From a virus: DNA of 58,317 bases. The stretch lies in the IMG/VR virus record IMGVR_UViG_3300037323_000213, positions 1 to 58,317 of that record. The stretch is one strand, 5' to 3'. This document shows, piece by piece, positions 1 through 58,317 of this stretch; position 1 is the first letter of the stretch; each line of letters starts with the position of its first letter. The translations under genes and the position numbers were made by a program. A model generated the notes under the pieces. That model was given only the letters and a program-made list of their open reading frames with translations. It ran no database searches and was not told the origin of the DNA.

Positions 1-414
1 TGCCACCGCGTGGCTCGCGTACGTGTAGCGGTCGGTGACAGCGGTGTTAGCGCCAGCGTACCCACCCCCAAACAGCCCGAGTGTGCTGTTGCCGGTGGCC
101 GCCAAAGCGAACCGTGCTGTGCCCAGGACCGTACCCGCTGCCACCGCGTGGCTCGCGTACGTGTAGCGGTCGGTGACAGCGGTGAAAGCGCCAGCGTACC
201 CACCCCCAAACAGCCCGAGTGTGCTGTTGCCGGTGGCAGCCAAAGCGTACCGTGCTGTGCCCAGTGACGCCCCCGCTGCCACCGCGTTGCTCGCGTACGT
301 GTAGCGTTCTGTGGTAGCGGTGATAGCGCCAGCGTACCCACCACCAAACAGCGCAAATCCCGAGACATTACTCAGCGCCGCTGAGCGACCACTCATCAAC
401 AAAAATTCCAACAT
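1..414 (-). CDS. Tail-fibre-like repeat protein, N-terminal part (runs off left edge)
   Basis: The gene starts at ATG complement 414-412, behind a leader containing TTTGGAGAAGAAAC, and is still open at base 1. It begins MLEFLLMSGRSAALSNVSGF and then repeats a unit of about 46 residues of the type GLFGGGYAGxxTAVTDRYTY...LGTARxALAATGNST, with at least three units visible. Gly-rich repeats with a regular D-R-Y-T-Y core resemble kelch-like or adhesin repeats of phage tail fibres; the family is inferred, not identified. Its first ~75 nt and its leader are almost identical, in inverted orientation, to the gene at 57976. The true length is unknown because both the window and the repeats end here. 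Confidence 0.7.
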   Translation of the reverse strand, partial: MLEFLLMSGRSAALSNVSGFALFGGGYAGAITATTERYTYASNAVAAGASLGTARYALAATGNSTLGLFGGGYAGAFTAVTDRYTYASHAVAAGTVLGTARFALAATGNSTLGLFGGGYAGANTAVTDRYTYASHAVA

Positions 415-450
415 GGGTTTCTTCTCCAAAGTTTAAAATCAAACAAGTCC
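337..450. repeat. Left arm of a 114-nt inverted repeat (partner 57940-58053)
   Basis: Read on the minus strand, this segment matches 57940-58053 over 114 nt with 5 mismatches by eye. It covers the leader, ribosome binding site, start codon and first ~26 codons of the two repeat-protein genes at the window ends. Beyond it, similarity continues more loosely through the coding repeats. Confidence 0.85.
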
Positions 451-500
451 AATCACGCCTCGGTTCAATCGAACCAACGCTCAACCAGGCCTTCTTCTCC

Positions 501-1127
501 TCACAGGGTCGTTTTGATGTAACCCTCCAACACTGCCACCTTGGCCACCAAGGCGGTGTTTTGCATCCTCAGCTGGTCGATCTCGGTCAGTGGGGACAGG
601 TGAATGGACACGTTGGCCACGCGAGCCGCCTCAATGTCTCGGTGGCGCTCGTGGCTCACCACCGTGGGGCTTGACGTAATCGCCTCGTACACCGTGGAGC
701 GCACACCGAGTTGGTCAAAGACCACATCGGACAAGCGCTCTTTCAAAGCGCTCAGATCGAGCTCCACTGGAACGGCAGACAGCGAGATGCCCAGCATGAG
801 CCCGGTGTAGCGCACCCCATCGGCATCAGGCAAGCGAATGAGCGCGCTGTTGGGCACCGTCACCAGCTCGCCTGCGCCAGCTTGCAAGGTGATGATGCAG
901 TGGTCCAAAGCCTCATCGGCGGCGTACTCTTCTTCGCTCCCGCCTTGGGCCAAGTACACGTCTTCCAAGGGCTCTTGGCCCTGGGCCAGCGCCCCAGAGA
1001 TGCTCAGCACACCGGTGCACGTGTACTCAACGCTTGGGTTGCAAAGCGCCGTGTAGGGCGCTTTCAAACTGTACAGGCCTGACATCCCCACGGTGGGGAC
1101 GATTTCGGTTGGGTCTCGTTTAAGCAT
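501..1127 (-). CDS. Putative virion protein, 208 aa
   Basis: This 208-aa protein starts at ATG complement 1127-1125 with an excellent ribosome binding site (AAAGGAG, 7 nt spacing). No family is recognised. The sequence is soluble and mixed, begins with MLKRDPTEIVPTVG, and ends in a short heptad-like stretch (LRMQNTALVAKVAVLEGYI) that could form a coiled coil. It lies between the repeat-rich tail-fibre-like gene and the 443-aa gene at 1153-2484 on the same strand, so a role in the tail or fibre attachment is a context inference only. Confidence 0.75.
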   Translation of the reverse strand: MLKRDPTEIVPTVGMSGLYSLKAPYTALCNPSVEYTCTGVLSISGALAQGQEPLEDVYLAQGGSEEEYAADEALDHCIITLQAGAGELVTVPNSALIRLPDADGVRYTGLMLGISLSAVPVELDLSALKERLSDVVFDQLGVRSTVYEAITSSPTVVSHERHRDIEAARVANVSIHLSPLTEIDQLRMQNTALVAKVAVLEGYIKTTL

Positions 1128-1152
1128 GGCTTAACTCCTTTAAGTGAACTGC

Positions 1153-2484
1153 TCAGTACACGGGCGTGCTGGCTTTGCTTGAGACCAAGTACGTGATGTT
1201 GCCCAGGCGAAAGCTCACGTACAAAATCCCACTGCGCGCCCCCTTCCTAAACCCTGGGGGGACGCTGGAGAAAGTGCTGGCCGACTCGGCCAGCAGCACC
1301 GCGCGCTCCAGCGTCAAGACCCATTCTTGAGTAGACTCTGCCATCATCTCAAACAGCGTGTCACTCGTGGGCACGTTGATAAAGTCAGGATAGATCAAGC
1401 CCACGTTAAAGAGCGCGTCTCGGTTGTCTGGTGTGCCCACCGCCAGCAGCGCAAGGGACTTGTAGTTGCACGGTATGACCGAGGCGTGCGCATCGATAAA
1501 GGACGGTGCAAACACAGGCAAGCGCGCTTTGAGGTATTTCAACTCTTGGCCCAGTTTGACAACCGGTGAGTGCACACCACTTTGCAGCGCCCGATCAGGA
1601 ATGGCGTAATTGTGCCAGCGCGGGTAGACCAAGACTTCGGTGAATTTGTAGATGTCTGGAAAAATCACGCGCCACTCAGCTTCTGAGCGCGTGCTGTATG
1701 CGGCAATGTGACTGCGCACCGCATCTCGAATGGCGTCCACATCCTCGCCGGCCTTGCCGTAGATCAGCAGCGTCCACGCCGTGGGCACGCGCACCGTGGG
1801 GCGCAAGGGGTCGATATAGTCGTAGCTCTCAGCGGCCACAATCGACTCGGGGTGGCCCTCCTTGGCCACTTGGACGTCCACCATGACTTGGGGCAGCGTG
1901 CGCGCTGCCAAAGCGGCGTTGACTTTGACTGAGCCCGTAAAGAAGACCTCCAAGCTCTGCAGCGGTGGGACCACCACAATGCTGTACTCATCGTACTGAT
2001 TGGCAAAACTGTTGTCGCTCAGCCAGACAAACACGCTGTTGTTTGCTGCGGGGTGATCGCTTGGCAGGCCCACGAACTTGCAGCTGATCCACTCTGGGAA
2101 CCACGCCCCATCAACGGCTTGCACCATCGCGCCGCAGTCGATCATGGTCGTGTTGCCCGAGATCTGGCCGAACTGGCTGATCACGTCTTGCAAGAACGGG
2201 CCTTGCAAGATCGAAGCTGCTGCGCTCGTTTGGCGCTCGTAGATCCACTGGGCCAGCGCGAAGAACCTAGTTGAGATCTCTGGGGGTACGAGCACAGGCA
2301 CGCCGTTGGCAAACCGGCTGGAGAACGCGTACAGCATCAGGTCTGGGTGAGCTGCTGAGGGGTACAGGCCGACGTTTTTGCTGTAGGTGAGTGACTGCGT
2401 GGAGATCTCACCAATGGTGGAGTTGGCGTTGAGCTCGTTTAAGACGAAGCTCTCAATGCCCAAGAAGCCTTTGAGTGTGTACAT
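1153..2484 (-). CDS. Putative virion structural protein, 443 aa
   Basis: The start is taken as ATG complement 2484 (MYTLKGFLGIESF); a TTG at 2532 would add 16 residues but is less likely. The protein is soluble, with no signal peptide or membrane span and many aromatic and hydrophobic beta-type stretches (VFVWLSDNSF, YSIVVVPPLQSLEVFF). That composition fits tail or baseplate proteins of large phages. No catalytic motif or named family is visible. It is co-oriented with the 208-aa gene at 501-1127 and probably forms one transcription unit with it and the repeat protein. Confidence 0.75.
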   Translation of the reverse strand: MYTLKGFLGIESFVLNELNANSTIGEISTQSLTYSKNVGLYPSAAHPDLMLYAFSSRFANGVPVLVPPEISTRFFALAQWIYERQTSAAASILQGPFLQDVISQFGQISGNTTMIDCGAMVQAVDGAWFPEWISCKFVGLPSDHPAANNSVFVWLSDNSFANQYDEYSIVVVPPLQSLEVFFTGSVKVNAALAARTLPQVMVDVQVAKEGHPESIVAAESYDYIDPLRPTVRVPTAWTLLIYGKAGEDVDAIRDAVRSHIAAYSTRSEAEWRVIFPDIYKFTEVLVYPRWHNYAIPDRALQSGVHSPVVKLGQELKYLKARLPVFAPSFIDAHASVIPCNYKSLALLAVGTPDNRDALFNVGLIYPDFINVPTSDTLFEMMAESTQEWVLTLERAVLLAESASTFSSVPPGFRKGARSGILYVSFRLGNITYLVSSKASTPVY

Positions 2485-2680
2485 AGATTGCCCTGGTGTG
2501 AGAAATAATCGAAAATGATATGAACTGCTCAAAGCACCCTTGCTTTGGGCGTCACCGTGAAACAGTCAACGCGCAAACCGCGCTGACGCTGTTTGGTAAA
2601 GCGCTTTTCCGATCTAACAAAAAGAAGAAGGTTTTTTAAAGCGACCTGTCATAAAATAAACTCCCGAAGGACTTAAAGCA

Positions 2681-3160
2681 ATGTTCATCAGCATCATCAG
2701 GACCATCATTTTCATCTTCCCCTTTGTCAAAGAGTTGCTTTTGGGGCAAGCGTCGGTCAACAGAAATCAGACCGCCTCGTCAAACATACTGAAGAAAGTG
2801 GTCATTGCACTGGGGTGCACTGCCTTTGTGATGAACCTGTTTTTCGTTCACCGCTTGTTCGTACTGGCCAAAGAGAATCAAGCGCTAACCGAGCAGTTGA
2901 GCTTGCGCCCTACGGTCTTAAAACCTGACGTGCCCAGCGACCCGCGCAGCCACATTCACCCTCGTTTTGAGCCGCCCTATGGGCTCAAAGACACTTTGGC
3001 CCTTGATGTGACCATCTTGTGCGCAGCGCCCCAACAGAGCTCGTCGGGCAAGCGAGTTGCTCGCTCCGCGCCAACCCAGGCGCCGACCCAGGCGCCGACC
3101 CAGGCGCCTGGGTTCAGCGCGGAGTTGGAGCACCTAAGAAGAATTGACCAAATTGACTGA
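2681..3160 (+). CDS. Small membrane protein, possible inner-membrane spanin (i-spanin-like)
   Basis: This 159-aa protein has a hydrophobic N-terminus (about residues 3-22) and a clear membrane helix at about 41-62 (KKVVIALGCTAFVMNLFFV), followed by a charged heptad-like segment and a periplasm-type tail. The tail contains a Thr-Gln-Ala-Pro repeat from a 12-nt DNA repeat. The next gene, 16 nt downstream, encodes a small lipoprotein. This membrane-protein-plus-lipoprotein order is typical of two-component spanins, which join inner and outer membranes during lysis of Gram-negative hosts. Two hydrophobic segments instead of one are unusual for an i-spanin, so the role is inferred from context. 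Confidence 0.6.
   Translation: MFISIIRTIIFIFPFVKELLLGQASVNRNQTASSNILKKVVIALGCTAFVMNLFFVHRLFVLAKENQALTEQLSLRPTVLKPDVPSDPRSHIHPRFEPPYGLKDTLALDVTILCAAPQQSSSGKRVARSAPTQAPTQAPTQAPGFSAELEHLRRIDQID
3075..3110 (+). repeat. Three tandem 12-nt units in coding sequence
   Basis: The unit ACCCAGGCGCCG occurs three times in a row (last copy ends T), encoding Thr-Gln-Ala-Pro repeats in the C-terminal part of the i-spanin-like protein. Copy number may vary by slippage. Confidence 0.85.
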
Positions 3161-3176
3161 CCACAAATCCATCCTC

Positions 3177-3521
3177 ATGAAACACCTCTCTGGCCGTTTT
3201 GCCGCCCTAGCGCTGATTACCCTCACGGGCTGCGCGGGCGTTACCAACCAAACCTTCGGAGACACGTTCTCCAACATCACCTACGTGTTAAGCGCAAGCG
3301 AGAGCAGCGCGCCTGAGCTGCGCTGCCCTCCGTACGAGTTGCCGGTGCAGCCCGCTGTACCCAGTGTGCCCCTGCAGGCGTACAGCGCCTTGGAGTCCAA
3401 TGATACCAAGCTGTACAACACGCTCACGCTCACCTACATTGAGGGGCTGCGCCGCTACATTAGCGAGTCGCGAAGGCGAAACACCAACAGCGTGCTGGTT
3501 TACAACTTGCAATGCAATTAG
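3177..3521 (+). CDS. Small lipoprotein, possible outer-membrane spanin (o-spanin-like)
   Basis: From ATG 3177 the 114-aa protein has a basic start (MKHLSGR), a hydrophobic stretch and a lipobox L-T-G-C with Cys at about residue 19, so it should be a signal-peptidase-II lipoprotein. A TTG at 3144 would only add residues before the signal. The mature part is short and Pro-rich at first, with a few Cys. It follows the membrane protein at 2681-3160, consistent with an i-spanin/o-spanin pair. The stop is TAG, which shows that this phage uses amber as a real terminator. Confidence 0.65.
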   Translation: MKHLSGRFAALALITLTGCAGVTNQTFGDTFSNITYVLSASESSAPELRCPPYELPVQPAVPSVPLQAYSALESNDTKLYNTLTLTYIEGLRRYISESRRRNTNSVLVYNLQCN

Positions 3522-3623
3522 GCGCAAAAAGAGTGCGGTGCGGCATGCTTTGAGCGCGTGAGTTTAAGTTTGTCTCACCCCAGCGCCCTCTTTCTACCAA
3601 CTTGCAAGGACTCCTTTCGTACC

Positions 3624-5174
3624 ATGGCCAACAACACACCCCCCAGTGACACACTCCAAGGCATTGTGCTGTGGAGCGACGGCTCCAGCGCCCCCAGCAA
3701 CCCCGGCTACGGGGGGTGGGGCTTGCACGGCTACACGTACTCTGTGGCACCGGCCAAAAAGGGAAACGGCCTGAGTGGCCAGGTGCTCACCGATCAAGGC
3801 TACTTGGACAAAACCAGTGCCAAGACTCAGAATTCCACCGAGGTCAAGCCCGTGAACTATGTGGACGGCTTTGGCAGTTTTGCCATGCCTGTCACCAACA
3901 ACCTCGCTGAGATCGCGGGCGTGGCCAACGGCCTGCTGTACGCGGCCAACCACGATGTGAAGAGAGTCACCCTCTTGACTGACAGCATGTACGTGGTCGA
4001 AGGCGTGGGGCGTGTGGCCAACTGGGCCAAGAACAACTGGATCAAGTACGACGGCAACCCCGTGGCCAACAAGGACATGTGGCTCACACTGAGCGCCAAC
4101 TTGCTCGCGCTTAAAGACAAAGGCGTGGATGTGCAAATCAAGTGGGTCAAGGGCCACAGCGTGCACCTGGGCAACAACTTGGCTGACAAGCACGCCAACA
4201 TTGGCAACCGCTACTCGCGCCGAGGCGAGTTGCGCACCGAGTTCAATACGACGGCAGCGGACGGGTACTGGACGGCCAAGATCGAGCGCCACCCCTTCAT
4301 CAGCCAGCGGCGCATCTACTTCGTCAGCCGCCAAGACGCGTGCATCCCCGGGGAGTACTTCTTGGGCGAGCACGGCAAGGACGATGAGCTACTGGGCAAG
4401 CGCACCGCAGACGGCGCGCACAGCTACGTGCGCCTAAGCACGCCCGAGCCAGTCGTGGAGATGCTGCGTCAAGCCCAGATCAAAGCGGCCAGGGGCGAAG
4501 ACGCTATTGTGATGGGTCGCTTGGACAAGCTCTTTGAGACCAGCACCCACAACGACCTGATGCGCTTCGGCGATGTGTGCCTGTACCGAGCGCACCGCAA
4601 CAAGATGGATTTGCACTTCATTGAGAAGAAGACAACGCCAGATGGCAAAGTGATTGATGAGCCAGTCACCAAAGAGCTGAACCCGCCTCGGCTGGCCATG
4701 CGGGCCATCGAGTCGGTCAACTTCCTTAAAAGCTTGTTGCTCACGTGGCTGGGTGAGGGACAAACAACAGTGACGCAAACCGATGTGACAGACACGTTTT
4801 ACGCAACCGACGCCAAGGGCAAGTGCACGCTTAGGTCCGAGTTCATTGTGGGTTTTTCAACGCTCAGCGCGCAGGTCAATTATGTGAGAGTCCCACAGAC
4901 AACGCCTCTTGTTGAGCAGCAACAAATCGACCTCTTCTTGGGTGTTGATTTGCCAGAGCGCAACGCGCTTAAACGCATGGAGGCGCTGTCTCCCTTGGTG
5001 CACGTGCTCACTTGGATGGAGTCCGAGCACGCTTTTCGACACGCCACTGTCATCCAAGCGGGCACAGACATTGGTGTTTGGGCGGGCATGTTCTCCAATT
5101 TGCGAGTCATCCCGTCTGGGCCCACGGCCAGTGCCACTGCTTTAACAACCCCTTTAACCCCCGTCACCCCATGA
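3624..5174 (+). CDS. RNase HI-domain protein with long C-terminal extension
   Basis: The 516-aa protein starts at ATG 3624 (AAGGA upstream); a GTG at 3558 is less likely. Residues ~12-200 form an RNase HI domain with all catalytic residues visible: D19 (WSDGSS), E96 (NNLAEIAG), D120 (LLTDSMYVV), H178 (VKGHS) and D188 (NLADKHAN). Such enzymes cut RNA in RNA-DNA hybrids, for example replication primers. The remaining ~300 residues are not recognised and make it about three times the size of bacterial RnhA. The stop overlaps the next start (ATGA at 5171), so translation is probably coupled to the 143-aa protein. Confidence 0.85.
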   Translation: MANNTPPSDTLQGIVLWSDGSSAPSNPGYGGWGLHGYTYSVAPAKKGNGLSGQVLTDQGYLDKTSAKTQNSTEVKPVNYVDGFGSFAMPVTNNLAEIAGVANGLLYAANHDVKRVTLLTDSMYVVEGVGRVANWAKNNWIKYDGNPVANKDMWLTLSANLLALKDKGVDVQIKWVKGHSVHLGNNLADKHANIGNRYSRRGELRTEFNTTAADGYWTAKIERHPFISQRRIYFVSRQDACIPGEYFLGEHGKDDELLGKRTADGAHSYVRLSTPEPVVEMLRQAQIKAARGEDAIVMGRLDKLFETSTHNDLMRFGDVCLYRAHRNKMDLHFIEKKTTPDGKVIDEPVTKELNPPRLAMRAIESVNFLKSLLLTWLGEGQTTVTQTDVTDTFYATDAKGKCTLRSEFIVGFSTLSAQVNYVRVPQTTPLVEQQQIDLFLGVDLPERNALKRMEALSPLVHVLTWMESEHAFRHATVIQAGTDIGVWAGMFSNLRVIPSGPTASATALTTPLTPVTP

Positions 5175-5602
5175 CCACCACCTACGCTGTAACAAAGAAC
5201 TTCCTGGTGCGCGCGCTGATCACGATACTGCCCAGGCGCATGCGCCGAATCGTGTACTTAGCGTCTCTCACCGCCATTGCCGTTGACTCCAACGTGCCCG
5301 AGCGCGCGCTGATGCAAAAGCTCAACGTGCTGCTGGACCTCAGCAGCACGGGAGATGCAGCGCTGAAGTTGCCCATTCACGTAAGCAAGCTGATCTGGGC
5401 CAACAAGCAGGTGTTTGAAAAGGACATCGCCGTGTTAAGCTGCGCCCACGCCAACGACGATCACCACGCGCTGCAAAGCGCTGAGCGCATCGTGGCGGCC
5501 ACGCCGGCTTGGTTTGAGTACGGGCACCCCGGGGACTCGATCAAGGACTTGATGACTTTGTTCAGCACCGACAACCACGTTTTCACACCCGTTGAGGTGT
5601 GA
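5171..5602 (+). CDS. Hypothetical protein, 143 aa
   Basis: The start ATG at 5171 overlaps the stop of the RNase H gene by ATGA, which makes the start convincing; a longer TTG start at 5012 would lie inside that gene. The product is basic at the N-terminus (VRALITILPRRMRRIVYL) and mainly helical. No family is recognised. The coupling suggests a function with the RNase H protein, perhaps in replication. Confidence 0.7.
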   Translation: MTTTYAVTKNFLVRALITILPRRMRRIVYLASLTAIAVDSNVPERALMQKLNVLLDLSSTGDAALKLPIHVSKLIWANKQVFEKDIAVLSCAHANDDHHALQSAERIVAATPAWFEYGHPGDSIKDLMTLFSTDNHVFTPVEV

Positions 5603-5642
5603 AGTATCTCCCAAAAACCCCGCACTCCTATTTGTTGCACCC

Positions 5643-6476
5643 ATGGCCATCCAACTCCAAACAGACCCCCTGCAGGGCTTGAAACTTGCCTGCGACAGCT
5701 TGGCTCTAGAGGGCTTTAGCTTATCGGGCACCCTGTCCTCGCTGGCGGGCTTCATGCCCAACATCATCGCGGGGTTTGCCTCGAGCAAAGTGGCACTCGA
5801 GCTGCCAGAGACCCCGCTGAAGAAGGACCAGAGCAAGTTCCTAAAGCTGCTCGATCAGTTCTCCTACGCCGAGCTGATGGGCCTCAGAGCCTTTCGCCCC
5901 GAGGGCGTCAGAGTCACGTACTTGCAGTACCTCGCGGTGCTGATCCCCGTTGCCACTTACCTCCAAGAAATTCAAAAAAATGTTACGAGTCCTTATCTTC
6001 TCTTTTTGGCTCAGGTGGTGTCCGATAAAAAAGCAGCCCTGTCCACCCGAAGCCAAGACGCCGAGTACCGACAGCTAGATGCCAACCGCGCGCGCATGCT
6101 CTCTCAGCTAAGCGCCCTGTACGCGAGTGACTCCTACGAGGCCAAAACCACGGTTGGCAAGGTGGTGGACCGAAACGCCGACTGGAAGCCGGTGTTTGCG
6201 CAGTGCAACCAGGCAATGGACTGCCTAAAGACCATTGGCCTGGCCTCTCTCAAAGACCAGATGAACCAGTGCACCGACTACTTGGAGACGATCCACGGGC
6301 TGCTCAAGAGCGGGGCCCTGGAGGGCACGACGCCTGAGGTGGTCAAGCACCTAGCCAGTGGGGCGTATTGCATTGCCCAGGAGTTTGAGTTTTTTGCTAC
6401 AACGTACTACCGCGCGCTGGCTTTGAGGGGCAGCATCGACAACACCACCCAGCACGTGCTGGAGACAATGGGCTAA
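5643..6476 (+). CDS. Hypothetical protein, 277 aa
   Basis: The start is ATG 5643 in ACCCATGGCC, like several neighbours; a TTG at 5592 inside the previous gene is rejected. The protein is predominantly helical, with a long charged central helix region around residues 120-170 and no signal peptide. No motif is recognised. It is the last gene before a strong hairpin at 6494-6535, so it probably ends an operon that starts with the RNase H gene or earlier. Confidence 0.7.
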   Translation: MAIQLQTDPLQGLKLACDSLALEGFSLSGTLSSLAGFMPNIIAGFASSKVALELPETPLKKDQSKFLKLLDQFSYAELMGLRAFRPEGVRVTYLQYLAVLIPVATYLQEIQKNVTSPYLLFLAQVVSDKKAALSTRSQDAEYRQLDANRARMLSQLSALYASDSYEAKTTVGKVVDRNADWKPVFAQCNQAMDCLKTIGLASLKDQMNQCTDYLETIHGLLKSGALEGTTPEVVKHLASGAYCIAQEFEFFATTYYRALALRGSIDNTTQHVLETMG

Positions 6477-6493
6477 GACCGATTTGCAGCCAC

Positions 6494-6535
6494 ATGCCCA
6501 AAGCACTGAACCCACCCGTTCAGTGCTTTGGGCAT
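6494..6535. terminator. Perfect 18-bp hairpin, likely terminator
   Basis: An 18-bp perfect inverted repeat (ATGCCCAAAGCACTGAAC with its complement) around a 6-nt loop follows the 277-aa gene. There is no T-run directly after it, so it may work as a 3' end protector as well as a terminator. Confidence 0.7.
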
Positions 6536-6584
6536 TATGCCCCTTAAGTGCAAAAATTACCCTCATTACTGATCTTTTGACGCC

Positions 6585-8099
6585 ATGCTGATCTCAATCG
6601 GTGTGGACCTAACAGCACCATTACACCGAACGACCCACCCCCTTATGACCTTTGATCTGCGCCCCGCGTTCACCCAAATCCCCAACGTGAAAGTCAGCTA
6701 CAACCTGGGGTGCTTGCTCGATGTCCCCACGGGCGAGTACCAAATCGGCCAACACGGGGAATCCATCCTAAACGGCGGGCTGGGCCCCGTCACAGGTGTG
6801 GTTGGCATTGGCAACAATTTTAAGTCCACGTTCATGCACTTCATGATGAACACCGCCATGGCGCGCTTTCCTGATAGCACCGCAGACTCCTACGACACCG
6901 AGATGAACATGAACGAGAAGCGACTGGCCAGCTTGGCGCGTGGCGTGCTCGACTTCAACGGAGAGGACGTGATTGACAACGGGCGCTGGCGCATCACCGA
7001 CAAATCGCACCACATGGGCAACGAGTGGTTTGAGATCTTTAAGAAGTACATCAAAAGCAAAATCGAAGCAGCTCCCAAGCTGATGCGCACCACGCCGTTT
7101 CTAAGCCGGGACAAAACGACGCTGCTCACGCAGATGTACCCGACCTTCGGCCAAATTGACAGCTTCAGTGAGTTTGAGACTCAAGACGTGGCTGACATGG
7201 GGGAGAAGAACGAACTCGGTGAATCCGGGGGCAACACCATTCACATGCGCCAAGGCCTGGCCAAGGTGCGTTTCTTGTCCGCTGCCCCCTCGCTGGTGGC
7301 AAGCGGCAACAACCCACTGCTCCTAAGCGCGCACATCGGCAAAGACATCCCAATGGATGCGCGCGCACCTCCGATCAAAAAGCTGCAGTTCCTAAAGAAC
7401 GGCGACAAGATGAAGGGCGTGACAGACAAGTTCTTCTTTCTCACCACCAACTGCTGGCAGTGCCAAAACGCGATGCCCTTGTTCAACGATTCGACCAAGT
7501 CGGTGGAGTACCCGCGCCACAAGGACGACACGATGGTGGGTGACACCGACCTGAACGTCTTGACCCTGGTGATGCTGCGCAGCAAGACCGGGCGCTCTGG
7601 GCTGATCATGCAAATCTTGGTGTCCCAGCAAGACGGTGTGCTCCCCGCGCTCTCCGAGTTTCACTACATCAAGACCAACGACCGCTACGGGCTGGGTGGC
7701 AACATGCAAAACTACTATTTGGAGCTCTTGCCCGAGGTGAAGCTGTCTAGGACGGCTGTGCGCAGCAAGATCGACAACAACCCCCACCTAAGGCGCGCGC
7801 TGAACATCACCGCTGAGATGAGCCAGATGACCATGCTCTGGCACGACTTGCCCGAAGGCCTCATGTGCACCCCCAAAGAGCTGTATGACGATTTGAAGGC
7901 CATGGGCTACGACTGGTCGGTGCTCCTGAACACGCGCGGCTGGTGGACCTACAACAACGATGTGCACCCCCTGCCGTTTTTGTCAACAATGGATCTGCTG
8001 CGCCTGCGCAAAGGCCTGTACCAAGTGTACTGGCTGGAAGATGACAAGAAGACCATCAAAAAACAATTCGTACCCAAAACAAAATCCACTCCCCTTTAA
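6585..8099 (+). CDS. UvsX/RecA-like recombinase family ATPase
   Basis: This 504-aa protein has a phage-style Walker A loop at residues 74-82 (GIGNNFKST), followed by FMHFMMN. This is very close to the UvsX form G-P-S-K-S-F-K-S-N-F rather than bacterial RecA. A RecA-like Y-D-T-E segment follows at 103-106. UvsX-type proteins coat single-stranded DNA and drive strand exchange for recombination-dependent replication and repair. An ATG at 6645 (MTFDLRPAF) is an alternative start; neither has a strong ribosome binding site. Assignment to the recombinase rather than a DnaB-like ATPase is probable but rests on the Walker A context. Confidence 0.7.
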   Translation: MLISIGVDLTAPLHRTTHPLMTFDLRPAFTQIPNVKVSYNLGCLLDVPTGEYQIGQHGESILNGGLGPVTGVVGIGNNFKSTFMHFMMNTAMARFPDSTADSYDTEMNMNEKRLASLARGVLDFNGEDVIDNGRWRITDKSHHMGNEWFEIFKKYIKSKIEAAPKLMRTTPFLSRDKTTLLTQMYPTFGQIDSFSEFETQDVADMGEKNELGESGGNTIHMRQGLAKVRFLSAAPSLVASGNNPLLLSAHIGKDIPMDARAPPIKKLQFLKNGDKMKGVTDKFFFLTTNCWQCQNAMPLFNDSTKSVEYPRHKDDTMVGDTDLNVLTLVMLRSKTGRSGLIMQILVSQQDGVLPALSEFHYIKTNDRYGLGGNMQNYYLELLPEVKLSRTAVRSKIDNNPHLRRALNITAEMSQMTMLWHDLPEGLMCTPKELYDDLKAMGYDWSVLLNTRGWWTYNNDVHPLPFLSTMDLLRLRKGLYQVYWLEDDKKTIKKQFVPKTKSTPL

Positions 8100-8111
8100 C
8101 ACGTATCTGCC

Positions 8112-8450
8112 ATGACCACCTTAACCAACAACGTTTTCGCCGAACCCCGCAAAGCCGGGGACATCGACTTGGTGCACCAAGTAAGCCAACTCCTGAGTGA
8201 TGCGGGCCACCCCGCGCCTGCCCTGTGGACACTGAACCCCACCATTGAGGAGGCCAAGGCCTCTGCGCCCAAGCTGCAGCAGTTCTTGATCAACCGCTAC
8301 TGGCGCGTGCAGTTCGGGCGCTGCGCGGAGTCCACGACCTCGCTGCGCTACTGTCTCGATGATGACGCCCCGCCCGAGACGTACATCAACATCTTCATGA
8401 AGGTGCTGGTGCCTGCCATTTTGCGCAACAACCTGCCCAAGCCCGATTGA
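8112..8450 (+). CDS. Hypothetical protein, 112 aa
   Basis: The gene starts at ATG 8112, 12 nt after the recombinase stop, so it is in the same unit. The small soluble protein has no recognised family. It contains a helical middle part (IEEAKASAPKLQQFLINRYWR) and an acidic stretch (DDDAPPE). Position suggests a partner of the recombination/replication gene, but nothing in the sequence proves this. Confidence 0.65.
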   Translation: MTTLTNNVFAEPRKAGDIDLVHQVSQLLSDAGHPAPALWTLNPTIEEAKASAPKLQQFLINRYWRVQFGRCAESTTSLRYCLDDDAPPETYINIFMKVLVPAILRNNLPKPD

Positions 8451-8499
8451 GGCAACGGACATAAACCGCCATCACCGTCAACGCGGTGGTGGGGTATAT

Positions 8500-8560
8500 G
8501 CTGCACTGCAGAATCTTTCAGTCACATATGCTTGTATTGTGTTAGTCTAGGAATTTCTCT
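8500..8560 (+). promoter_or_regulatory. Recurrent promoter-like element (copy 1)
   Basis: This region contains CTGCAGAATCTTTCAGTCAC followed by ATATGCTTGTATTGTGTTAGT. Near-identical strings occur at 38890-38940 and 46180-46230, each 50-120 nt before a small gene of unknown function and after the end of an upstream operon. The shared CACATATG and GTTAGT blocks suggest a phage promoter; the polymerase that reads it is unknown. Confidence 0.55.
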
Positions 8561-8577
8561 CAGACAACTTGTTGAAC

Positions 8578-8597
8578 GCTCTTGTCGAGCAGAAGGA
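8578..8597 (+). promoter_or_regulatory. Leader stem-loop joined to ribosome binding site (copy 1)
   Basis: The hairpin GCTC-TTGTC-GAGC is followed at once by AGAAGGA, 6 nt before ATG 8604. Equivalent hairpins with compensating base changes are found before 38991, 39735 and 41268. Confidence 0.55.
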
Positions 8598-8603
8598 TTT
8601 TTC

Positions 8604-8792
8604 ATGTCCAATTTCAAAGTGACCAAAGTGGGCGCGTACAGCGCCCTGACCGCACTGTGTGTGGTGTTCGCACTGGGCTGGGTATCAACCCAGCCCCAGG
8701 CTTATGTGGGCGTGGTAGCGGGCCTGCTTTCCTTTGTGTTTGGCGCGATGGCAGGGATCGCACACGAGGACAGCCTAAAGTCCGATTTCTAA
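8604..8792 (+). CDS. Small two-helix membrane protein, 62 aa
   Basis: ATG 8604 is preceded by AGAAGGA. The 62-aa product has two hydrophobic helices (about residues 11-29 and 35-54: GAYSALTALCVVFALGWVS and YVGVVAGLLSFVFGAMAGI) joined by a short Gln-Pro turn, with an acidic end. It stands alone between a promoter-like element and a good terminator, so it is a single-gene unit. Size and topology are compatible with a class II holin or another small inner-membrane protein; there is no direct evidence for either. Confidence 0.75.
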   Translation: MSNFKVTKVGAYSALTALCVVFALGWVSTQPQAYVGVVAGLLSFVFGAMAGIAHEDSLKSDF

Positions 8793-8799
8793 ATACGAC

Positions 8800-8823
8800 A
8801 CCCTTCTGAAATCTCAGAAGGGT
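8800..8823 (+). terminator. Rho-independent terminator
   Basis: A 10-bp stem ACCCTTCTGA with a 4-nt loop is followed by TTTTG just after the 62-aa membrane protein gene. Confidence 0.85.
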
Positions 8824-8860
8824 TTTGTGCCGCAATTTTAAAAACCCAAAGGAAAGCAGT

Positions 8861-9007
8861 ATGACAAAGTATAAAACCGTGTCAGCGTTTGACCACTACG
8901 AGGGCATCGCCCTCAAGTGGGCAAAGGACCGTGAGCGCAGGGGAAAACTGGAACGTTTCAGTTTTTCCTATTATGCTAAAAGGTTTTTCAACCTTTTATT
9001 AGATTAA
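8861..9007 (+). CDS. Small basic protein, 48 aa
   Basis: ATG 8861 has AAAGGAAAG upstream. The 48-aa product is basic and aromatic (ALKWAKDRERRGKLERFSF, SYYAKRFF) with no membrane span. The length is small, but the ribosome binding site and the terminators on both sides support a real gene. Small basic phage proteins of this type often bind nucleic acid or host proteins; the role here is unknown. Confidence 0.6.
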   Translation: MTKYKTVSAFDHYEGIALKWAKDRERRGKLERFSFSYYAKRFFNLLLD

Positions 9008-9028
9008 CCGGCGATGCCGGTCAGTCTC

Positions 9029-9064
9029 CTCACCTCGCCAGAGCACACGCTCTGGCGAGGTGAG
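9029..9064 (+). terminator. Rho-independent terminator, 16-bp stem
   Basis: A perfect 16-bp stem (CTCACCTCGCCAGAGC and complement) with ACAC loop is followed by GGTACTTTATTTTTT. Confidence 0.9.
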
Positions 9065-9151
9065 GGTACTTTATTTTTTGGTTTAAATTCAAACACAAAA
9101 CACATGGCATGACCAAAACTTTAACCCCCTCTTTCTCACTGGAGCACTCTC

Positions 9152-9820
9152 ATGGCGGGCAAACGAAAGCAGACCGAAGCGTTCATCATCGCACACATCA
9201 ACGAGCTCACCGGGGGCACCTCCAACGAGGCACTATACACCAAGCTGTTTGCCTCCATGGACGATCAGGCGTTTGACAAATTCATGGCCGACCTAGACAG
9301 CGGCGAGCAGCAGCTGTGTGTTGTAGCACCCAACTTCGGCAAAGAAAAATTGAGCGTGCCACGCAACTTGGCCATGGCCGAGCGACTGGGGCACCAGTTC
9401 TTTCAGCGCGTGTGGATTCCTGCCAAGGGCGACATACCGTCCTACCTCACGCCGATTCCCTACTTGGTCGTTGATTTGCCGCTTCGCCGTCAAGCGCAGA
9501 TCTTGCAAAAGAAAATATCCATCCCCGAGGACAACAACTCGGTGGATGATTTCACGGGTCAGCCCACGGGCAAATCCAAAGGCGCTCGGGTGTCGTACCC
9601 CGAGACCCAGGTGCTTGCCGCCCTGGGGCTGAACAAATGCCTCACCGAGTTTCTGAAGTACCGAGGGGGCGATGAGAAGGGCTTTAACGCGATGAACACA
9701 ATGATCAACCGCACTGGAGGTGTCTCCATGCAGGCCATCGAGCCCTTCTCTGGCAAGGTGAAAAGCACGGCGACTCTAAAGAGCATGCTCGCGGGCATGC
9801 ACCTGAAAAGCACGCTTTAA
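9152..9820 (+). CDS. Probable separate C-terminal domain of RNA polymerase beta
   Basis: The 222-aa protein has a C-terminal half that follows the bacterial RpoB C-terminus step by step. TGQPTGKSKGARVSYPETQV parallels the RpoB segment T-x-Q-P-x-G-G-K...Q-R-F-G-E-M-E-V. LAALGLNKCLTEFLKYRGGD parallels the A-L-E-A-Y-G-A-A..L-Q-E-M-L-T-V-K-S-D-D block, and a final short helix plus strand end both proteins. The spliced beta gene at 29148-35384 stops just before this domain. The alignment was made by eye from memory of RpoB and needs a profile search. In the polymerase this domain would contact beta' and form part of the clamp base. Confidence 0.55.
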   Translation: MAGKRKQTEAFIIAHINELTGGTSNEALYTKLFASMDDQAFDKFMADLDSGEQQLCVVAPNFGKEKLSVPRNLAMAERLGHQFFQRVWIPAKGDIPSYLTPIPYLVVDLPLRRQAQILQKKISIPEDNNSVDDFTGQPTGKSKGARVSYPETQVLAALGLNKCLTEFLKYRGGDEKGFNAMNTMINRTGGVSMQAIEPFSGKVKSTATLKSMLAGMHLKSTL

Positions 9821-9827
9821 AATTACC

Positions 9828-10301
9828 ATGGGGCGTATTTATCTGAGTACCGTCTGTTCACTCCCCATGAAAGTCCCTCAAATGTACGAGACCCCCACCC
9901 CACAGAGCCTGCGCTCTGAGAGCCCACACGACTACACCGTTCGCTGCATCGTGGCGGGCACCCGCCACTACAACAACATGCGCGAGTTCCACGAGGGTGT
10001 TTGCAGCTTCTTGCACGAGCTGCACGCACCCGTGCTGTTCATCTCGGGTGCGGCGCGCTCGGGCGCAGACGACCTGATCATTCGCTGGTGCCAGCGTTTT
10101 GGCTACCCGTGCTTGCAGATGCCTGCGGACTGGAGCGAGGGGCGAGGTGCGGGCTTTGCCCGCAACACGAGCATGGCCGCTGTTGCCACGCACTTGCTGG
10201 CGTTTCACGACGGGCACTCACCGGGCACACAGCACATGATCGAGCAAGCTGTTAGCAAGCGCCTGCGTGTGAAGACCCTGCGGGTGAGGGTTCCCACATG
10301 A
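9828..10301 (+). CDS. SLOG-fold protein (DUF2493/YspA-like)
   Basis: The 157-aa protein carries the hallmarks of DUF2493 in the SLOG superfamily: an opening strand IVAGTRHY, the nucleotide-type loop ISGAARSGADDLIIRWCQRF, then PADWSEGRGAGFARNTSMA and ATHLLAFHDGHSPGTQHMI. SLOG proteins bind nucleotide-derived ligands; the phage DUF2493 members have no settled function. ATG 9828 lies 8 nt after the previous stop, and an internal ATG at 9867 is an alternative start. Its stop overlaps the next start by ATGA, so translation is coupled. Confidence 0.75.
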   Translation: MGRIYLSTVCSLPMKVPQMYETPTPQSLRSESPHDYTVRCIVAGTRHYNNMREFHEGVCSFLHELHAPVLFISGAARSGADDLIIRWCQRFGYPCLQMPADWSEGRGAGFARNTSMAAVATHLLAFHDGHSPGTQHMIEQAVSKRLRVKTLRVRVPT

Positions 10302-11050
10302 CCGCAGCCCTCAAGTACCTAAAGAAGGTTTATGTCTCACTGGACAGCTTGCTTGATACCCGACTCGGTGCGCTTAACTGCATCGATGCGGGCTTTGCGT
10401 TTGACACCGCCACCAGCAGCGTTTACTTTGAGCGCGATCACGACAGCTTCACCACCCCCAAAGGGGGGACACTCAGTGCCGAGAAGTTTCGGGCCTACTA
10501 CAGCGCGAACCGACAAAAGGTGGTGCGCGCCTCGATGAAAACCAAGATGGACAGTTTCTTGGGCGAGTTGTGCATGCAGTTTGTCAAACAAACGCTGGGC
10601 ACGCCGCACTACGCCGCAGTAGAGATCGAGGTCAACGTGCACCCCTACGTGCTCAGTCCAACCGAGGTGTCAGACATCGTGGCGGTGCTGGCGTACTACC
10701 TGGGCTTACAGTACACGATCACCGCAGTCAACCTGAGCGCTGAGCAGCTCACGCTGGAGCGCGTGCGCGAGCACTACTGCGCCATGATTTTGTACGATTA
10801 CCACGAGTGGCTAAACTTGCACGACCTGGCCATTCGCAAAAAGCCACTCAAAGAGGTGTGCCTGTACGTCCCCAAGCTGTACTTTGGCCCCAAGCCAAGT
10901 GCCAAAGAGCTGCAGAACTTTGTGGACCACAGCACGACACCCTTTGAGCTGTCCCAGCACGTGCTGGCCCCCTTGGTGCTCGTGCAGTACTTGCCCATTG
11001 CCCTGTACTGCGCAGACATCCCAGCGCCCGTCAGCGCCCAGGCGGCATAA
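10298..11050 (+). CDS. Hypothetical protein, 250 aa
   Basis: The start ATG at 10298 overlaps the SLOG gene stop by 4 nt. The protein is soluble with mixed composition and many Tyr residues. No motif is recognised. The coupling to the SLOG gene and the strong terminator directly after it place it at the end of a unit that begins with the putative beta C-terminal domain at 9152. Confidence 0.7.
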   Translation: MTAALKYLKKVYVSLDSLLDTRLGALNCIDAGFAFDTATSSVYFERDHDSFTTPKGGTLSAEKFRAYYSANRQKVVRASMKTKMDSFLGELCMQFVKQTLGTPHYAAVEIEVNVHPYVLSPTEVSDIVAVLAYYLGLQYTITAVNLSAEQLTLERVREHYCAMILYDYHEWLNLHDLAIRKKPLKEVCLYVPKLYFGPKPSAKELQNFVDHSTTPFELSQHVLAPLVLVQYLPIALYCADIPAPVSAQAA

Positions 11051-11051
11051 G

Positions 11052-11089
11052 CGCCCCCAAGGCGCTGAGCATCCAGCGCCTTGGGGGCG
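11052..11089. terminator. Bidirectional hairpin between convergent genes
   Basis: A perfect 16-bp stem (CGCCCCCAAGGCGCTG and complement) with a 6-nt loop lies between the plus-strand gene ending at 11050 and the minus-strand gene ending at 11104. Confidence 0.85.
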
Positions 11090-11103
11090 GGTTTCAAAGG
11101 CGC

Positions 11104-11535
11104 TTACACGCCGTCGCCGCGCAGCTCTTGCTGAGCGGCCATGAACGTCTCGTAGCTCATGGCCCCCGTGTAGTCATCCAACTCGCCTTGGACCAGCGCG
11201 GGCATCTCCACGTGCTCACCCAGCACCGGGATGGTACCCACCTCACCGGCGCGCGCGTGGCCCAGTTGCTTTAGACGCGGGTCCATGAACAGCTGAGCGA
11301 GCGTGGCAGCCGCTGTCACACGAGCACCATTCACGCCCTCATCGGACTTGATCTTCTTCTTGCCCAGCGCGGTGCGGTCCATGTCGGCCAAGGCACTCAG
11401 GAGCACCATTTGCTCCTTTGTGTCAGCGGGCATACCGCCCTTGACCATGGAGGCGACCAGTTGCTGGCGTATGCCACAGGTGTACGCCAAGACATCATCA
11501 TCAGAGTCAATTGGGGCGTTGGGTTGATTGCTCAT
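11104..11535 (-). CDS. Hypothetical protein, 143 aa
   Basis: This is the only minus-strand gene in the 2.7-16.5 kb block. The 143-aa product is acidic and helical. It begins MSNQPNAPIDSDDDVLAYTC and has a basic patch after a conserved-looking segment (ALADMDRTALGKKKIKSDEG). The pattern of an acidic N-terminus, an MDRTALG block and a K-rich turn recalls small packaging or DNA-binding proteins in other phages, but I cannot name a family. It diverges from the gene at 11598, with a promoter-like AT-rich region between them. Confidence 0.7.
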   Translation of the reverse strand: MSNQPNAPIDSDDDVLAYTCGIRQQLVASMVKGGMPADTKEQMVLLSALADMDRTALGKKKIKSDEGVNGARVTAAATLAQLFMDPRLKQLGHARAGEVGTIPVLGEHVEMPALVQGELDDYTGAMSYETFMAAQQELRGDGV

Positions 11536-11559
11536 GTCAAACGGCTTTCTCTAAAGTGG

Positions 11560-11597
11560 GATGAAACAATTTTCAATCACATATCATCTAAGTGTGT
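11560..11597. promoter_or_regulatory. AT-rich divergent promoter region
   Basis: The 60 bp between divergent genes contain CAATTTTCAATCACATATCA, which shares TCACATAT with the recurrent promoter-like element. The match is shorter than in the other copies. Confidence 0.35.
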
Positions 11598-12119
11598 ATG
11601 CTCTCCAACCTTTTGTTTCCCAACTGGGCGCGCAAGCTGCGCACCAAATTGCGTTGCTTGCTTGCTTACAAACACCTGCCCGATGCCAGTGGCTATCATG
11701 AGAGAGTGGGCGCACTCCAAGCATTGGACCCCCAGCTCTTTGCAAAGCACGACCCCTTTCGGGCGTGCCAGTTCTCGCTCACTGTGATCTACCCCAGCCT
11801 GAGCGCCTACACCCAAGCCACGCGCTTGGCCAACCACCACCTGCGCGAAGGCCTGGGCATTCGCAACCACTGGTGCGACTACGCCAGCGAGCGCATCAGT
11901 TTGGAGGACTTCTTTATCGACCGCACCGCACAGCGCCACCTAGAGCCCACCGATGAGGTGGGCGCATTCAAGCAAACCGCGCTGGAGTTCTTCGCCCTGT
12001 ACCGCGCCAACGGCGCGGTGAGAACGGGTGAGCATTCTCACAACGCACGCGTCCTGAGCAAATTTGAGCGCCATCTAAGCTCGCTTACCGAGCGACTGCT
12101 GGTGTACTCGGTTGGCTGA
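11598..12119 (+). CDS. Hypothetical protein, 173 aa
   Basis: The start is ATG 11598; a GTG six bases upstream is possible. The product is mostly helical, with a basic N-terminus (NWARKLRTKLRCLLAYK) and several His and aromatic residues. It has no signal peptide despite the hydrophobic first residues. No family is recognised. It is the first gene of a run of plus-strand genes up to 14487. Confidence 0.65.
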   Translation: MLSNLLFPNWARKLRTKLRCLLAYKHLPDASGYHERVGALQALDPQLFAKHDPFRACQFSLTVIYPSLSAYTQATRLANHHLREGLGIRNHWCDYASERISLEDFFIDRTAQRHLEPTDEVGAFKQTALEFFALYRANGAVRTGEHSHNARVLSKFERHLSSLTERLLVYSVG

Positions 12120-12158
12120 TCAGGCCCGTCCTCGCACACGTCAAAGGAAACATGATCC

Positions 12159-12929
12159 ATGGCCGATAGGAACAAGAACAAGTACCAAGTCGAAAAACTA
12201 CTGGCACTGCCCGACAAGGGCATCTCCCAGACCCGAGGAATTGGCGGGATCTTGGCTCGCCTGTGGCGCGTGATCTGGCAAGACCTGAGCATGTCGCCCA
12301 GTCGCTTTGAGAACTTGCTCACCGACTTCATCACCTCGGCCAACAAAAAGCCGATCGATGACCGCATCACTTTGCACCTGACCCGGGGCAACATGAGGCG
12401 CGAGTTGGAAAAAGACGCAATGACGTTCAAGGTCTTTGTCAAAGCAATGAAGTTTCTAAAAGTCACCAGCGTGAAGATCATCGTCGTGCTTGAGCACACA
12501 ACGGGGCGCACGACCTCTCACCACCTGGACATCAATTTGTTGATGCCCGTGCTGCGAGGCAGCGCGCTCTTGACGCGCTTGTGGCTGCAGGTGCAACACG
12601 ACTTGAACGTGACCGGTGACACCAACCGCTTTGAGCAGCTGCTGCTGGACTTCATCATCCACGCCAAACAAGGCGTGCCCGAGAGCAAGTTGCCTCGCCA
12701 CCTAACGCGCGGGCACCTCAGGCGCGAGTTGGAGAAGGACACGATGACGTTCAAGGTGTTCATCAAGGCCATGAAGTTGCTGAAGGTGCGCAATTTTAAA
12801 ATGATCGCTGAGTTGAATCATCTGAACGGTGACATCACCGCTCACCACACGTCTGTCGATTTGGGCAACGCGCACCTAGCGGGTGAGGCGTACAGCGCAG
12901 ACATCCCAGACACAAAATCACAACCCTAA
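12159..12929 (+). CDS. Internally duplicated protein, 256 aa
   Basis: ATG 12159 has AAAGGA upstream. The protein consists of two tandem copies of a ~100-residue module. Copy 1 (~26-127) contains HLTRGNMRRELEKDAMTFKV and copy 2 (~128-235) contains HLTRGHLRRELEKDTMTFKV. Each is preceded by an LLxDFI segment and followed by an F-K-A-M-K-x-L-K-V block and a T-x-H-H tail. The close identity of the central block suggests an intragenic duplication kept under selection. No outside family is recognised; the basic helical look is compatible with nucleic-acid binding. Confidence 0.75.
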   Translation: MADRNKNKYQVEKLLALPDKGISQTRGIGGILARLWRVIWQDLSMSPSRFENLLTDFITSANKKPIDDRITLHLTRGNMRRELEKDAMTFKVFVKAMKFLKVTSVKIIVVLEHTTGRTTSHHLDINLLMPVLRGSALLTRLWLQVQHDLNVTGDTNRFEQLLLDFIIHAKQGVPESKLPRHLTRGHLRRELEKDTMTFKVFIKAMKLLKVRNFKMIAELNHLNGDITAHHTSVDLGNAHLAGEAYSADIPDTKSQP

Positions 12930-12938
12930 GGAGAGCAA

Positions 12939-13436
12939 ATGAGTCAGACCTGTTTATCCAGTGCAGAGATGTTCTCTGCGATGGAGGTGTTCACCAGCTG
13001 CAGCGCCAACGCGCTGCATCACGCAAGCGAAGCTGAGCACGAGCACCTGTCAAAGTGGCTGAAAAACGAAGTCTACCCGATCGTGCCGTGCTTCTCGCTG
13101 CGCCCCGACAGTGTAAGCACGCTGCTGGATGCGGTGTTCAAAGACACCGTTGTGCGCGACTTCTGTCTCACGCTCACGACGCGCTTCTTTGCGTTGTGCT
13201 GCGAGGGCGAGCAGTTCACCATCCGCTTGGCAGCCAGCCTGAGCAACGGCCTGGCCGTAGACGGACCAGACACAAAGCTGAGCATCGTGCCAAACGTCAT
13301 CAAAGACTCGATGCCCCAGAGCATCTTCTCTTTGCATTTCAAGAACACCACGCCCGTGAAGTTCTTGGAGAGCAACAAGGTGTTCATGGTGCTGCTCATG
13401 CTGCACCTGACGCACGCGCCCCCCAGCGCCAATTGA
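12939..13436 (+). CDS. Hypothetical protein, 165 aa
   Basis: ATG 12939 lies 9 nt after the previous stop, with AAGGAGAG upstream, so it is in the same operon as the duplicated protein. The product is Cys- and Phe-rich in parts and ends in a hydrophobic stretch (NKVFMVLLMLHLTHA) that is too polar at its ends to be called a membrane helix with certainty. No family is recognised. Confidence 0.7.
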   Translation: MSQTCLSSAEMFSAMEVFTSCSANALHHASEAEHEHLSKWLKNEVYPIVPCFSLRPDSVSTLLDAVFKDTVVRDFCLTLTTRFFALCCEGEQFTIRLAASLSNGLAVDGPDTKLSIVPNVIKDSMPQSIFSLHFKNTTPVKFLESNKVFMVLLMLHLTHAPPSAN

Positions 13437-13473
13437 ATCCAGCATCTCGATCCCCAGCAATCAAAGGAAAATC

Positions 13474-14487
13474 ATGAACTCGCACAGTAGCATCGATCAG
13501 TTTGCCGAGTCGGTCACCACCGACTCAGTTGAGCCAGCTGCCAACAATGAGCAGGAGGGCGCCGCGTCCTCCTCAGTCAAAGTCATCACCGACTTGCTGC
13601 AGCGAGCGGGTGCGTCTGTTGTTGTCAGCACCGGCCTGGGCGAGCAAGCTCGCCCAGACGCAGTTGTCTTGGTCGAACTGGACGACCAAGACGCTCAGGC
13701 ACTCACCCAGGCCATTCGGGACGCCTACGAAGAGCAAGACCTGGCAGCTCAAAGCGAGGTGCCAGACAACAGCGTTGACATTCAGCGCTTGGCCGAGCAC
13801 TTCAAGGTGCGCCCGGAGCCCGCGCGCGCAGGTCGAAAGATCAACAACGGTCAAGCCGTGAGGCCCAAAGGCCCCAGTGCACTCAAACCCGCAGCGCCCA
13901 AAGTGGCCGTGGCACGCTCGGAGCGTGCCAAGGACTACATGCGCCAAGCCATGCAGTCGGCACATCGAGATGAGGACGGCCTAGACCACCTGAACACGTC
14001 ATCCAGTGCGAAGACCCGCTTGGGCCAAGCGCTGGACATCAACGCACACACCCCGTTTAACCACCCCGACTTGGGGGTATTTAACTCCGTGGGTGGCCTG
14101 TGGTATTACATCGGTGGTGAGACACAAAACGACATCTTTCGCACCTTGCACGGCCAGCAGTGCCGCACCCAAGGCAAGAAGATCCGCTTGCGCGAGGTCA
14201 CTGGCTTTAAGACCATTATCGCAGAGGCGACGTGGTTCAAGGTGATGGCCGACTCGGCGCTGCGCCAAGCCGTGGCAGAGTCAACACTCCCATTTCGCTC
14301 CTACCACCTCCAAGGCGATTTGAGCCTCCCCGTGGCCACTGTGACCGAGGAGTGGTACGCCTATGTGCTCGAGACCATTCGAGACACCTTGGTGCAAAAC
14401 ACCGGTGAGGCGCTCAACACCTCACCGGACTTTGACCAGCTAGATCAGCCCCAGCGCCAGCGCAGAGACACGCGCGCTCGGCGCTGA
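13474..14487 (+). CDS. Conserved-looking phage protein, 337 aa
   Basis: ATG 13474 is preceded by CAAAGGAAAATC. The N-terminal ~170 residues are acidic, Ala/Gln-rich and probably disordered. The C-terminal ~150 residues form a compact domain (FNHPDLGVFNSVGGLWYYIG, then RLREVTGFKTIIAEATWFKV). The protein ends in an Arg-rich tail (RQRRDTRARR). I looked for NADAR/YbiA-type motifs in the W-Y-Y segment and do not find the full pattern, so no function is given. Two hairpins follow at 14494-14513 and 14524-14559. Confidence 0.7.
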   Translation: MNSHSSIDQFAESVTTDSVEPAANNEQEGAASSSVKVITDLLQRAGASVVVSTGLGEQARPDAVVLVELDDQDAQALTQAIRDAYEEQDLAAQSEVPDNSVDIQRLAEHFKVRPEPARAGRKINNGQAVRPKGPSALKPAAPKVAVARSERAKDYMRQAMQSAHRDEDGLDHLNTSSSAKTRLGQALDINAHTPFNHPDLGVFNSVGGLWYYIGGETQNDIFRTLHGQQCRTQGKKIRLREVTGFKTIIAEATWFKVMADSALRQAVAESTLPFRSYHLQGDLSLPVATVTEEWYAYVLETIRDTLVQNTGEALNTSPDFDQLDQPQRQRRDTRARR

Positions 14488-14523
14488 ACCACCCACTGGC
14501 GCTCACGCGCCAGTTGTCAGAGT

Positions 14524-14559
14524 CAACTCCCGCGGGGCTTCAGTGCCCCGAGGGAGTTG
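14524..14559 (+). terminator. Hairpin after the 337-aa gene
   Basis: The arms CAACTCCC and GGGAGTTG enclose an inner GC stem (GGGGC/GCCCC) with loop TTCAGT. No T-run follows; a smaller stem (ACTGGCG...CGCCAGT) precedes it at 14494-14513. Confidence 0.55.
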
Positions 14560-14589
14560 CAGTCAATCGCAGCACATCCGCAATTGCAA

Positions 14590-14952
14590 ATGAACACGAA
14601 ACAAAAGATAATTTAGTATCTGCGAGATAACCCACGCAGCACGAGCTCGCAGATCAGCATCAGCCTGCGCAAAGCCAAGAGCACGATCGACTCTGCCATC
14701 AAAGTGATCAGTAACGAAAAACTGTGCAGATCGGTGGTGGGCGACAAGTACATCTTCTATCACGAGCTGACCGAGGAGGATAACAAAGACAAATTGCCAC
14801 TGAACGTAAACGATCAGTCAATCACGATCTCAAGCAGCAAAGGCGCACCCAGCAGAGCGCCTTTGCTGAACGTGCTGTATATCCCCAGTACGTGGGAGTC
14901 CGTGCGCCCCGGCGCAGACGATCACAAGCAGCACCGCTCGCTTTGCAGATAA
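14590..14952 (+). pseudogene. Winged-helix-like protein gene interrupted by one in-frame TAG
   Basis: Reading from ATG 14590, the frame gives MNTKQKII, a TAG at 14614, then YLRDNPRSTSSQISISLRKA and on through ISNEKLCRSVVGDKYIFYHE to a stop at 14950. Together this looks like one continuous winged helix-turn-helix regulator: the N-terminal helix runs straight across the TAG. The only other start in frame is a GTG at 14704, which would remove the DNA-binding helices. Either the gene is broken by a nonsense mutation or TAG is read through. No clear ribosome binding site precedes 14590. Confidence 0.5.
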
Positions 14953-14980
14953 CCTCTGACATAAGCACCTGCTTAAGGCT

Positions 14981-15017
14981 ACGGGCCGCACACCTCCACA
15001 TGAGGTGTGCGGCCCGT
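14981..15017 (+). terminator. Rho-independent terminator, 16-bp stem
   Basis: A perfect 16-bp stem (ACGGGCCGCACACCTC and complement) with a 5-nt loop is followed by TATGCTGGCTGCC and TTATTTTTTTG. The same hairpin, TATGCTG and T-run arrangement recurs after several operons in this window. Confidence 0.9.
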
Positions 15018-15063
15018 ATGCTGGCTGCCTTATTTTTTTGTTAAAAAGAGAGGTCCCAGTACC

Positions 15064-16524
15064 ATGGCATTCAAATTAGCCGCCACCACGTTCTCAACAG
15101 AGCCCGATGAGGCGCTCGCTGCTGTTGATGCTTATGACTTGCAAAATTCTAAACCCATCAACGCCGTGCCCGACATACTGAGCGCAGCTGATCTGGGGAG
15201 CTTGGTGGGCTTAAAGGGCATTGCCTCAGCGCCGAGCTTGAAGATGCTGTCTGGTGCCGCGCAGGGCTTGAAGGTAGACAAAGACGCTTTGATAAAAGGC
15301 GTCCTCGGGAGCAACGCTGGCCTCTTGAGTGCGCTAAAGGGCTTGCCCAGTACGCTGCAAGAGGGCATGACAAAGGCCGGGGGAATGAGCAAGATTCTGG
15401 CCACGGTCAACGGTGTTACCTCCATCGTGAGCCGCGCCAACTTGAGCACCCTAAACGGCGTTGGCAGCTTGATCAATGGGCTGGCCACGGTGAAGCTGCC
15501 GATCTCGTTTACCGACGTCTCTGGGCTGGTGAACCTGAGCTCTAACCTGATCCGACAGGCCACCTCGCTGAACATCCCCGGCGTGTTTAAGGCCGTGACC
15601 GATGGCATTGAGAACAAATCAATTGTCAACGGGATCGTGCGCAGCAGCATAGGCACGGTGCTGGGCACGGGCAACGTGCGACTGCTGGGGGACATGGCCA
15701 ACAGCCTCTCGGGCAAGTACATCATCAAGGCGATGCCCCGTTTTGCCCAGGACTTCACCAAGAAGTTCGTGCTCCCCGCTGGCACCCGAGCCAACTCGCT
15801 CTTTGCCATCTCAAACAGCGTCACCTCCAGCCTGTCCAAGATCGACAAGACGTGGGACAACGCGCAGCGCTTGGGTCAAAACACGCTGAACATGGTGTCC
15901 TTGGGCAGTGCCAGCGCAGACATGCGAAAACTGATTGATGTGCAAACCTCTTTTCGCCGCCAAGACACCAGCGCCCAAAGTGCCAGCACGCTGAACACCT
16001 CTGCAATTGACAACCCCTTGGTGCGCGCCTCGGCCTTTCGCCAGTTTGCTGATCAAGAGAGCACGCTCAGTTTCTTCAATCAACCGCTGCCTGGTGCGCC
16101 TGGGCTTAGGCGGGCCAGTCAGCCCGCTGTCTTCGCTTCGGTCTCAGACAGCTTGCAGGCGAGTTTTCCAACCGTCCCCAACGACGCGTCTCGCCGCAAG
16201 GACAACACCTTGTCTGGTCAAACCACCTCCAGGGGCGCTGCTGATCAAGAAACAATTTCTGCCAAACTGGTTGAGCTCAACGCGCTGCTGAGGGCCTGGG
16301 AAGAACAGATGGATATCGCCCAGGGCTTGGCAAGCGAGATTGCCCCCAACGAGCGCGCGGGTAATTTTGAGCGCGCACGCGCGCTGCGCGCTCAAAGCGA
16401 CTCGGTTCGCGTCATGGCCATTCGCAAATACAACCAGGTGTTTATCCGGCTCACGCGAGAGATCTCAAACGCGGGATACACCGGTGTGTTGCCCGTGATA
16501 CCTGACCGCACCAGTGACATCTGA
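15064..16524 (+). CDS. Putative virion structural protein, 486 aa
   Basis: The start is ATG 15064 (ACCATGGC), not the TTG at 15007 inside the terminator. The protein is rich in Ser, Leu, Gly and Asn, with long runs of alternating helices (LGSLVGLKGIASAPSLKMLS, VVTSIVSRANLSTL-like blocks). It has no catalytic motif and ends with a helical charged tail. It lies opposite the minus-strand tape-measure operon, with a shared bidirectional hairpin between. Composition and position suggest a tail-interior or inner-body virion component. No family is recognised. Confidence 0.7.
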   Translation: MAFKLAATTFSTEPDEALAAVDAYDLQNSKPINAVPDILSAADLGSLVGLKGIASAPSLKMLSGAAQGLKVDKDALIKGVLGSNAGLLSALKGLPSTLQEGMTKAGGMSKILATVNGVTSIVSRANLSTLNGVGSLINGLATVKLPISFTDVSGLVNLSSNLIRQATSLNIPGVFKAVTDGIENKSIVNGIVRSSIGTVLGTGNVRLLGDMANSLSGKYIIKAMPRFAQDFTKKFVLPAGTRANSLFAISNSVTSSLSKIDKTWDNAQRLGQNTLNMVSLGSASADMRKLIDVQTSFRRQDTSAQSASTLNTSAIDNPLVRASAFRQFADQESTLSFFNQPLPGAPGLRRASQPAVFASVSDSLQASFPTVPNDASRRKDNTLSGQTTSRGAADQETISAKLVELNALLRAWEEQMDIAQGLASEIAPNERAGNFERARALRAQSDSVRVMAIRKYNQVFIRLTREISNAGYTGVLPVIPDRTSDI

Positions 16525-16537
16525 CGATTGATTTGCA

Positions 16538-16587
16538 GCATATTGTCCCACCCCTCAAGCCTAAATGGCTGGGGTGGGACAATATGC
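16538..16587. terminator. Bidirectional hairpin between convergent virion genes
   Basis: The 17-bp arms GCATATTGTCCCACCCC and complement enclose a second small AGCC/GGCT stem. It separates the gene ending at 16524 (plus) from the gene ending at 16597 (minus). Confidence 0.85.
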
Positions 16588-16596
16588 CGGCTTTTC

Positions 16597-18687
16597 TTAA
16601 TCTCGGTTTGTGGCGCCTCGCATGAAGCTACCCAGCATCGACACCCCGGGCAAATTCGCGGTGTACTGCGCCCAGTGCGAGCTGCTGAAGAACGTGTCGA
16701 GCTGCGCGAGCTTGTTGTTTGCTTGGTACCTGAGCATGGGGAAGCGGTTCACCGTGTCGTGCAGCTTCATGCCTGACAAAGCCATCAAGTAGTCACTGAA
16801 CGAGTTCTCCGCATCAAAGAGCCCCTCAAAGGGCATGAAGCTAAAGCCCGGCTGAATGGGCATGGCAACGATGGAGGACATGTCCATTATGGTGAATGTG
16901 ACATCAATGGCCATCGCTTGGCCCTCGTTGTTAAAGCCCAGGTTGGACGTGCCGCGCGAGATGCTCATGTCCTTGATGATCCCCAAGCGCGTGATCACGC
17001 GGCCCCGGTCGTGCAGCTCGACCAAGAACGGGCTCGTGTAGGACTGCTTGCCCGTGGCCAGTGGGAGCGCACCTGCCAGCAGCATGGCCAGGGGCACGTA
17101 GATGTTGAACATCTTGGACACGGGGTTGCCGTAGGGGCTGATCAGCGTCATGGAGTACGTGGCCGTGGGCAGCGAGGCGCTGGACGCCTCCCAGTGCTGG
17201 GGGATGTCCACAAAGCAAGAGCCCGCAAACGCCGCGAGCCCCTCCAGGTGCAGCACCGAGCCGATGGTTGACAGCACGGTGCCCACCCCAGCGACCACAT
17301 CGCCCACAACGCCCCCAGACAGGGTGTTGCGAATGTCTCTCGCCGCCCCAGACACGCTGTTGATCTTTTGCGCCATGGCCGAAGGTGCCGTTGAGTTGCT
17401 AAACGACTCTTGCACCGCCCCGGTGTAGTCCACGCGAAAAGACGCCCAGTCCGCACCATCGGCCAAGTTGGCCACGAAGTAGGAGAAAAACGAATCGACT
17501 GGTGCGTCGTTCTCGTAGACCGAGGCCTTGGCCGCCAGTACGTCTGCGCTGCTGCCTGCGCCGTCCTTGGGGTGCTTGGGGTCTTTCTCAATGGAGCCCT
17601 CAGCGTTTGCTTTGGAGTAGAACTCAAAATCGATGAACCGCTGCAAAAACGTCTCCAGCGAGGTGCTGGGCACTTGGGTGTTTAGTTGCTGCAAGTTCTC
17701 GTTGGTCCCGGCAATGCCGCGCACCACACCAAAGAAATCCTCGCCGTTTGCCGTCTCAAACGCCTTTAGCTTCAAGCTCTCGGATTTTTCAAACAAGCGC
17801 TTGGCCCGGTTGGCCACTGCGTACACGTCGATTGTGCCGTTCTTGGAAAACTCGGGCATGATTTGGGAGAAAATGCTTTTGTCCGCTGTCGTGAAGTTGG
17901 CCTCTTGGCCCAAGAGCTGGTCCTTTTGCGTGGGCTCGATGTAGCTGATCAAGCCTTGGTTGACACCAATTTGGTTCACCAGAGACGTGACTGCGTTCCA
18001 GTACAGGGGCATGGACGGCTTTAGGGTGTAGAACTTGCTTGTGGGCCACTTCATGAAGTAACGCACCGCGCTGCCAAACATCAAAATGGCCACCGGGATG
18101 ATGGCCAGTGGTGCAATGGCCAGTGCAATCACCGTCCCCCCAAAACGCAAGAAGGTGTTGACGAAATTGGCATCAAAGCGCCCGGTGCGCGCAGCCGCAC
18201 CCGCGGAGCTGCTGTAAAAGCCCGTGAAAAACTGAATCAGCGAGTTGTACTGTGCCACCCCAAAGCGCATGTGGATGATTTGGTTGTTGTCATCAATGGC
18301 CTCGCTGTAGTAGCGCCCCATGCCAATGTCGCCTGCTTGGTAGCCAATACCCACGTCCATGGCGCCTTGGCGTATGCCCTTGTCGGGCACATCGGCGTAG
18401 CGCGTGAACGCAGGCGGGGGGTTGATGCAGATGTTTCCGCCCAAGCTCGAATCGGTGTACTTGATGCTGGCTGAGGAGAATTTGCCGTTTCGCATGTCTC
18501 CTGCGTCCATGAAAGGAACTCTGGTCTCCTTGTCCGTTGGGATCACAAAGGCTTGGCGCACCCACTGGTTGTTTCTCAAAATATCATCGGGGCGCTCACC
18601 GGCAGGCGCGCCTTGCAGCAACAAGTCTGAGACCAAGCCGTCGATGTAGTTGGGGCTGTCAGCAAGGGGAGATGGGTCTGGGGTCAT
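16597..18687 (-). CDS. Virion structural protein with a membrane-helix segment, 696 aa
   Basis: The start is taken as ATG complement 18687, which has AAAGGA 10 nt upstream; another ATG at 18711 would add 8 residues. Around residues 190-220 there is a strongly hydrophobic segment (VIALAIAPLAIIPVAILMF), unusual for a soluble virion protein. The segment after it (KFYTLKPSMPLYWNAVTSLV) looks well conserved. It is co-transcribed with the tape-measure gene upstream of it. A role in the tail tip or in crossing the host membrane during DNA ejection is plausible by context; no named family is recognised. Confidence 0.75.
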   Translation of the reverse strand: MTPDPSPLADSPNYIDGLVSDLLLQGAPAGERPDDILRNNQWVRQAFVIPTDKETRVPFMDAGDMRNGKFSSASIKYTDSSLGGNICINPPPAFTRYADVPDKGIRQGAMDVGIGYQAGDIGMGRYYSEAIDDNNQIIHMRFGVAQYNSLIQFFTGFYSSSAGAAARTGRFDANFVNTFLRFGGTVIALAIAPLAIIPVAILMFGSAVRYFMKWPTSKFYTLKPSMPLYWNAVTSLVNQIGVNQGLISYIEPTQKDQLLGQEANFTTADKSIFSQIMPEFSKNGTIDVYAVANRAKRLFEKSESLKLKAFETANGEDFFGVVRGIAGTNENLQQLNTQVPSTSLETFLQRFIDFEFYSKANAEGSIEKDPKHPKDGAGSSADVLAAKASVYENDAPVDSFFSYFVANLADGADWASFRVDYTGAVQESFSNSTAPSAMAQKINSVSGAARDIRNTLSGGVVGDVVAGVGTVLSTIGSVLHLEGLAAFAGSCFVDIPQHWEASSASLPTATYSMTLISPYGNPVSKMFNIYVPLAMLLAGALPLATGKQSYTSPFLVELHDRGRVITRLGIIKDMSISRGTSNLGFNNEGQAMAIDVTFTIMDMSSIVAMPIQPGFSFMPFEGLFDAENSFSDYLMALSGMKLHDTVNRFPMLRYQANNKLAQLDTFFSSSHWAQYTANLPGVSMLGSFMRGATNRD

Positions 18688-18810
18688 AAATGAGAGTTCC
18701 TTTGGCTGCATTGGGCAGTGTGCCCACTCATGTCATGGGACTGAAGCGGTGCAGCACAAGCCCCAGTGGGTCTGACGAATCAGACCCACTGGGGTGCATG
18801 GCTTGGCTGC

Positions 18811-21800
18811 TTACGTCGTGGCTCTTCTCATAGAGACCGGTGCTTTGGGAACAGCGTAGGGCGCAGGCGAGCCGCTTGAGCCCAAGGGGGTGGGCGCTGC
18901 CACAGTCCCCGCGTTTTGTGACACGATGCCAAAGATGGAGCTGAGCACGCTCAGCATCTTTTGCTGCACCTCGACCGATTGGCCCAAGAGCTGCTCGCTG
19001 GTGGCAAACATCTCTTTTCCAAGGCCCGAGGGTTGCGCTGAAGAGCGTTCAGCGGCTGCTGCTTGGGTGGGCTTGAACCCATAGGCGTCTGCCAACGGGG
19101 AGCCCGCCATTTGCGTGGGCGCGCTGGTGGCGGTGTACTTTGCCACAACGGCCTTGGCGGGAGTAAGCGCGCTTGGCGCGCCTTGGCCCGGTAGCTTCAG
19201 GCCAGCAGAAGCCGCCACCGGTGCAGCACCCACTGCGCTGGCACTGGCCAAGACTGCGCCCACGGGTGGCGCTGCGGTGCTCACCGAGGAGCTCCCGCCC
19301 ATCGATTTGAGCTTGTTGTTGACCTTGTCATTCAACACGCTGTACACCTCAGCCAGTGTCCTGGGGCGCCCGTTGTCGTAGAAGATGGCGGTGTTGGACT
19401 TTGCAGCGCTTGGCATCACCGCAGCAGCCGATGCGTCTGGGGTTTTGTCCAAAGCGTTTAAGAACCTCGCGCCCCCCGAGCCGCCCATGAAGTGGCCAAT
19501 GTAGGCCTCGGTCGCCCCAATGGTGCGCCGAGTCTTGTTGCCCAAGTCGCGCATCGTCTCCTTTAGGTAGTGCGCGCCCATGATGGCGTTGGCCTTCACG
19601 TCAAAGGGCGAGGTGCTTGCATCATAGCCGTACTGGCGACCGTACTTGCTGATAACAGCAGACCAGGTGTTGTCCACAAACTGAAACAAGCCAGAGGCAC
19701 TGCTGGTCTTTGCTTTGGCATCGGGGTTAAAGCCCGACTCGACGGCAGCGGTCTTCATTGCAACGTCTGGGTCCAAGCCCACCAGCTTGGCCGCAGCGGT
19801 GATGGTGTCTTTCAGACCCGCGTAGCCTTTGCCACTGGGAGCAGGCACTTTCACGCTGGGGTCAGCGGGCATCGATTTGGCGGAACCCATCTGCGCGGTA
19901 AGTCCCGTGGCTTTTGCACCCACGTTGCCTTGTGACTTGGGCTCGACCTCGCCGTCTGCTCCAGCCGCACCCAAGTTGGGGTTCTTGGCTGCAGACAGGC
20001 CCATTGCCCCGCCCACCGCACTGGCAGCAGCCCCAATCGCACCACCGACCTTGCTGAGGAAACCGGGCGCCTGAGGGGGCGCGGGTGCTGCGGGCGTGCC
20101 CGGTGCAAACGCCACGTTTGCGGTATCCATGCCCGGGGTGCCGTCTTTTTCCTTGTTGTCCACATTGGGCGTGGTGCTCGCGTTGTAAGACGCCATGGCC
20201 AGTGCTTTGTTTCGCCGGTACAGGGATGCGCCCAAAACGGTGCCGTAGCCCCCACCGCCTCGACCCACCCCGCCTTCGATGGCTGCCACAGCCGCGTCGA
20301 TGTTTCGCTTGAAACTGTTGGGGTCTGACTGGATGCCCGCGGGCTCCATGTGCCACGGCTCACCGCCCACGGGGCGGGTAAAGCCGTACTTGCGCATGAG
20401 CCCCATCTTGTCGAGCTGATTCAGTGTGACCGAGTCAATGTCCAGCGCCAAGCCAAACTCGTGCAAAGAGTTGCCCGGTTTGGCCGCCTTCTTGGGGTCT
20501 GCTTTGTGCGCGCGCTCTTGATCGGCGTAGCTGCGAAAGCCACTGTTGACCCCGACCTTGTTGCCTGTCAGTTTGCCGTACTCCTCGACCATGCCGTAGA
20601 AGTGCTTGAGCAGCGCTGGGTTCACCCCTTGCAAAGACGCCTTGCCTTTGAGCTTGATGTAGGACATGGCGTTTCGCCCGTCGCCACGTTCACCCCCGGC
20701 GTGTGCAATGGTGCCTGCGTTCGCACCGCCTGAGCCCAAGGCGGGGGAGGCCTCGCCCTCTTCGCGCGGCTCGATTTCAGCATCGGGTGGCGGGAGCAAA
20801 GGTGCCATCAAAGCGCGGGCGTTGATGGCCTCGCTGTTCTTCTTGCCGCTGATCTTCTCTCGCAGGCGCTCCAAAAAGCCCGATGGCTTTTTGTCTTGGC
20901 CCTTTTCTTTTTCCTCGATTGCGCTGCTGAGCGCAGCGGCCTCAGCGGCGACTTTGGAGGCGTTGTTGGCTTTGGCGCCTCGCCCAGGCGATTGCTTGTC
21001 AAGCTCATCGATCAAGGCCTGGGCTTGTTGGTCGACCTCTTTGACGGTGGTGGGCTTAAAGCCCATGCTCAGCAGCGGGAGCTTGTCGTACTCGTAGCGC
21101 CCCTCGGGGAAGCGCACCGCTTGGGCAAGCTTCTTCTTGTCGTCCTCTTTGAGCGCGTCTGCCCCAGACAAGCTTGGTTTGCCAGCGAGGCGGTCCATGG
21201 CCGTGATGTGGGTCAGAAACACCGCTTTGAAGCGGTTTTGGTACCAGCCAAAGAACAAGGAGAGGTGCTTGTCGTTTTTGTGGTCCAGCCCAAAGGGCGC
21301 GAGCAGCTCTTTGAGCGAGAGGTCCTTCTCCTTGATGGAGAGGGTGCCTTGCTTGGATTGGATGAAGCCCTCCAAGTAGCGCTCGAGCTTGGACACGGCA
21401 GAGGCGTGCTCGGTCACGTCTTTGGGAAACCCGTACTGCACGTGGCGCAGCTTATCAAACGCGTTCAAAGACGAGCGCGCCATCAGGCCCGAGAGCTTGT
21501 TGTTGGCGTAGGAGGCGAGTGCGCCCACGCCGCTTGCCAGCGCCACAGGGGTGCCCAGCTTCTCGGTGAGCCCTGTCTTGTCACCCACCTTATCGGCGAG
21601 GTAGGCGGTTTCGCTTTTGATGCGAGCGGCCTTGGCGCTGTTGACGATGTTGTCCATGAACAGCAAGGAGCCTACCTTCTCAAAGCCCCTTGCGATGCCC
21701 GACTGAAAGCGCTCGGACTTGTCCGCAGCCATCCAGTTTTTATCGTCCTGCTCTTGATCGATTGCGTTGCCACCGGCGCCCACTGCGCCTGCTGCGGCAT

Positions 21801-24800
21801 CGGTGGCATAGCCCAGTGCTGCGCCCACCGCACCGCCCACGGCCACCGTGGCCGCCAGCTTGGCTGCAGCGACGGCCTTGAGCGCCAGCACACCAGCCGC
21901 GCCGCCTGCAACGGCACCGGGCAAGAAGCGCTCCATCAGCCCAGTGCCCAGGGCGCCTAAGACACCACTGCCTGCACCGCCCGCTGCTCCTGCTGCGCCA
22001 GCAGCACCTGCGCCAGCCGCACCGCCTGCACCGCGGGCTGCTGCAGCGGCTGCAGCAGCCCGCTTTTTGTTTTGCTTGTCTTGCAAGGAGTTCTCGCGCA
22101 CGCCGTCGCCGTCGATGTCGCCCGCAACTTTCTTGGGACTGAACTTGTCTTTGAAAATGGCCTTGATGTCTTCCAAGAGCACGACGGTGCGCTCGCTGGC
22201 CACGGCTTGTGCGGTTTGCCTGCGCTCGCTCATGTTTTGGCGCAGGTCGTCTTGGCGGGCTTCTCGGTCCTGGGCCAAGGTCCTGCCCCGGCGCGTGGGC
22301 TGTTTGACCCGCATGCTAAACAACTTGCCAATCGCCCCAAGGGTTTTGCCAACCAGCGAGCCAAGGGTGGTTTTGATCGGCTGGCCCCGCGCGTCGAGCA
22401 AACCCTTCTCAACGTCCTCAAAGCTCAGCACGACTTGGCCGTCCTCGTCCTTGATCTCCCCGTCAATGTCGCTTGGGGTGGCAATGGGTCTTTGCGTGGC
22501 CGAGGAGAAGTAGCCCCCGTTTTTCATCACCGAGCCGTAGAGGGAGACTTGGTTGCTCCCACTCACGTACACATCGCTTGGCTTGGCTGACAAGCCCACC
22601 AAGCGCTTGAACACCGAGCCCACCGCTTTGCCCGCCAGTCGCCCAATGCCAAGCACGAGCCCAAGCGTCTTTTTCTGCACAAACATCGCTGAGCGAAACA
22701 AGGCCTTGCCCACGATGGCGACCAGCTTGAAGGGGTTGAATATTTTGAGCAGCGAGTCGTACACCTGCAAGTTGTCCAAGTCCTCCTCGTTTAGCACGAC
22801 TTGGCCCTCGGTGTCTTCGAGCTCACCACTGATGTCGTCTTGGTGGTAGATTGTCATGCCGCTTTTCCTCAAGCGGTAGTGGCCCTCTTTCAGTTTGCTG
22901 GCGTACAAGCGCGGCTCGCTCTCACCGCGCACGTACACGTCTTTCACTTTGCTGCGCCCAAAGCCCAGCACGCTTTTGATGGCGCGCGCGCTCAGCTTGA
23001 GCGCTTTGCCAATCAGGCGAAAGTTGTAGGCAACCATCTTGGGGGCCACACGGGTTTGGAAGTACCAAAGCGCCCCCACCAGTTTGCCCAGACCGCGCCC
23101 AACCGAGCGGATCACGGAGAACTCGCGCGTCTTGGGGTCGTACACGCGCAGCTGATCAATCTCCTCGGCTTGCACGACGGTGGAGCCCGACTCGTCTCGC
23201 ACCTCACCCGTGATCTCGCTGTGGTGAAAGATCTTCTCTCCCGTCTCAGCCAAGTAGTAGTGACCCTCTTTCAGTTTGGCTGCGTACAGGCGCGGTGTTT
23301 CTTGGCCCTGCAAGTAGACGTCTTTGGGCTCGCCTTGGTTGTCCTCAAAGGCGTCTCGGGTGCTGCTCAGGCCCCGAGCGATGGCGTTTTGCAAGCCCTG
23401 GCGAGACAGGTCAATCTGACCCAACCTCATCTGGCCCAAAGCACCAGTGGCCTTGTTCTTGGCGCCCTCTAAGGCGCTTAGGCTTTGGGTCCTCAGATCA
23501 AAGAACGCCGCGCGCGCCAGCTCAGTGGCGCTTAAGACCACCGTGGGTCCCTCCATCACGTCTCCCGTGATCTCGCTTTGATGCTCAATCACTTTGCCAC
23601 TCAACTTGTCTCGGTACTTGCCCAAGCTCAGTTTGAGCTCGAGCAGGCGAGGAGAGGACTCCCCCTTCACGTACACGTCTTGCACAGCGGTTTTGAATTT
23701 GCCAACACCCTTTAGAACGCCCGCTTTCAACGAGTTGCCCGCACTCAGAATTGCTTTACCAAGGATGCCCGGCTCGCTGTCTTCGTCCGATGAAATCAGC
23801 AAGCGCCCGCTCTGGGACGACCTTCTGGAGCGCTGGCGGCGCGTGCGCTGGGTGGCGTTTGCTGCTGAGGCAACTGCGCCAGTCTCGCCCTCGACGGCCT
23901 CGCTGGCATCGATGCTGCCAGGTGCGCTCAGTCCCTGCGCGCTGGTTGCAGCTGAGGCGCCCAGGAGACTCTCGATTTTGCTCAGCGCCTTGCCAATGCT
24001 CTCGTTGCCCCGGATGGCTGAGCCAAGCGTGGGCGAGGGCTTTCGAAAGCCCTCGGGCGCATTGGGCCCGTTAGGGTCGAACGTGGGCACGCCCTCATTG
24101 CTCAGCTCGTCTCTGCGTCCCCGCTCGCCCCCTCCAAGCCCGCTGTCGCCCGCGCCACTTGGCCCGTTTGGTCCATCCAGGCCAATGATGCCGCTTGCAC
24201 CACCCAAGCCGCCCAGGCCAGCGGGCCCAGCCGCGCCCGCGCCGCTTGCGCCGCCTGTGCCTCTTGTGCCTCTTGTGCCACCACCACCACTGGGTCCACT
24301 TGGTCCCGCTGGTCCACCGATGCCAGACGAGCCACCCAGACCACCTGGGCCCACCCCATCACCAGGGCCAATTGCGCCACCCGGGCCTCCCGCAGGAGGC
24401 AGTCCGTTACTCGTCTTTAGGTAGTGCTCTAAAAGAGCATCGACATCAATGGTTTGTCCGTTTTTGCCCAACACCCGCATGCGCTTTAGCGCTTGACTTC
24501 CCCCCAGATCCATGCGCTGCTGCATGGCGCCTCGCGCGTCCATCACCCCGTCAGCAGCGCTGTTGTGCAGCCTGGAGAAATCCAGTTGCTTTTGGGGAGA
24601 TAAGCTCTCCAAGTAGCTTTTCACCAGTGGGACCAACTCGTCTTGCACCGCTTCGCTCTCGTCTCGGTAAGCACGAAATTTGGCCAAGTTCTCAACGTTG
24701 GCGCTCTTGCCAGCAGCAGCGTTTTTCAGCAGCTTGCGCTTGAGCGCGTCGCGTGCAGCCGGGCTCAGCGTGCTGTTGGCGTCGATGTTGTCTGCCAGCG

Positions 24801-26400
24801 CGTCGAGCTTGCTCTGCGTCCTGCTCACCGCTGCTTGGGGCACGATGTCTTGGAAGATCTTTTTCTTCAAAGACGCGCTGGAGACAAACGCACCGTCGTC
24901 GTGGCTGTACTCGGTAAGCTTGGTGTTCTCGTTGCCCGTGCGGGTCACTTGAATCTCGCGCAAGATGCGAGCGAGGTAGCCTGGGATGATCTCGTTGATG
25001 GTCTTGTCCGTTCGCCGGGTGTCCAGACTGAACGCGTCGCCCATGTCCTTGGCCTTGTAGGCCATGGCCTGGGTGTCTGGGGCCATGTTGGGCACAAACT
25101 GCTGAAACGTGCGCTTGAACCACGCACCGATGCTGGGGTCGTAGTCGTTGTCGCGCGTTGTGCGGTAGTCTTCCAAGGTCCGAGGCGCGTTCTCCAGCGC
25201 GTTCTCCAGCTTGGTGCCGCGCTCGCTGATCTTAAAGCGCTCGTCGGCCCGCCTGGCTTTGCCAATGAGGTCGAATTTTCGGTTGAGGTAGCTGTTCTCA
25301 TCCTTGGCGCGCTTGATCAAGCTCTCAATGCTGGCCTGCGCTGCCATGCCCCCGACCATGTTGCCCGCCATGTTGACCCCATCGGCCCCAGGCATGTCGC
25401 CTGCGCCTGCGGCCTGCTCGCCCATGTCTGTGGCCCCACTGAGGCCCGCGCGAACCCCGCGCGCGACACCCTTGATGCTGTCGAGCACCGAGTTCTTCAC
25501 CCGCTCAAGCGTCTTCTGCACGAGCTTGTTGCGCCCACCAAAGAGGCCGTCACTTGCGCTCTCATAGAACTTGTTGAGCGCGACTTGCTTTAAGCCCTCG
25601 TTCAAGTTGATCTTCACGAACTCTGGGAGCGCGGTGTTCTTGGTGATGTTCGTTAAGAACTGATCTCGCTTGGCATCGCTCTTTTGGCTGTTGGCCAGCA
25701 TGTCTTGCGTGGCAAAGAGCTGGCGGTACTGCAGCTCCAAAGACTTCTTTTGGTAGCGCAGGGTGATGTTGCTTTGGTACTGCTCCAAGCGACTGAGGGA
25801 CAAGGCGCTGGCGTTGGCCATTGCAAACATGTCCTTGTGGCGCGTCATCTCAATGCCTTGGCGCAACTGGTCCTTGCCCGCATCGGTGGCCTTATCAGCC
25901 ACGTTTTGCTTGACCTGGGACTCAAAGATGTCGATCATCGTGGATGATAGCATCGACTCGCGCTGCGCGTCTTGACTGAGCACCGCACTGGCCGCCTCAT
26001 CTCGCTCACTGCTCCAGCGCTTGAGCATCTCGCTCACCGCTTTGGGCACCAGCTTGTTATCGGGCGGGATCAGCTTGACCGCGGCCTTTTTGAAATCGTT
26101 GATGGCGGGTCGGATCTCTTTGAGCCCCCCGTCGTAGATGTCGCGCGCGGTGCGCTTGACCGCTCCAGCGGCATCCATCGTTTGACCGTATCCCTTGGGG
26201 AGCACATCGCGCAGCACGGTCTTTAAGAACGCGGTGTCGCGCAGGCCGTCGGCTGCACCCGTGATCAAGCCCGAGGTGAATTTGACCACTGGCTTTCTAT
26301 CATCGGTGGCAAAGGGGTCTGGGAAATCGAGGTCATCAAAATCGAGCTCAGAGTCCAGATCAAACTCGTTGTTGATTGACTCGGGTTTGTTGGTGGCCAT
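18811..26400 (-). CDS. Giant tape-measure-type protein with M15 peptidase and SLT lysozyme domains
   Basis: The ~2,529-aa start is ATG complement 26400 (MATNKPES); ATG 26412 is an alternative. In order: an acidic N-terminus; helical regions to ~650; a collagen-like Gly-Pro-rich segment at ~660-765; four modules of ~62 residues starting DVYVKGESS, DVYLQGQET, DVYVRGESE and DVYVSGSNQ (~903, 1025, 1152, 1275); an EF-hand-like DIDGDG and an Ala/Gly membrane-like region; an M15 D,D-carboxypeptidase domain at ~1910-2020 (SGFRSYADQ, SLHEFGLALDID, EPWHMEP); and an SLT transglycosylase at ~2190-2305 (AVESGFNPDA, ASGLFQF). Such proteins set tail length and open the cell wall at infection. Carrying two hydrolases of different bond type is notable. 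Confidence 0.85.
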   Translation of the reverse strand: MATNKPESINNEFDLDSELDFDDLDFPDPFATDDRKPVVKFTSGLITGAADGLRDTAFLKTVLRDVLPKGYGQTMDAAGAVKRTARDIYDGGLKEIRPAINDFKKAAVKLIPPDNKLVPKAVSEMLKRWSSERDEAASAVLSQDAQRESMLSSTMIDIFESQVKQNVADKATDAGKDQLRQGIEMTRHKDMFAMANASALSLSRLEQYQSNITLRYQKKSLELQYRQLFATQDMLANSQKSDAKRDQFLTNITKNTALPEFVKINLNEGLKQVALNKFYESASDGLFGGRNKLVQKTLERVKNSVLDSIKGVARGVRAGLSGATDMGEQAAGAGDMPGADGVNMAGNMVGGMAAQASIESLIKRAKDENSYLNRKFDLIGKARRADERFKISERGTKLENALENAPRTLEDYRTTRDNDYDPSIGAWFKRTFQQFVPNMAPDTQAMAYKAKDMGDAFSLDTRRTDKTINEIIPGYLARILREIQVTRTGNENTKLTEYSHDDGAFVSSASLKKKIFQDIVPQAAVSRTQSKLDALADNIDANSTLSPAARDALKRKLLKNAAAGKSANVENLAKFRAYRDESEAVQDELVPLVKSYLESLSPQKQLDFSRLHNSAADGVMDARGAMQQRMDLGGSQALKRMRVLGKNGQTIDVDALLEHYLKTSNGLPPAGGPGGAIGPGDGVGPGGLGGSSGIGGPAGPSGPSGGGGTRGTRGTGGASGAGAAGPAGLGGLGGASGIIGLDGPNGPSGAGDSGLGGGERGRRDELSNEGVPTFDPNGPNAPEGFRKPSPTLGSAIRGNESIGKALSKIESLLGASAATSAQGLSAPGSIDASEAVEGETGAVASAANATQRTRRQRSRRSSQSGRLLISSDEDSEPGILGKAILSAGNSLKAGVLKGVGKFKTAVQDVYVKGESSPRLLELKLSLGKYRDKLSGKVIEHQSEITGDVMEGPTVVLSATELARAAFFDLRTQSLSALEGAKNKATGALGQMRLGQIDLSRQGLQNAIARGLSSTRDAFEDNQGEPKDVYLQGQETPRLYAAKLKEGHYYLAETGEKIFHHSEITGEVRDESGSTVVQAEEIDQLRVYDPKTREFSVIRSVGRGLGKLVGALWYFQTRVAPKMVAYNFRLIGKALKLSARAIKSVLGFGRSKVKDVYVRGESEPRLYASKLKEGHYRLRKSGMTIYHQDDISGELEDTEGQVVLNEEDLDNLQVYDSLLKIFNPFKLVAIVGKALFRSAMFVQKKTLGLVLGIGRLAGKAVGSVFKRLVGLSAKPSDVYVSGSNQVSLYGSVMKNGGYFSSATQRPIATPSDIDGEIKDEDGQVVLSFEDVEKGLLDARGQPIKTTLGSLVGKTLGAIGKLFSMRVKQPTRRGRTLAQDREARQDDLRQNMSERRQTAQAVASERTVVLLEDIKAIFKDKFSPKKVAGDIDGDGVRENSLQDKQNKKRAAAAAAAARGAGGAAGAGAAGAAGAAGGAGSGVLGALGTGLMERFLPGAVAGGAAGVLALKAVAAAKLAATVAVGGAVGAALGYATDAAAGAVGAGGNAIDQEQDDKNWMAADKSERFQSGIARGFEKVGSLLFMDNIVNSAKAARIKSETAYLADKVGDKTGLTEKLGTPVALASGVGALASYANNKLSGLMARSSLNAFDKLRHVQYGFPKDVTEHASAVSKLERYLEGFIQSKQGTLSIKEKDLSLKELLAPFGLDHKNDKHLSLFFGWYQNRFKAVFLTHITAMDRLAGKPSLSGADALKEDDKKKLAQAVRFPEGRYEYDKLPLLSMGFKPTTVKEVDQQAQALIDELDKQSPGRGAKANNASKVAAEAAALSSAIEEKEKGQDKKPSGFLERLREKISGKKNSEAINARALMAPLLPPPDAEIEPREEGEASPALGSGGANAGTIAHAGGERGDGRNAMSYIKLKGKASLQGVNPALLKHFYGMVEEYGKLTGNKVGVNSGFRSYADQERAHKADPKKAAKPGNSLHEFGLALDIDSVTLNQLDKMGLMRKYGFTRPVGGEPWHMEPAGIQSDPNSFKRNIDAAVAAIEGGVGRGGGGYGTVLGASLYRRNKALAMASYNASTTPNVDNKEKDGTPGMDTANVAFAPGTPAAPAPPQAPGFLSKVGGAIGAAASAVGGAMGLSAAKNPNLGAAGADGEVEPKSQGNVGAKATGLTAQMGSAKSMPADPSVKVPAPSGKGYAGLKDTITAAAKLVGLDPDVAMKTAAVESGFNPDAKAKTSSASGLFQFVDNTWSAVISKYGRQYGYDASTSPFDVKANAIMGAHYLKETMRDLGNKTRRTIGATEAYIGHFMGGSGGARFLNALDKTPDASAAAVMPSAAKSNTAIFYDNGRPRTLAEVYSVLNDKVNNKLKSMGGSSSVSTAAPPVGAVLASASAVGAAPVAASAGLKLPGQGAPSALTPAKAVVAKYTATSAPTQMAGSPLADAYGFKPTQAAAAERSSAQPSGLGKEMFATSEQLLGQSVEVQQKMLSVLSSIFGIVSQNAGTVAAPTPLGSSGSPAPYAVPKAPVSMRRATT

Positions 26401-26444
26401 TGATAAATCCATTTCTTTGCGTGTTTCTAAGGACCCCAGCAAAC

Positions 26445-26526
26445 CCGCCTTTTGAGGCGGTGTTGGCTGAGGTCTACATAACTTTAAGCTTCCAGCCCTT
26501 GTTTTTTTAAGGAGAAAATTCTACCC
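26445..26526. promoter_or_regulatory. Divergent control region between tape-measure and RNAP operons
   Basis: The ~120 bp between the divergent starts hold a small hairpin (CCGCCT-TTTG-AGGCGG) near 26445-26460, an AT-rich tract ending in CTTGTTTTTTT, and AAGGAGAAAA just before the beta' start. Promoters for both directions should lie here, but no consensus could be fixed. Confidence 0.4.
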
Positions 26527-27975
26527 ATGGCCGTCAATGACATCCCCTTTAACATCGATTTGCTGCAAATCAACGACGAGGACATCAAGCGCATTCGAGC
26601 TGTAACCTCCCTTGATACCTTTGAGGGCGTCACAAAGAACTTTCACCCCGATGGGCTTTTCTCCACGACCACGTTTGGCGTGGCCGGCTCAGATGCGCGC
26701 TATTTGCGCTACGGCTACATTGACTTGAAGTTGCCGGTGATCCATCCCACCATCTACAAGTCCCTGATGGGCTTGCGCAGCTTGTACAGCGACATCTTGG
26801 CGAGCCGAGAGTTTGTGCGCTGGGATGCCAACTTGGCTGACTTCGTCAAGTCCGACGTGGTCGATGGCTACACGGGGTACGCGTACTTCATTGAGCACTG
26901 GCACAAAATCGAGTTCGAGCAGCGCCCAAGCGTCAAGCGCGAGCAAGCAGTCGCGTTCATCGACAAGTACCGAGACAAATCGATGGTTCAGCGCGTGCTC
27001 GTGATCCCCGCGTCCTTAAGAGACCTGGAGATCGATGACAACGGGCGCGAGAGCTCAGACGAGATCAACGCGCTTTACTACAAGCTGATTGCCATCTCCA
27101 ACACCATCAACTTGGCCACCATCAAGGTGAGCCCAGAGGCGTACAACAGCCAGCGCGTGTCCCTGCAAAATACCTTCAACGAGGTCTACGAGTACTTGGC
27201 CGCCATCGTAGAAGGTAAGAAAAACCTGATGATGGGCAAGTGGGCGTCTCGCAAAATCTTCAACGGCACGCGAAACGTGATCACCGCCATGGGCACGGTC
27301 ACGCCCCACCTAGACGCCCCAGGCCACTTGGGCTTTAACGACACCGCAGTAGGTTTGTACCAAACGCTCAAAGCCATCTTGCCCGTGTCTCAGTACCAGC
27401 TGCGCTCTGGGTTCTTAAGCGAGGTGTTCACCTCACCCGGTGCCCCAGCGCTCTTGGTCAACAAGAAGACGCTGCAGTCCGAGCGCGTGCAGCTCAGAGC
27501 CGATGAGTACGACGCGTGGATGACCAACGAGGGGTTGGAAAAATTCATCACCTACTTCCAAGAAGACACGATACGCCACTCCTTTGTGAGCGTGGCAGAT
27601 CACTACGTGGGCTTGCTGTACCGAGGGCCAGACGCCACGTTCAAGTTGTTGCACGGCATCGATGAGCTCCCACCGGGGAGGAACAAGGAGGACTGCAGAC
27701 CCCTTACAAGGGCGGAGCTGCTCTACACGGCCATCTACAAAGTGGCCAACAAGTACCCGTGCTTCTTGACCCGCTACCCCGTTGGGGGCATAGGCAGCAT
27801 CTACCCGAGCAACACGTTTCTAAAGACGACGGTCAAAACCGTCGTCTTGCAAGAACTCGGAGAGGACTGGAAGCCGCTTGGGGAGGGACACATCGCCTAC
27901 GAGTTCCCCACGGACACCAACTTCTTTAACTCCATCTCACCCCACTCGTCTCGACTGGCCATGCTCGGAGCGGAT
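26527..27975 (+). CDS. RNA polymerase beta' N-terminal part, exon 1
   Basis: This is exon 1 (483 codons) of a gene whose spliced product is 539 aa: exon 1, a 12-nt exon 2 at 28611-28622, and exon 3 at 28983-29141. ATG 26527 has AAGGAGAAAA upstream. Residues ~235-255 (MMGKWASRKIFNGTRNVITA) match the beta' block G-x-x-x-x-N-L-x-G-K-R-V-D-Y-S-x-R-S-V-I. KYPCFLTRYPVGGIGSIYPS matches the N-R-A-P-T-L-H-R segment, and HSSRLAMLGAD begins the active-site loop. The exon ends exactly after the first catalytic Asp; unspliced RNA would add only R-I and stop. The beta' C-terminal half is not in this window. Proximity to virion genes suggests a virion-packaged early polymerase, by inference. Confidence 0.85.
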
Positions 27976-28610
27976 CGTATTTGACGATTAGATAGCTTTT
28001 TAACTGTTTGATACTTGTGTTATGTGGGGAAAGTCAACTTAACAGAAAGTACAGGCATGCTAGAGAAAAACAAACAAATGGACGGGTTCATTCGGATACC
28101 ACTGACCTCAAATCGATATTGCATGTCCTTAGCGGGCAAGGTCAGGGGGGAGAAGATGGCAAAGACGTGTTCAAACCCTGCACGAAGATGGAGAGCTACA
28201 CGCTGCGCTCCACTTGTTTGTTTTTCTTAAATTGTCAAGTTTTGTCCTCACAGGCCGAAATGCCTGTGAGATTCTTCCTTAATTGCTGGAACCCCTCGTT
28301 AGACCACTGAACCTAAGCGGAGCATGAAAATGCACACGTGTCGCAAGACAGGTTTGAAAATCAGTGGGTAGAGGCAACCGTGGACCCAAGGTCCCTTTAG
28401 CAGCTGATGCCCTAAACGCTTGACCGCGCATGGGCCGAGTTCAACGACTAACCCCCACGCAGGGTGTAGGGGCCTAGTGGCCTCGAAACAGGAAGCCTCC
28501 CACGCTGGCCCAGGCCAGCAGGAGGAAGATATAGTCTGGTCTGCATGGAGACATGCAGCTGCCCGCTTGGCGGGCAGCGGTGAGCGTCACGCCCTCACTG
28601 GAACACCACG
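27976..28610 (+). ncRNA. Group I intron 1 in beta' (635 nt, with decayed homing endonuclease)
   Basis: Exon 1 ends GGAU; the guide GUCC at 28244-28247 pairs with it, putting U.G at the splice site, and UUUGAC/GUCAAG (28234-28239) extends the P1 helix. The core follows: P-type TTAATTGCTGG near 28278, R-type GTTCAACGACTA at 28439-28450, S-type AAGATATAGTCT at 28526-28537, and a final G after CACCAC. These are the hallmarks of group IA introns. The P1 loop holds a short open frame (28060-28230) with GFIRIPLTSNRYCMSLAGKV, a remnant of a NUMOD4-type endonuclease. Both splice sites restore the beta' frame exactly. Confidence 0.85.
28060..28230 (+). pseudogene. Remnant of intron homing endonuclease (NUMOD4 fragment)
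   Basis: The frame beginning MLEKNKQMDGFIRIP resembles the N-terminus of the intact endonuclease at 32902-33900 (DDFELVKIPGYSSYCVNRMG): same spacing of the I-P, Y-C and G-x-V residues. It stops after about 55 residues, with no HNH motif. It sits in the same P1 loop position as the intact gene in the beta intron, so it is most simply a deleted copy. Confidence 0.6.
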
Positions 28611-28622
28611 TTCGACGGAGAT
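28611..28622 (+). CDS. 12-nt micro-exon of beta' encoding F-D-G-D
   Basis: The sequence TTCGACGGAGAT encodes Phe-Asp-Gly-Asp. Joined to exon 1 (LGAD) and exon 3 (TASLSIVYTDEA) it yields LGADFDGDTASLSIVYTDEA, the catalytic magnesium-binding loop of RNAP beta' (bacterial N-A-D-F-D-G-D). It is exactly four codons and in phase on both sides. Its last six bases, GGAGAU, also form the P1 helix of the downstream intron. Without it the polymerase would lack two of three catalytic Asp. Confidence 0.88.
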
Positions 28623-28982
28623 GGACTGCCGCGTCTCCCTAGCCCGAAATGGTTAGTAAAATAATTTCTCTAATTGTCTGGAACCTCTCGCCAAACCACT
28701 GAACCCAAGCGGAGCATGAAAATGCACACGTGCTGCAAAGCAGGTTTGAAAATACAGTGGGTAGAGACAATCAGCAGCCAAGCCCCTGCCTATCGTCGGG
28801 AGACGAGAGATGGGGAAGGTTCAACGACTACTCGAAAGAGGTACACTCAAGTGAGTGGAAATGGGAAACACCCCACCCGCCCACAGGCGCGGGGTGAAGA
28901 TATAGTCTGGTCTGCGCGCAGACGCGCAGCAGCCTTCTTTGCAAGGCGAGACGGGTCTAACGAGCCTGTCTGAACACCAACG
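28623..28982 (+). ncRNA. Group I intron 2 in beta' (360 nt, no endonuclease)
   Basis: The exon end GGAGAU pairs with GUCUCC at 28633-28638 (six pairs, U.G at the splice site; loop of 10 nt). The core motifs are TAATTGTCTGG at 28671-28681, GTTCAACGACTA at 28819-28830, AAGATATAGTCT at 28897-28908, and a terminal G at 28982 after CACCAAC. Long stretches (such as GCGGAGCATGAAAATGCACA) are shared with intron 1, so the two are duplicates or sister insertions. It is close to the minimum size for this class and has no open reading frame. Confidence 0.87.
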
Positions 28983-29141
28983 ACCGCATCGCTCTCAATC
29001 GTCTACACCGATGAGGCGATAGAGGAGTGCAAAACCTTCTTTACCAAAAAGGCCTGCTACGTGAACACCGATGGCAGTTTCATCAACAACCTAAACGTCG
29101 ACACAATTGACTTTGTGCTGCGCAACATGACTGGCCCCTAA
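28983..29141 (+). CDS. RNA polymerase beta' N-terminal part, exon 3
   Basis: Exon 3 gives TASLSIVYTDEAIEECKTFF...NMTGP and stops at TAA 29139-29141, only 6 nt before the beta start. It completes the active-site loop after F-D-G-D and the following conserved strand/helix. It has no start codon of its own and would look like non-coding DNA without the intron model. The short tail after the catalytic loop shows that beta' is split here into separate N- and C-terminal polypeptides, as in phiKZ-like phages. Confidence 0.85.
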   Translation, partial: TASLSIVYTDEAIEECKTFFTKKACYVNTDGSFINNLNVDTIDFVLRNMTGP

Positions 29142-29147
29142 ACGACC

Positions 29148-30929
29148 ATGGCCCTCCTCACCTACCCCGCCTTTTACCGCCGCTTTGGGGTACGCACCAT
29201 CGCTCAGGTCGCAGCACCTCCCACGACCGACCTGAGCTTGCTGAACCTGCCTATGAGTGCGGTGTACCACTACGTCACCTACGACGGCGTAGAACTCGGG
29301 CCACCCTCGGATGACTACTTGTTTCGCCACATCACCAAGCCCATCTTGGTGGGGCATGTCTTGGAGCTCGCCGAGGACAAGGGCAACCCCCGCAAGCTCG
29401 GTGTGAACGTGCAAGCCTTGGTGCGCGACTATCACGCGCGCCACCGCAGGACCCGCCCACTGCGCAGCTTAGAAGTCGCTGACCGAGATAAGACCACCCT
29501 GCTCGTGTACAACTACTGCTTGCTGGCCAAGAACCAGCGCTACGTGCGCAGCTTCTTCACCGAGTACTACAAGTGGTACAACCAGTTCTCCACCGTCATG
29601 CAAACGCTGGCCAGCGTGGCAGCACTCTCTGAGCGCCAGCAGTTCTTGATGCTAAGAGTTCCCGCTGTCATCCCAAGCATGCAGCAGCTGGGCATGGCAA
29701 GCGGCACGATCAACCAAGCCACTTTGAAGACACTGAGGGGCGAGGACGCCTACGTGTTCTTGGAGCTGTGGAAGTGGCTAAGCGCAGAGCGCGCCAGCAG
29801 CTTGTTCTCCAAGATCCCGGCGAACAAACTGCAGCAAATCAACTTGGTCTACCAAGAGAGCGCAAAGTGGTGCACGATCAACCTGGGCGTGCTCAACAGC
29901 TTTCGAGACAACAAGGACGACCCGCTCCTGGCTGAGTACCTAACGCCCGCCAAGCAAGTGATCGATGCCACGCAGCTGCAAAAGCGCGTGGTGCGCATGC
30001 TGATGACGCTGATGGAGGTAAGGACACTGACTGCCAACGCGGGCGAGGACGCTGAGCTGGGTGTGGGTGCACCCACACCATCCAAGCTGGCCCAAAAGCT
30101 AAGCACTGACACGGATGAGGACGAGCTCGGTGAGCGCGCCAGTGAGTTCACCGACGTGCCAGGTCAAAACACGGGCTTTGAGGACGAGGAGGACCAAGCG
30201 CTTAACCTGCCCCAGGAGCAAGCAGCGCTGGCCACCGTGGACGCAGACATCCAACTCGATGAGGACGATGAGGGCGCACAGGCGCGCATCTTGGCTGAGG
30301 ACGCCCAGCTCGATGAGGACTTGGCTCAGTTAAACGAGATCGCGCGGCGCCAAGAGAGTCAGACCAGTGAGGACGAGGCACCCTTGGCCGAGGTGATTTT
30401 GGAGGCCAAAGACACCAGCTTGGAAGACGGCATCCTCTTTGTGTGCGACCGCTTGGCCGATGACGGCTTGCTCTCAGCAGCGGAGTACCGCCGGTTCACA
30501 AAACTGGCCAATGCCTACAAGAGCCTAAGCGCCCCAGACGGCAAAAGCACGCTGGAGGAATTCATCAAGATCCCCCCAGAGGTGCTGAAGATCACCGGCT
30601 CATCCAGCGTGCCTGACTCCACGAGCGTCTTGGACAAAACCATGCTCAAGAGCAGTTTGCTCGACTTTGATCAGCGCTACATCGAGCAGGTGATGGCCAA
30701 GGACACCGCTGCCTTTGTGCTCAACGTGCAAAAGGCAGGCGTTGCTGTTACGGGCTACAAAGTCGAGCGGGTCGATGATGTCTTGGGTGGCTACGAGATG
30801 CACAGCCTGCGCCTAGCACCCGTGGTCGGTGTGCCCTCCACGCTGCGCTTTAAGTTACCAATCGTGCAGGCCGATGGCACTTACTCGTCTAATGGGGTTC
30901 GCTACCGCCTCAGGAAACAACGCGGCGAT
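29148..30929 (+). CDS. RNA polymerase beta, exon 1
   Basis: This is exon 1 (594 codons) of a beta gene whose spliced product is 1,443 aa: 29148-30929, 31412-32842, 34266-35384. ATG 29148 lies 6 nt after the beta' stop. The exon holds the N-terminal lobe, then an extremely acidic, probably disordered insertion at about residues 310-430 (DTDEDELGERASEFTD, LDEDDEGAQARILAEDAQLD), then the fork region ending GTYSSNGVRYRLRKQRGD. This parallels bacterial I-N-G-T-E-R-V-I-V-S-Q-L. Unspliced, it would terminate at TAA immediately after the last Asp. Whether the polymerase is virion-packaged is not shown by sequence alone. Confidence 0.85.
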
Positions 30930-31411
30930 TAAAACCCCCCTGTGATGTGCTAAAAGGCATGCCTCAGGAAACAGGTCGCCGTACCGCAGAAATGCGGTAC
31001 TAGAAAACCTACCTAACTGCGGGAAAACGTCTACAATCTTGCTGGCTACCACTTGCGCGCAGAAACGCAGCGCAACACCTGTGGAGATAACGCTCCTCAT
31101 CAGGCACGGTGAAAACGCCAGTCCAAGAGACATGATCCGCAACGAAGGCGCTAAGGACCCATAGGTCTAAGCGCTGTGTTCAGAGGCCATCGAAAGCTAA
31201 TTGCGCAGAAACTGCGCATAATCACACCGGTCTAAAATCTGGTGGTGGCTTGGCAACAAGCCATTAAAGCGAGTAGAGTAGGGCGCGCTCTTATCCAGCG
31301 CGTGATCGAGAGATCGCAAGGCTTTTATTGGCCTTGAGCCGAAACGGTAGGCACCCTACCTCCCCCTTTGCGGGGGAGCGGGTGGTGATATGGTCCACTT
31401 TGGATGGGGTG
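30930..31411 (+). ncRNA. Group I intron in beta, first position (482 nt)
   Basis: Exon end GCGGCGAU pairs with GUCGCCGU (30975-30982) in an 8-bp P1 with U.G at the splice site. Downstream are CTAACTGCGGGAAAACG (P/Q-like), GTTCAGAGGCCAT at 31178-31190 (R-like), GATATGGTCC near 31387 (S-like), and a final G at 31411. Joining gives QRGD-LPIRKTAP in frame. The core differs from the other three introns, so it is from another group I lineage. It has no open reading frame of note. Confidence 0.75.
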
Positions 31412-32842
31412 CTCCCCATTCGCAAAACAGCCCCAGCAAAGGTGTCGCTCACGTCGTACTACGGCAAAGCGTTCATCAACCGAGGCAAGCGCAAAACGGA
31501 CGACTACGGCTACTGGCTGCAGTGCCAGGTGATCGCAAAGGGCCTGGACCCGCTGGAGAGATCAATCACCGAGCTGGTTGCAGACAATGTGTTCGATCCC
31601 ACCGCAGCAGTCCCTCGGTGCTTTAGCGCCATCGCGGTGGTGGCCAAAAGCTTGGTGGCCCGAGGCTACCAGCTCAACTTTTCTTTGGCCGAGAAGCAGC
31701 AGCTCTACCCGCCCGAGGCCATCGCGGCGCTTGAGAAAAACGGCTCGGTGCTGCTGGGCAAGAACGCGCTGGGTGGCTTCTTGGTGCTCGACACAGCAGG
31801 CACCGTGTACACCGTGCAGGACAAGGAGCTCGTACCCTTTGGCAGCTTGGAGTCTTTTTTGAACATCGACTTGCAACTCGCCCCCGTGGAGTCAGCCGGT
31901 GTCGTGGTGTTTGGTAAAGAGATTCCCATTGGTGTCGTGCTGGGCTACAACTTGGGCTTTGACAAGTTGCTGCGCCTGTTGAAAGTGCAGCCACGGCGCG
32001 TGGCCGCTGGGGCAAGACTGAACTTGCAGTCTCACGAGTACGTGCTCACCTTCAGCGACGAGTCCCTCGTGTTCTCCCGAGACGACCGGTTTGCCTCGAT
32101 GGTGCTGGGTGGGTTTACCACCTACCACCGAACGATCAAGCTCTTTAGCGTGCACAGCTTTGATAAGCGAGGCGTGTACCTAAACGTGCTAGAAGCCAAC
32201 AACCTGGGCACGCGCTACATCCGAGAGCTCGATTTGATGTACCGCATGTTTGTGGACCCCATCACGCGCGACTTGCTCGTGGAGATGAAGGAGCCCACGA
32301 CGTTCCAAGGCCTGTTGCTCAGAGCGTGTGAGATGCTGCTCGATGACAACACGCCCATGGAGCTGGACCCCGCGTTCATGCGCATCAAGGGCTACGAGCG
32401 CATGAGTGGGGCGGTCTACACCGAGCTCATCCAGTCGCTGCGCGCGCACAACGGGCGCTTGGGCAAGTCAAACGCACCAATTGAGATGAACCCCTACGCG
32501 GTGTGGAAACGCATCTCTGAGGACCCCTCCAAGGCCCAGGTAAGCGAGATCAACCCGATCAAGGAGCTCAAAGAGTTGGAGGCGGTCACGTTTGGGGGCA
32601 CTGGGGGGCGCAGCTCGCGCTCCATGGTAAAGCTCACGCGCGCGTACCACCCCAACGACATGGGCACCATCTCAGAGTCCACCGTGGACAGCTCAGACGT
32701 GGGTATCAACATCTTCATGTCACCTGACCCGCAGTTCACTTCGCTTCGCGGCATCTCCAAGCGCTACGACTTTGACAAAGGTGGTGCAACATCTCTCTTG
32801 TCAACCTCCGCCCTCTTGAGCGTAGGATCTGACAGAGATGAT
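31412..32842 (+). CDS. RNA polymerase beta, exon 2
   Basis: Exon 2 (477 codons; residues ~595-1071 of the spliced protein) begins LPIRKTAPAKVSLTSYYGKA and ends ...LSVGSDRDD. It carries the central beta domains and, near its end, FMSPDPQFTSLRGISKRYDF, which leads to the conserved D-D-x-x-R segment of the active centre. An upstream ATG/TTG-type start at 31328 lies within the intron and is not a real start. The exon has no start codon of its own. Confidence 0.85.
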
Positions 32843-34265
32843 TAACAAACTGTACTGCTATGAACTAAACACACCTATTCTATGAACAAAAGGAGTACGT
32901 GATGAATAGTGTTAAAACTGAAGATGATTTTGAGTTGGTAAAGATCCCAGGATACAGCAGCTACTGTGTCAACCGAATGGGCCAAGTGTTTAACGTCTTG
33001 AGCCAATCCTTTCTTTCTGGCAGCGTGAATCCAGCGGGTTACAGAAATTTCCGATTAAAGAGCGACGTAGGCTATACGCTTACATGGGGACGGCATCGAT
33101 TGCTCGGCTACGTTTTCATTCCGTGCCAAGGCACCATTGAGGGATTGATCATCAATCACAAAAATGGTATCAAAGGGGACGATCGTTTAGATAATTTGGA
33201 ATGGGTGACTTATCAAGAAAATGCTGAACATGCTGGTGCAATGGGGTTAACCTCGAAGTGCCTGCCTGTGTCGGTGCGCAACGTTGATACTGGGGAAGTA
33301 GACAATTATCCCAGTATAGTCGAGTGCGCACGAGACTTGGGCGTGTCAAAGGACACGATCAATTGGCGTGTAAAGATAGGTGAGTCAAGGGTTTTTCCAG
33401 AAAGAAAGCAATACCGGTTGTTTCAACCCGATGCACCCTGGTGCATCGTTGAAGGCACTGACAAGGCGTTGGTTAAAAACGGTTTGCGCAAAGCCGCTAA
33501 CTTGAGAAACGTCCTAGACGGAACAACAAAATCGTTTGCTATGGTGAGTGATTTAGCGCGGTGGATTGACGTACCGGACTCAACCATTACGCTCTGGATC
33601 AACCAACCTGATCAACCGGTGCTGCCTGGGTTCATTCAAATCAAGTGGGCGTGTGACAAAACCCCGTGGCGTGAGGTAATCGATCCATACTTAGAAGCTG
33701 CTCGTTATTCGAAAAAGCAGCCTGTGCGTATTGTTAACCGAGCCACTGGACAAGCAACAATCTTTGCTTCTTCCACGGATTGTTGCAGAGTCATGAACAT
33801 CAAGCCAACACTTTTAAATTACCGCTTAAAGTCAGCCGGGTCAACCGTATTTTCAGATAACCACACCTACGATAAATACCGAGGTGTTTCAGAGCAGTAA
33901 ACAGTTTATGGTCCCACAGGCTGGCAACGGTCTGATGGAATTTTCCTTAATTGACGGGGACATCCTCCAGAGCTTGCACCTACCAAACCACGTTCGGAAA
34001 CTGCGTGGTGGCCAGACTAACTCTCTGGGTACGGTAACAAAGGTGAAGATTGGATAATCCGCAGCGAAGCTCCTACCTATGGCTGTGAAGCCAGACACGG
34101 AGAACGTTCAACGACTATGGCCTTATCAGCCAGTACCTGTCAAAGCGACGGGGAAACAGGAAACTCCCCTAGGTGGGAGAAGATATAGTCTCGACATCCG
34201 AGGGAAATCCCGGAGCAGTGCTTTGGTGCACGGGGACTGGTAGGCGGCCAGTTTCGAAGACATCG
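32843..34265 (+). ncRNA. Group I intron in beta, second position (1,423 nt, carries HNH endonuclease)
   Basis: The splice site GAU|UAAC pairs with GGUC at 33910-33913, and AAACUGU (32847-32853) with ACAGUUU (33901-33907), so the whole endonuclease gene sits in the P1 loop. Core motifs: CCTTAATTGACGGGGAC near 33945, GTTCAACGACTA at 34106-34117, AAGATATAGTCT at 34180-34191, and final G at 34265. Joining gives DRDD-PKRVNFIAIQ, the beta D-D-x-x-R block, in frame. Core and layout match intron 1 of beta'. The P1 pairing is weaker than in the other introns. Confidence 0.82.
32902..33900 (+). CDS. Intron-encoded HNH homing endonuclease with NUMOD4/NUMOD1 modules
   Basis: ATG 32902 has AGGAG 6 nt upstream; a GTG three bases earlier is possible. 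Domains of the 332-aa protein: NUMOD4 at ~8-40 (FELVKIPGYSSYCVNRMGQV); HNH at ~65-110 (HRLLGYVF, IINHKNGIKGDD, NLEWVTYQENAEHA); then three NUMOD1-like helix-turn-helix modules (SIVECARDLGVSKDTINWRV, MVSDLARWIDVPDSTITLWI, SSTDCCRVMNIKPTLLNYRL). Such enzymes cut intron-less alleles and spread the intron. The base composition is more AT-rich than the flanking polymerase exons, consistent with separate origin. It lies wholly in the P1 loop of the beta intron. Confidence 0.9.
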   Translation: MNSVKTEDDFELVKIPGYSSYCVNRMGQVFNVLSQSFLSGSVNPAGYRNFRLKSDVGYTLTWGRHRLLGYVFIPCQGTIEGLIINHKNGIKGDDRLDNLEWVTYQENAEHAGAMGLTSKCLPVSVRNVDTGEVDNYPSIVECARDLGVSKDTINWRVKIGESRVFPERKQYRLFQPDAPWCIVEGTDKALVKNGLRKAANLRNVLDGTTKSFAMVSDLARWIDVPDSTITLWINQPDQPVLPGFIQIKWACDKTPWREVIDPYLEAARYSKKQPVRIVNRATGQATIFASSTDCCRVMNIKPTLLNYRLKSAGSTVFSDNHTYDKYRGVSEQ

Positions 34266-35384
34266 CCCAAGAGAGTTAACTTCATCGCAATTCAGCAAGA
34301 GCACTCCATCTCTTGCGTAAGCTACAAGCAGTTCACGGTGCGCACGGGCTACGACAGCGTGATTGCTCACCGTACCTCCAGCATGTTTGCGTTCACCGCC
34401 AGAAAGCCCGGCACCGTGAGGTCCGTTGAGGCCAAGGGCATCATTGTGGACTACGACGATGAGACAGTACAAGGCTATGAGCTTGGGCGGCGCTACGGCA
34501 ACGCCGCAGGCCTCACGGTGGCGCACAACATCGTAAGCTCACTGCGGGTGGGCGATAAGGTGGCGGTGGGCGATGTGGTGTGCTACAACGACGGCTTCTT
34601 TGAGCCCGACTTCTTTAACCCCAAAGAGGTCGTATGGAAGAACGCCACCAACGTGAAGACCGTTTTGTGGGAGTCAGCGCAAACGCTCGAAGACGCCTCA
34701 CTCATCTCCAAGCGCGTGGGAGATAAGCTCAGCACGAAGATCACGAAGGTGAAGAACATCGTGCTTACGTTTGACCAAAGCATCTCGCGCTTGGTGAAGG
34801 TGGGCTCAGCGGTCGAGGCAGACACCATTTTATGCATCATCGAAGACGCCATCACCGCAGACAACAAGCTCTTTGATGAGCAGTCCTTGGACACGCTGCG
34901 CGCATTAAGCGCGCAGACGCCGCGCGCGCACGTCAAAGGCGTTGTTGAGAAGATCGAGGTGTTCTACCACGGTGACAAAGACGACATGTCTGAGCCACTC
35001 AAGGCGCTGGCGAGTAGCAGCGACAAAGAGCTCAAGCAGTTCGCCCAAGCCACGGCGAGGACGGTGTACACGGGCAGCGTGGATGGGGGCTTTCGCATCG
35101 AGGGCAACCCCCTCGTGCTGGACTCACTGGCGGTGCGCATCTACATCACCTCCACGGTGGGGGCGGGCTTGGGTGACAAGGGTGCTTTTTGCAACCAGCT
35201 CAAAACGGTGTTCTCCGAGGTGATGGATGACGACTTGATCAGTGAGAACGGCGACATCATCGATGCCGCCTTTGGGGGCACGTCCATTGCTGCGAGGATC
35301 GTCAACAGCCCAGACATTATCGGAACCACCAACACGCTCCTGAAGGTGATCACAAAGAAAGCGCTTGCGCTGTACCGAAGCTAG
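34266..35384 (+). CDS. RNA polymerase beta, exon 3
   Basis: Exon 3 (372 residues) begins PKRVNFIAIQQEHSISCVSY, completing D-D-P-K-R, which parallels bacterial H-D-D-A-N-R-A-L-M-G-A-N. Near the end, GAGLGDKGAFCNQLKTVFSE parallels V-G-D-K...N-K-G-V-I, and SENGDIIDAAFGGTSIAARI parallels D-E-N-G-T-P-V-D-I-V-L-N-P-L-G. The protein ends there with TAG; the RpoB C-terminal domain is missing and probably supplied by the gene at 9152-9820. An apparent start at 34173 lies in the intron. Confidence 0.85.
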   Translation, partial: PKRVNFIAIQQEHSISCVSYKQFTVRTGYDSVIAHRTSSMFAFTARKPGTVRSVEAKGIIVDYDDETVQGYELGRRYGNAAGLTVAHNIVSSLRVGDKVAVGDVVCYNDGFFEPDFFNPKEVVWKNATNVKTVLWESAQTLEDASLISKRVGDKLSTKITKVKNIVLTFDQSISRLVKVGSAVEADTILCIIEDAITADNKLFDEQSLDTLRALSAQTPRAHVKGVVEKIEVFYHGDKDDMSEPLKALASSSDKELKQFAQATARTVYTGSVDGGFRIEGNPLVLDSLAVRIYITSTVGAGLGDKGAFCNQLKTVFSEVMDDDLISENGDIIDAAFGGTSIAARIVNSPDIIGTTNTLLKVITKKALALYRS

Positions 35385-35393
35385 ACGACACGC

Positions 35394-35428
35394 CCCACCC
35401 CCAGGCCCTTTGGGTGCCTGGGGGTGGG
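35394..35428 (+). terminator. Hairpin after the beta gene
   Basis: A 13-bp GC-rich stem (CCCACCCCCAGGC and complement) lies directly after the beta stop codon; only a weak T-rich stretch follows. Confidence 0.75.
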
Positions 35429-35494
35429 CACTCGTTTCAACCAATTTTATCCAACCCCCTTCGCCTAACCCTTTACCGAAAGAACCCCCGCACC

Positions 35495-35695
35495 ATGCTT
35501 TTGCAATCAAAAACCACCGTGAGCGTCTTGGCCAATGGCGCGGCACTGGCCACAGGCATCGTCAAAGAGATCAGTGGCTCTGAGGTGGCCAACACCCTGA
35601 ACGGCTCTGGCCTGAGCAGGGCCGCTTTGAGCAGCCTCATCTGCAGCCGCATCCACCTGAACTTTGCCAAGTACACCCAAGGGAGCCCCAAGTGA
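35495..35695 (+). CDS. Small hypothetical protein, 66 aa
   Basis: ATG 35495 (GCACCATGCTT) starts a 66-aa protein beginning MLLQSKTTVSVLANGAALAT, with a mainly beta and Ser-rich composition and no membrane span. Its stop overlaps the next start by GTGA at 35692, so the pair is translationally coupled. No family is recognised; it is probably a small accessory of the 480-aa protein. Confidence 0.65.
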   Translation: MLLQSKTTVSVLANGAALATGIVKEISGSEVANTLNGSGLSRAALSSLICSRIHLNFAKYTQGSPK

Positions 35696-37134
35696 TTCAC
35701 ATCGACACCGTTCGAGAGGCCATTGCCACGGCCCAAGAATTTGACCGCCGAGGCTTGGTGCTGTGCGCAACCCCTGGCACCCCGCTTGCCAGCCTGTGCC
35801 AAAGTGCAGCGCTGTGCGATGCGACCAGCAACAACGAGACCAGCTACGAGCCCGATGCCGCCTACATCGCTCAGCAAAGCGAGGGCTGGAACCCCGAGCA
35901 GTGCAGCAAGCACACCGATGAGTTGGGTGCCATGGTGAGCGTCATTGCCAAAGCAGTCCAAGGCCATTTGAACTTTGCCAGGAGCGTGGTGAGCCCCGTC
36001 GTCCAAGCCCTGGTCAAAGAGGTCGAAGAGGACATCAAGGCGCTGCCCGTTAACTTGCAGTACGTGCTGCAAATCAAGGTGATCGATCCAGCCGAGCCAC
36101 TCTTGGAGCCCGTCTTTGAGGAGATGATCCACGCGTTCAAAGACATCTCCTACATGCCCATTGAGGGCTACTTGTCCTTGGCTGAGAAGAGTGGCTCTGA
36201 GGTGCTAGAGCTCTTGGGCACGGGAGACAAGTGCTGCGATGACGCCATTGCGCTGTGGGGGAGCAAGACAGGAGATGCGTTCTTCCAACACGTGTGGGAC
36301 TGTGTCTTTACAGCGTCCCCCACCAAGGGGCGCTTTAACAGCCTGATTGCCGACAACGCCACGGGCACCGACGCTGCGCTCACCGTGTTCTTGCTGTGCA
36401 AGAAGCTCTACGACACCCCGCCCGAGGGCACCAACCTCGCACTCCCCGCCTACAACGAGATGGTTGGTCGCCTGCGCGACCAAGCTGCCCTGCGCCTGCA
36501 CCACGCCTACGAGGAGTACGCGCGCAACTCCTCCACAGGCTTGCTGATCAGGAGCTACAGTCTGACCGAAGTCCAAGTGAACGGCAACGTGTACCGCAAG
36601 TGGTTGGAGGGTGGTGGCAACACCGCTGTCCTCTTCGGTAGCGTGCTCTCCAGCAGACCAAGCCGCTTTGTGAGCGACCTCGATGAGGGCGCGGGCCAAT
36701 TCCTGTCAACCTGGGAGCAGCACAACTTCCTGCTGTCCACCAGCGAGCGCAACAAGCGCTTTGCGCGCTACAAGGAGATCTTGCACGGCAGGCTCTTGGG
36801 CGTGGTGGGTGCTGATTTGCAAAACTGCTTTGCCCACCTGCGCCCAGGCATGCCAGCAGACACAAACATGCCTGAGTACCTGGTGTTTTTGAAGAACGCT
36901 GACGCCTTTGTGGACTCGGTCAACGAGAGTGACTTCAAGAACCTGTGGAGCTTGTCGCTCAAAGCCGTTTGCCAAAGTGCGTTTTACTACACGGGCGCTG
37001 AGAGCATCTTGGGTGGCATTGAGCGCGCGTGCCAGTGCAACGCGGGTATAGAGGTGCGTGAAGCCGCGCTCTTGTCCTTGGTGGACTACGTCGTGGACTA
37101 CGTGTGCGACCAGATGTGCCTAAGCGGCCTGTGA
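35692..37134 (+). CDS. Putative virion structural protein, 480 aa
   Basis: The start is GTG 35692, overlapping the stop of the 66-aa gene by 4 nt, which supports the unusual start codon. The protein is mainly helical, acidic in the first third and Cys-containing. It lacks recognisable catalytic motifs. It is followed 16 nt downstream by the 241-aa gene and then by the prohead protease unit, so a head or tail component is likely by position. Confidence 0.75.
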   Translation: MIHIDTVREAIATAQEFDRRGLVLCATPGTPLASLCQSAALCDATSNNETSYEPDAAYIAQQSEGWNPEQCSKHTDELGAMVSVIAKAVQGHLNFARSVVSPVVQALVKEVEEDIKALPVNLQYVLQIKVIDPAEPLLEPVFEEMIHAFKDISYMPIEGYLSLAEKSGSEVLELLGTGDKCCDDAIALWGSKTGDAFFQHVWDCVFTASPTKGRFNSLIADNATGTDAALTVFLLCKKLYDTPPEGTNLALPAYNEMVGRLRDQAALRLHHAYEEYARNSSTGLLIRSYSLTEVQVNGNVYRKWLEGGGNTAVLFGSVLSSRPSRFVSDLDEGAGQFLSTWEQHNFLLSTSERNKRFARYKEILHGRLLGVVGADLQNCFAHLRPGMPADTNMPEYLVFLKNADAFVDSVNESDFKNLWSLSLKAVCQSAFYYTGAESILGGIERACQCNAGIEVREAALLSLVDYVVDYVCDQMCLSGL

Positions 37135-37150
37135 GCACAGGGGCCCACTG

Positions 37151-37876
37151 ATGGACACCAAACGACTCATCCGAGACGCCGCTCAAATCAAGGCGTGCTT
37201 AAAAGAGCTCCCAGACAACCGGGTCGTGGCCTTGCAAGAGGTGAAGATCTACGTGCCAGCTCGCTTTGCCGAGCGAAACCTGGCCTACGTGGGGGTGGAC
37301 AAGCACATCTTGGGCATCTACGCGATCACCTGCCAAGACATGTACTACGGGGTGAGCTTGATCAACGCGATGATCTCCATTGATCCCGCGGTGATGAACC
37401 GCATCAAAATCGAGGGCGATGAGTACTTGGAGTTTGTGTTCCCCCCGGGCTCCACCGTCTTTAAGTCCACGAACCTGGTGCGCACCGACACCCTCACCTA
37501 CCGCATCTACGATGAGTTCTTCTCCAGCGGGAAGATCCCGTGGTACGTGGGCTACGAGGAGCTCGGGCACATCTTTGATACCGCCCAGCACCACGCAGGC
37601 GCCAACGTGGGTGCCAACCAAGAGGTAACCCAGCTCATTGCCTCCATGGTGGCCAGAGACCCCACGGACCGCACCAAGTACTACCGCACCAAGATACAGT
37701 CACTGGGCGAGTTGCGAACCGACCCCCCAGCATTTGTCTCACTGAAAAGCGTTGAGTACTCAGCAACCAACACGACCACCAAGCTTGGTGGCTCGTACAT
37801 GTCCGTGGGCATTGTGTCTGCGCTCATCTCGCCTTCGACCCGCACGGAGAACATCGAGTCACTCCTTCGGGCCTGA
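37151..37876 (+). CDS. Putative virion protein, 241 aa
   Basis: ATG 37151 lies 16 nt after the previous stop. The protein is mixed alpha/beta and rich in Tyr and Ile (EVKIYVPARFAERNLAYVGV, HILGIYAITCQDMYYGVSLI), with F-P-P-G-S and W-Y-V-G-Y segments suggestive of a compact beta-rich domain. No known family is recognised. It closes the operon at a strong hairpin. Confidence 0.7.
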   Translation: MDTKRLIRDAAQIKACLKELPDNRVVALQEVKIYVPARFAERNLAYVGVDKHILGIYAITCQDMYYGVSLINAMISIDPAVMNRIKIEGDEYLEFVFPPGSTVFKSTNLVRTDTLTYRIYDEFFSSGKIPWYVGYEELGHIFDTAQHHAGANVGANQEVTQLIASMVARDPTDRTKYYRTKIQSLGELRTDPPAFVSLKSVEYSATNTTTKLGGSYMSVGIVSALISPSTRTENIESLLRA

Positions 37877-37886
37877 TGCCGTTTGC

Positions 37887-37925
37887 CATACACCCCCACT
37901 GGTTTTAAGCCAGTGGGGGTGTATG
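37887..37925 (+). terminator. 16-bp hairpin terminator
   Basis: A perfect 16-bp stem (CATACACCCCCACTGG and complement) with loop TTTTAAG follows the 241-aa gene; CTGCGCC and a pyrimidine-rich tract come next. Confidence 0.85.
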
Positions 37926-37979
37926 CTGCGCCATTCTGTGATGCCCTCTCCTTAACTTTTTTCTTGGAAAAACAAACTT

Positions 37980-38732
37980 ATGAACAACGTCGTCTTCACC
38001 AACACCGCTTTGAAGAACACGGGCAAGCAAGGCGTTCTGCCCAAAGACAGCGATGGGTATTACACAATGCCTGTGGGGGGACTCAATACTTGGAACTCAA
38101 GTGGTTCATGGTATTCCCACGAGGGCGCCAAAGACCTGTTTAAGAGTTCGAGCTCGTTCATGCGCCGCGTAAGCTCGGGGTGCTTAAAGGGCGAGTACGG
38201 CCACCCCAAGATGATGCCAGGCCAGTCGATGGATGACTTTGCCAACCGCGTCATGCAAATCGATGAGAAAAACGTGTGCGCGCACTTTGAGAGCATCTGG
38301 CTGGACTTTGACAAAGTCAAAGACGACCTGGGCCGCCCCGTCGTGGCCATCATGGCCAAGGTGGCGCCGTGTGGCCCCATGGGCCCCGCGCTGGCCAAGT
38401 CCTTTGAGAACCCCAAGGAAGACGTGTGCTTCTCGATCCGCGCGTTCACCGAGGACGTTCGGATCAATGGGGTACAACACCGCAACTTGAAAGAGATTGT
38501 CGTGTGGGACTTTGTGAACGAGCCGGGCATCAATGTGGCGCGCAAGTACAAAGCACCAGCGCTGGAGAGCTACGGTGAGATGTCGTTTACGAAAGCCGAC
38601 ATCGTGGCCTCGATTCCCAAAAGCGTCTCCGGCATGGCGATGGAGTCTGCGCAGGCCCCGGGCCTGCGCTTGCTGCGCGCGCTGGGGTGGGAGTTCGATG
38701 ACAAGGCCGCTCCCAGTTACTTGAAGTGGTAG
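37980..38732 (+). CDS. Prohead (capsid maturation) protease, S80-like
   Basis: The 250-aa protein starts at ATG 37980. It shows the order expected for T4 gp21/phiKZ-type prohead proteases with the herpesvirus-assemblin fold: RVSSGCLKGEYGHPKMMPGQ with the probable catalytic His75, a long strand region (HFESIWLDFDKVKDDLGRPV), and DVCFSIRAFTEDVRINGVQH with the probable catalytic Ser152. These enzymes cleave scaffold and capsid proteins during head maturation and then degrade themselves. It forms a single-gene unit between two strong hairpins. The stop is TAG. Confidence 0.75.
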   Translation: MNNVVFTNTALKNTGKQGVLPKDSDGYYTMPVGGLNTWNSSGSWYSHEGAKDLFKSSSSFMRRVSSGCLKGEYGHPKMMPGQSMDDFANRVMQIDEKNVCAHFESIWLDFDKVKDDLGRPVVAIMAKVAPCGPMGPALAKSFENPKEDVCFSIRAFTEDVRINGVQHRNLKEIVVWDFVNEPGINVARKYKAPALESYGEMSFTKADIVASIPKSVSGMAMESAQAPGLRLLRALGWEFDDKAAPSYLKW

Positions 38733-38734
38733 AC

Positions 38735-38785
38735 GGCATAAGACACGGTGCACGCTCTTTTGAGTCGTGCACCGTGTCTTATGCC
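38735..38785 (+). terminator. 20-bp perfect hairpin after the protease gene
   Basis: The arms GGCATAAGACACGGTGCACG and exact complement enclose an 11-nt loop, starting right after the TAG stop. No T-run follows. Confidence 0.8.
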
Positions 38786-38963
38786 GCTTAGCTGAGGAAC
38801 CCTACTGGACACCACTGTGGGTAAAAATATTGGCACAGCTCATGGCGTGACTGTCAAGAGAGATGACAAGTGTGGTTCTGTCTAGAATACGATTGCAGAT
38901 TTCTTCAGTCACATATGGCTTCATTATGTTAGTCTAGGAATTCTCTTAGGCAACACATTTTAC
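38786..38963 (+). promoter_or_regulatory. Leader with recurrent promoter-like element (copy 2)
   Basis: This ~180-nt gene-free leader contains AATACGATTGCAGATTTC, TTCAGTCACATATGGCTTCA, TTATGTTAGTCTAGGAATTC. The last two blocks match copy 1 at 8510-8555 almost base for base, including TTAGTCTAGGAATT and a downstream GGCAAC/GACAAC. It probably drives the 190-aa gene at 38991. Confidence 0.55.
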
Positions 38964-38984
38964 GCTCTCATCGAGCAGAATGGA
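38964..38984 (+). promoter_or_regulatory. Leader stem-loop joined to ribosome binding site (copy 2)
   Basis: The hairpin GCTC-TCATC-GAGC is followed by AGAATGGA, 6 nt before ATG 38991. Stem conserved, loop changed relative to copy 1. Confidence 0.55.
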
Positions 38985-38990
38985 TTTATT

Positions 38991-39563
38991 ATGAAAGTCT
39001 CTTTTAAGTTGACGCCAGCTCAATTGATTATTGCACAAGCAATTCTGGCCAAAGTGCCAGAGTGGAGCGATGACGGGAATGATTCCTGGGCGGGTAACAT
39101 GATGGGGTACTGTTTCGACCATCCTTGTTACAATGCGAATCAGGCACTTAACCTGATTGGTCAGTATCTCACCTACGAAGGTGAGAGGTGCCCCATGCTC
39201 CAAGATGGTCACATGGCCATCTTGAGGAAGGTGTTTCAAGATGACTTGAGCACCGCCCGAGTGATTCTGTATGATACCTCTGATAAAAGGCTGATCTGGT
39301 CAGAGAGCCTGAGCGACTACATCGAAAAACGCGCAACTCTCCAGGAGGTGGTAGAGTATGTGAAGAAAGAGGCGGTTAGACTTAACCATAAATTTAGTTA
39401 TTTGCTAACTATGGGCCACCTGGCCCGCCATGAAGGTCTGGTGGAGACGATCGGCCTCCTGCTCTCGGAAAAGGATTCGCGTGCAAACGCGTCCTTCGAC
39501 AAGAAAACAATCAACGCTGCAAGAGCGTTGATCCCGCTAGTTACCGAACCAGTGACGGCATAA
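38991..39563 (+). CDS. Hypothetical protein, 190 aa (accessory region)
   Basis: ATG 38991 follows the leader hairpin. The protein is soluble and helical, with a Trp/His-rich part near the start (VPEWSDDGNDSWAGNMMGYC). Codon use is more AT-rich than in the virion genes. No family is recognised. It begins the accessory block of small genes and shares its promoter-like element and leader hairpin with other unknown genes, which suggests joint regulation, probably early in infection. Confidence 0.7.
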   Translation: MKVSFKLTPAQLIIAQAILAKVPEWSDDGNDSWAGNMMGYCFDHPCYNANQALNLIGQYLTYEGERCPMLQDGHMAILRKVFQDDLSTARVILYDTSDKRLIWSESLSDYIEKRATLQEVVEYVKKEAVRLNHKFSYLLTMGHLARHEGLVETIGLLLSEKDSRANASFDKKTINAARALIPLVTEPVTA

Positions 39564-39567
39564 AGCG

Positions 39568-39607
39568 CACCTCCACCCCAACGTCTTAGGATGCTGGGGT
39601 GGAGGTG
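39568..39607 (+). terminator. 13-bp hairpin with T-run
   Basis: The arms CACCTCCACCCCA and complement are followed by TTTCTTTCTTTATTTTTTTT. Confidence 0.88.
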
Positions 39608-39635
39608 TTTCTTTCTTTATTTTTTTTTTCATAAA

Positions 39636-39717
39636 AACGATTCCAAACATTGTTGGGCACACATTACTCAATTGAACAGAGTAGCAAACCCGCTGTTTAT
39701 CAGAGCGCCTTGTGCGC
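39636..39717 (+). promoter_or_regulatory. Recurrent promoter-like element and leader stem-loop (copy 3)
   Basis: AAACGATTCCAAACATTGTT and ACACATTAC...CAGAGTAGCAAACC parallel the region at 41170-41235. The leader hairpin GCGC-CTTGT-GCGC at 39705-39717 is followed by AGAAAGA. Compared with copies 1 and 2 the stem changed from GCTC/GAGC to GCGC/GCGC, a compensatory pair of changes. Confidence 0.55.
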
Positions 39718-39734
39718 AGAAAGACGAATTGTTC

Positions 39735-40376
39735 ATGAGCAATTACCTCGACATGTTGCTGGACGAGTCCGGTGACTTACAGTCAACTCTGAATCAGCTT
39801 ACAGAAGATTTCAATCAAAGGACATCGGTAGCCTTAGAGGAGAGTCATCAGCTGAGAGGACATCACTACTTCGGTGGAGAATTTATCACCTACAGTCGCT
39901 TGGATCTTAAGGACGATCCGACAACAACACATCGCACCTCGGTGTGTTATCGTCACCTCGCCAAACTTCATTTTAACAAGTTTGTTAAAGAGCTGAGCGA
40001 TTTGTACGGCGGGGATGTTAAAAACATCCCCGCGTCGGTTGTCATCAGTGAAGACCTGGTGATCGATGCGTTTGAAGAAGCCTGTGTCAGGCTGGTCACT
40101 GGTGACTTGGCCAGGTGTGTCATGACGCATGAGGCGTTCTTGGAGCTGTACAAGGCAGGTGGTGAGCGAGAGGTGATGTTCATCGATCAGACCTACGTCA
40201 ATCTGGAGGCCTTCTTGTTTAATAGCAGAGAAGATATGTACGATGGGGCTTTGCCTCACCTGATTATGTTTGTGGATGTGGGCAAATGGGTGACTGCAGA
40301 GTCTGGGGATCTCGTGCGTGAGTCCATTGAGAACCGATGCTTTCATAATGACATGGAAGTCGAATCGCCCATTTGA
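39735..40376 (+). CDS. Hypothetical protein, 213 aa, paralogue A
   Basis: ATG 39735 is chosen over an upstream in-frame start because the hairpin and purine-rich site lie directly before it. The protein is clearly related to the next gene: MSNYLDMLLDESGDLQSTLN against MNNYINMLLNRAGDLQSDLS, FITYSRLDLKDDP against FITYNRLDARDDP, YRHLAKLHFNKFV against YRHLAKLKFDACV, and VDVGKWV against VRVGKWV. No outside family is recognised. The tandem arrangement indicates duplication and divergence. Confidence 0.75.
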   Translation: MSNYLDMLLDESGDLQSTLNQLTEDFNQRTSVALEESHQLRGHHYFGGEFITYSRLDLKDDPTTTHRTSVCYRHLAKLHFNKFVKELSDLYGGDVKNIPASVVISEDLVIDAFEEACVRLVTGDLARCVMTHEAFLELYKAGGEREVMFIDQTYVNLEAFLFNSREDMYDGALPHLIMFVDVGKWVTAESGDLVRESIENRCFHNDMEVESPI

Positions 40377-40381
40377 TTACA

Positions 40382-40417
40382 GTTAACCACCCCGGCCTAA
40401 ATGCCGGGGTGGTTAAC
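40382..40417 (+). terminator. 15-bp hairpin between the two paralogues
   Basis: A perfect stem GTTAACCACCCCGGC with loop CTAAAT lies 14 nt before the paralogue B start, without a T-run. It may attenuate rather than stop transcription, since B has no promoter-like element of its own. Confidence 0.7.
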
Positions 40418-40430
40418 AGGTGAAACAAAC

Positions 40431-41081
40431 ATGAACAATTATATCAACATGCTGTTAAACAGAGCCGGTGATTTGCAGTCGGATCTGAGCCAATTCACAA
40501 CCGATTTTCATCAAAGACGTCATGGAATAATGCAGGGAGATGAGAATCCAATTGGAAACCGTCTTTCGGCCGGGACCTTCATCACGTACAACCGTCTGGA
40601 TGCACGTGATGACCCAGCCAAAGCGCAGCGTCTCCTAGCGCTGTATCGGCATTTGGCCAAACTGAAGTTCGATGCCTGCGTTAAGCTCCTGCCCAAGGTG
40701 TACGAGGATGATATCAGCGATATGCTGCCGTCATTTGTCAGTGTGGAGAGTTTAGTAGTCGACACGTTCAGTAACCACTGTTTGAACTTGGCCATCGGGG
40801 AGCTGGCCAAACATGCCATGACCCAAGAAGTGTTCCTAAAGCTGTACGGTGAGGGTGGTGAAGATCAGGTCAATTTCATTGATCAACCTCACGTGGCGAT
40901 GGACTTCTTCGTGTCTGGTAGAAACAGATATTTGTGCAAAGGCGCTCCACCGTACGTAACCGTATTCGTCAGAGTGGGCAAGTGGGTCAACACCCATTCA
41001 ACGTCAGCGGAGTTGTTCTATGACGCGATTGACAGCAGGTGTTTTTACAGCGGCATAGAACTTAACTTACCTCCTGGCTAA
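40431..41081 (+). CDS. Hypothetical protein, 216 aa, paralogue B
   Basis: ATG 40431 follows GGTGAAACAAAC. The protein is homologous to paralogue A along its whole length; the shared N-terminal helix (NYxxMLLxxxGDLQSxLxQ) and the central F-I-T-Y-x-R-L-D block are best conserved, and the C-terminal third diverges. No catalytic motif is visible. The conserved charged and aromatic residues would be the place to look for an interaction surface with a host protein. Confidence 0.75.
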   Translation: MNNYINMLLNRAGDLQSDLSQFTTDFHQRRHGIMQGDENPIGNRLSAGTFITYNRLDARDDPAKAQRLLALYRHLAKLKFDACVKLLPKVYEDDISDMLPSFVSVESLVVDTFSNHCLNLAIGELAKHAMTQEVFLKLYGEGGEDQVNFIDQPHVAMDFFVSGRNRYLCKGAPPYVTVFVRVGKWVNTHSTSAELFYDAIDSRCFYSGIELNLPPG

Positions 41082-41118
41082 TGCACTGGCTTTGACAGAC
41101 AGCAGCGTCAACACATAA

Positions 41119-41153
41119 ATCACAATCTGGTCATCAAAGGGCCAGATTGTGAT
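41119..41153 (+). terminator. 12-bp hairpin with T-rich tail
   Basis: The arms ATCACAATCTGG and complement are followed by TGTGCTTATTTTTATTT. Confidence 0.85.
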
Positions 41154-41164
41154 TGTGCTTATTT

Positions 41165-41256
41165 TTATTTAAAATACGATTCTAATTGTTTTTGCTCATA
41201 TATTACCAACCTGACTGAGTAGCAATACCGTTGCTTAATTTAAGCGCTTCGTGCGC
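41165..41256 (+). promoter_or_regulatory. Recurrent promoter-like element and leader stem-loop (copy 4)
   Basis: AAATACGATTCTAATTG and CATATATTACC...TGAGTAGCAATACCG match copy 3. The leader hairpin GCGC-TTCGT-GCGC at 41244-41256 is followed directly by AGAAGGA, then ATG 41268. Confidence 0.55.
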
Positions 41257-41267
41257 AGAAGGAAAAA

Positions 41268-42044
41268 ATGATCAAAATGACGGTTCTGATTGAAGGCACC
41301 ATCGAGCAAGTGCGCGAGCAGTTGGCTGAAGCACAGATGACCCTGGGCGTGCGCGCACACACCTTCACAGCAGCACAGCAAGGCCTGAGTTACCCAAGTC
41401 AACCTATGCGACTTGGGTACAGCGGACACCCGTCCAACCCAGTATTCACCTCACAGGCTGGCTTTCTCCAAGGCACGGCATATCCAAGCAGGGGCTCAGC
41501 GCACCCGACTCAACCCTGGCAAGAGGCGCCACGTCCAGCCGCGTGGGGCGGGGGCTCAATGCAGACCGTACCACCGAGCTACAGCAACCGCTATGTGCCA
41601 GGGGAAAATACGGCGTGGCAAGATACTTTGCTACCCGAGAGTTCGTACAAAAGGCGCATGGCTGCGCATCGGATCGAACTCAGAGACCGAGCTTTGCAGG
41701 CCTATCAGATGGGCCTTTCAAAGGGCATGCATTGGACTTGGTTTGACAGTGCCTCTGATGAAGAAATCCTACAGCTTAACAGCATGTGGCAAGCTGCGCT
41801 TGACCAAGACAAGAACCCCAAAGGGTTTTCTAAGATCATGCTCAAGTTCATTGAGTCTCACCCGTTCCACGGGTACCCAGAAGAAGGAAGGGAATATCCT
41901 TCTCAGTCTCCCACAAACTCATCGCATTTCTCAATGCGTAACATCCTAACGGGTAACAGTTGGCAAAAAGTTCAACGAAGCCGGTTTGTTAGTTACGGTT
42001 TAGATGCTGATGAGTTGGGTTTGGTGGTGGACACGAATGCATGA
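41268..42044 (+). CDS. Hypothetical protein, 258 aa, with Pro/Ser/Tyr-rich linker
   Basis: ATG 41268 is preceded by AGAAGGA. After a short N-terminal helix, residues ~35-120 are rich in Pro, Ser, Gly, Gln and Tyr and probably disordered (SQPMRLGYSGHPSNP). A helical domain follows at ~125-205 (YKRRMAAHRIELRDRALQAY). The gene end is unusual: the last codons and stop lie inside a 20-bp perfect hairpin. No family is recognised. Confidence 0.7.
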   Translation: MIKMTVLIEGTIEQVREQLAEAQMTLGVRAHTFTAAQQGLSYPSQPMRLGYSGHPSNPVFTSQAGFLQGTAYPSRGSAHPTQPWQEAPRPAAWGGGSMQTVPPSYSNRYVPGENTAWQDTLLPESSYKRRMAAHRIELRDRALQAYQMGLSKGMHWTWFDSASDEEILQLNSMWQAALDQDKNPKGFSKIMLKFIESHPFHGYPEEGREYPSQSPTNSSHFSMRNILTGNSWQKVQRSRFVSYGLDADELGLVVDTNA

Positions 42045-42072
42045 AGGGAATGCTTCATGCATTCGTGTCCAC
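42027..42072 (+). terminator. 20-bp perfect hairpin spanning the stop codon
   Basis: The arms GTGGACACGAATGCATGAAG and exact complement enclose a 6-nt loop. The TGA stop of the 258-aa gene (42042-42044) is inside the 5' arm. No T-run follows. Confidence 0.75.
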
Positions 42073-42081
42073 CTCACGCAC

Positions 42082-42222
42082 ATGCTAACACCCCCCGACT
42101 CCAACAAGCTGATTTGCTTCAGCGTCTCAGACACCCACCTGTTCACCGATGAGTACTTTGAGTCCTTAGAGGACTGCTTGGAAGCAGTCAGGTGCACTCA
42201 ATTTGAGCGAGTCGGTACATAA
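42082..42222 (+). CDS. Small hypothetical protein, 46 aa
   Basis: ATG 42082, just after the hairpin, opens a 46-aa frame (MLTPPDSNKLICFSVSDTHL, then an acidic helix YFESLEDCLEAV). There is no strong ribosome binding site, but the amphipathic composition and lack of other features argue for a small gene. It may be a fragment. Confidence 0.4.
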   Translation: MLTPPDSNKLICFSVSDTHLFTDEYFESLEDCLEAVRCTQFERVGT

Positions 42223-42312
42223 GGTAAGCGTGGTAAAAAGACACGCGCCCCACAGGCCTATGCACCACCTTGGGCTTTGGGTATTTGCACTTTACACAAA
42301 GGAGTTTTTTTC

Positions 42313-42633
42313 ATGAAGCAACCCGCCACCATCGATCTTGACAAGATGACGCTTGAGGAGATTCGAGACCACGTCTTGGAGCTAAACGCCATCATTGGCG
42401 AGTCCAAGTACGGCATCAGCTTGCACCCAAAAGACAACGAGTTCTTAGAAGCGGTCTTTGAGGACAACACCATGCGCGCTGTGGCCAGCTCGGTGAACAA
42501 CGCGCGCCAAGAGATCTTTGAGTTTGCCAACATGCGCTACTGCGCAGGCCTGACAGGCGCCATGCGCTGGCCGTTCTCACAAGAGGCGGCCATTGCCTTT
42601 AACTCAAGCACCGGTCACCACGAGTTCCTTTGA
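42313..42633 (+). CDS. Hypothetical protein, 106 aa
   Basis: ATG 42313 follows AAAGGAGTTTTTTTC, a clear ribosome binding site. The product is an acidic, helical protein (LDKMTLEEIRDHVLELNAII) with a compact C-terminus (RWPFSQEAAIAF). No family is recognised. It directly precedes the endolysin-like gene and may be co-transcribed with it. Confidence 0.7.
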   Translation: MKQPATIDLDKMTLEEIRDHVLELNAIIGESKYGISLHPKDNEFLEAVFEDNTMRAVASSVNNARQEIFEFANMRYCAGLTGAMRWPFSQEAAIAFNSSTGHHEFL

Positions 42634-42669
42634 ACCCCACCACACCAATACACACAAGGAAAAACACGC

Positions 42670-43269
42670 ATGAAAAACATCGCCCTCTGCGCCCTCTTCA
42701 CACTGGTCTTTGCGGTGCTCGCGCTGCAAGCGCGCCCACTGCTCCTGAGCACCAACACGACAGTGGTCACCGCCCTTGCCGATTACCCCGTCATCGAGTC
42801 CAAGATCCTGGCCAAAATGAGCCCCATCTTGAGTGAGAGGCAACAAATCGACAAAACCGCCCGCGTCGTCTCTTGGCTGTACAAGACGATGGGGCTGCCC
42901 CAGGCCAAGCAGGTGATCGCCCTGGCCTTTGCCCATGCAAAGAAAAACAACATCGACCCGTACTTGGTTGTTGGACTGATTGCAGCAGAAAGCAGCTTTA
43001 GGCAAAACATCGTAAGCCACATGGGCGCTGAGGGCTACATGCAAGTGATGGCGCTTTACCACGCAGACAAACTAGACGGGCGCGATGTGCTCGACGCTGC
43101 TGTCAACATCCAAACGGGCGTGCAGGTGCTGGCAGACTGCTTGAAGAAGCACACCTTGAACAAACCCGCCTTGGGGTGCTACAACGGCGCTCGGCGCGCC
43201 AAGGACGTGCAGACGTACTACGACAAGGTCACCAAGAAGCAAGCGCGCATCAAGCGCTTGGTTGGATGA
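42670..43269 (+). CDS. Lytic transglycosylase (SLT-type) with N-terminal membrane signal; endolysin candidate
   Basis: The 199-aa protein has a hydrophobic N-terminus (residues 4-25, IALCALFTLVFAVLALQARP) acting as a signal peptide or signal-anchor, then a C-terminal SLT domain. Catalytic Glu107 lies in IAAESSFRQN, followed by MGAEGYMQVM and the CYNGARRA segment typical of Slt-type lysozymes. It should cleave the glycan strands of peptidoglycan outside the inner membrane. A secreted or signal-anchored form fits a holin-assisted or pinholin lysis route. It is distinct from the SLT domain in the tape-measure protein, so the phage has separate entry and exit enzymes. Confidence 0.8.
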   Translation: MKNIALCALFTLVFAVLALQARPLLLSTNTTVVTALADYPVIESKILAKMSPILSERQQIDKTARVVSWLYKTMGLPQAKQVIALAFAHAKKNNIDPYLVVGLIAAESSFRQNIVSHMGAEGYMQVMALYHADKLDGRDVLDAAVNIQTGVQVLADCLKKHTLNKPALGCYNGARRAKDVQTYYDKVTKKQARIKRLVG

Positions 43270-43313
43270 GCAGCACCGCTCAAAGGCATTCACACACGAA
43301 GGAGAATTCTACC

Positions 43314-43577
43314 GTGGCCACCCCTATTTCTGCATTGAATTATGCGCACCTTTTCATCAGCCACAGCGCTGCTGTGTTTGCGCATCAGCTCCAAGCCACT
43401 TGGTTTCTCATCACTTGCTGGATCAAACGGAACTGGTTTGTCCTTACTCGAAAGGGCAGCGGTGGCGTGAGGAACTACCTTGACTTTATGGTTGAGTTAA
43501 AGGCAACTTCTACCAGCGAGGATCGATCTCGCCTTGGGCCACCACTCGCACGCGTTTCTCAGCGTACAAGATTTTGA
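43314..43577 (+). CDS. Small protein, 87 aa, possibly frameshifted
   Basis: GTG 43314 is preceded by AAGGAGAATTCTACC, a strong ribosome binding site. The product (ATPISALNYAHLFISHSAAV...LITCWIKRNWFVLTRKG) has a weakly hydrophobic middle. Its last ~20 residues (RSRLGPPLARVSQRTRF) look unnatural, while another frame over the same DNA gives LALGHHSHAFLSVQDFEEAN and continues to a stop 6 nt before the next gene. A single frameshift near 43520-43530 would join the two. It may be a broken gene or a sequencing error. Confidence 0.5.
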   Translation: MATPISALNYAHLFISHSAAVFAHQLQATWFLITCWIKRNWFVLTRKGSGGVRNYLDFMVELKATSTSEDRSRLGPPLARVSQRTRF

Positions 43578-43628
43578 GGAAGCCAATCACTTCTTGGGCA
43601 ACTTTCTAGACACCGGAGCAAACTAAGC

Positions 43629-44120
43629 ATGTCAAACGAAATCAACATTCAAAGCCTTGTAGATGCAACACTACACGCTGCAAGCACCTCCTCAAGGGTC
43701 GAGGTCATGAAGCAAGAGGAGAAAACTCCTTTGGAAATTTCTGAGAGTCTTATTGGCCATTGGGATCATGGCGAAGGAAGGCAAATCTTGATCGTGGCCG
43801 CCTTGAAAGGAATGCACGACCGGTTAACCAAGGACGTTGGCTGCCTCTCAACCACTTTTTTGGGTTATCATTTTCTGGTCAAACACTATGACAAACGACC
43901 CGAGGCGGTTGACTGGACCCACCTGATGAGAGACGCTCAGACCCTGAGGGATCTGTGGGACTATTTTCTCAGAGTCAACGGCATGGAAATATCTGGTGTT
44001 CAAATACTCCAAGCGTACGATCACTCTTTCTTTCAAGACCTGTTAGGCACGCCCATCAGCGAATTCAAAGCGTTTGGTCTTAACGCTATCGAGTGCGATT
44101 TTGCAGTACCCATCAATTGA
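43629..44120 (+). CDS. Hypothetical protein, 163 aa, intact paralogue of 44592-45083
   Basis: ATG 43629 begins MSNEINIQSLVDATLHAAST. The protein is helical and acidic, with a conserved-looking C-terminal half (LRDLWDYFLRVNGMEISGVQ, then AYDHSFFQDLLGTPISEFKA and FGLNA). The same pattern is found in the amber-interrupted gene at 44592. No outside family is recognised. With the DUF4262-like gene between them, the two paralogues form a three-gene cluster. Confidence 0.72.
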   Translation: MSNEINIQSLVDATLHAASTSSRVEVMKQEEKTPLEISESLIGHWDHGEGRQILIVAALKGMHDRLTKDVGCLSTTFLGYHFLVKHYDKRPEAVDWTHLMRDAQTLRDLWDYFLRVNGMEISGVQILQAYDHSFFQDLLGTPISEFKAFGLNAIECDFAVPIN

Positions 44121-44132
44121 AATCACGGCGTC

Positions 44133-44579
44133 ATGAGCACCAACAACTCCGACAAGCAAGAAATAAAAGACCTGCGCGCTCAAATGGAGCGCGTTGTTCA
44201 GCACCGGGGGTATTACATTCAAGGGGTAGACGACCTGAAGGGCATGTACGCCTACACGTTTGGGCGCAACGACCGAGGACTCGCTGACCTGATTATACTG
44301 CGTTTTAACAATGTACATGCTCGCCTCTTTGGTGAGGCGTTTGCACTGATTGATTTTGGCGAAGAGGGCACCAGCGCTCCCTGCGTTCCAGGCAAGGTCT
44401 ATGAGAGCAGGTACCTGATTTGCAGCGCGGGCTTGAGCCAAGCAATCAAGTTTAAGATCGTGCCCGCCTACACGGGCTATCACGAGGACAAGATTCTGGG
44501 CATCCTCAGCCGGGGCAAGACTTTGAGTGAAGTGAAGCTGCTCGAGATCATTGTTGCTGATGAAAACAACGCGTTTTGA
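44133..44579 (+). CDS. DUF4262-like protein, 148 aa
   Basis: ATG 44133 is 12 nt after the previous stop. The protein has the N-terminal pattern of the DUF4262 family: H-x-G-Y-Y-I-x-G-V..., then MYAYTFGRNDRGLADLIIL, then a helix with R-L-F-G-E-A, and a mainly beta C-terminal part. DUF4262 proteins are of unknown function and are found in bacteria and phages. The match is by eye. It lies between the two paralogues at 43629 and 44592. Confidence 0.6.
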   Translation: MSTNNSDKQEIKDLRAQMERVVQHRGYYIQGVDDLKGMYAYTFGRNDRGLADLIILRFNNVHARLFGEAFALIDFGEEGTSAPCVPGKVYESRYLICSAGLSQAIKFKIVPAYTGYHEDKILGILSRGKTLSEVKLLEIIVADENNAF

Positions 44580-44591
44580 AAGAGACGACCG

Positions 44592-45083
44592 GTGTCCAAC
44601 GAAATCAACATTGAGGGCTTTGTGAACGCCACGCTGAACAAAGCTAGAACTTCAGCCCAGATCGACACGATGCGCGCATCTGGCAAGACCGATACCGAGA
44701 TCGCTCAGGTGGTGCTCAGTGACATTACCTCCGCGGACAAGATGGACATGTTCATCCTCATGCGCTTGATCAACATACACAACCGCATGATCGGCGAGGA
44801 CGTGGGGCTGGACATCACCTTTGCGGGCCACTACCGCTTGATGAGCCACCAGTATCAGCACCCAGATGCCGTTCGATAGATTTGGCTGTTGGACAACACC
44901 CTCACCGTGCGAGACGTGTGGGATCACTTCCTCAGGGTCAACCGCATGGACATGGCGCAGGTGCAAAGGCTGCCCGCGTACGACCACACGTTCTTCCAAG
45001 CCTTGCTGAACACACCCATCAGCAAATTCAAATCCTTTGGCCTAAACGCTGCCGAGTGCTCCTCAACAACACCCACCCTTTGA
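44592..45083 (+). pseudogene. Amber-interrupted paralogue of the 43629-44120 gene
   Basis: From GTG 44592 the frame reads MSNEINIEGFVNATLNKA to HPDAVR, hits TAG at 44877-44879, and continues without other stops (IWLLDNTLTVRDVWDHFLRV, AYDHTFFQALLNTPISKFKS) to TGA 45081-45083. Alignment with the intact paralogue (RPEAVDWTHLMRDAQTLRDL) places the TAG at a Trp codon, a one-base change from TGG. The part after the TAG remains as similar as the part before, so the event is recent or TAG is sometimes read through. Confidence 0.7.
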
Positions 45084-45084
45084 C

Positions 45085-45411
45085 ATGAACCTTTCTCACA
45101 CATCAAAAGAAATGTACCTGGCTGCAACCATCACGCCCAGTGACGACCCGATCTCAAAAACGAGCCACTTGTTTTGCAACTTGCTCGAGCAGATACGGCA
45201 AAACCTGACCGAGGACGTGGGTGGTTTTCCAGAGCTGACCTACACCTTATCGATGCACCACTTTACATTAAGGATGCCCAGTCGGTTTTTGAACGACACC
45301 GTGGACACGGGGCAGTTCAGCGTGTCCCACGACACCGCCAGCGCCTACGTCACCATCAGCCACGGGGACGCGGGGGATCACAGCGCCCCCTCAAACACCA
45401 TCATCTTGTAA
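45085..45411 (+). CDS. Hypothetical protein, 108 aa
   Basis: ATG 45085 overlaps nothing but follows the previous stop by one base. The product has a mixed composition ending SAPSNTIIL. The stop TAA (45409-45411) is followed in the same frame by RIGLDRSFVVLDVFLFEKNT, which reads as natural protein up to TGA 45498. The true gene may therefore have been longer and been cut by this TAA. No family is recognised. Confidence 0.6.
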   Translation: MNLSHTSKEMYLAATITPSDDPISKTSHLFCNLLEQIRQNLTEDVGGFPELTYTLSMHHFTLRMPSRFLNDTVDTGQFSVSHDTASAYVTISHGDAGDHSAPSNTIIL

Positions 45412-45414
45412 CGC

Positions 45415-45498
45415 ATCGGACTCGATCGGTCCTTTGTTGTGCTGGATGTGTTCTTGTTTGAGAAGAACACCCCCACCGCGAGGACGGACCCGCTGTGA
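45415..45498 (+). pseudogene. Possible detached C-terminal fragment of the 45085 gene
   Basis: This 27-codon open stretch is in frame with 45085-45411, lacks a start, and ends in TGA overlapping a GTG start (GTGA, 45495-45498). Composition (VVLDVFLFEKN) is protein-like. Confidence 0.35.
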
Positions 45499-45629
45499 CC
45501 TTGAAAAACGGTACGAATCAATGGTGGTTGCAGGGCAAACAAGTGAACGAAGAAGATGTGATGAGGCAGCAGCCCGTGCTCAAGACCATCACAATTGATG
45601 GGGTCGCGTACACCTTGACGCCTGTGTAA
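45495..45629 (+). CDS. Small protein, 44 aa
   Basis: GTG 45495 overlaps the upstream stop by GTGA, as seen in other coupled pairs here. The product MTLKNGTNQWWLQGKQVNEE ends with KTITIDGVAYTLTPV. The two-part layout, with a Trp-Trp motif and a final hairpin-like strand pair, looks like a small folded beta protein. No family is recognised. Confidence 0.5.
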   Translation: MTLKNGTNQWWLQGKQVNEEDVMRQQPVLKTITIDGVAYTLTPV

Positions 45630-45702
45630 AAAACGAGTTGGCTCAGCGGTGACTCACTGCGACCACATTTACGCTTAATAAAAGCAGAAAGGTAGGTGAG
45701 AC

Positions 45703-46107
45703 ATGAACTGGTTCACCAAGAGAAATGTCGAGTCTTTAACAGAGTCTGCCAAGAAGACTCTCGCGGACTCGCTCGATGTGTGCGAGCACGTCGATGTCGA
45801 TCACAAGGCACTGTTCGAAGTGTCCTACGAGAACGACAGCTTTGGGCGAGAGGGCTACGGGATGTGCCACGTGTGCTCGGAGCACCAGCACACCCAAGTG
45901 GGGCTGGAGGTGCACATGTGCACCGACTGCCAAAAACCGTTTCTAAAGAAAGACGGTGTTTTGTGGCGCTGGTACGACTTCTACTCCGCACAAGGCGATC
46001 AACCTATACCCGTGTGTGGGGTGTGCAGGGCTCTGGCCAAACACAGCCAGAGAATGAAGAAAGACAACGACGACTACAACAGAGAGCAAGGAGACGACGG
46101 TTATTAA
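45703..46107 (+). CDS. Zinc-ribbon-type protein, 134 aa
   Basis: ATG 45703 has AAAGGTAGG upstream. Three Cys pairs are visible: C55-x-x-C58 (MCHVCSE), C73-x-x-C76 (MCTDCQK) and C105-x-x-C108 (VCGVCRA), plus nearby His residues. This is the pattern of one or two zinc-binding ribbons. An acidic N-terminal part and a polar C-terminal tail flank it. Such small proteins often bind nucleic acid or a polymerase; no specific partner is shown by the sequence. Confidence 0.7.
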   Translation: MNWFTKRNVESLTESAKKTLADSLDVCEHVDVDHKALFEVSYENDSFGREGYGMCHVCSEHQHTQVGLEVHMCTDCQKPFLKKDGVLWRWYDFYSAQGDQPIPVCGVCRALAKHSQRMKKDNDDYNREQGDDGY

Positions 46108-46115
46108 AGCCAACT

Positions 46116-46149
46116 GCCCAGGGCGCTGTGTCAACACAGCGCCCTGGGC
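46116..46149 (+). terminator. 15-bp hairpin terminator
   Basis: The arms GCCCAGGGCGCTGTG and complement with loop TCAA are followed by GGCTATGCTTTAATTTTTG. Confidence 0.88.
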
Positions 46150-46171
46150 GGCTATGCTTTAATTTTTGATT

Positions 46172-46236
46172 GGTTAAATACGATTGCAGATTTCTTCAGT
46201 CACATATGGCTTTATTGAGTTAGTACACACAGTACC
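46172..46236 (+). promoter_or_regulatory. Recurrent promoter-like element (copy 5)
   Basis: AAATACGATTGCAGATTTCT, TCAGTCACATATGGCTTTAT, TGAGTTAGTACAC: the first ~45 nt match copy 2 at 38886-38930 nearly base for base. A variant leader hairpin GCTC-CATCAA-GAGC at 46283-46296 precedes the next gene. Confidence 0.6.
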
Positions 46237-46309
46237 AAACTTAAGACATTTGAACCCACCTTTTTTAAAAGGGTTCAACCATGCTCCATCAAGAGCTGAA
46301 AGCAAGACC

Positions 46310-46570
46310 ATGACCACCGCCAACGCTACCAACACCGCCAACAACGCAAACGCTACCAACACCGCCAACGCCACCGATGCCCAGCCAACGATGGCTGACG
46401 TGCAAGCTGCGGCCGAAGCCGCAGCTTGCACCACCACCACCTGGTACGCCGCCCCAACAGTAAAGGTGGTGGGTGGTGTTGTACTCGGAGCTGCCGTTGC
46501 AGCGATCGGGTATTACGCATACCAGCATTTCTATAACGGCAAGACCGCCGTTGCCACTGATCTGGCTTGA
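46310..46570 (+). CDS. PTMADLQ-family membrane protein 1, 86 aa
   Basis: ATG 46310 opens an N-terminal stretch made only of Ala, Asn and Thr with a few others (TTANATNTANNANATNTANA). Then comes QPTMADVQAAAEAA, then a membrane helix at ~53-70 (VVGGVVLGAAVAAIGYYAYQ) and a short polar end. It is the first of four neighbouring genes that share P-T-M-A-D-(L/V)-Q followed by a membrane helix. The N-terminal part would be cytoplasmic or periplasmic depending on insertion. Function unknown. Confidence 0.72.
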   Translation: MTTANATNTANNANATNTANATDAQPTMADVQAAAEAAACTTTTWYAAPTVKVVGGVVLGAAVAAIGYYAYQHFYNGKTAVATDLA

Positions 46571-46571
46571 A

Positions 46572-46637
46572 GATCTCCTCCTGAGCAAGAGGTTAAAAAG
46601 CTTTTCTGGTTTTCTCTTTAACAGGTTAGGAGACAAT
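46572..46637 (+). promoter_or_regulatory. Repeated intergenic leader (copy A)
   Basis: TCCTCCTGAGCAAGAGGTTA followed by AGCTTTT and GGAGACAAT just before ATG 46638. The same layout (CCTCCTGAGCACGAGGTTAA, GGCTTTT, GGAGACAGT) lies before ATG 47771. A small CCTC/GAGG stem may form. Confidence 0.55.
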
Positions 46638-46841
46638 ATGTCTGCAACAAACACTGGTCAGCCGACAATGGCCGACCTGCAGGAGGCTGCCGACAAGGCA
46701 GCCTCAGCCACGCCCAACATGTTTAGCGCCGCCATCGGCGGCGCTAAACTGGGAATCGTTATCGGTACCGTAATTGGTACCGGAGTGATTGTCAGCGGGG
46801 CAGCTCACGCGCTGTCCCGTTTTGTGTTCGGCAACCGCTGA
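46638..46841 (+). CDS. PTMADLQ-family membrane protein 2, 67 aa
   Basis: ATG 46638 has AGGAGACA upstream. The product begins MSATNTGQPTMADLQEAADK and has one membrane helix at ~34-55 (LGIVIGTVIGTGVIVSGAAH) and a short basic end with F-V-F-G-N-R. It shares the P-T-M-A-D-L-Q motif and the C-terminal F-V-F-G with its neighbours. A terminator follows directly. No known family. Confidence 0.75.
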   Translation: MSATNTGQPTMADLQEAADKAASATPNMFSAAIGGAKLGIVIGTVIGTGVIVSGAAHALSRFVFGNR

Positions 46842-46851
46842 ACACGAAGAG

Positions 46852-46867
46852 CCCGCAGAAATGCGGG
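46852..46867 (+). terminator. Short hairpin with T-run
   Basis: CCCGCA-GAAA-TGCGGG followed by TTTCTTTTTTT; a compact rho-independent terminator. Confidence 0.85.
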
Positions 46868-46900
46868 TTTCTTTTTTTCCTCTTCTAAGGAGTATCTCTG

Positions 46901-47704
46901 ATGCTTGTTGTTAAAGCAGATTTTATCTCAATCACCGAAGGACTCAAGTCTTTGGGTGTGATAGTTGGCGACGATGACAATCTAGTGGTTGATCACGTCG
47001 TTGACTACCTGACGGGCAACGACGAGGTCACCTTAATCGTGACAGATGGGGAGTTCAGCGTAAATTTTGAGCTGCCCGCTGATGCCGTTCAGAACCTCGA
47101 ATACCTCCTCTTTGTGAAGAAAGAGGAGGGTGTTGGGTGTATCGTAAGCGTCTCGGGTATCACCGGTAAGCCGGACACCAAATTTGTGAAAATTAAAAAG
47201 GAGTCAGAAATGAGCACGCTCAAAACAATTGAAATAAACGCTAAGGAGTACCAAGACATGATGTCCTTGGCTGCGCAGGCCACGGAAAACACAAACGCGG
47301 CAGCCGTTGCGTTCACCGCTATGATGGCTGCCATGAAAATGGCAGCCACCTCAGCGGCCGAAGCAGCCTCTGCTGCCAACAAGGCAGCTGAGGAGTCCGC
47401 CGCCCTGCTGGCAAGCATTGAAGCAACAGCCCAAGCAGCAATCGCTGCAGCCGCAGCAGCTTCGGCCGCTGAGGTAACGAAGATCGCCGAGCAAGTCAAG
47501 CTGATGGCGGAAGCCATCAGCCAGCAGCGCCAAGCTGCTGCGGCTGCAGGTAAGCCAACCATGGCCGACCTGCAAGACGCAGCTGCTGCGCCGAGCAGTC
47601 AGTGGTACACCCCCACTGCCGCTAAGGCGGTGGGGGCAGCGGTGTTCGTCGCCGCTGCGGCGGCGGGTTATTACACTTACCAGCACTGGGTTGCTGGTAA
47701 GTAA
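46901..47704 (+). CDS. PTMADLQ-family protein 3 with extra N-terminal domain and Ala-rich coiled coil, 267 aa
   Basis: ATG 46901 follows AAGGAGTATCTCTG. Residues 1-100 form an alpha/beta domain (MLVVKADFISITEGLKSLGV). Residues ~104-215 are an Ala-rich helix or coiled coil. AGKPTMADLQDAAAAP and a membrane helix at ~235-255 (AVGAAVFVAAAAAGYYTYQH) follow. An internal ATG at 47210 in the same frame has a strong site (AAAAAGGAGTCAGAA) and would give a 164-aa product lacking the N-terminal domain. The C-terminal G-Y-Y-x-Y-Q-H matches family member 1. Confidence 0.75.
   Translation: MLVVKADFISITEGLKSLGVIVGDDDNLVVDHVVDYLTGNDEVTLIVTDGEFSVNFELPADAVQNLEYLLFVKKEEGVGCIVSVSGITGKPDTKFVKIKKESEMSTLKTIEINAKEYQDMMSLAAQATENTNAAAVAFTAMMAAMKMAATSAAEAASAANKAAEESAALLASIEATAQAAIAAAAAASAAEVTKIAEQVKLMAEAISQQRQAAAAAGKPTMADLQDAAAAPSSQWYTPTAAKAVGAAVFVAAAAAGYYTYQHWVAGK
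47195..47212 (+). promoter_or_regulatory. Internal ribosome binding site and in-frame start
   Basis: AAAAAGGAGTCAGAAATG inside the 267-aa gene has spacing typical of the best ribosome binding sites in this window. The ATG at 47210 is codon 104 of the longer frame. Confidence 0.55.
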
Positions 47705-47770
47705 ACCCATCCTCCTGAGCACGAGGTTAAACGGCTTTTGATATTACTTTGACCAATTTTAGGAGACAGT

Positions 47771-47971
47771 ATGTCTACAGAAAACACCGGTTGGCCGACG
47801 ATGGCCGACTTGCAGAAACAAGCAGAGGAATTTGCAGTCACCCCCAAGTGGGCGGCGGCGAAAACGGTCACCCGCGTGGCGGTGACGGTGGTGGCCGCCA
47901 TCGCGGTGACCACGGTCATCGTGCGCAGCGCAGGTGCGCTGTCCGACTGCGTCTTTGGCGCGCACGACTGA
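47771..47971 (+). CDS. PTMADLQ-family membrane protein 4, 66 aa
   Basis: ATG 47771 has AGGAGACAG upstream. The product MSTENTGWPTMADLQKQAEE is followed by a membrane helix at ~32-54 (VTRVAVTVVAAIAVTTVIVR) and ends CVFGAHD. Start region, leader and F-G ending are all like member 2, so the pair 2 and 4 are the closest relatives. It is the last member and is followed by a terminator. Confidence 0.75.
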   Translation: MSTENTGWPTMADLQKQAEEFAVTPKWAAAKTVTRVAVTVVAAIAVTTVIVRSAGALSDCVFGAHD

Positions 47972-47974
47972 GAG

Positions 47975-48023
47975 AGAAGCACCCCCGACCCCTCTGCTCA
48001 GGCAGGGCGTTGGAGGTGCTTCT
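47975..48023 (+). terminator. Terminator after the PTMADLQ cluster
   Basis: The arms AGAAGCACC and GGTGCTTCT with a structured loop are followed by a run of eight or more T. Confidence 0.85.
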
Positions 48024-48039
48024 TTTTTTTTGTTTAAAC

Positions 48040-48110
48040 CGAATCGGATTGCAGAGTATCACAGTCACTTATTACCTTCTTGGTCTACGGCACTGAGCCA
48101 CTAAAAATAC
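48040..48110 (+). promoter_or_regulatory. Diverged promoter-like element (copy 6)
   Basis: GATTGCAGAGTATCACAGTC followed by ACTTATTACC shares GATTGCAGA and CAGTCAC with copies 2 and 5 but lacks the GTTAGT block. It lies ~100 nt before ATG 48159. Confidence 0.4.
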
Positions 48111-48158
48111 AGTGTATCATCATCGCATAGACCCGCCCTCTCACAACTCAAGGTTAAA

Positions 48159-48527
48159 ATGAAACCTGTTCACTTCAGAGGGGTCAACTACGACCCCTTG
48201 CTTCTTGTTCAACTGGTGACACGAGGCACGCGCCAGATCGTGCACACCAACAACATCGTGACGCTCATTGCCTCTCGCTCCTGCGCGGTGTGCATCGCGG
48301 TGGTCGTGGACACCAAGTACCACCTCTTGACGGGTTGCTTGGCACCCAACCAGGACTTTCACAACCTAGTCACCATTGGGGAGCACCAGCTCAGGCAAGC
48401 AGAGGCACCCCAGATGCAGTACGGCGAGCGCCGACAAGCCGCTCGCCAGGTGGTTGCCACAGAGCGGGACTTCACCCCGCACCTGAGCAGCCAGCCCAAC
48501 ATGCGCAACGCACCGCGCATTCGCTAG
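48159..48527 (+). CDS. Hypothetical protein, 122 aa
   Basis: ATG 48159 follows CAAGGTTAAA. The N-terminal part is a mixed alpha/beta sequence with a hydrophobic strand (RSCAVCIAVVVDTKYHLLTG). The C-terminal ~45 residues are polar, Gln- and Arg-rich and probably disordered. No family is recognised. It is the last accessory gene before the tail genes; stop is TAG. Confidence 0.65.
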   Translation: MKPVHFRGVNYDPLLLVQLVTRGTRQIVHTNNIVTLIASRSCAVCIAVVVDTKYHLLTGCLAPNQDFHNLVTIGEHQLRQAEAPQMQYGERRQAARQVVATERDFTPHLSSQPNMRNAPRIR

Positions 48528-48643
48528 AACCCTTATTTCACCCGCTGGCTTGGTCGGGACTGCTTGCATGCAAGCAAAATCCAAGCCACCTCAAAAGTTT
48601 AAGCGCTTAAACTTTATCTTGTCATCATCAAAGGAAATTCATC

Positions 48644-49105
48644 ATGGCTACCAAACTCTCAGACACCATCAAGGACCTCTCGACCAAGCTGGCCGAAAAG
48701 TTCACCATCGTCGATGGCAAACTCGTCATTGACCCTGATGCGTACACCCAGACCCTGCCCGAGAACATCTCGGTAGAAACGCTCAAGCAAGTCCACGATC
48801 ACAACAGCAACTTCTACCCCGCCGTAAGCCTGGCAGCAGGCAACGCTGCTCGACAAGCCATGGCGCTGGACAAGACCATTGAGGAGATGCACGTGGAGGT
48901 CCCCATGCTGGGTGGGGATCGGTTCAATTTGACGGCGCACCGCTCGCGCACGTTTCCAATCCCCAAGAGCGACAAAGTCACGCTGCAGTACGGGACCTTG
49001 TCGGCCACGCTGGTGACCCAGTCCGCCCGCGCCAGCCGGGGTGCCATGAACCACGTGCGCGACTACCTGGCCGCAGAAGCCCTGAAGGTCTTGGGCGGCA
49101 AGTAA
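48644..49105 (+). CDS. Putative virion protein, 153 aa
   Basis: ATG 48644 has CAAAGGAAATTCATC upstream. The soluble protein starts with a helix (ATKLSDTIKDLSTKLAEKFT), has a central NISVETLKQVHDHNSNFYPA segment and a beta-rich part (KVTLQYGTLSATLVTQSARA). It lies next to, but convergent with, the tail tube gene, sharing a hairpin terminator. Position suggests a tail-related component; no family is assigned. Confidence 0.7.
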   Translation: MATKLSDTIKDLSTKLAEKFTIVDGKLVIDPDAYTQTLPENISVETLKQVHDHNSNFYPAVSLAAGNAARQAMALDKTIEEMHVEVPMLGGDRFNLTAHRSRTFPIPKSDKVTLQYGTLSATLVTQSARASRGAMNHVRDYLAAEALKVLGGK

Positions 49106-49121
49106 ACCCTCTAACAAACAG

Positions 49122-49169
49122 CATAAGCCCCCACCCCCTGCTGTCAATGGCAAGGGGTGGGGGCTTATG
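49122..49169. terminator. Bidirectional hairpin between convergent genes
   Basis: A perfect 16-bp stem (CATAAGCCCCCACCCC and complement) with a 16-nt loop and a T-run on the plus side lies between the genes ending at 49105 and 49189. Confidence 0.88.
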
Positions 49170-49188
49170 GCGCAGCTTTCTTTTTTGC

Positions 49189-50052
49189 TTAAGAGCGCAG
49201 CACCGCAGTGCTGGTCAGCCCGTCGATGTTTTCTTTGTAGCCCGCAATGTCCGCTGCCTTCACGTTGACATCGATGTCGTTCATGTACGCTGGGCGCAGG
49301 TACGGGTTGGCGTTGGTCAAGTTCACCTTGTCCAGCAGCGTTTGGGCAAAGGCGCGCACGCCGTTGCCCGTTTGCGACACGCCGGAGAACTTGATCGACA
49401 GCTCAGAGACCTCGCCCGCAGAGGTGAGGTCGCGCTTACCGATGATGTCTCCCGTGGACATGGGGTACATGTTCGTCGTGAGCCACGCCTTGGACACGAG
49501 GGTGTGGGTGGGGTCCGGCTCAAAGAACAGCATGGTCGCACCATACATGTCCGCCAACAAATCCCCGGGGCGCACCGCGGGCAGCGTGGAGATGCCTGGT
49601 ACTTTGGAGTCCGGGTCCATGATCAGCATCGTGATCCAGTCGTGCAAGAAGCTCTGGATGGGGCGCCCGTACTTGTCGGTAAACGCAAAGGTGGGCTCCG
49701 TCCTCGTGCGCGTCACGTTCGTGGGGTCTTGCTGCATCTCACCGGCACCCGACACCGCGGTCTCTTGTGCGTCTACGGTCAGGCCTGCGTTAAAGCCCTC
49801 GATGTTCTTCGCGTGCACCTCCACCATGGCCTTCAAAGCACCCCGGTAGGCCTGTGGGTCGTCCATGAAATCAAAGCCCCGGGGGGCCTCAATCAGCAAG
49901 CACACCAAGTTGCGGCGCACGTAGTTTTGGTTGCTCACCCACTCGGCCAAATTGGGCGAGTAGGAGTTTTGCCCACCGTAGCGCAGGTCCAGCATGGGCG
50001 AGTGCCCCGTGGCGTAGCCGGTGTTTAAGACGGCTTGATCAAGTCGTGCCAT
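49189..50052 (-). CDS. Probable tail tube protein, 287 aa
   Basis: The start is ATG complement 50052 (MARLDQAVLNTGYATGHSPM) with AAAGATT upstream. The protein is compact and beta-rich, with the features of contractile-tail tube proteins: a loop with NAGLTVDAQET, a strand-rich middle (YGRPIQSFLHDWITMLIMDP, YGATMLFFEPDPTHTLVSKA) and a last part after STGDIIGKRDLTSAGEVSEL. It lies downstream of the sheath gene on the same strand, the usual sheath-then-tube order. The assignment rests on this context and size. Confidence 0.7.
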   Translation of the reverse strand: MARLDQAVLNTGYATGHSPMLDLRYGGQNSYSPNLAEWVSNQNYVRRNLVCLLIEAPRGFDFMDDPQAYRGALKAMVEVHAKNIEGFNAGLTVDAQETAVSGAGEMQQDPTNVTRTRTEPTFAFTDKYGRPIQSFLHDWITMLIMDPDSKVPGISTLPAVRPGDLLADMYGATMLFFEPDPTHTLVSKAWLTTNMYPMSTGDIIGKRDLTSAGEVSELSIKFSGVSQTGNGVRAFAQTLLDKVNLTNANPYLRPAYMNDIDVNVKAADIAGYKENIDGLTSTAVLRS

Positions 50053-50146
50053 AATGACAAATCTTTCGTTAAATGGAAAATTCAAGCACCCTGGGATGCT
50101 TGTCGCAATTGGAAATCAAAAAAACACTGTGTGCTGCAAGGTGATT

Positions 50147-50179
50147 GCAGCCCAGTGACCTCAAAGGTCACTGGGCTGC
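50147..50179. terminator. Hairpin between sheath and tube genes
   Basis: A 14-bp perfect stem (GCAGCCCAGTGACC and complement) with loop TCAAA; on the minus strand it lies after the sheath gene and may lower transcription into the tube gene or stabilise the sheath mRNA. Confidence 0.75.
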
Positions 50180-50198
50180 ATGCTGCCTTATTTTTTGC

Positions 50199-52304
50199 TT
50201 AAACGCCTTCAACAAAGTCCGACATGCGGTTCGCCTCAACCCGCAGGGTCATGACGGTACGCATGTTGTTAGCAAATAGGCTCAGAGGAAGTGTCCAAGA
50301 GTAGCCGCGTTGCTCATCGCCATCGGAGATGAACGCGTTGGGCACGACTTTGACCAAGTTGGCAAAGCGCCCAGTCGTCTGGCGCACAACGTCCTTGTTC
50401 ACCCGGTCAATCAGCTGCGCGTTGGTCAGGCCAATCGAGCCGCTAAAATTGCGGTGCGTGCGCTCGCCCACCTTTTGCAGCTCCAAGCACGCCGCCATGG
50501 TAAAGAAGCTGTTCAAGACCGAGGTGTCGTTGTCGTACACCGTTTTGATTGCAGGCAGGTACAGGGTCTTTCTGGTGTAGGCCATTGGGTAGTTCAGTCC
50601 CACCGCCCAGTCCTTGTTGCGCTGCTTGGCTGGTGTGAAGCGGATGTTCACGTTCTTGAACATTGTGATGATGGAGCCGGGAGACTTGTCAAAGAGGGCC
50701 TCGGGCTTCCAAATGCCGTTGCCCCCGCCCATCATTTTGGCTGACATCACGGCCAACTCCAGCGTGAGCGGAAGCGGTCGGGTGTACAAGCTGTCAATGA
50801 GCGTGCCGTGGCGACCCATCACCACGCCACGCATCGTGGCCGTGCCAAAGTAGTCTGACTCGGGGTACATCTGCAAGCGCGTGCGCAGCGCCACCGCAAT
50901 CGAGTGGTCTTGGGCGGCGTCCATGATCTCGCCCCCGACCACAAAGGTCGAGAGCACGACGGCGGTGTCTTTGCGCTCGGCGATGAACTTGCACAGCTCA
51001 AACTTGGTCTCCAGGGGAAACCCCGTGTCGTAGAAGAACGACTCGGGCATGCTCGCTGTGTCCATCAAGTAGCTGTCGGGGTTGGCGTACTCACCGATTG
51101 CGTCTCCCACCAGTTGGGAGAACAAGGCGTCGCTCATCACACCGTCTGCGCCGCCCTTGGCAAAGAGGTTGGTGCTCTCGCTCAGGCGCACCGCATCAAC
51201 GGCCCCGTCATCGAGCAGGTACGTCACGTATTGCGTGCCGTTCGATGAAGTACCACCCAAGAGGTTAAACAAGTACGCCTCATCGTCTGCCCCCGTCCAG
51301 TCACTCCCCTCGTTCATGTGCGGGTACTCGCTTTGGTAGAACATCTCGGTGAGCATGTCCACGTTGGCCTGGTAGATGGTCAGGCCGTTCAGATCCCCAA
51401 ACTTGTCGGTGAACACCGGGCTGTCGGTGGTTTGAAACTTGTTCAAGTAAATGTCACCCAAGGAGAACTGGGCAGTCGTGTTGGGGTCGATTTGACCGGC
51501 CTTGAGCGAGAAGTCAAAGTAGGGCGAGCCGTCCTCGGTGGCCACGACCCGCGCACTCGCCATGGGCGAGGTGCGGCGCACCGCAGACATGCGGTACGGG
51601 TAGACCTTGTTGGTCGCCATGATGGTGCTGTTCACGCCCCCGGTGCTGGTCGTGATCGGTGCCCAGATGCGGTGGCCCGAGTTGTTGAAGTACTCCCCCG
51701 AGGAGTTGGCCCAAAACTGCAGCAGCGGGTAGCGTGTTGACTGGGTGGTGCCGTCCGTTTGATTGCCCGGCGAGGAGGTGGCCACGCCAAAGAGCTGCGC
51801 GCTGGTTTTGCCGTCTCGATTGGTGATGTTACTCGTGACCAGCTTGACCATAAAGCCCGGCACGCTCTCATTGGGCACGGCCAGCAGCGGCAAGCCCGTG
51901 TTGGGGTTGAGCATGACCCGACCCTCTTCGTCTCGCATGTACTGGGGCACCAAGGTGGGCAGCACATCCAAAGACAGCAAGTAGTTTGCGCTGGGCCCTG
52001 CGTCCACGGGGATGACGCGCTCAATCATCTGAGCGTTGCCCTGGGCGTTCAAGAGATTTGACAGCACCGTTTGGTGGTTTGAGAAGCCCTTTCTGAGATC
52101 AAAGGAGTCGTCTCCAAACATTTGGTTTCGGGCGTTTCCCACGACCAGCTGAGGGGTGCTGGGGCCTTTTTGGCAGTACAGATAAACCTTGGGCAGGTGC
52201 GTGGGCAAGACGTCTGCAGGCGCAACAGCGGCACGAATTGACTTGTCTTGCGTGCCCTGCAAGATGGTCATTGGTGCGCCATTGACAATGGTGGTGCTTG
52301 GCAT
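50199..52304 (-). CDS. Probable tail sheath protein, 701 aa
   Basis: The start is ATG complement 52304 (MPSTTIVNGAPMTILQGTQD). It is a large multi-domain protein with an N-terminal beta region, an inserted variable part, and a C-terminal segment (LELQKVGERTHRNFSGSIGL, IDRVNKDVVRQTTGRFANLV, LSLFANNMRTVMTLRVEANR) that fits the conserved C-terminal core of phage sheath proteins, where the last strand joins neighbouring subunits. Size matches jumbo-phage sheaths. With the tube protein it indicates a contractile (myovirus) tail. Confidence 0.8.
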   Translation of the reverse strand: MPSTTIVNGAPMTILQGTQDKSIRAAVAPADVLPTHLPKVYLYCQKGPSTPQLVVGNARNQMFGDDSFDLRKGFSNHQTVLSNLLNAQGNAQMIERVIPVDAGPSANYLLSLDVLPTLVPQYMRDEEGRVMLNPNTGLPLLAVPNESVPGFMVKLVTSNITNRDGKTSAQLFGVATSSPGNQTDGTTQSTRYPLLQFWANSSGEYFNNSGHRIWAPITTSTGGVNSTIMATNKVYPYRMSAVRRTSPMASARVVATEDGSPYFDFSLKAGQIDPNTTAQFSLGDIYLNKFQTTDSPVFTDKFGDLNGLTIYQANVDMLTEMFYQSEYPHMNEGSDWTGADDEAYLFNLLGGTSSNGTQYVTYLLDDGAVDAVRLSESTNLFAKGGADGVMSDALFSQLVGDAIGEYANPDSYLMDTASMPESFFYDTGFPLETKFELCKFIAERKDTAVVLSTFVVGGEIMDAAQDHSIAVALRTRLQMYPESDYFGTATMRGVVMGRHGTLIDSLYTRPLPLTLELAVMSAKMMGGGNGIWKPEALFDKSPGSIITMFKNVNIRFTPAKQRNKDWAVGLNYPMAYTRKTLYLPAIKTVYDNDTSVLNSFFTMAACLELQKVGERTHRNFSGSIGLTNAQLIDRVNKDVVRQTTGRFANLVKVVPNAFISDGDEQRGYSWTLPLSLFANNMRTVMTLRVEANRMSDFVEGV

Positions 52305-52526
52305 GGGTGGGTGGTTCCTATAGAGGGATTGGAAAGACAGGTAAGAGACGAGCGCTGCTGGGTGATGACTTTTGCGCACAGCTCGGGCTGTGCGCAGTGC
52401 ACATAGACGTACTCCTTAGGGGTAAGAGGGGTGCAGCTTTGGTCAGTCCATACAATTGATGAACAATGGATTTGACCATCTGGGTGTATTTGTATTTTTT
52501 AACACGTTTTTTAATTGGACACAATC

Positions 52527-53504
52527 ATGGCAATCTTTCAAACGGCCTACGACACCTCAGCGTGCTCGGGGTTTCCCATTCGCAAAGTGAAAGACAAACT
52601 GGAGGCGGCGCGCTTCATGGGCGCGTTCTCCCCGGACACTCCATTTAGCTTGGACGTGCAGGGCAGCGCCTTAAAGCTGCACCTCTTAAAGGGCGGCAAC
52701 GCCGCTGCCGATGTCGTGCCCTTCTTTAGCCACCCGTGCTTGTTGAAAGCCGAGAGTGGGGCGGCTGAGCAACTGCCTCAGTTTGCCTTGGATGTGCGCA
52801 ACTTTGGCAAGTGGTACGCCCCCAACGAGATGTTTGTCGTGCGCAACCGCCCTGAGTACCTGTGGGGCGTGCGCCGCGCGGTCTTAAACGCGCTGTGGCT
52901 GCACGAGCGCCCGGAGATCTTTCGAGATCTGTCCACCATCCCTGCTGCGGTTTACGCCGCGCTCATCTCTGAGAGCATTGCGAGGCGCTTTGCGCTGGAC
53001 GCCGCTGAGCAAATCACGCTCTCAGTTGTGGCGTGCTATTTTTACCACTGCTTGTTCACAGATGACAAGGAGTTCGATGAGTTTGCGCTCAACAAAGTGG
53101 CGGGCAACATTGCTCGCATCACCCGCGTGCCCGCGGACAAGGTCTTTGAAATCATCGAGGGCATGAAAGTGCTTGGGAGCTTGGACGACCTGTGCACCGC
53201 GTGCAAGGTAAAGACCGCCAGTGTGCGCTTGGAAGAATTCAACGTGGGCATGCTGGTCGCTATTTGCTCGAGTACGTGGTTTGGCACCAACGCGCGCGAG
53301 ACCCTCGTGGTGGGCTTGGAGCACGTGCCGACTTGGCTGTGCATCGTCTCGGCGTCCTTGAACGACGCCACCTTCAAGCGCAGCACGCTGACCAAAATCT
53401 CCATGCGCTACGACAAGGGCGAGGCAGCAGCGAACTTTGAGAAATCCTTGTCGCTCCTGTGGGGTGGCAACAACGCGCTGCACGACGCCCTTGGCCTCAC
53501 GTGA
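52527..53504 (+). CDS. Putative virion protein, 325 aa
   Basis: ATG 52527 starts the protein; a TTG four codons earlier is rejected. It is soluble and helical with several Cys. Segments that look well kept are WYAPNEMFVVRNRPEYLWGV and LWLHERPEIFRDLSTIPAAV. It opens a three-gene plus-strand unit with the 853- and 576-aa proteins, and is divergent from the sheath gene. A tail or baseplate role is a context inference. Confidence 0.7.
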   Translation: MAIFQTAYDTSACSGFPIRKVKDKLEAARFMGAFSPDTPFSLDVQGSALKLHLLKGGNAAADVVPFFSHPCLLKAESGAAEQLPQFALDVRNFGKWYAPNEMFVVRNRPEYLWGVRRAVLNALWLHERPEIFRDLSTIPAAVYAALISESIARRFALDAAEQITLSVVACYFYHCLFTDDKEFDEFALNKVAGNIARITRVPADKVFEIIEGMKVLGSLDDLCTACKVKTASVRLEEFNVGMLVAICSSTWFGTNARETLVVGLEHVPTWLCIVSASLNDATFKRSTLTKISMRYDKGEAAANFEKSLSLLWGGNNALHDALGLT

Positions 53505-53555
53505 GTTGACTTGACTCTCGCCCCCTATTCATATCAAAAACAGAAAGCGTCTGCC

Positions 53556-56117
53556 ATGGAAGACTACCTGGTTCACCACGCACGCACCCACGTTTGGTGC
53601 ACCCCCGATCAAGACAACCAAGTGATCATCAAGCCCGCTCGCATCACCCCCGTAAACGGGGTGTGGGGCCAACTCACGGTGTTGTGGACCACCGTGCCCC
53701 TACCGGAGCCGCTCACGCGCTTTCACGTGTTCCAAGTGGGCCAGCTAAACCCGGTGCTGCTCAACTTGTTTGACCAAGAGGGCCAATGGGTCACGTTTGC
53801 CGATGCCATGGTTCGGGGCAAGAACATCTGCGACATCTACACGACCCTGGGCGTGCAGATCCCGCGCACGCAGACGTGGTACATGCTGACTGCGGGCATG
53901 AACGTGCTGATTGCGGTGAAGAAGAACACCCGGCTGCCCTACGATTTCAACGACCTCGATTTGTACCTGCGCACCTACAGCAACGAGTACTTTGCCTCCG
54001 AGCGCGCGCAGCTGCTCACCGACTACGTGGACGTGCAAGGCGGCTTGATGCGAAGCGCCTTGGACATCTCGACCCTGCAAAACAAGTACACCCAAGCAAC
54101 TAGGCTGCCTGGGGGCGTGTACGCGTTTGTGAACGGCTACAAGGTGCCTGCCATCAGCATCATCACGGTGAAGGTGGGCGATGTGGCGGAGTACGTCTAC
54201 GACAGCGCCATTGACAAGGTGGTGGATTTCAAGCTCGATCAACTCGACACGTTTGACTCCAGCCTAGACGCCAAGGGCAAGTACTTGCTGCACTACGCGG
54301 GCAGCCAAGACACGGGCATTGACTTCATGGACGACATTGACCTGTTCTTGGTCAACGCGCTGAGTGGGCGCGGCGTGTACGTGCACAAAAACGCCGCCGA
54401 TGCGCTTCGCATGCTAAGCCACCGGGACTACTCGGTCCCGGTGGCTTATTTGGCCGCTTATTTGGTGCATTTTAAAAACAAGGCAGGCGCGGTGGATTTC
54501 TCCAACCTGTACTTGCGCCTGCACGTTCGCAAATCGGGCTACCGGCGCTTGTTGGTGCCAGAGGCCAACCGCATCAACGAGCTGTACAAGCTCTCAGACG
54601 TGGCGCTCACCCAAGCGATGCTGGGCATTGAGTCCAACGTGCCCGTGTGGCGGGCAAACGCGCTGGAGAGCTCGGGCTACGCCCAGCTGATGAACAGCGC
54701 GTTTTTGCAAGTGACCCCAGCGCTGGTCAAGCGCACCTATGGCTACTCAGCCGTGGCCAAGCTCGTGGCAGACACCCCCAGCTCGGGCCAGGTGCTGGGG
54801 GGCAAGCGCGTTGTGAGCGTGCCGTACTTGCTCAGCAGCAACGCCACGGCCTTTGAGTACGACGCCCAAGGCGTGCTGCTGCAGTGGCACCGCCACACGA
54901 GCGGCTTGACCTACGTGTGCAAAAACACGCTTACCGCCTGCGTTGAGATGATTGCAGGCGAGGGCACGCGCGCCCCAGACGCCCAACGCACCCAAGTGGT
55001 GACCCTGGACAGTCAAGCGGACTACAGGTTTTACTCGGCCAACATCCGCTCGGGCTTAGACGCCCCTGTGTGGCAAGACGTGACTGGGAGTGGCGCGTAC
55101 ACAACCACGCCCACGGGGGCGCGCTGGCTGCTCGCAGACGACGCGGAGCACCACTTGGTGCTCTCTGACAAGCGCTTCTTGCTCTACGAGGAGAGCGTGC
55201 CCACCACCGATGGCCTGATGGTGATCAGCCTGACTGCGCTTAGAAGCGTGAACGGCGCGGGTGTGCTGCGCGCGCTTGATGTGCCCTTGGGCGAGCTCGA
55301 TGTGTTCCTAAACGGGCGCAGCTTGATTGAGGGCTTGGACTACACGGTAAAGTTCCCCCACCTGAGCATCGTTAACAAGAAGTACCTGCTCGAGCCCCAA
55401 AGCACGCCCCAAACAGTGGTGATTCGGTTCACGGGGTTTTGCAACGCGCAGCTGATGAGCACCCAGGCCAATGAGTTTGGCTTCATCCAAAACGGCAAAG
55501 CCTCGGTGAACCAGCGCTTTGATGTGCGAGATGCCAAGGTGCTTCGCATCGTGTGCGGTGGGCGCCTAAAGCTGCGCGAGCAGATGGTGTTCTCCGAGGA
55601 CACGCAGGCGTACGACTTCTTAGATGCCAAGAACGGCCAGCCGTATTTGGTGCGAGACATCGTGGTCCCCATGTGGGGGCTCGCTGACACGGACACCTAC
55701 GCCTACCGCGCGCAGTCCTTGCTGGTTGACCAAAGCATCTCAGACTACATGAGCTTGAAGGTACCCGAGCCTGCGGTGGCAACGGTCAACCCAGCGCTGG
55801 AGCGCCACACGCTGTACAGCCCCTTTGTGTGCAAGATACTGCACGACTTGGTCTCTGGGGCGTTGTCGACTGCGCTGGTGCAAGACCACTACAACGACGA
55901 CCTCGTGCGCGCCTTGTGCGCGCCCTACCTGTACTTGCTTGACTACGACCCGATACACGCCGAGCGGGTTCATGATGCAGACCACGTGGAGATCCACCCC
56001 CACCAAAGGCCTGCGGTGATGACGCTCACCCTGCCCGGTTACCGGTTTCTTGGCAAAGTGGTGCGCCTGTACGCCAACGGGCGCCTCGCGCTGTCGCCGT
56101 TTGTCAAACTGGTGTAA
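53556..56117 (+). CDS. Large virion structural protein, 853 aa
   Basis: ATG 53556 (CTGCCATGGAAGAC) is chosen over a TTG at 53511. The 853-aa protein is rich in Tyr, Val and Leu with long beta-type stretches and no catalytic motif. Repeated short forms such as VxxNGxxL (VFLNGRSLIEGLDYTVKFPH) resemble the inter-domain strands of phage tail and fibre proteins, where an L-N-G-x-x-L turn is common. It is flanked by two other virion-type genes and leads to the tail-fibre-like gene, so a baseplate or fibre-connector role is likely. Confidence 0.75.
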   Translation: MEDYLVHHARTHVWCTPDQDNQVIIKPARITPVNGVWGQLTVLWTTVPLPEPLTRFHVFQVGQLNPVLLNLFDQEGQWVTFADAMVRGKNICDIYTTLGVQIPRTQTWYMLTAGMNVLIAVKKNTRLPYDFNDLDLYLRTYSNEYFASERAQLLTDYVDVQGGLMRSALDISTLQNKYTQATRLPGGVYAFVNGYKVPAISIITVKVGDVAEYVYDSAIDKVVDFKLDQLDTFDSSLDAKGKYLLHYAGSQDTGIDFMDDIDLFLVNALSGRGVYVHKNAADALRMLSHRDYSVPVAYLAAYLVHFKNKAGAVDFSNLYLRLHVRKSGYRRLLVPEANRINELYKLSDVALTQAMLGIESNVPVWRANALESSGYAQLMNSAFLQVTPALVKRTYGYSAVAKLVADTPSSGQVLGGKRVVSVPYLLSSNATAFEYDAQGVLLQWHRHTSGLTYVCKNTLTACVEMIAGEGTRAPDAQRTQVVTLDSQADYRFYSANIRSGLDAPVWQDVTGSGAYTTTPTGARWLLADDAEHHLVLSDKRFLLYEESVPTTDGLMVISLTALRSVNGAGVLRALDVPLGELDVFLNGRSLIEGLDYTVKFPHLSIVNKKYLLEPQSTPQTVVIRFTGFCNAQLMSTQANEFGFIQNGKASVNQRFDVRDAKVLRIVCGGRLKLREQMVFSEDTQAYDFLDAKNGQPYLVRDIVVPMWGLADTDTYAYRAQSLLVDQSISDYMSLKVPEPAVATVNPALERHTLYSPFVCKILHDLVSGALSTALVQDHYNDDLVRALCAPYLYLLDYDPIHAERVHDADHVEIHPHQRPAVMTLTLPGYRFLGKVVRLYANGRLALSPFVKLV

Positions 56118-56154
56118 CTTTCATCTTTCCCATCTCCAAGGACTTTGTTTTTAT

Positions 56155-57885
56155 ATGCTCAACTCCAACCCCCTCATTGCCTACGTAGTGGGCGTGGACA
56201 ACGTCTCACCCGTCTACAACCCCAGCAGCCGCTGGCAGGTGTGGAACATGAACGAGCTGTACCTGGGCCAAACCGGTGAGGGCAAGTACGTGCCCAAGGT
56301 GGGCGATGAGGTGCACGAGCTCACCGGCTCGACCATCACGCGCTTCATCGTGATGGACATTCACCCCGAGACCCTGATACCGCGCTTTCACCAAGAAAAA
56401 GCCAACCTCGTCACCTCCTCCTTTACTGAGGACGATATTTTGTTCGGTGTGGGCCCAGGCACGCAAAGCGACACGTACCGCGTGTACCTGGACCGCTCTG
56501 TTGCCCCTTACCGCTTGGCCGTGGACGCGCGGCTGAAAGTGGGGGGCTCCATGGTGAGCACCTGCAAGCTGTTCAAGGGCGCTAACGTCTCCGATGACGG
56601 CGTGGTCGTCTCAGGCGTGTACAACCCCAACGGCCAGTTGGTGAGTGAGAACGTGCCACTGGAGCTGGTGGCGTTTGAGACGCTCACCAACCACGCCATC
56701 AAGGTCGTGATGCCGTGCCACACAACAGCAGACCTCTTGAACGGGGAACTCGTCACTGCCGTGTTCTACGACAGCTTGGGCTTCGTCGTGTCCAAGCGCC
56801 AACTCCTCTTGGAGAACACCGCGTTCATCCGCTCAACCGATGCGAGCCGGCGCTACGTCGTGGGCATCACGCTGGAGACACCGTTTTTGAGTGCGGTGGG
56901 TTCGCGCTCTATCCAGTACCCGCTGAACATTCCGCTGAACGCGCTCAACTTGATCGGGGTGGTGAACTACAACGACGGCTCCTCAAACCGCTTGGCAGTG
57001 GATGGGACTCGCTTTTCTGTGGCGGGGCTGGATGCGTACGCCGCCACCATCATTGGGCAAAAGAGCAAACTGGTGCTGAAGTACTCGCTCGGGGTAAATG
57101 AGGTGGCCTACGGCGCTTACGTGGGCTCAGACAAACACATCAGTGAGGTCTATGACATCACAACCACCAACATGAACGGCTCCTACGCCGTGCAGCTCTA
57201 CGGCTACCCGGTGTGGGTGGACATGGTCAGTGGCTACAGGCTGGAGTGGTTCTTGTACAGCTTGGACCGCAACATCGCGTTTAACGTCACCCCGCACGTG
57301 CGCATCAACGCGGCGCGCGGCGTGTACGATGCGAAGGCCTATGGGGTCAAGCAGACCTTGTCGGTCTCGGTGAACTTGAAGGACGTGAACGGCACGTACA
57401 AAAGCTTCATCCACGTGCAGTACGTCGACGTGCTGCTGAACAAGCCCGGCTTGGAGCGCCCTGACTTGGACGGTATCCCCAACTGGAACATGTCGGTGGT
57501 CTCTGGGCAAAGCGTGCCGTACGGCCAAGGGGTCTACGCCACGTACCACCGGCAAACGGCCAACCTGTTTCATGTGAAGCTGGATGCCAACACGAGCGAC
57601 CGGGCCATGTGGCTGGAGAAGGTGTACCTGCCCACAGCGCCTTTGTTTGACAGCTACCGAGAGACCCGGGCTCCCATGCCCACGCACTTCACCTTGGTTG
57701 CAGGTGGGGTGAGCACGACCTACTCGATCAACGACTGGAACGTTGAGCTCACCTTGAACCAGTCGCTGGCCAACAACAGCTCGGTGTACCTGAAGTTCTT
57801 CCAAAGGACGAGTGACACCGACTTGCACTTGAGCATTGCGGGCATGCAGATCTTCCAGATCGATGTGAACGGCAACTTTGTTTGA
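56155..57885 (+). CDS. Virion structural protein, 576 aa
   Basis: ATG 56155 follows CTCCAAGGACTTTGTTTTTAT; an earlier GTG/ATG inside the previous gene is rejected. The 576-aa protein is beta-rich throughout and has no hydrolase motif. It ends with FLFFQR-like strands and an N-G-N-F-V terminus. Like the preceding gene it lies directly before the repeat-rich fibre gene, which suggests that the three form the distal tail. No family is recognised. Confidence 0.75.
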   Translation: MLNSNPLIAYVVGVDNVSPVYNPSSRWQVWNMNELYLGQTGEGKYVPKVGDEVHELTGSTITRFIVMDIHPETLIPRFHQEKANLVTSSFTEDDILFGVGPGTQSDTYRVYLDRSVAPYRLAVDARLKVGGSMVSTCKLFKGANVSDDGVVVSGVYNPNGQLVSENVPLELVAFETLTNHAIKVVMPCHTTADLLNGELVTAVFYDSLGFVVSKRQLLLENTAFIRSTDASRRYVVGITLETPFLSAVGSRSIQYPLNIPLNALNLIGVVNYNDGSSNRLAVDGTRFSVAGLDAYAATIIGQKSKLVLKYSLGVNEVAYGAYVGSDKHISEVYDITTTNMNGSYAVQLYGYPVWVDMVSGYRLEWFLYSLDRNIAFNVTPHVRINAARGVYDAKAYGVKQTLSVSVNLKDVNGTYKSFIHVQYVDVLLNKPGLERPDLDGIPNWNMSVVSGQSVPYGQGVYATYHRQTANLFHVKLDANTSDRAMWLEKVYLPTAPLFDSYRETRAPMPTHFTLVAGGVSTTYSINDWNVELTLNQSLANNSSVYLKFFQRTSDTDLHLSIAGMQIFQIDVNGNFV

Positions 57886-57906
57886 GGTGGGGTAGTCCTG
57901 TGCAGT

Positions 57907-57932
57907 CAGGCGTGGGTTTGAACCCACGCCTG
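57907..57932 (+). terminator. Short perfect hairpin
   Basis: CAGGCGTGGGTT and its complement with a 2-nt gap form a 12-bp stem after the 576-aa gene; the fibre gene leader begins 8 nt later. Confidence 0.7.
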
Positions 57933-57939
57933 GTGGTGT

Positions 57940-58053
57940 GGACTTGTTTGATCTTAAACTTTGGAGAAGAAACGTATGTTGGAATTTTTGTTGATGAAAG
58001 GTCGCTCAGCGGCGCTGAGTAATGTCTCGGGATTTGCGCTGTTTGGTGGTGGG
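57940..58053. repeat. Right arm of the 114-nt inverted repeat (partner 337-450)
   Basis: Covers the leader (GGACTTGTTTGATCTTAAAC), ribosome binding site, ATG and the first codons of the gene at 57976. It matches the reverse complement of 337-450 with only 5 differences, two of them directly before the ATG and two in codon 8. Confidence 0.85.
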
Positions 58054-58317
58054 CTCACTGGCAGCGCTAACACCGCTGTCACCGACCGCTACACGTACGC
58101 GAGCAACGCGGTGGCAGCGGGCACGGCACTGGGCACGGGACGGTACTATTTGGCTGCCACGGGCAACAGCACGCTCGGGCTGTTTGGTGGCGGGCACACG
58201 GGCAGCGCTAACACCGCTGTCACCGACCGCTACACGTACGCGAGCAACGCGAGAGCAGCGGGCACAGCACTGGGCACGGCACGGAACGCTTTGGCTGCTG
58301 CGGGCAACAGCACACTC
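57976..58317 (+). CDS. Tail-fibre-like repeat protein, N-terminal part (runs off right edge)
   Basis: ATG 57976 follows TTTGGAGAAGAAAC. The protein begins MLEFLLMKGRSAALSNVSGF and then repeats a ~47-residue unit (GLFGGGxTGSANTAVTDRYT, YASNAVAAGTALGT) still open at the window end. The units differ from the left-hand gene mainly by GS instead of GA and by single residues. Two oppositely oriented copies suggest alternative fibre or adhesin genes. Like the left copy it cannot be sized here. Confidence 0.7.
   Translation, partial: MLEFLLMKGRSAALSNVSGFALFGGGLTGSANTAVTDRYTYASNAVAAGTALGTGRYYLAATGNSTLGLFGGGHTGSANTAVTDRYTYASNARAAGTALGTARNALAAAGNSTL

Follow-up and report, generated by a model that had tools for sequence, protein, structure and literature searches.

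Two predicted mobile group I introns in the virion-type RNA polymerase beta gene of a phiKZ-related jumbo phage fragment

Among phiKZ-like virion RNA polymerase genes, one intron case has been published, that of PhiPA3 gp210. Birkholz et al. (2024, PMC11620839) showed that this enzyme nicks alleles lacking the intron, behind a pair of conserved Asp codons of which the second corresponds to E. coli RpoB D675. Here we analysed a DNA stretch of 58.3 kb (hereafter the window), which is the entire virus record IMGVR_UViG_3300037323_000213, and its RNA polymerase beta gene is interrupted twice, at site 1 (intron 1) and site 2 (intron 2). Intron 2 lies at the same position as the PhiPA3 gp210 intron, after the second of the two Asp codons, and carries an orthologous HNH enzyme. 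However, the window beta is only 40% identical to that of PhiPA3 in exon 2, and PhiPA3 lacks the introns which the window has at site 1 and at two places in beta' (A and B). In Serratia phage 2050HW, the gp100-gp102 interruption is at the same site 2 and holds the closest endonuclease, but the record does not label it as an intron, and the site-1 intron is missing. IMG/VR contig 3300050144_000109 (L006) resembles the window in having an intron with a group I core at each of the two beta sites, although its site-2 intron of 335 nt is too short for an endonuclease and its beta' is uninterrupted. The SPO1-type introns (I-HmuI family) have the HNH/NUMOD architecture, the intron-borne ORF and the nicking homing model in common with intron 2, but in Pfam the window endonuclease resembles the I-HmuI NUMOD-like domain only weakly. 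SPO1-type introns also sit in a different host gene, that of DNA polymerase. One window intron is thus at an already known site and the other at a second, less described site; new here are a candidate exon-built 3' stem in most site-1 introns, and two beta' introns around a 12-nt FDGD exon. These results turn the single published case into a family-wide pattern, with phiKZ-like virion RNA polymerase genes as a recurrent intron target. They make testable how the introns choose and move between sites, how productive mRNA is made when the genes of one essential enzyme contain four to six introns, and whether co-infecting phages use the endonucleases as weapons against each other.

The window genes include a homologue of the phiKZ vertex protein (PF25614), DUF7193 and two RNA polymerase genes, and the window was therefore assigned to a phiKZ-related jumbo phage as a fragment. 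Its beta gene belongs to phrog_3148 (RNA polymerase beta). Since PhiPA3 gp211/gp209 is the homologue of phiKZ gp178, and this homologue is named virion RNA polymerase in PMC11620839, we labelled the window beta virion-type. As shown in Table 1, the gene consists of three exons, and the reading frame behaves as a preliminary description of this DNA had claimed: a TAA stop (30930-30932) directly follows exon 1 and the frame resumes as LPIRKTAP at 31412, while another TAA at 32843 directly follows exon 2 and the frame resumes as PKRVNF at 34266. The spliced beta would have 594 + 477 + 372 = 1,443 aa, the length given in that description. The alignment with homologues, which that description had put forward as a check, showed that the exon 1/2 and exon 2/3 joins fit uninterrupted relatives (L004, L008, L009, L014 and others) with a zero-base gap, and the boundaries were placed at 30929|31412 and 32842|34266 on this basis. 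A PDB profile search with beta exon 2 gave no match.

Table 1 Features of the beta' and beta genes, in window coordinates.
Feature	Position	Strand	Evidence or remark
beta' intron A, between LGAD and FDGD, decayed endonuclease start	27976..28610	+	Rfam 28226-28558, E 1.9e-5; site-2 profile E 8e-34
beta' exon, 12 nt, TTCGACGGAGAT = FDGD	28611..28622	+	flanking-sequence spacing in homologues
beta' intron B	28623..28982	+	Rfam RF00028 79.3 bits, E 2.4e-19
beta exon 1, 594 aa, ends ...YRLRKQRGD on codon GAU	29148..30929	+	phrog_3148 2-574, E 1.5e-138
P1 5' exon strand of intron 1, GCGGCGAU	30922..30929	+	pairs with 30975-30982, 8 bp, U.G at splice site
Group I intron 1, 482 nt, without ORF, beta site 1	30930..31411	+	same-site profile; Rfam; terminal G; 5' exon U
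Internal guide sequence of intron 1, GUCGCCGU	30975..30982	+	covaries with exon across eight site-1 introns
P7 5' strand of intron 1, GGCCA	31185..31189	+	pairs with UGGUC 31391-31395; compensated against GACUA/UAGUC in L098 (same site)
Candidate hairpin across 3' splice site, P9 position: intron UGGAUGGGG 31401-31409 and exon CCCCAUUCG 31414-31422	31401..31422	+	pairing
beta exon 2, 477 aa, LPIRK...GSDRDD	31412..32842	+	phrog_3148 575-1050, E 3.5e-181
Group I intron 2, 1,423 nt, ORF in P1 loop, beta site 2 (PhiPA3 gp210 site)	32843..34265	+	
P1 extension 5' arm of intron 2, AAACUGUACUGC	32847..32858	+	pairs with GCAGUAAACAGUUU 33894-33907; closes ORF-bearing loop; fold -24.8 kcal/mol (constrained)
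HNH homing endonuclease gene, about 332 aa	32902..33900	+	Pfam HNH_3 2.3e-8, NUMOD1; HNH region conserved
Guide GUC of intron 2	33911..33913	+	pairs with exon GAU 32840-32842
beta exon 3, 372 aa, PKRVNF... to stop	34266..35384	+	phrog_3148 1048-1421, E 1.5e-149

Both inserts were compared by nhmmer with profiles of introns from the same site in other phages, the window being excluded. The profile of 8 other site-1 introns matched 30972-31409 (E 1.7e-79) and hardly anything else in the window, and the profile of 16 other site-2 introns matched 33905-34263 with E 2e-66. Against Rfam RF00028, intron 1 reached 28.9 bits (E 3e-4) and intron 2 reached 49.8 bits (33876-34213, E 1.6e-10), both below the curated cut-off of 50, a gathering score which is a score threshold and not a structural feature. 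Homologues at site 1 (L024, L082, L086, L020) and at site 2 (L013, L016) scored above this cut-off. We consider the sub-cut-off scores outweighed, because the homologue-based profiles settle the matter; the low values are probably due to long insertions and, for intron 1, to a stem shared with the exon. A conserved P3-P8 core with the P7 guanosine site is present, as indicated by the Rfam match and P7 covariation. Together, the profiles, the covariation of guides and core helices, and the precise intron-minus alleles support the identification of both beta interruptions as group I introns, in agreement with the preliminary description. That description had also reported core motifs shared with the beta' introns, and this applied to intron 2 only: the site-2 profile matched both beta' introns (E about 1e-33).

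For intron 1, the P1 that had been proposed earlier, GCGGCGAU with GUCGCCGU, was recovered with its 8 bp. In 8 of 8 site-1 introns scanned, the guide was complementary to its own exon (GGCGAU/GUCGCC, GGGGAU/GUCCCC, GCGGAU/GUCCGC, GGGAGAU/GUCUCCC, AGUGGAU/GUCCACU); the core pattern of this guide search missed L006 at site 1 and L100 at site 2. The window guide pairs at 8 bases with its own exon and at 8 with that of L020, but forms just 3 pairs with each exon of the remaining six. The distance from guide to P3-P4 motif is 37 nt in 6/8, with L020 best at 39 nt and L098 at 16 nt. In the RNAalifold consensus of nine site-1 introns, 54 of the 91 pairs had at least one two-sided change, and the fold recovered helices read as P2, P3, P4-P6 and P8 plus extra stems between P7 and P3. 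P7 is absent from this nested fold, as expected of a pseudoknot. The last base of intron 1 (31411) is G, and so is that of all site-1 introns. By reading of the alignments, the extra pairing between P7 and P3 would suggest an IA-like subgroup. The site-2 profile matches intron 2 and the beta' introns, and intron 1 represents a separate lineage. Two site-1 introns, L020 (5092-6549) and L086 (5482-6621), encode DUF723 proteins and not HNH enzymes. It is thus probable that the introns of the two sites owe their mobility to different types of endonuclease.

The 3' end of intron 1 is short, with only 16 nt from P7 to the 3' splice site (31395 to 31411). The canonical P10 is weak at site 1, a point against the intron reading, and amounts to 1-2 bp by eye. 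Instead, the start of the 3' exon can pair with the end of the intron, giving in the window a candidate hairpin whose loop, UG|CU, has the splice site inside. Such an intron-exon hairpin of 6-9 contiguous bp can be formed in 8 of 9 site-1 introns; in L021 it is shorter and broken, and the L098 intron can also fold an internal hairpin. Compensatory changes were found at exon position 6 (GC, UA or CG, intron base first), position 7 (UA or AU) and position 9 (GC, AU, UA or GU). Own intron/exon pairs of site-1 introns folded with better energy than permuted pairs (p = 0.0002), and part of the signal could come from a few related introns. When site-2 introns were scanned for such a 3' exon stem, 0-4 pairs were obtained, none of the site-1 pattern. 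A literature search on stems built with the 3' exon found nothing. The site-1 introns may be a group I variant without a P9 hairpin of its own, in which the corresponding stem is built with the downstream exon, and we judge the chances for and against this reading to be about even. If true, the 3' splice site would lie in the loop of an intron-exon hairpin and both flanking exons would be read by base pairing, which would tie the site-1 intron to one coding site, adjusted to each host's codons.

Intron 2 carries an intact HNH ORF, which the preliminary description had left unmentioned and which starts at GTG 32899 or, more likely, at ATG 32902 after AAAGGAG (32889-32895). The predicted protein has 48.6% identity to PhiPA3 gp210 over 313 aa and 50.2% to the closest one, Serratia phage 2050HW gp101, from the same insertion site. 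Sharing both the site and an orthologous HNH endonuclease, intron 2 is a new member of the published gp210 element. The ORF scan of introns missed some endonucleases, the window's own included, and its list is not a census. The ORF is enclosed by a P1 extension, whose 3' strand (GCAGUAAACAGUUU) includes the ORF's own stop codon, and a similar extension was seen in many other site-2 introns. The site-2 guide pairs with only three exon bases before this extension, a further point against the intron reading. In most site-2 introns scanned the GUC guide is found 29-33 nt before the core, its automatic choice being wrong or ambiguous in L016, L029 and L097. A six-pair P1 at site 2 (GAUGAU with GUCAUC) was not found, and was replaced by GAU/GUC plus the extension. 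The last base of intron 2 (34265) is G, as at the end of all ordinary site-2 introns.

We then considered the distribution in 84 non-redundant beta genes, taken from the best hits to the window. Site 1 was occupied in 9, site 2 in 18, site 2b (a second position about 11 nt downstream of site 2) in 8 and beta' in 12, frequencies which describe window-like loci and not the family at large, very divergent beta genes being missed by the exon-2-based retrieval. On the exon-2 tree, a quick tree with some long branches, the minimum changes were 8 for site 1, 15 for site 2, 6 for site 2b and 9 for beta', or about one per occurrence. The 5' exon ended in U in 9/9 occupied versus 36/83 empty alleles at site 1 (p 0.001), and in 18/18 versus 39/65 at site 2 (p 0.0004). 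The near-identical L007 and L008 (99.3% over 4,842 nt upstream, 100% over 4,694 nt downstream) differ by a 1,306-nt site-2 intron, present in L007 and absent from L008, with six base differences within the 108 nt upstream of the intron and two in the next 1,700 nt. This is the pattern that homing with one-sided co-conversion would leave; the alternative, intron loss by exact deletion, would leave the difference cluster unexplained.

Split polymerase subunits are characteristic of jumbo phages of this kind (PMC7598289), and in the records of PhiPA3 and EL the beta pieces on either side of site 2 are annotated separately, so that beta could be truly split into three polypeptides, the intervening DNA being a freestanding endonuclease gene plus spacer. 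We regard this as extremely improbable. A group I core was detected in 47 of 47 interrupted alleles examined, by profiles for which some of these loci had served as training data; with the independent Rfam model, most of the alleles, though not every one, scored above the cut-off. Among these 47, none had beta split at these points with no intron core, and the true split was rejected on this ground. Phage 201phi2-1 (gp273/274) also has a group I core at site 2, and there the gene is annotated as one joined product, which was identified by mass spectrometry. Furthermore, the guide sequences follow their own exons, and uninterrupted alleles are more numerous than interrupted ones.

The low Rfam score of intron 1 and the decayed ORF in beta' intron A could also be taken as signs of dead group I introns in a decayed gene, but the pairings of the core, the guide sequences and the final G have been kept, the three exons are all open and conserved through 1,443 codons, and the HNH ORF is undamaged, which makes this reading very unlikely. 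A less remote idea, still an unlikely one, is that the introns are a regulatory switch, with splicing gated by translation or GTP, and not near-neutral mobile DNA. It would fit the stop codon directly after each 5' splice site, and splicing coupled to translation or GTP has been proposed for other phage introns (PMC11878797, PMC3984707). However, the introns are absent from most relatives (site 1: 75/84), so that a regulatory role is not conserved.

We are thus highly confident in a reading with two mobile group I introns which would remove themselves from the pre-mRNA to yield an uninterrupted 1,443-aa beta, and of which intron 2 would spread by homing. The data above show the identity and boundaries of the introns, their conserved pairings, the orthology of the endonuclease, precise empty alleles and a patchy distribution; splicing, nicking by the window's HNH enzyme and the route of intron arrival are what we infer from the sequence. 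Each intron would fold in the pre-mRNA, pair its guide with the upstream exon end (...GAU) and excise itself by the usual two guanosine-initiated steps, after which the full beta could be translated; in unspliced RNA, translation would end at the stop codon behind the 5' splice site. A functional beta would then depend on splicing, as the preliminary description proposed. As an orthologue of PhiPA3 gp210, the HNH enzyme of intron 2 should nick the conserved Asp-Asp site of alleles that lack the intron, and the intron would be copied in during repair. Intron 1 has no ORF itself and belongs to a lineage in which two relatives carry a different ORF type (DUF723); it probably arrived by the same homing route and lost its ORF afterwards, or else it is mobilised in trans.

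All four introns of the window (beta' A and B, beta 1 and 2) follow the codon GAU, and their guides begin with GUC. A further site in beta exon 3 (GxGD|KGVF), used in L021 (about 10006) and L068 (about 10995), is also after GAU, whereas the site 2b insertion is not. Related phages reuse six or more insertion points in the beta'/beta pair, five of which lie directly after the Asp codon GAU. In L021 (3824-10500), six Rfam-supported introns are spread over beta'/beta, five above the cut-off and that of site 1 at 47.2 bits. The earlier view of the polymerase genes as an intron hot spot agrees with these results. So does the proposed preference for conserved codons, since the window's four sites and the exon 3 site all follow GAU, pointing to Asp codons at catalytic or invariant positions as recurrent targets. 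The preliminary description had further placed the introns in active-centre blocks of beta. This holds for beta site 2, by the D675 equivalence (PMC11620839), and likewise for the beta' sites, but site 1 is only weakly placed there, aligning just after E. coli beta residue 146 at an hhalign probability of 1.7%. The hhalign comparisons of three profiles with E. coli RpoB were all poor (probability 0.6 to 7%), with exon 3 looking plausible.

In beta', introns A and B flank an exon of 12 nt which encodes FDGD, part of the NADFDGD-type catalytic motif (window 27964-28991). The spacing between the flanking sequences was exactly 12 nt in 72 uninterrupted beta' homologues, with FDGD in all those printed. 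The last six bases of this exon are the P1 strand of intron B, GGAGAU (28617-28622) pairing with GUCUCC (28633-28638). L021 has the same paired-intron arrangement around a 12-nt exon in beta', and in its beta an 11-nt exon lies between sites 2 and 2b. A literature search for small exons flanked by group I introns yielded no more than a passing remark on phage phiNIT1 (PMC11878797).

Within beta' intron A, positions 28008-28310 contain an apparent decayed endonuclease start (FIRIPLTSNRYCMSLAGKV), which is full length in L005 and L068; a Pfam search of the window's decayed copy gave no match. At the 3' end of the same intron, 38 nt (28526-28563) are identical to rV5-type phage records, and apart from this match to the V5-type terminase region, no near-DNA relatives of the window were found in the phage collection. 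In V5, the matching 38 nt fall within a terminase gene annotated as three joined pieces, and the identity suggests an exchange of introns between unrelated phages.
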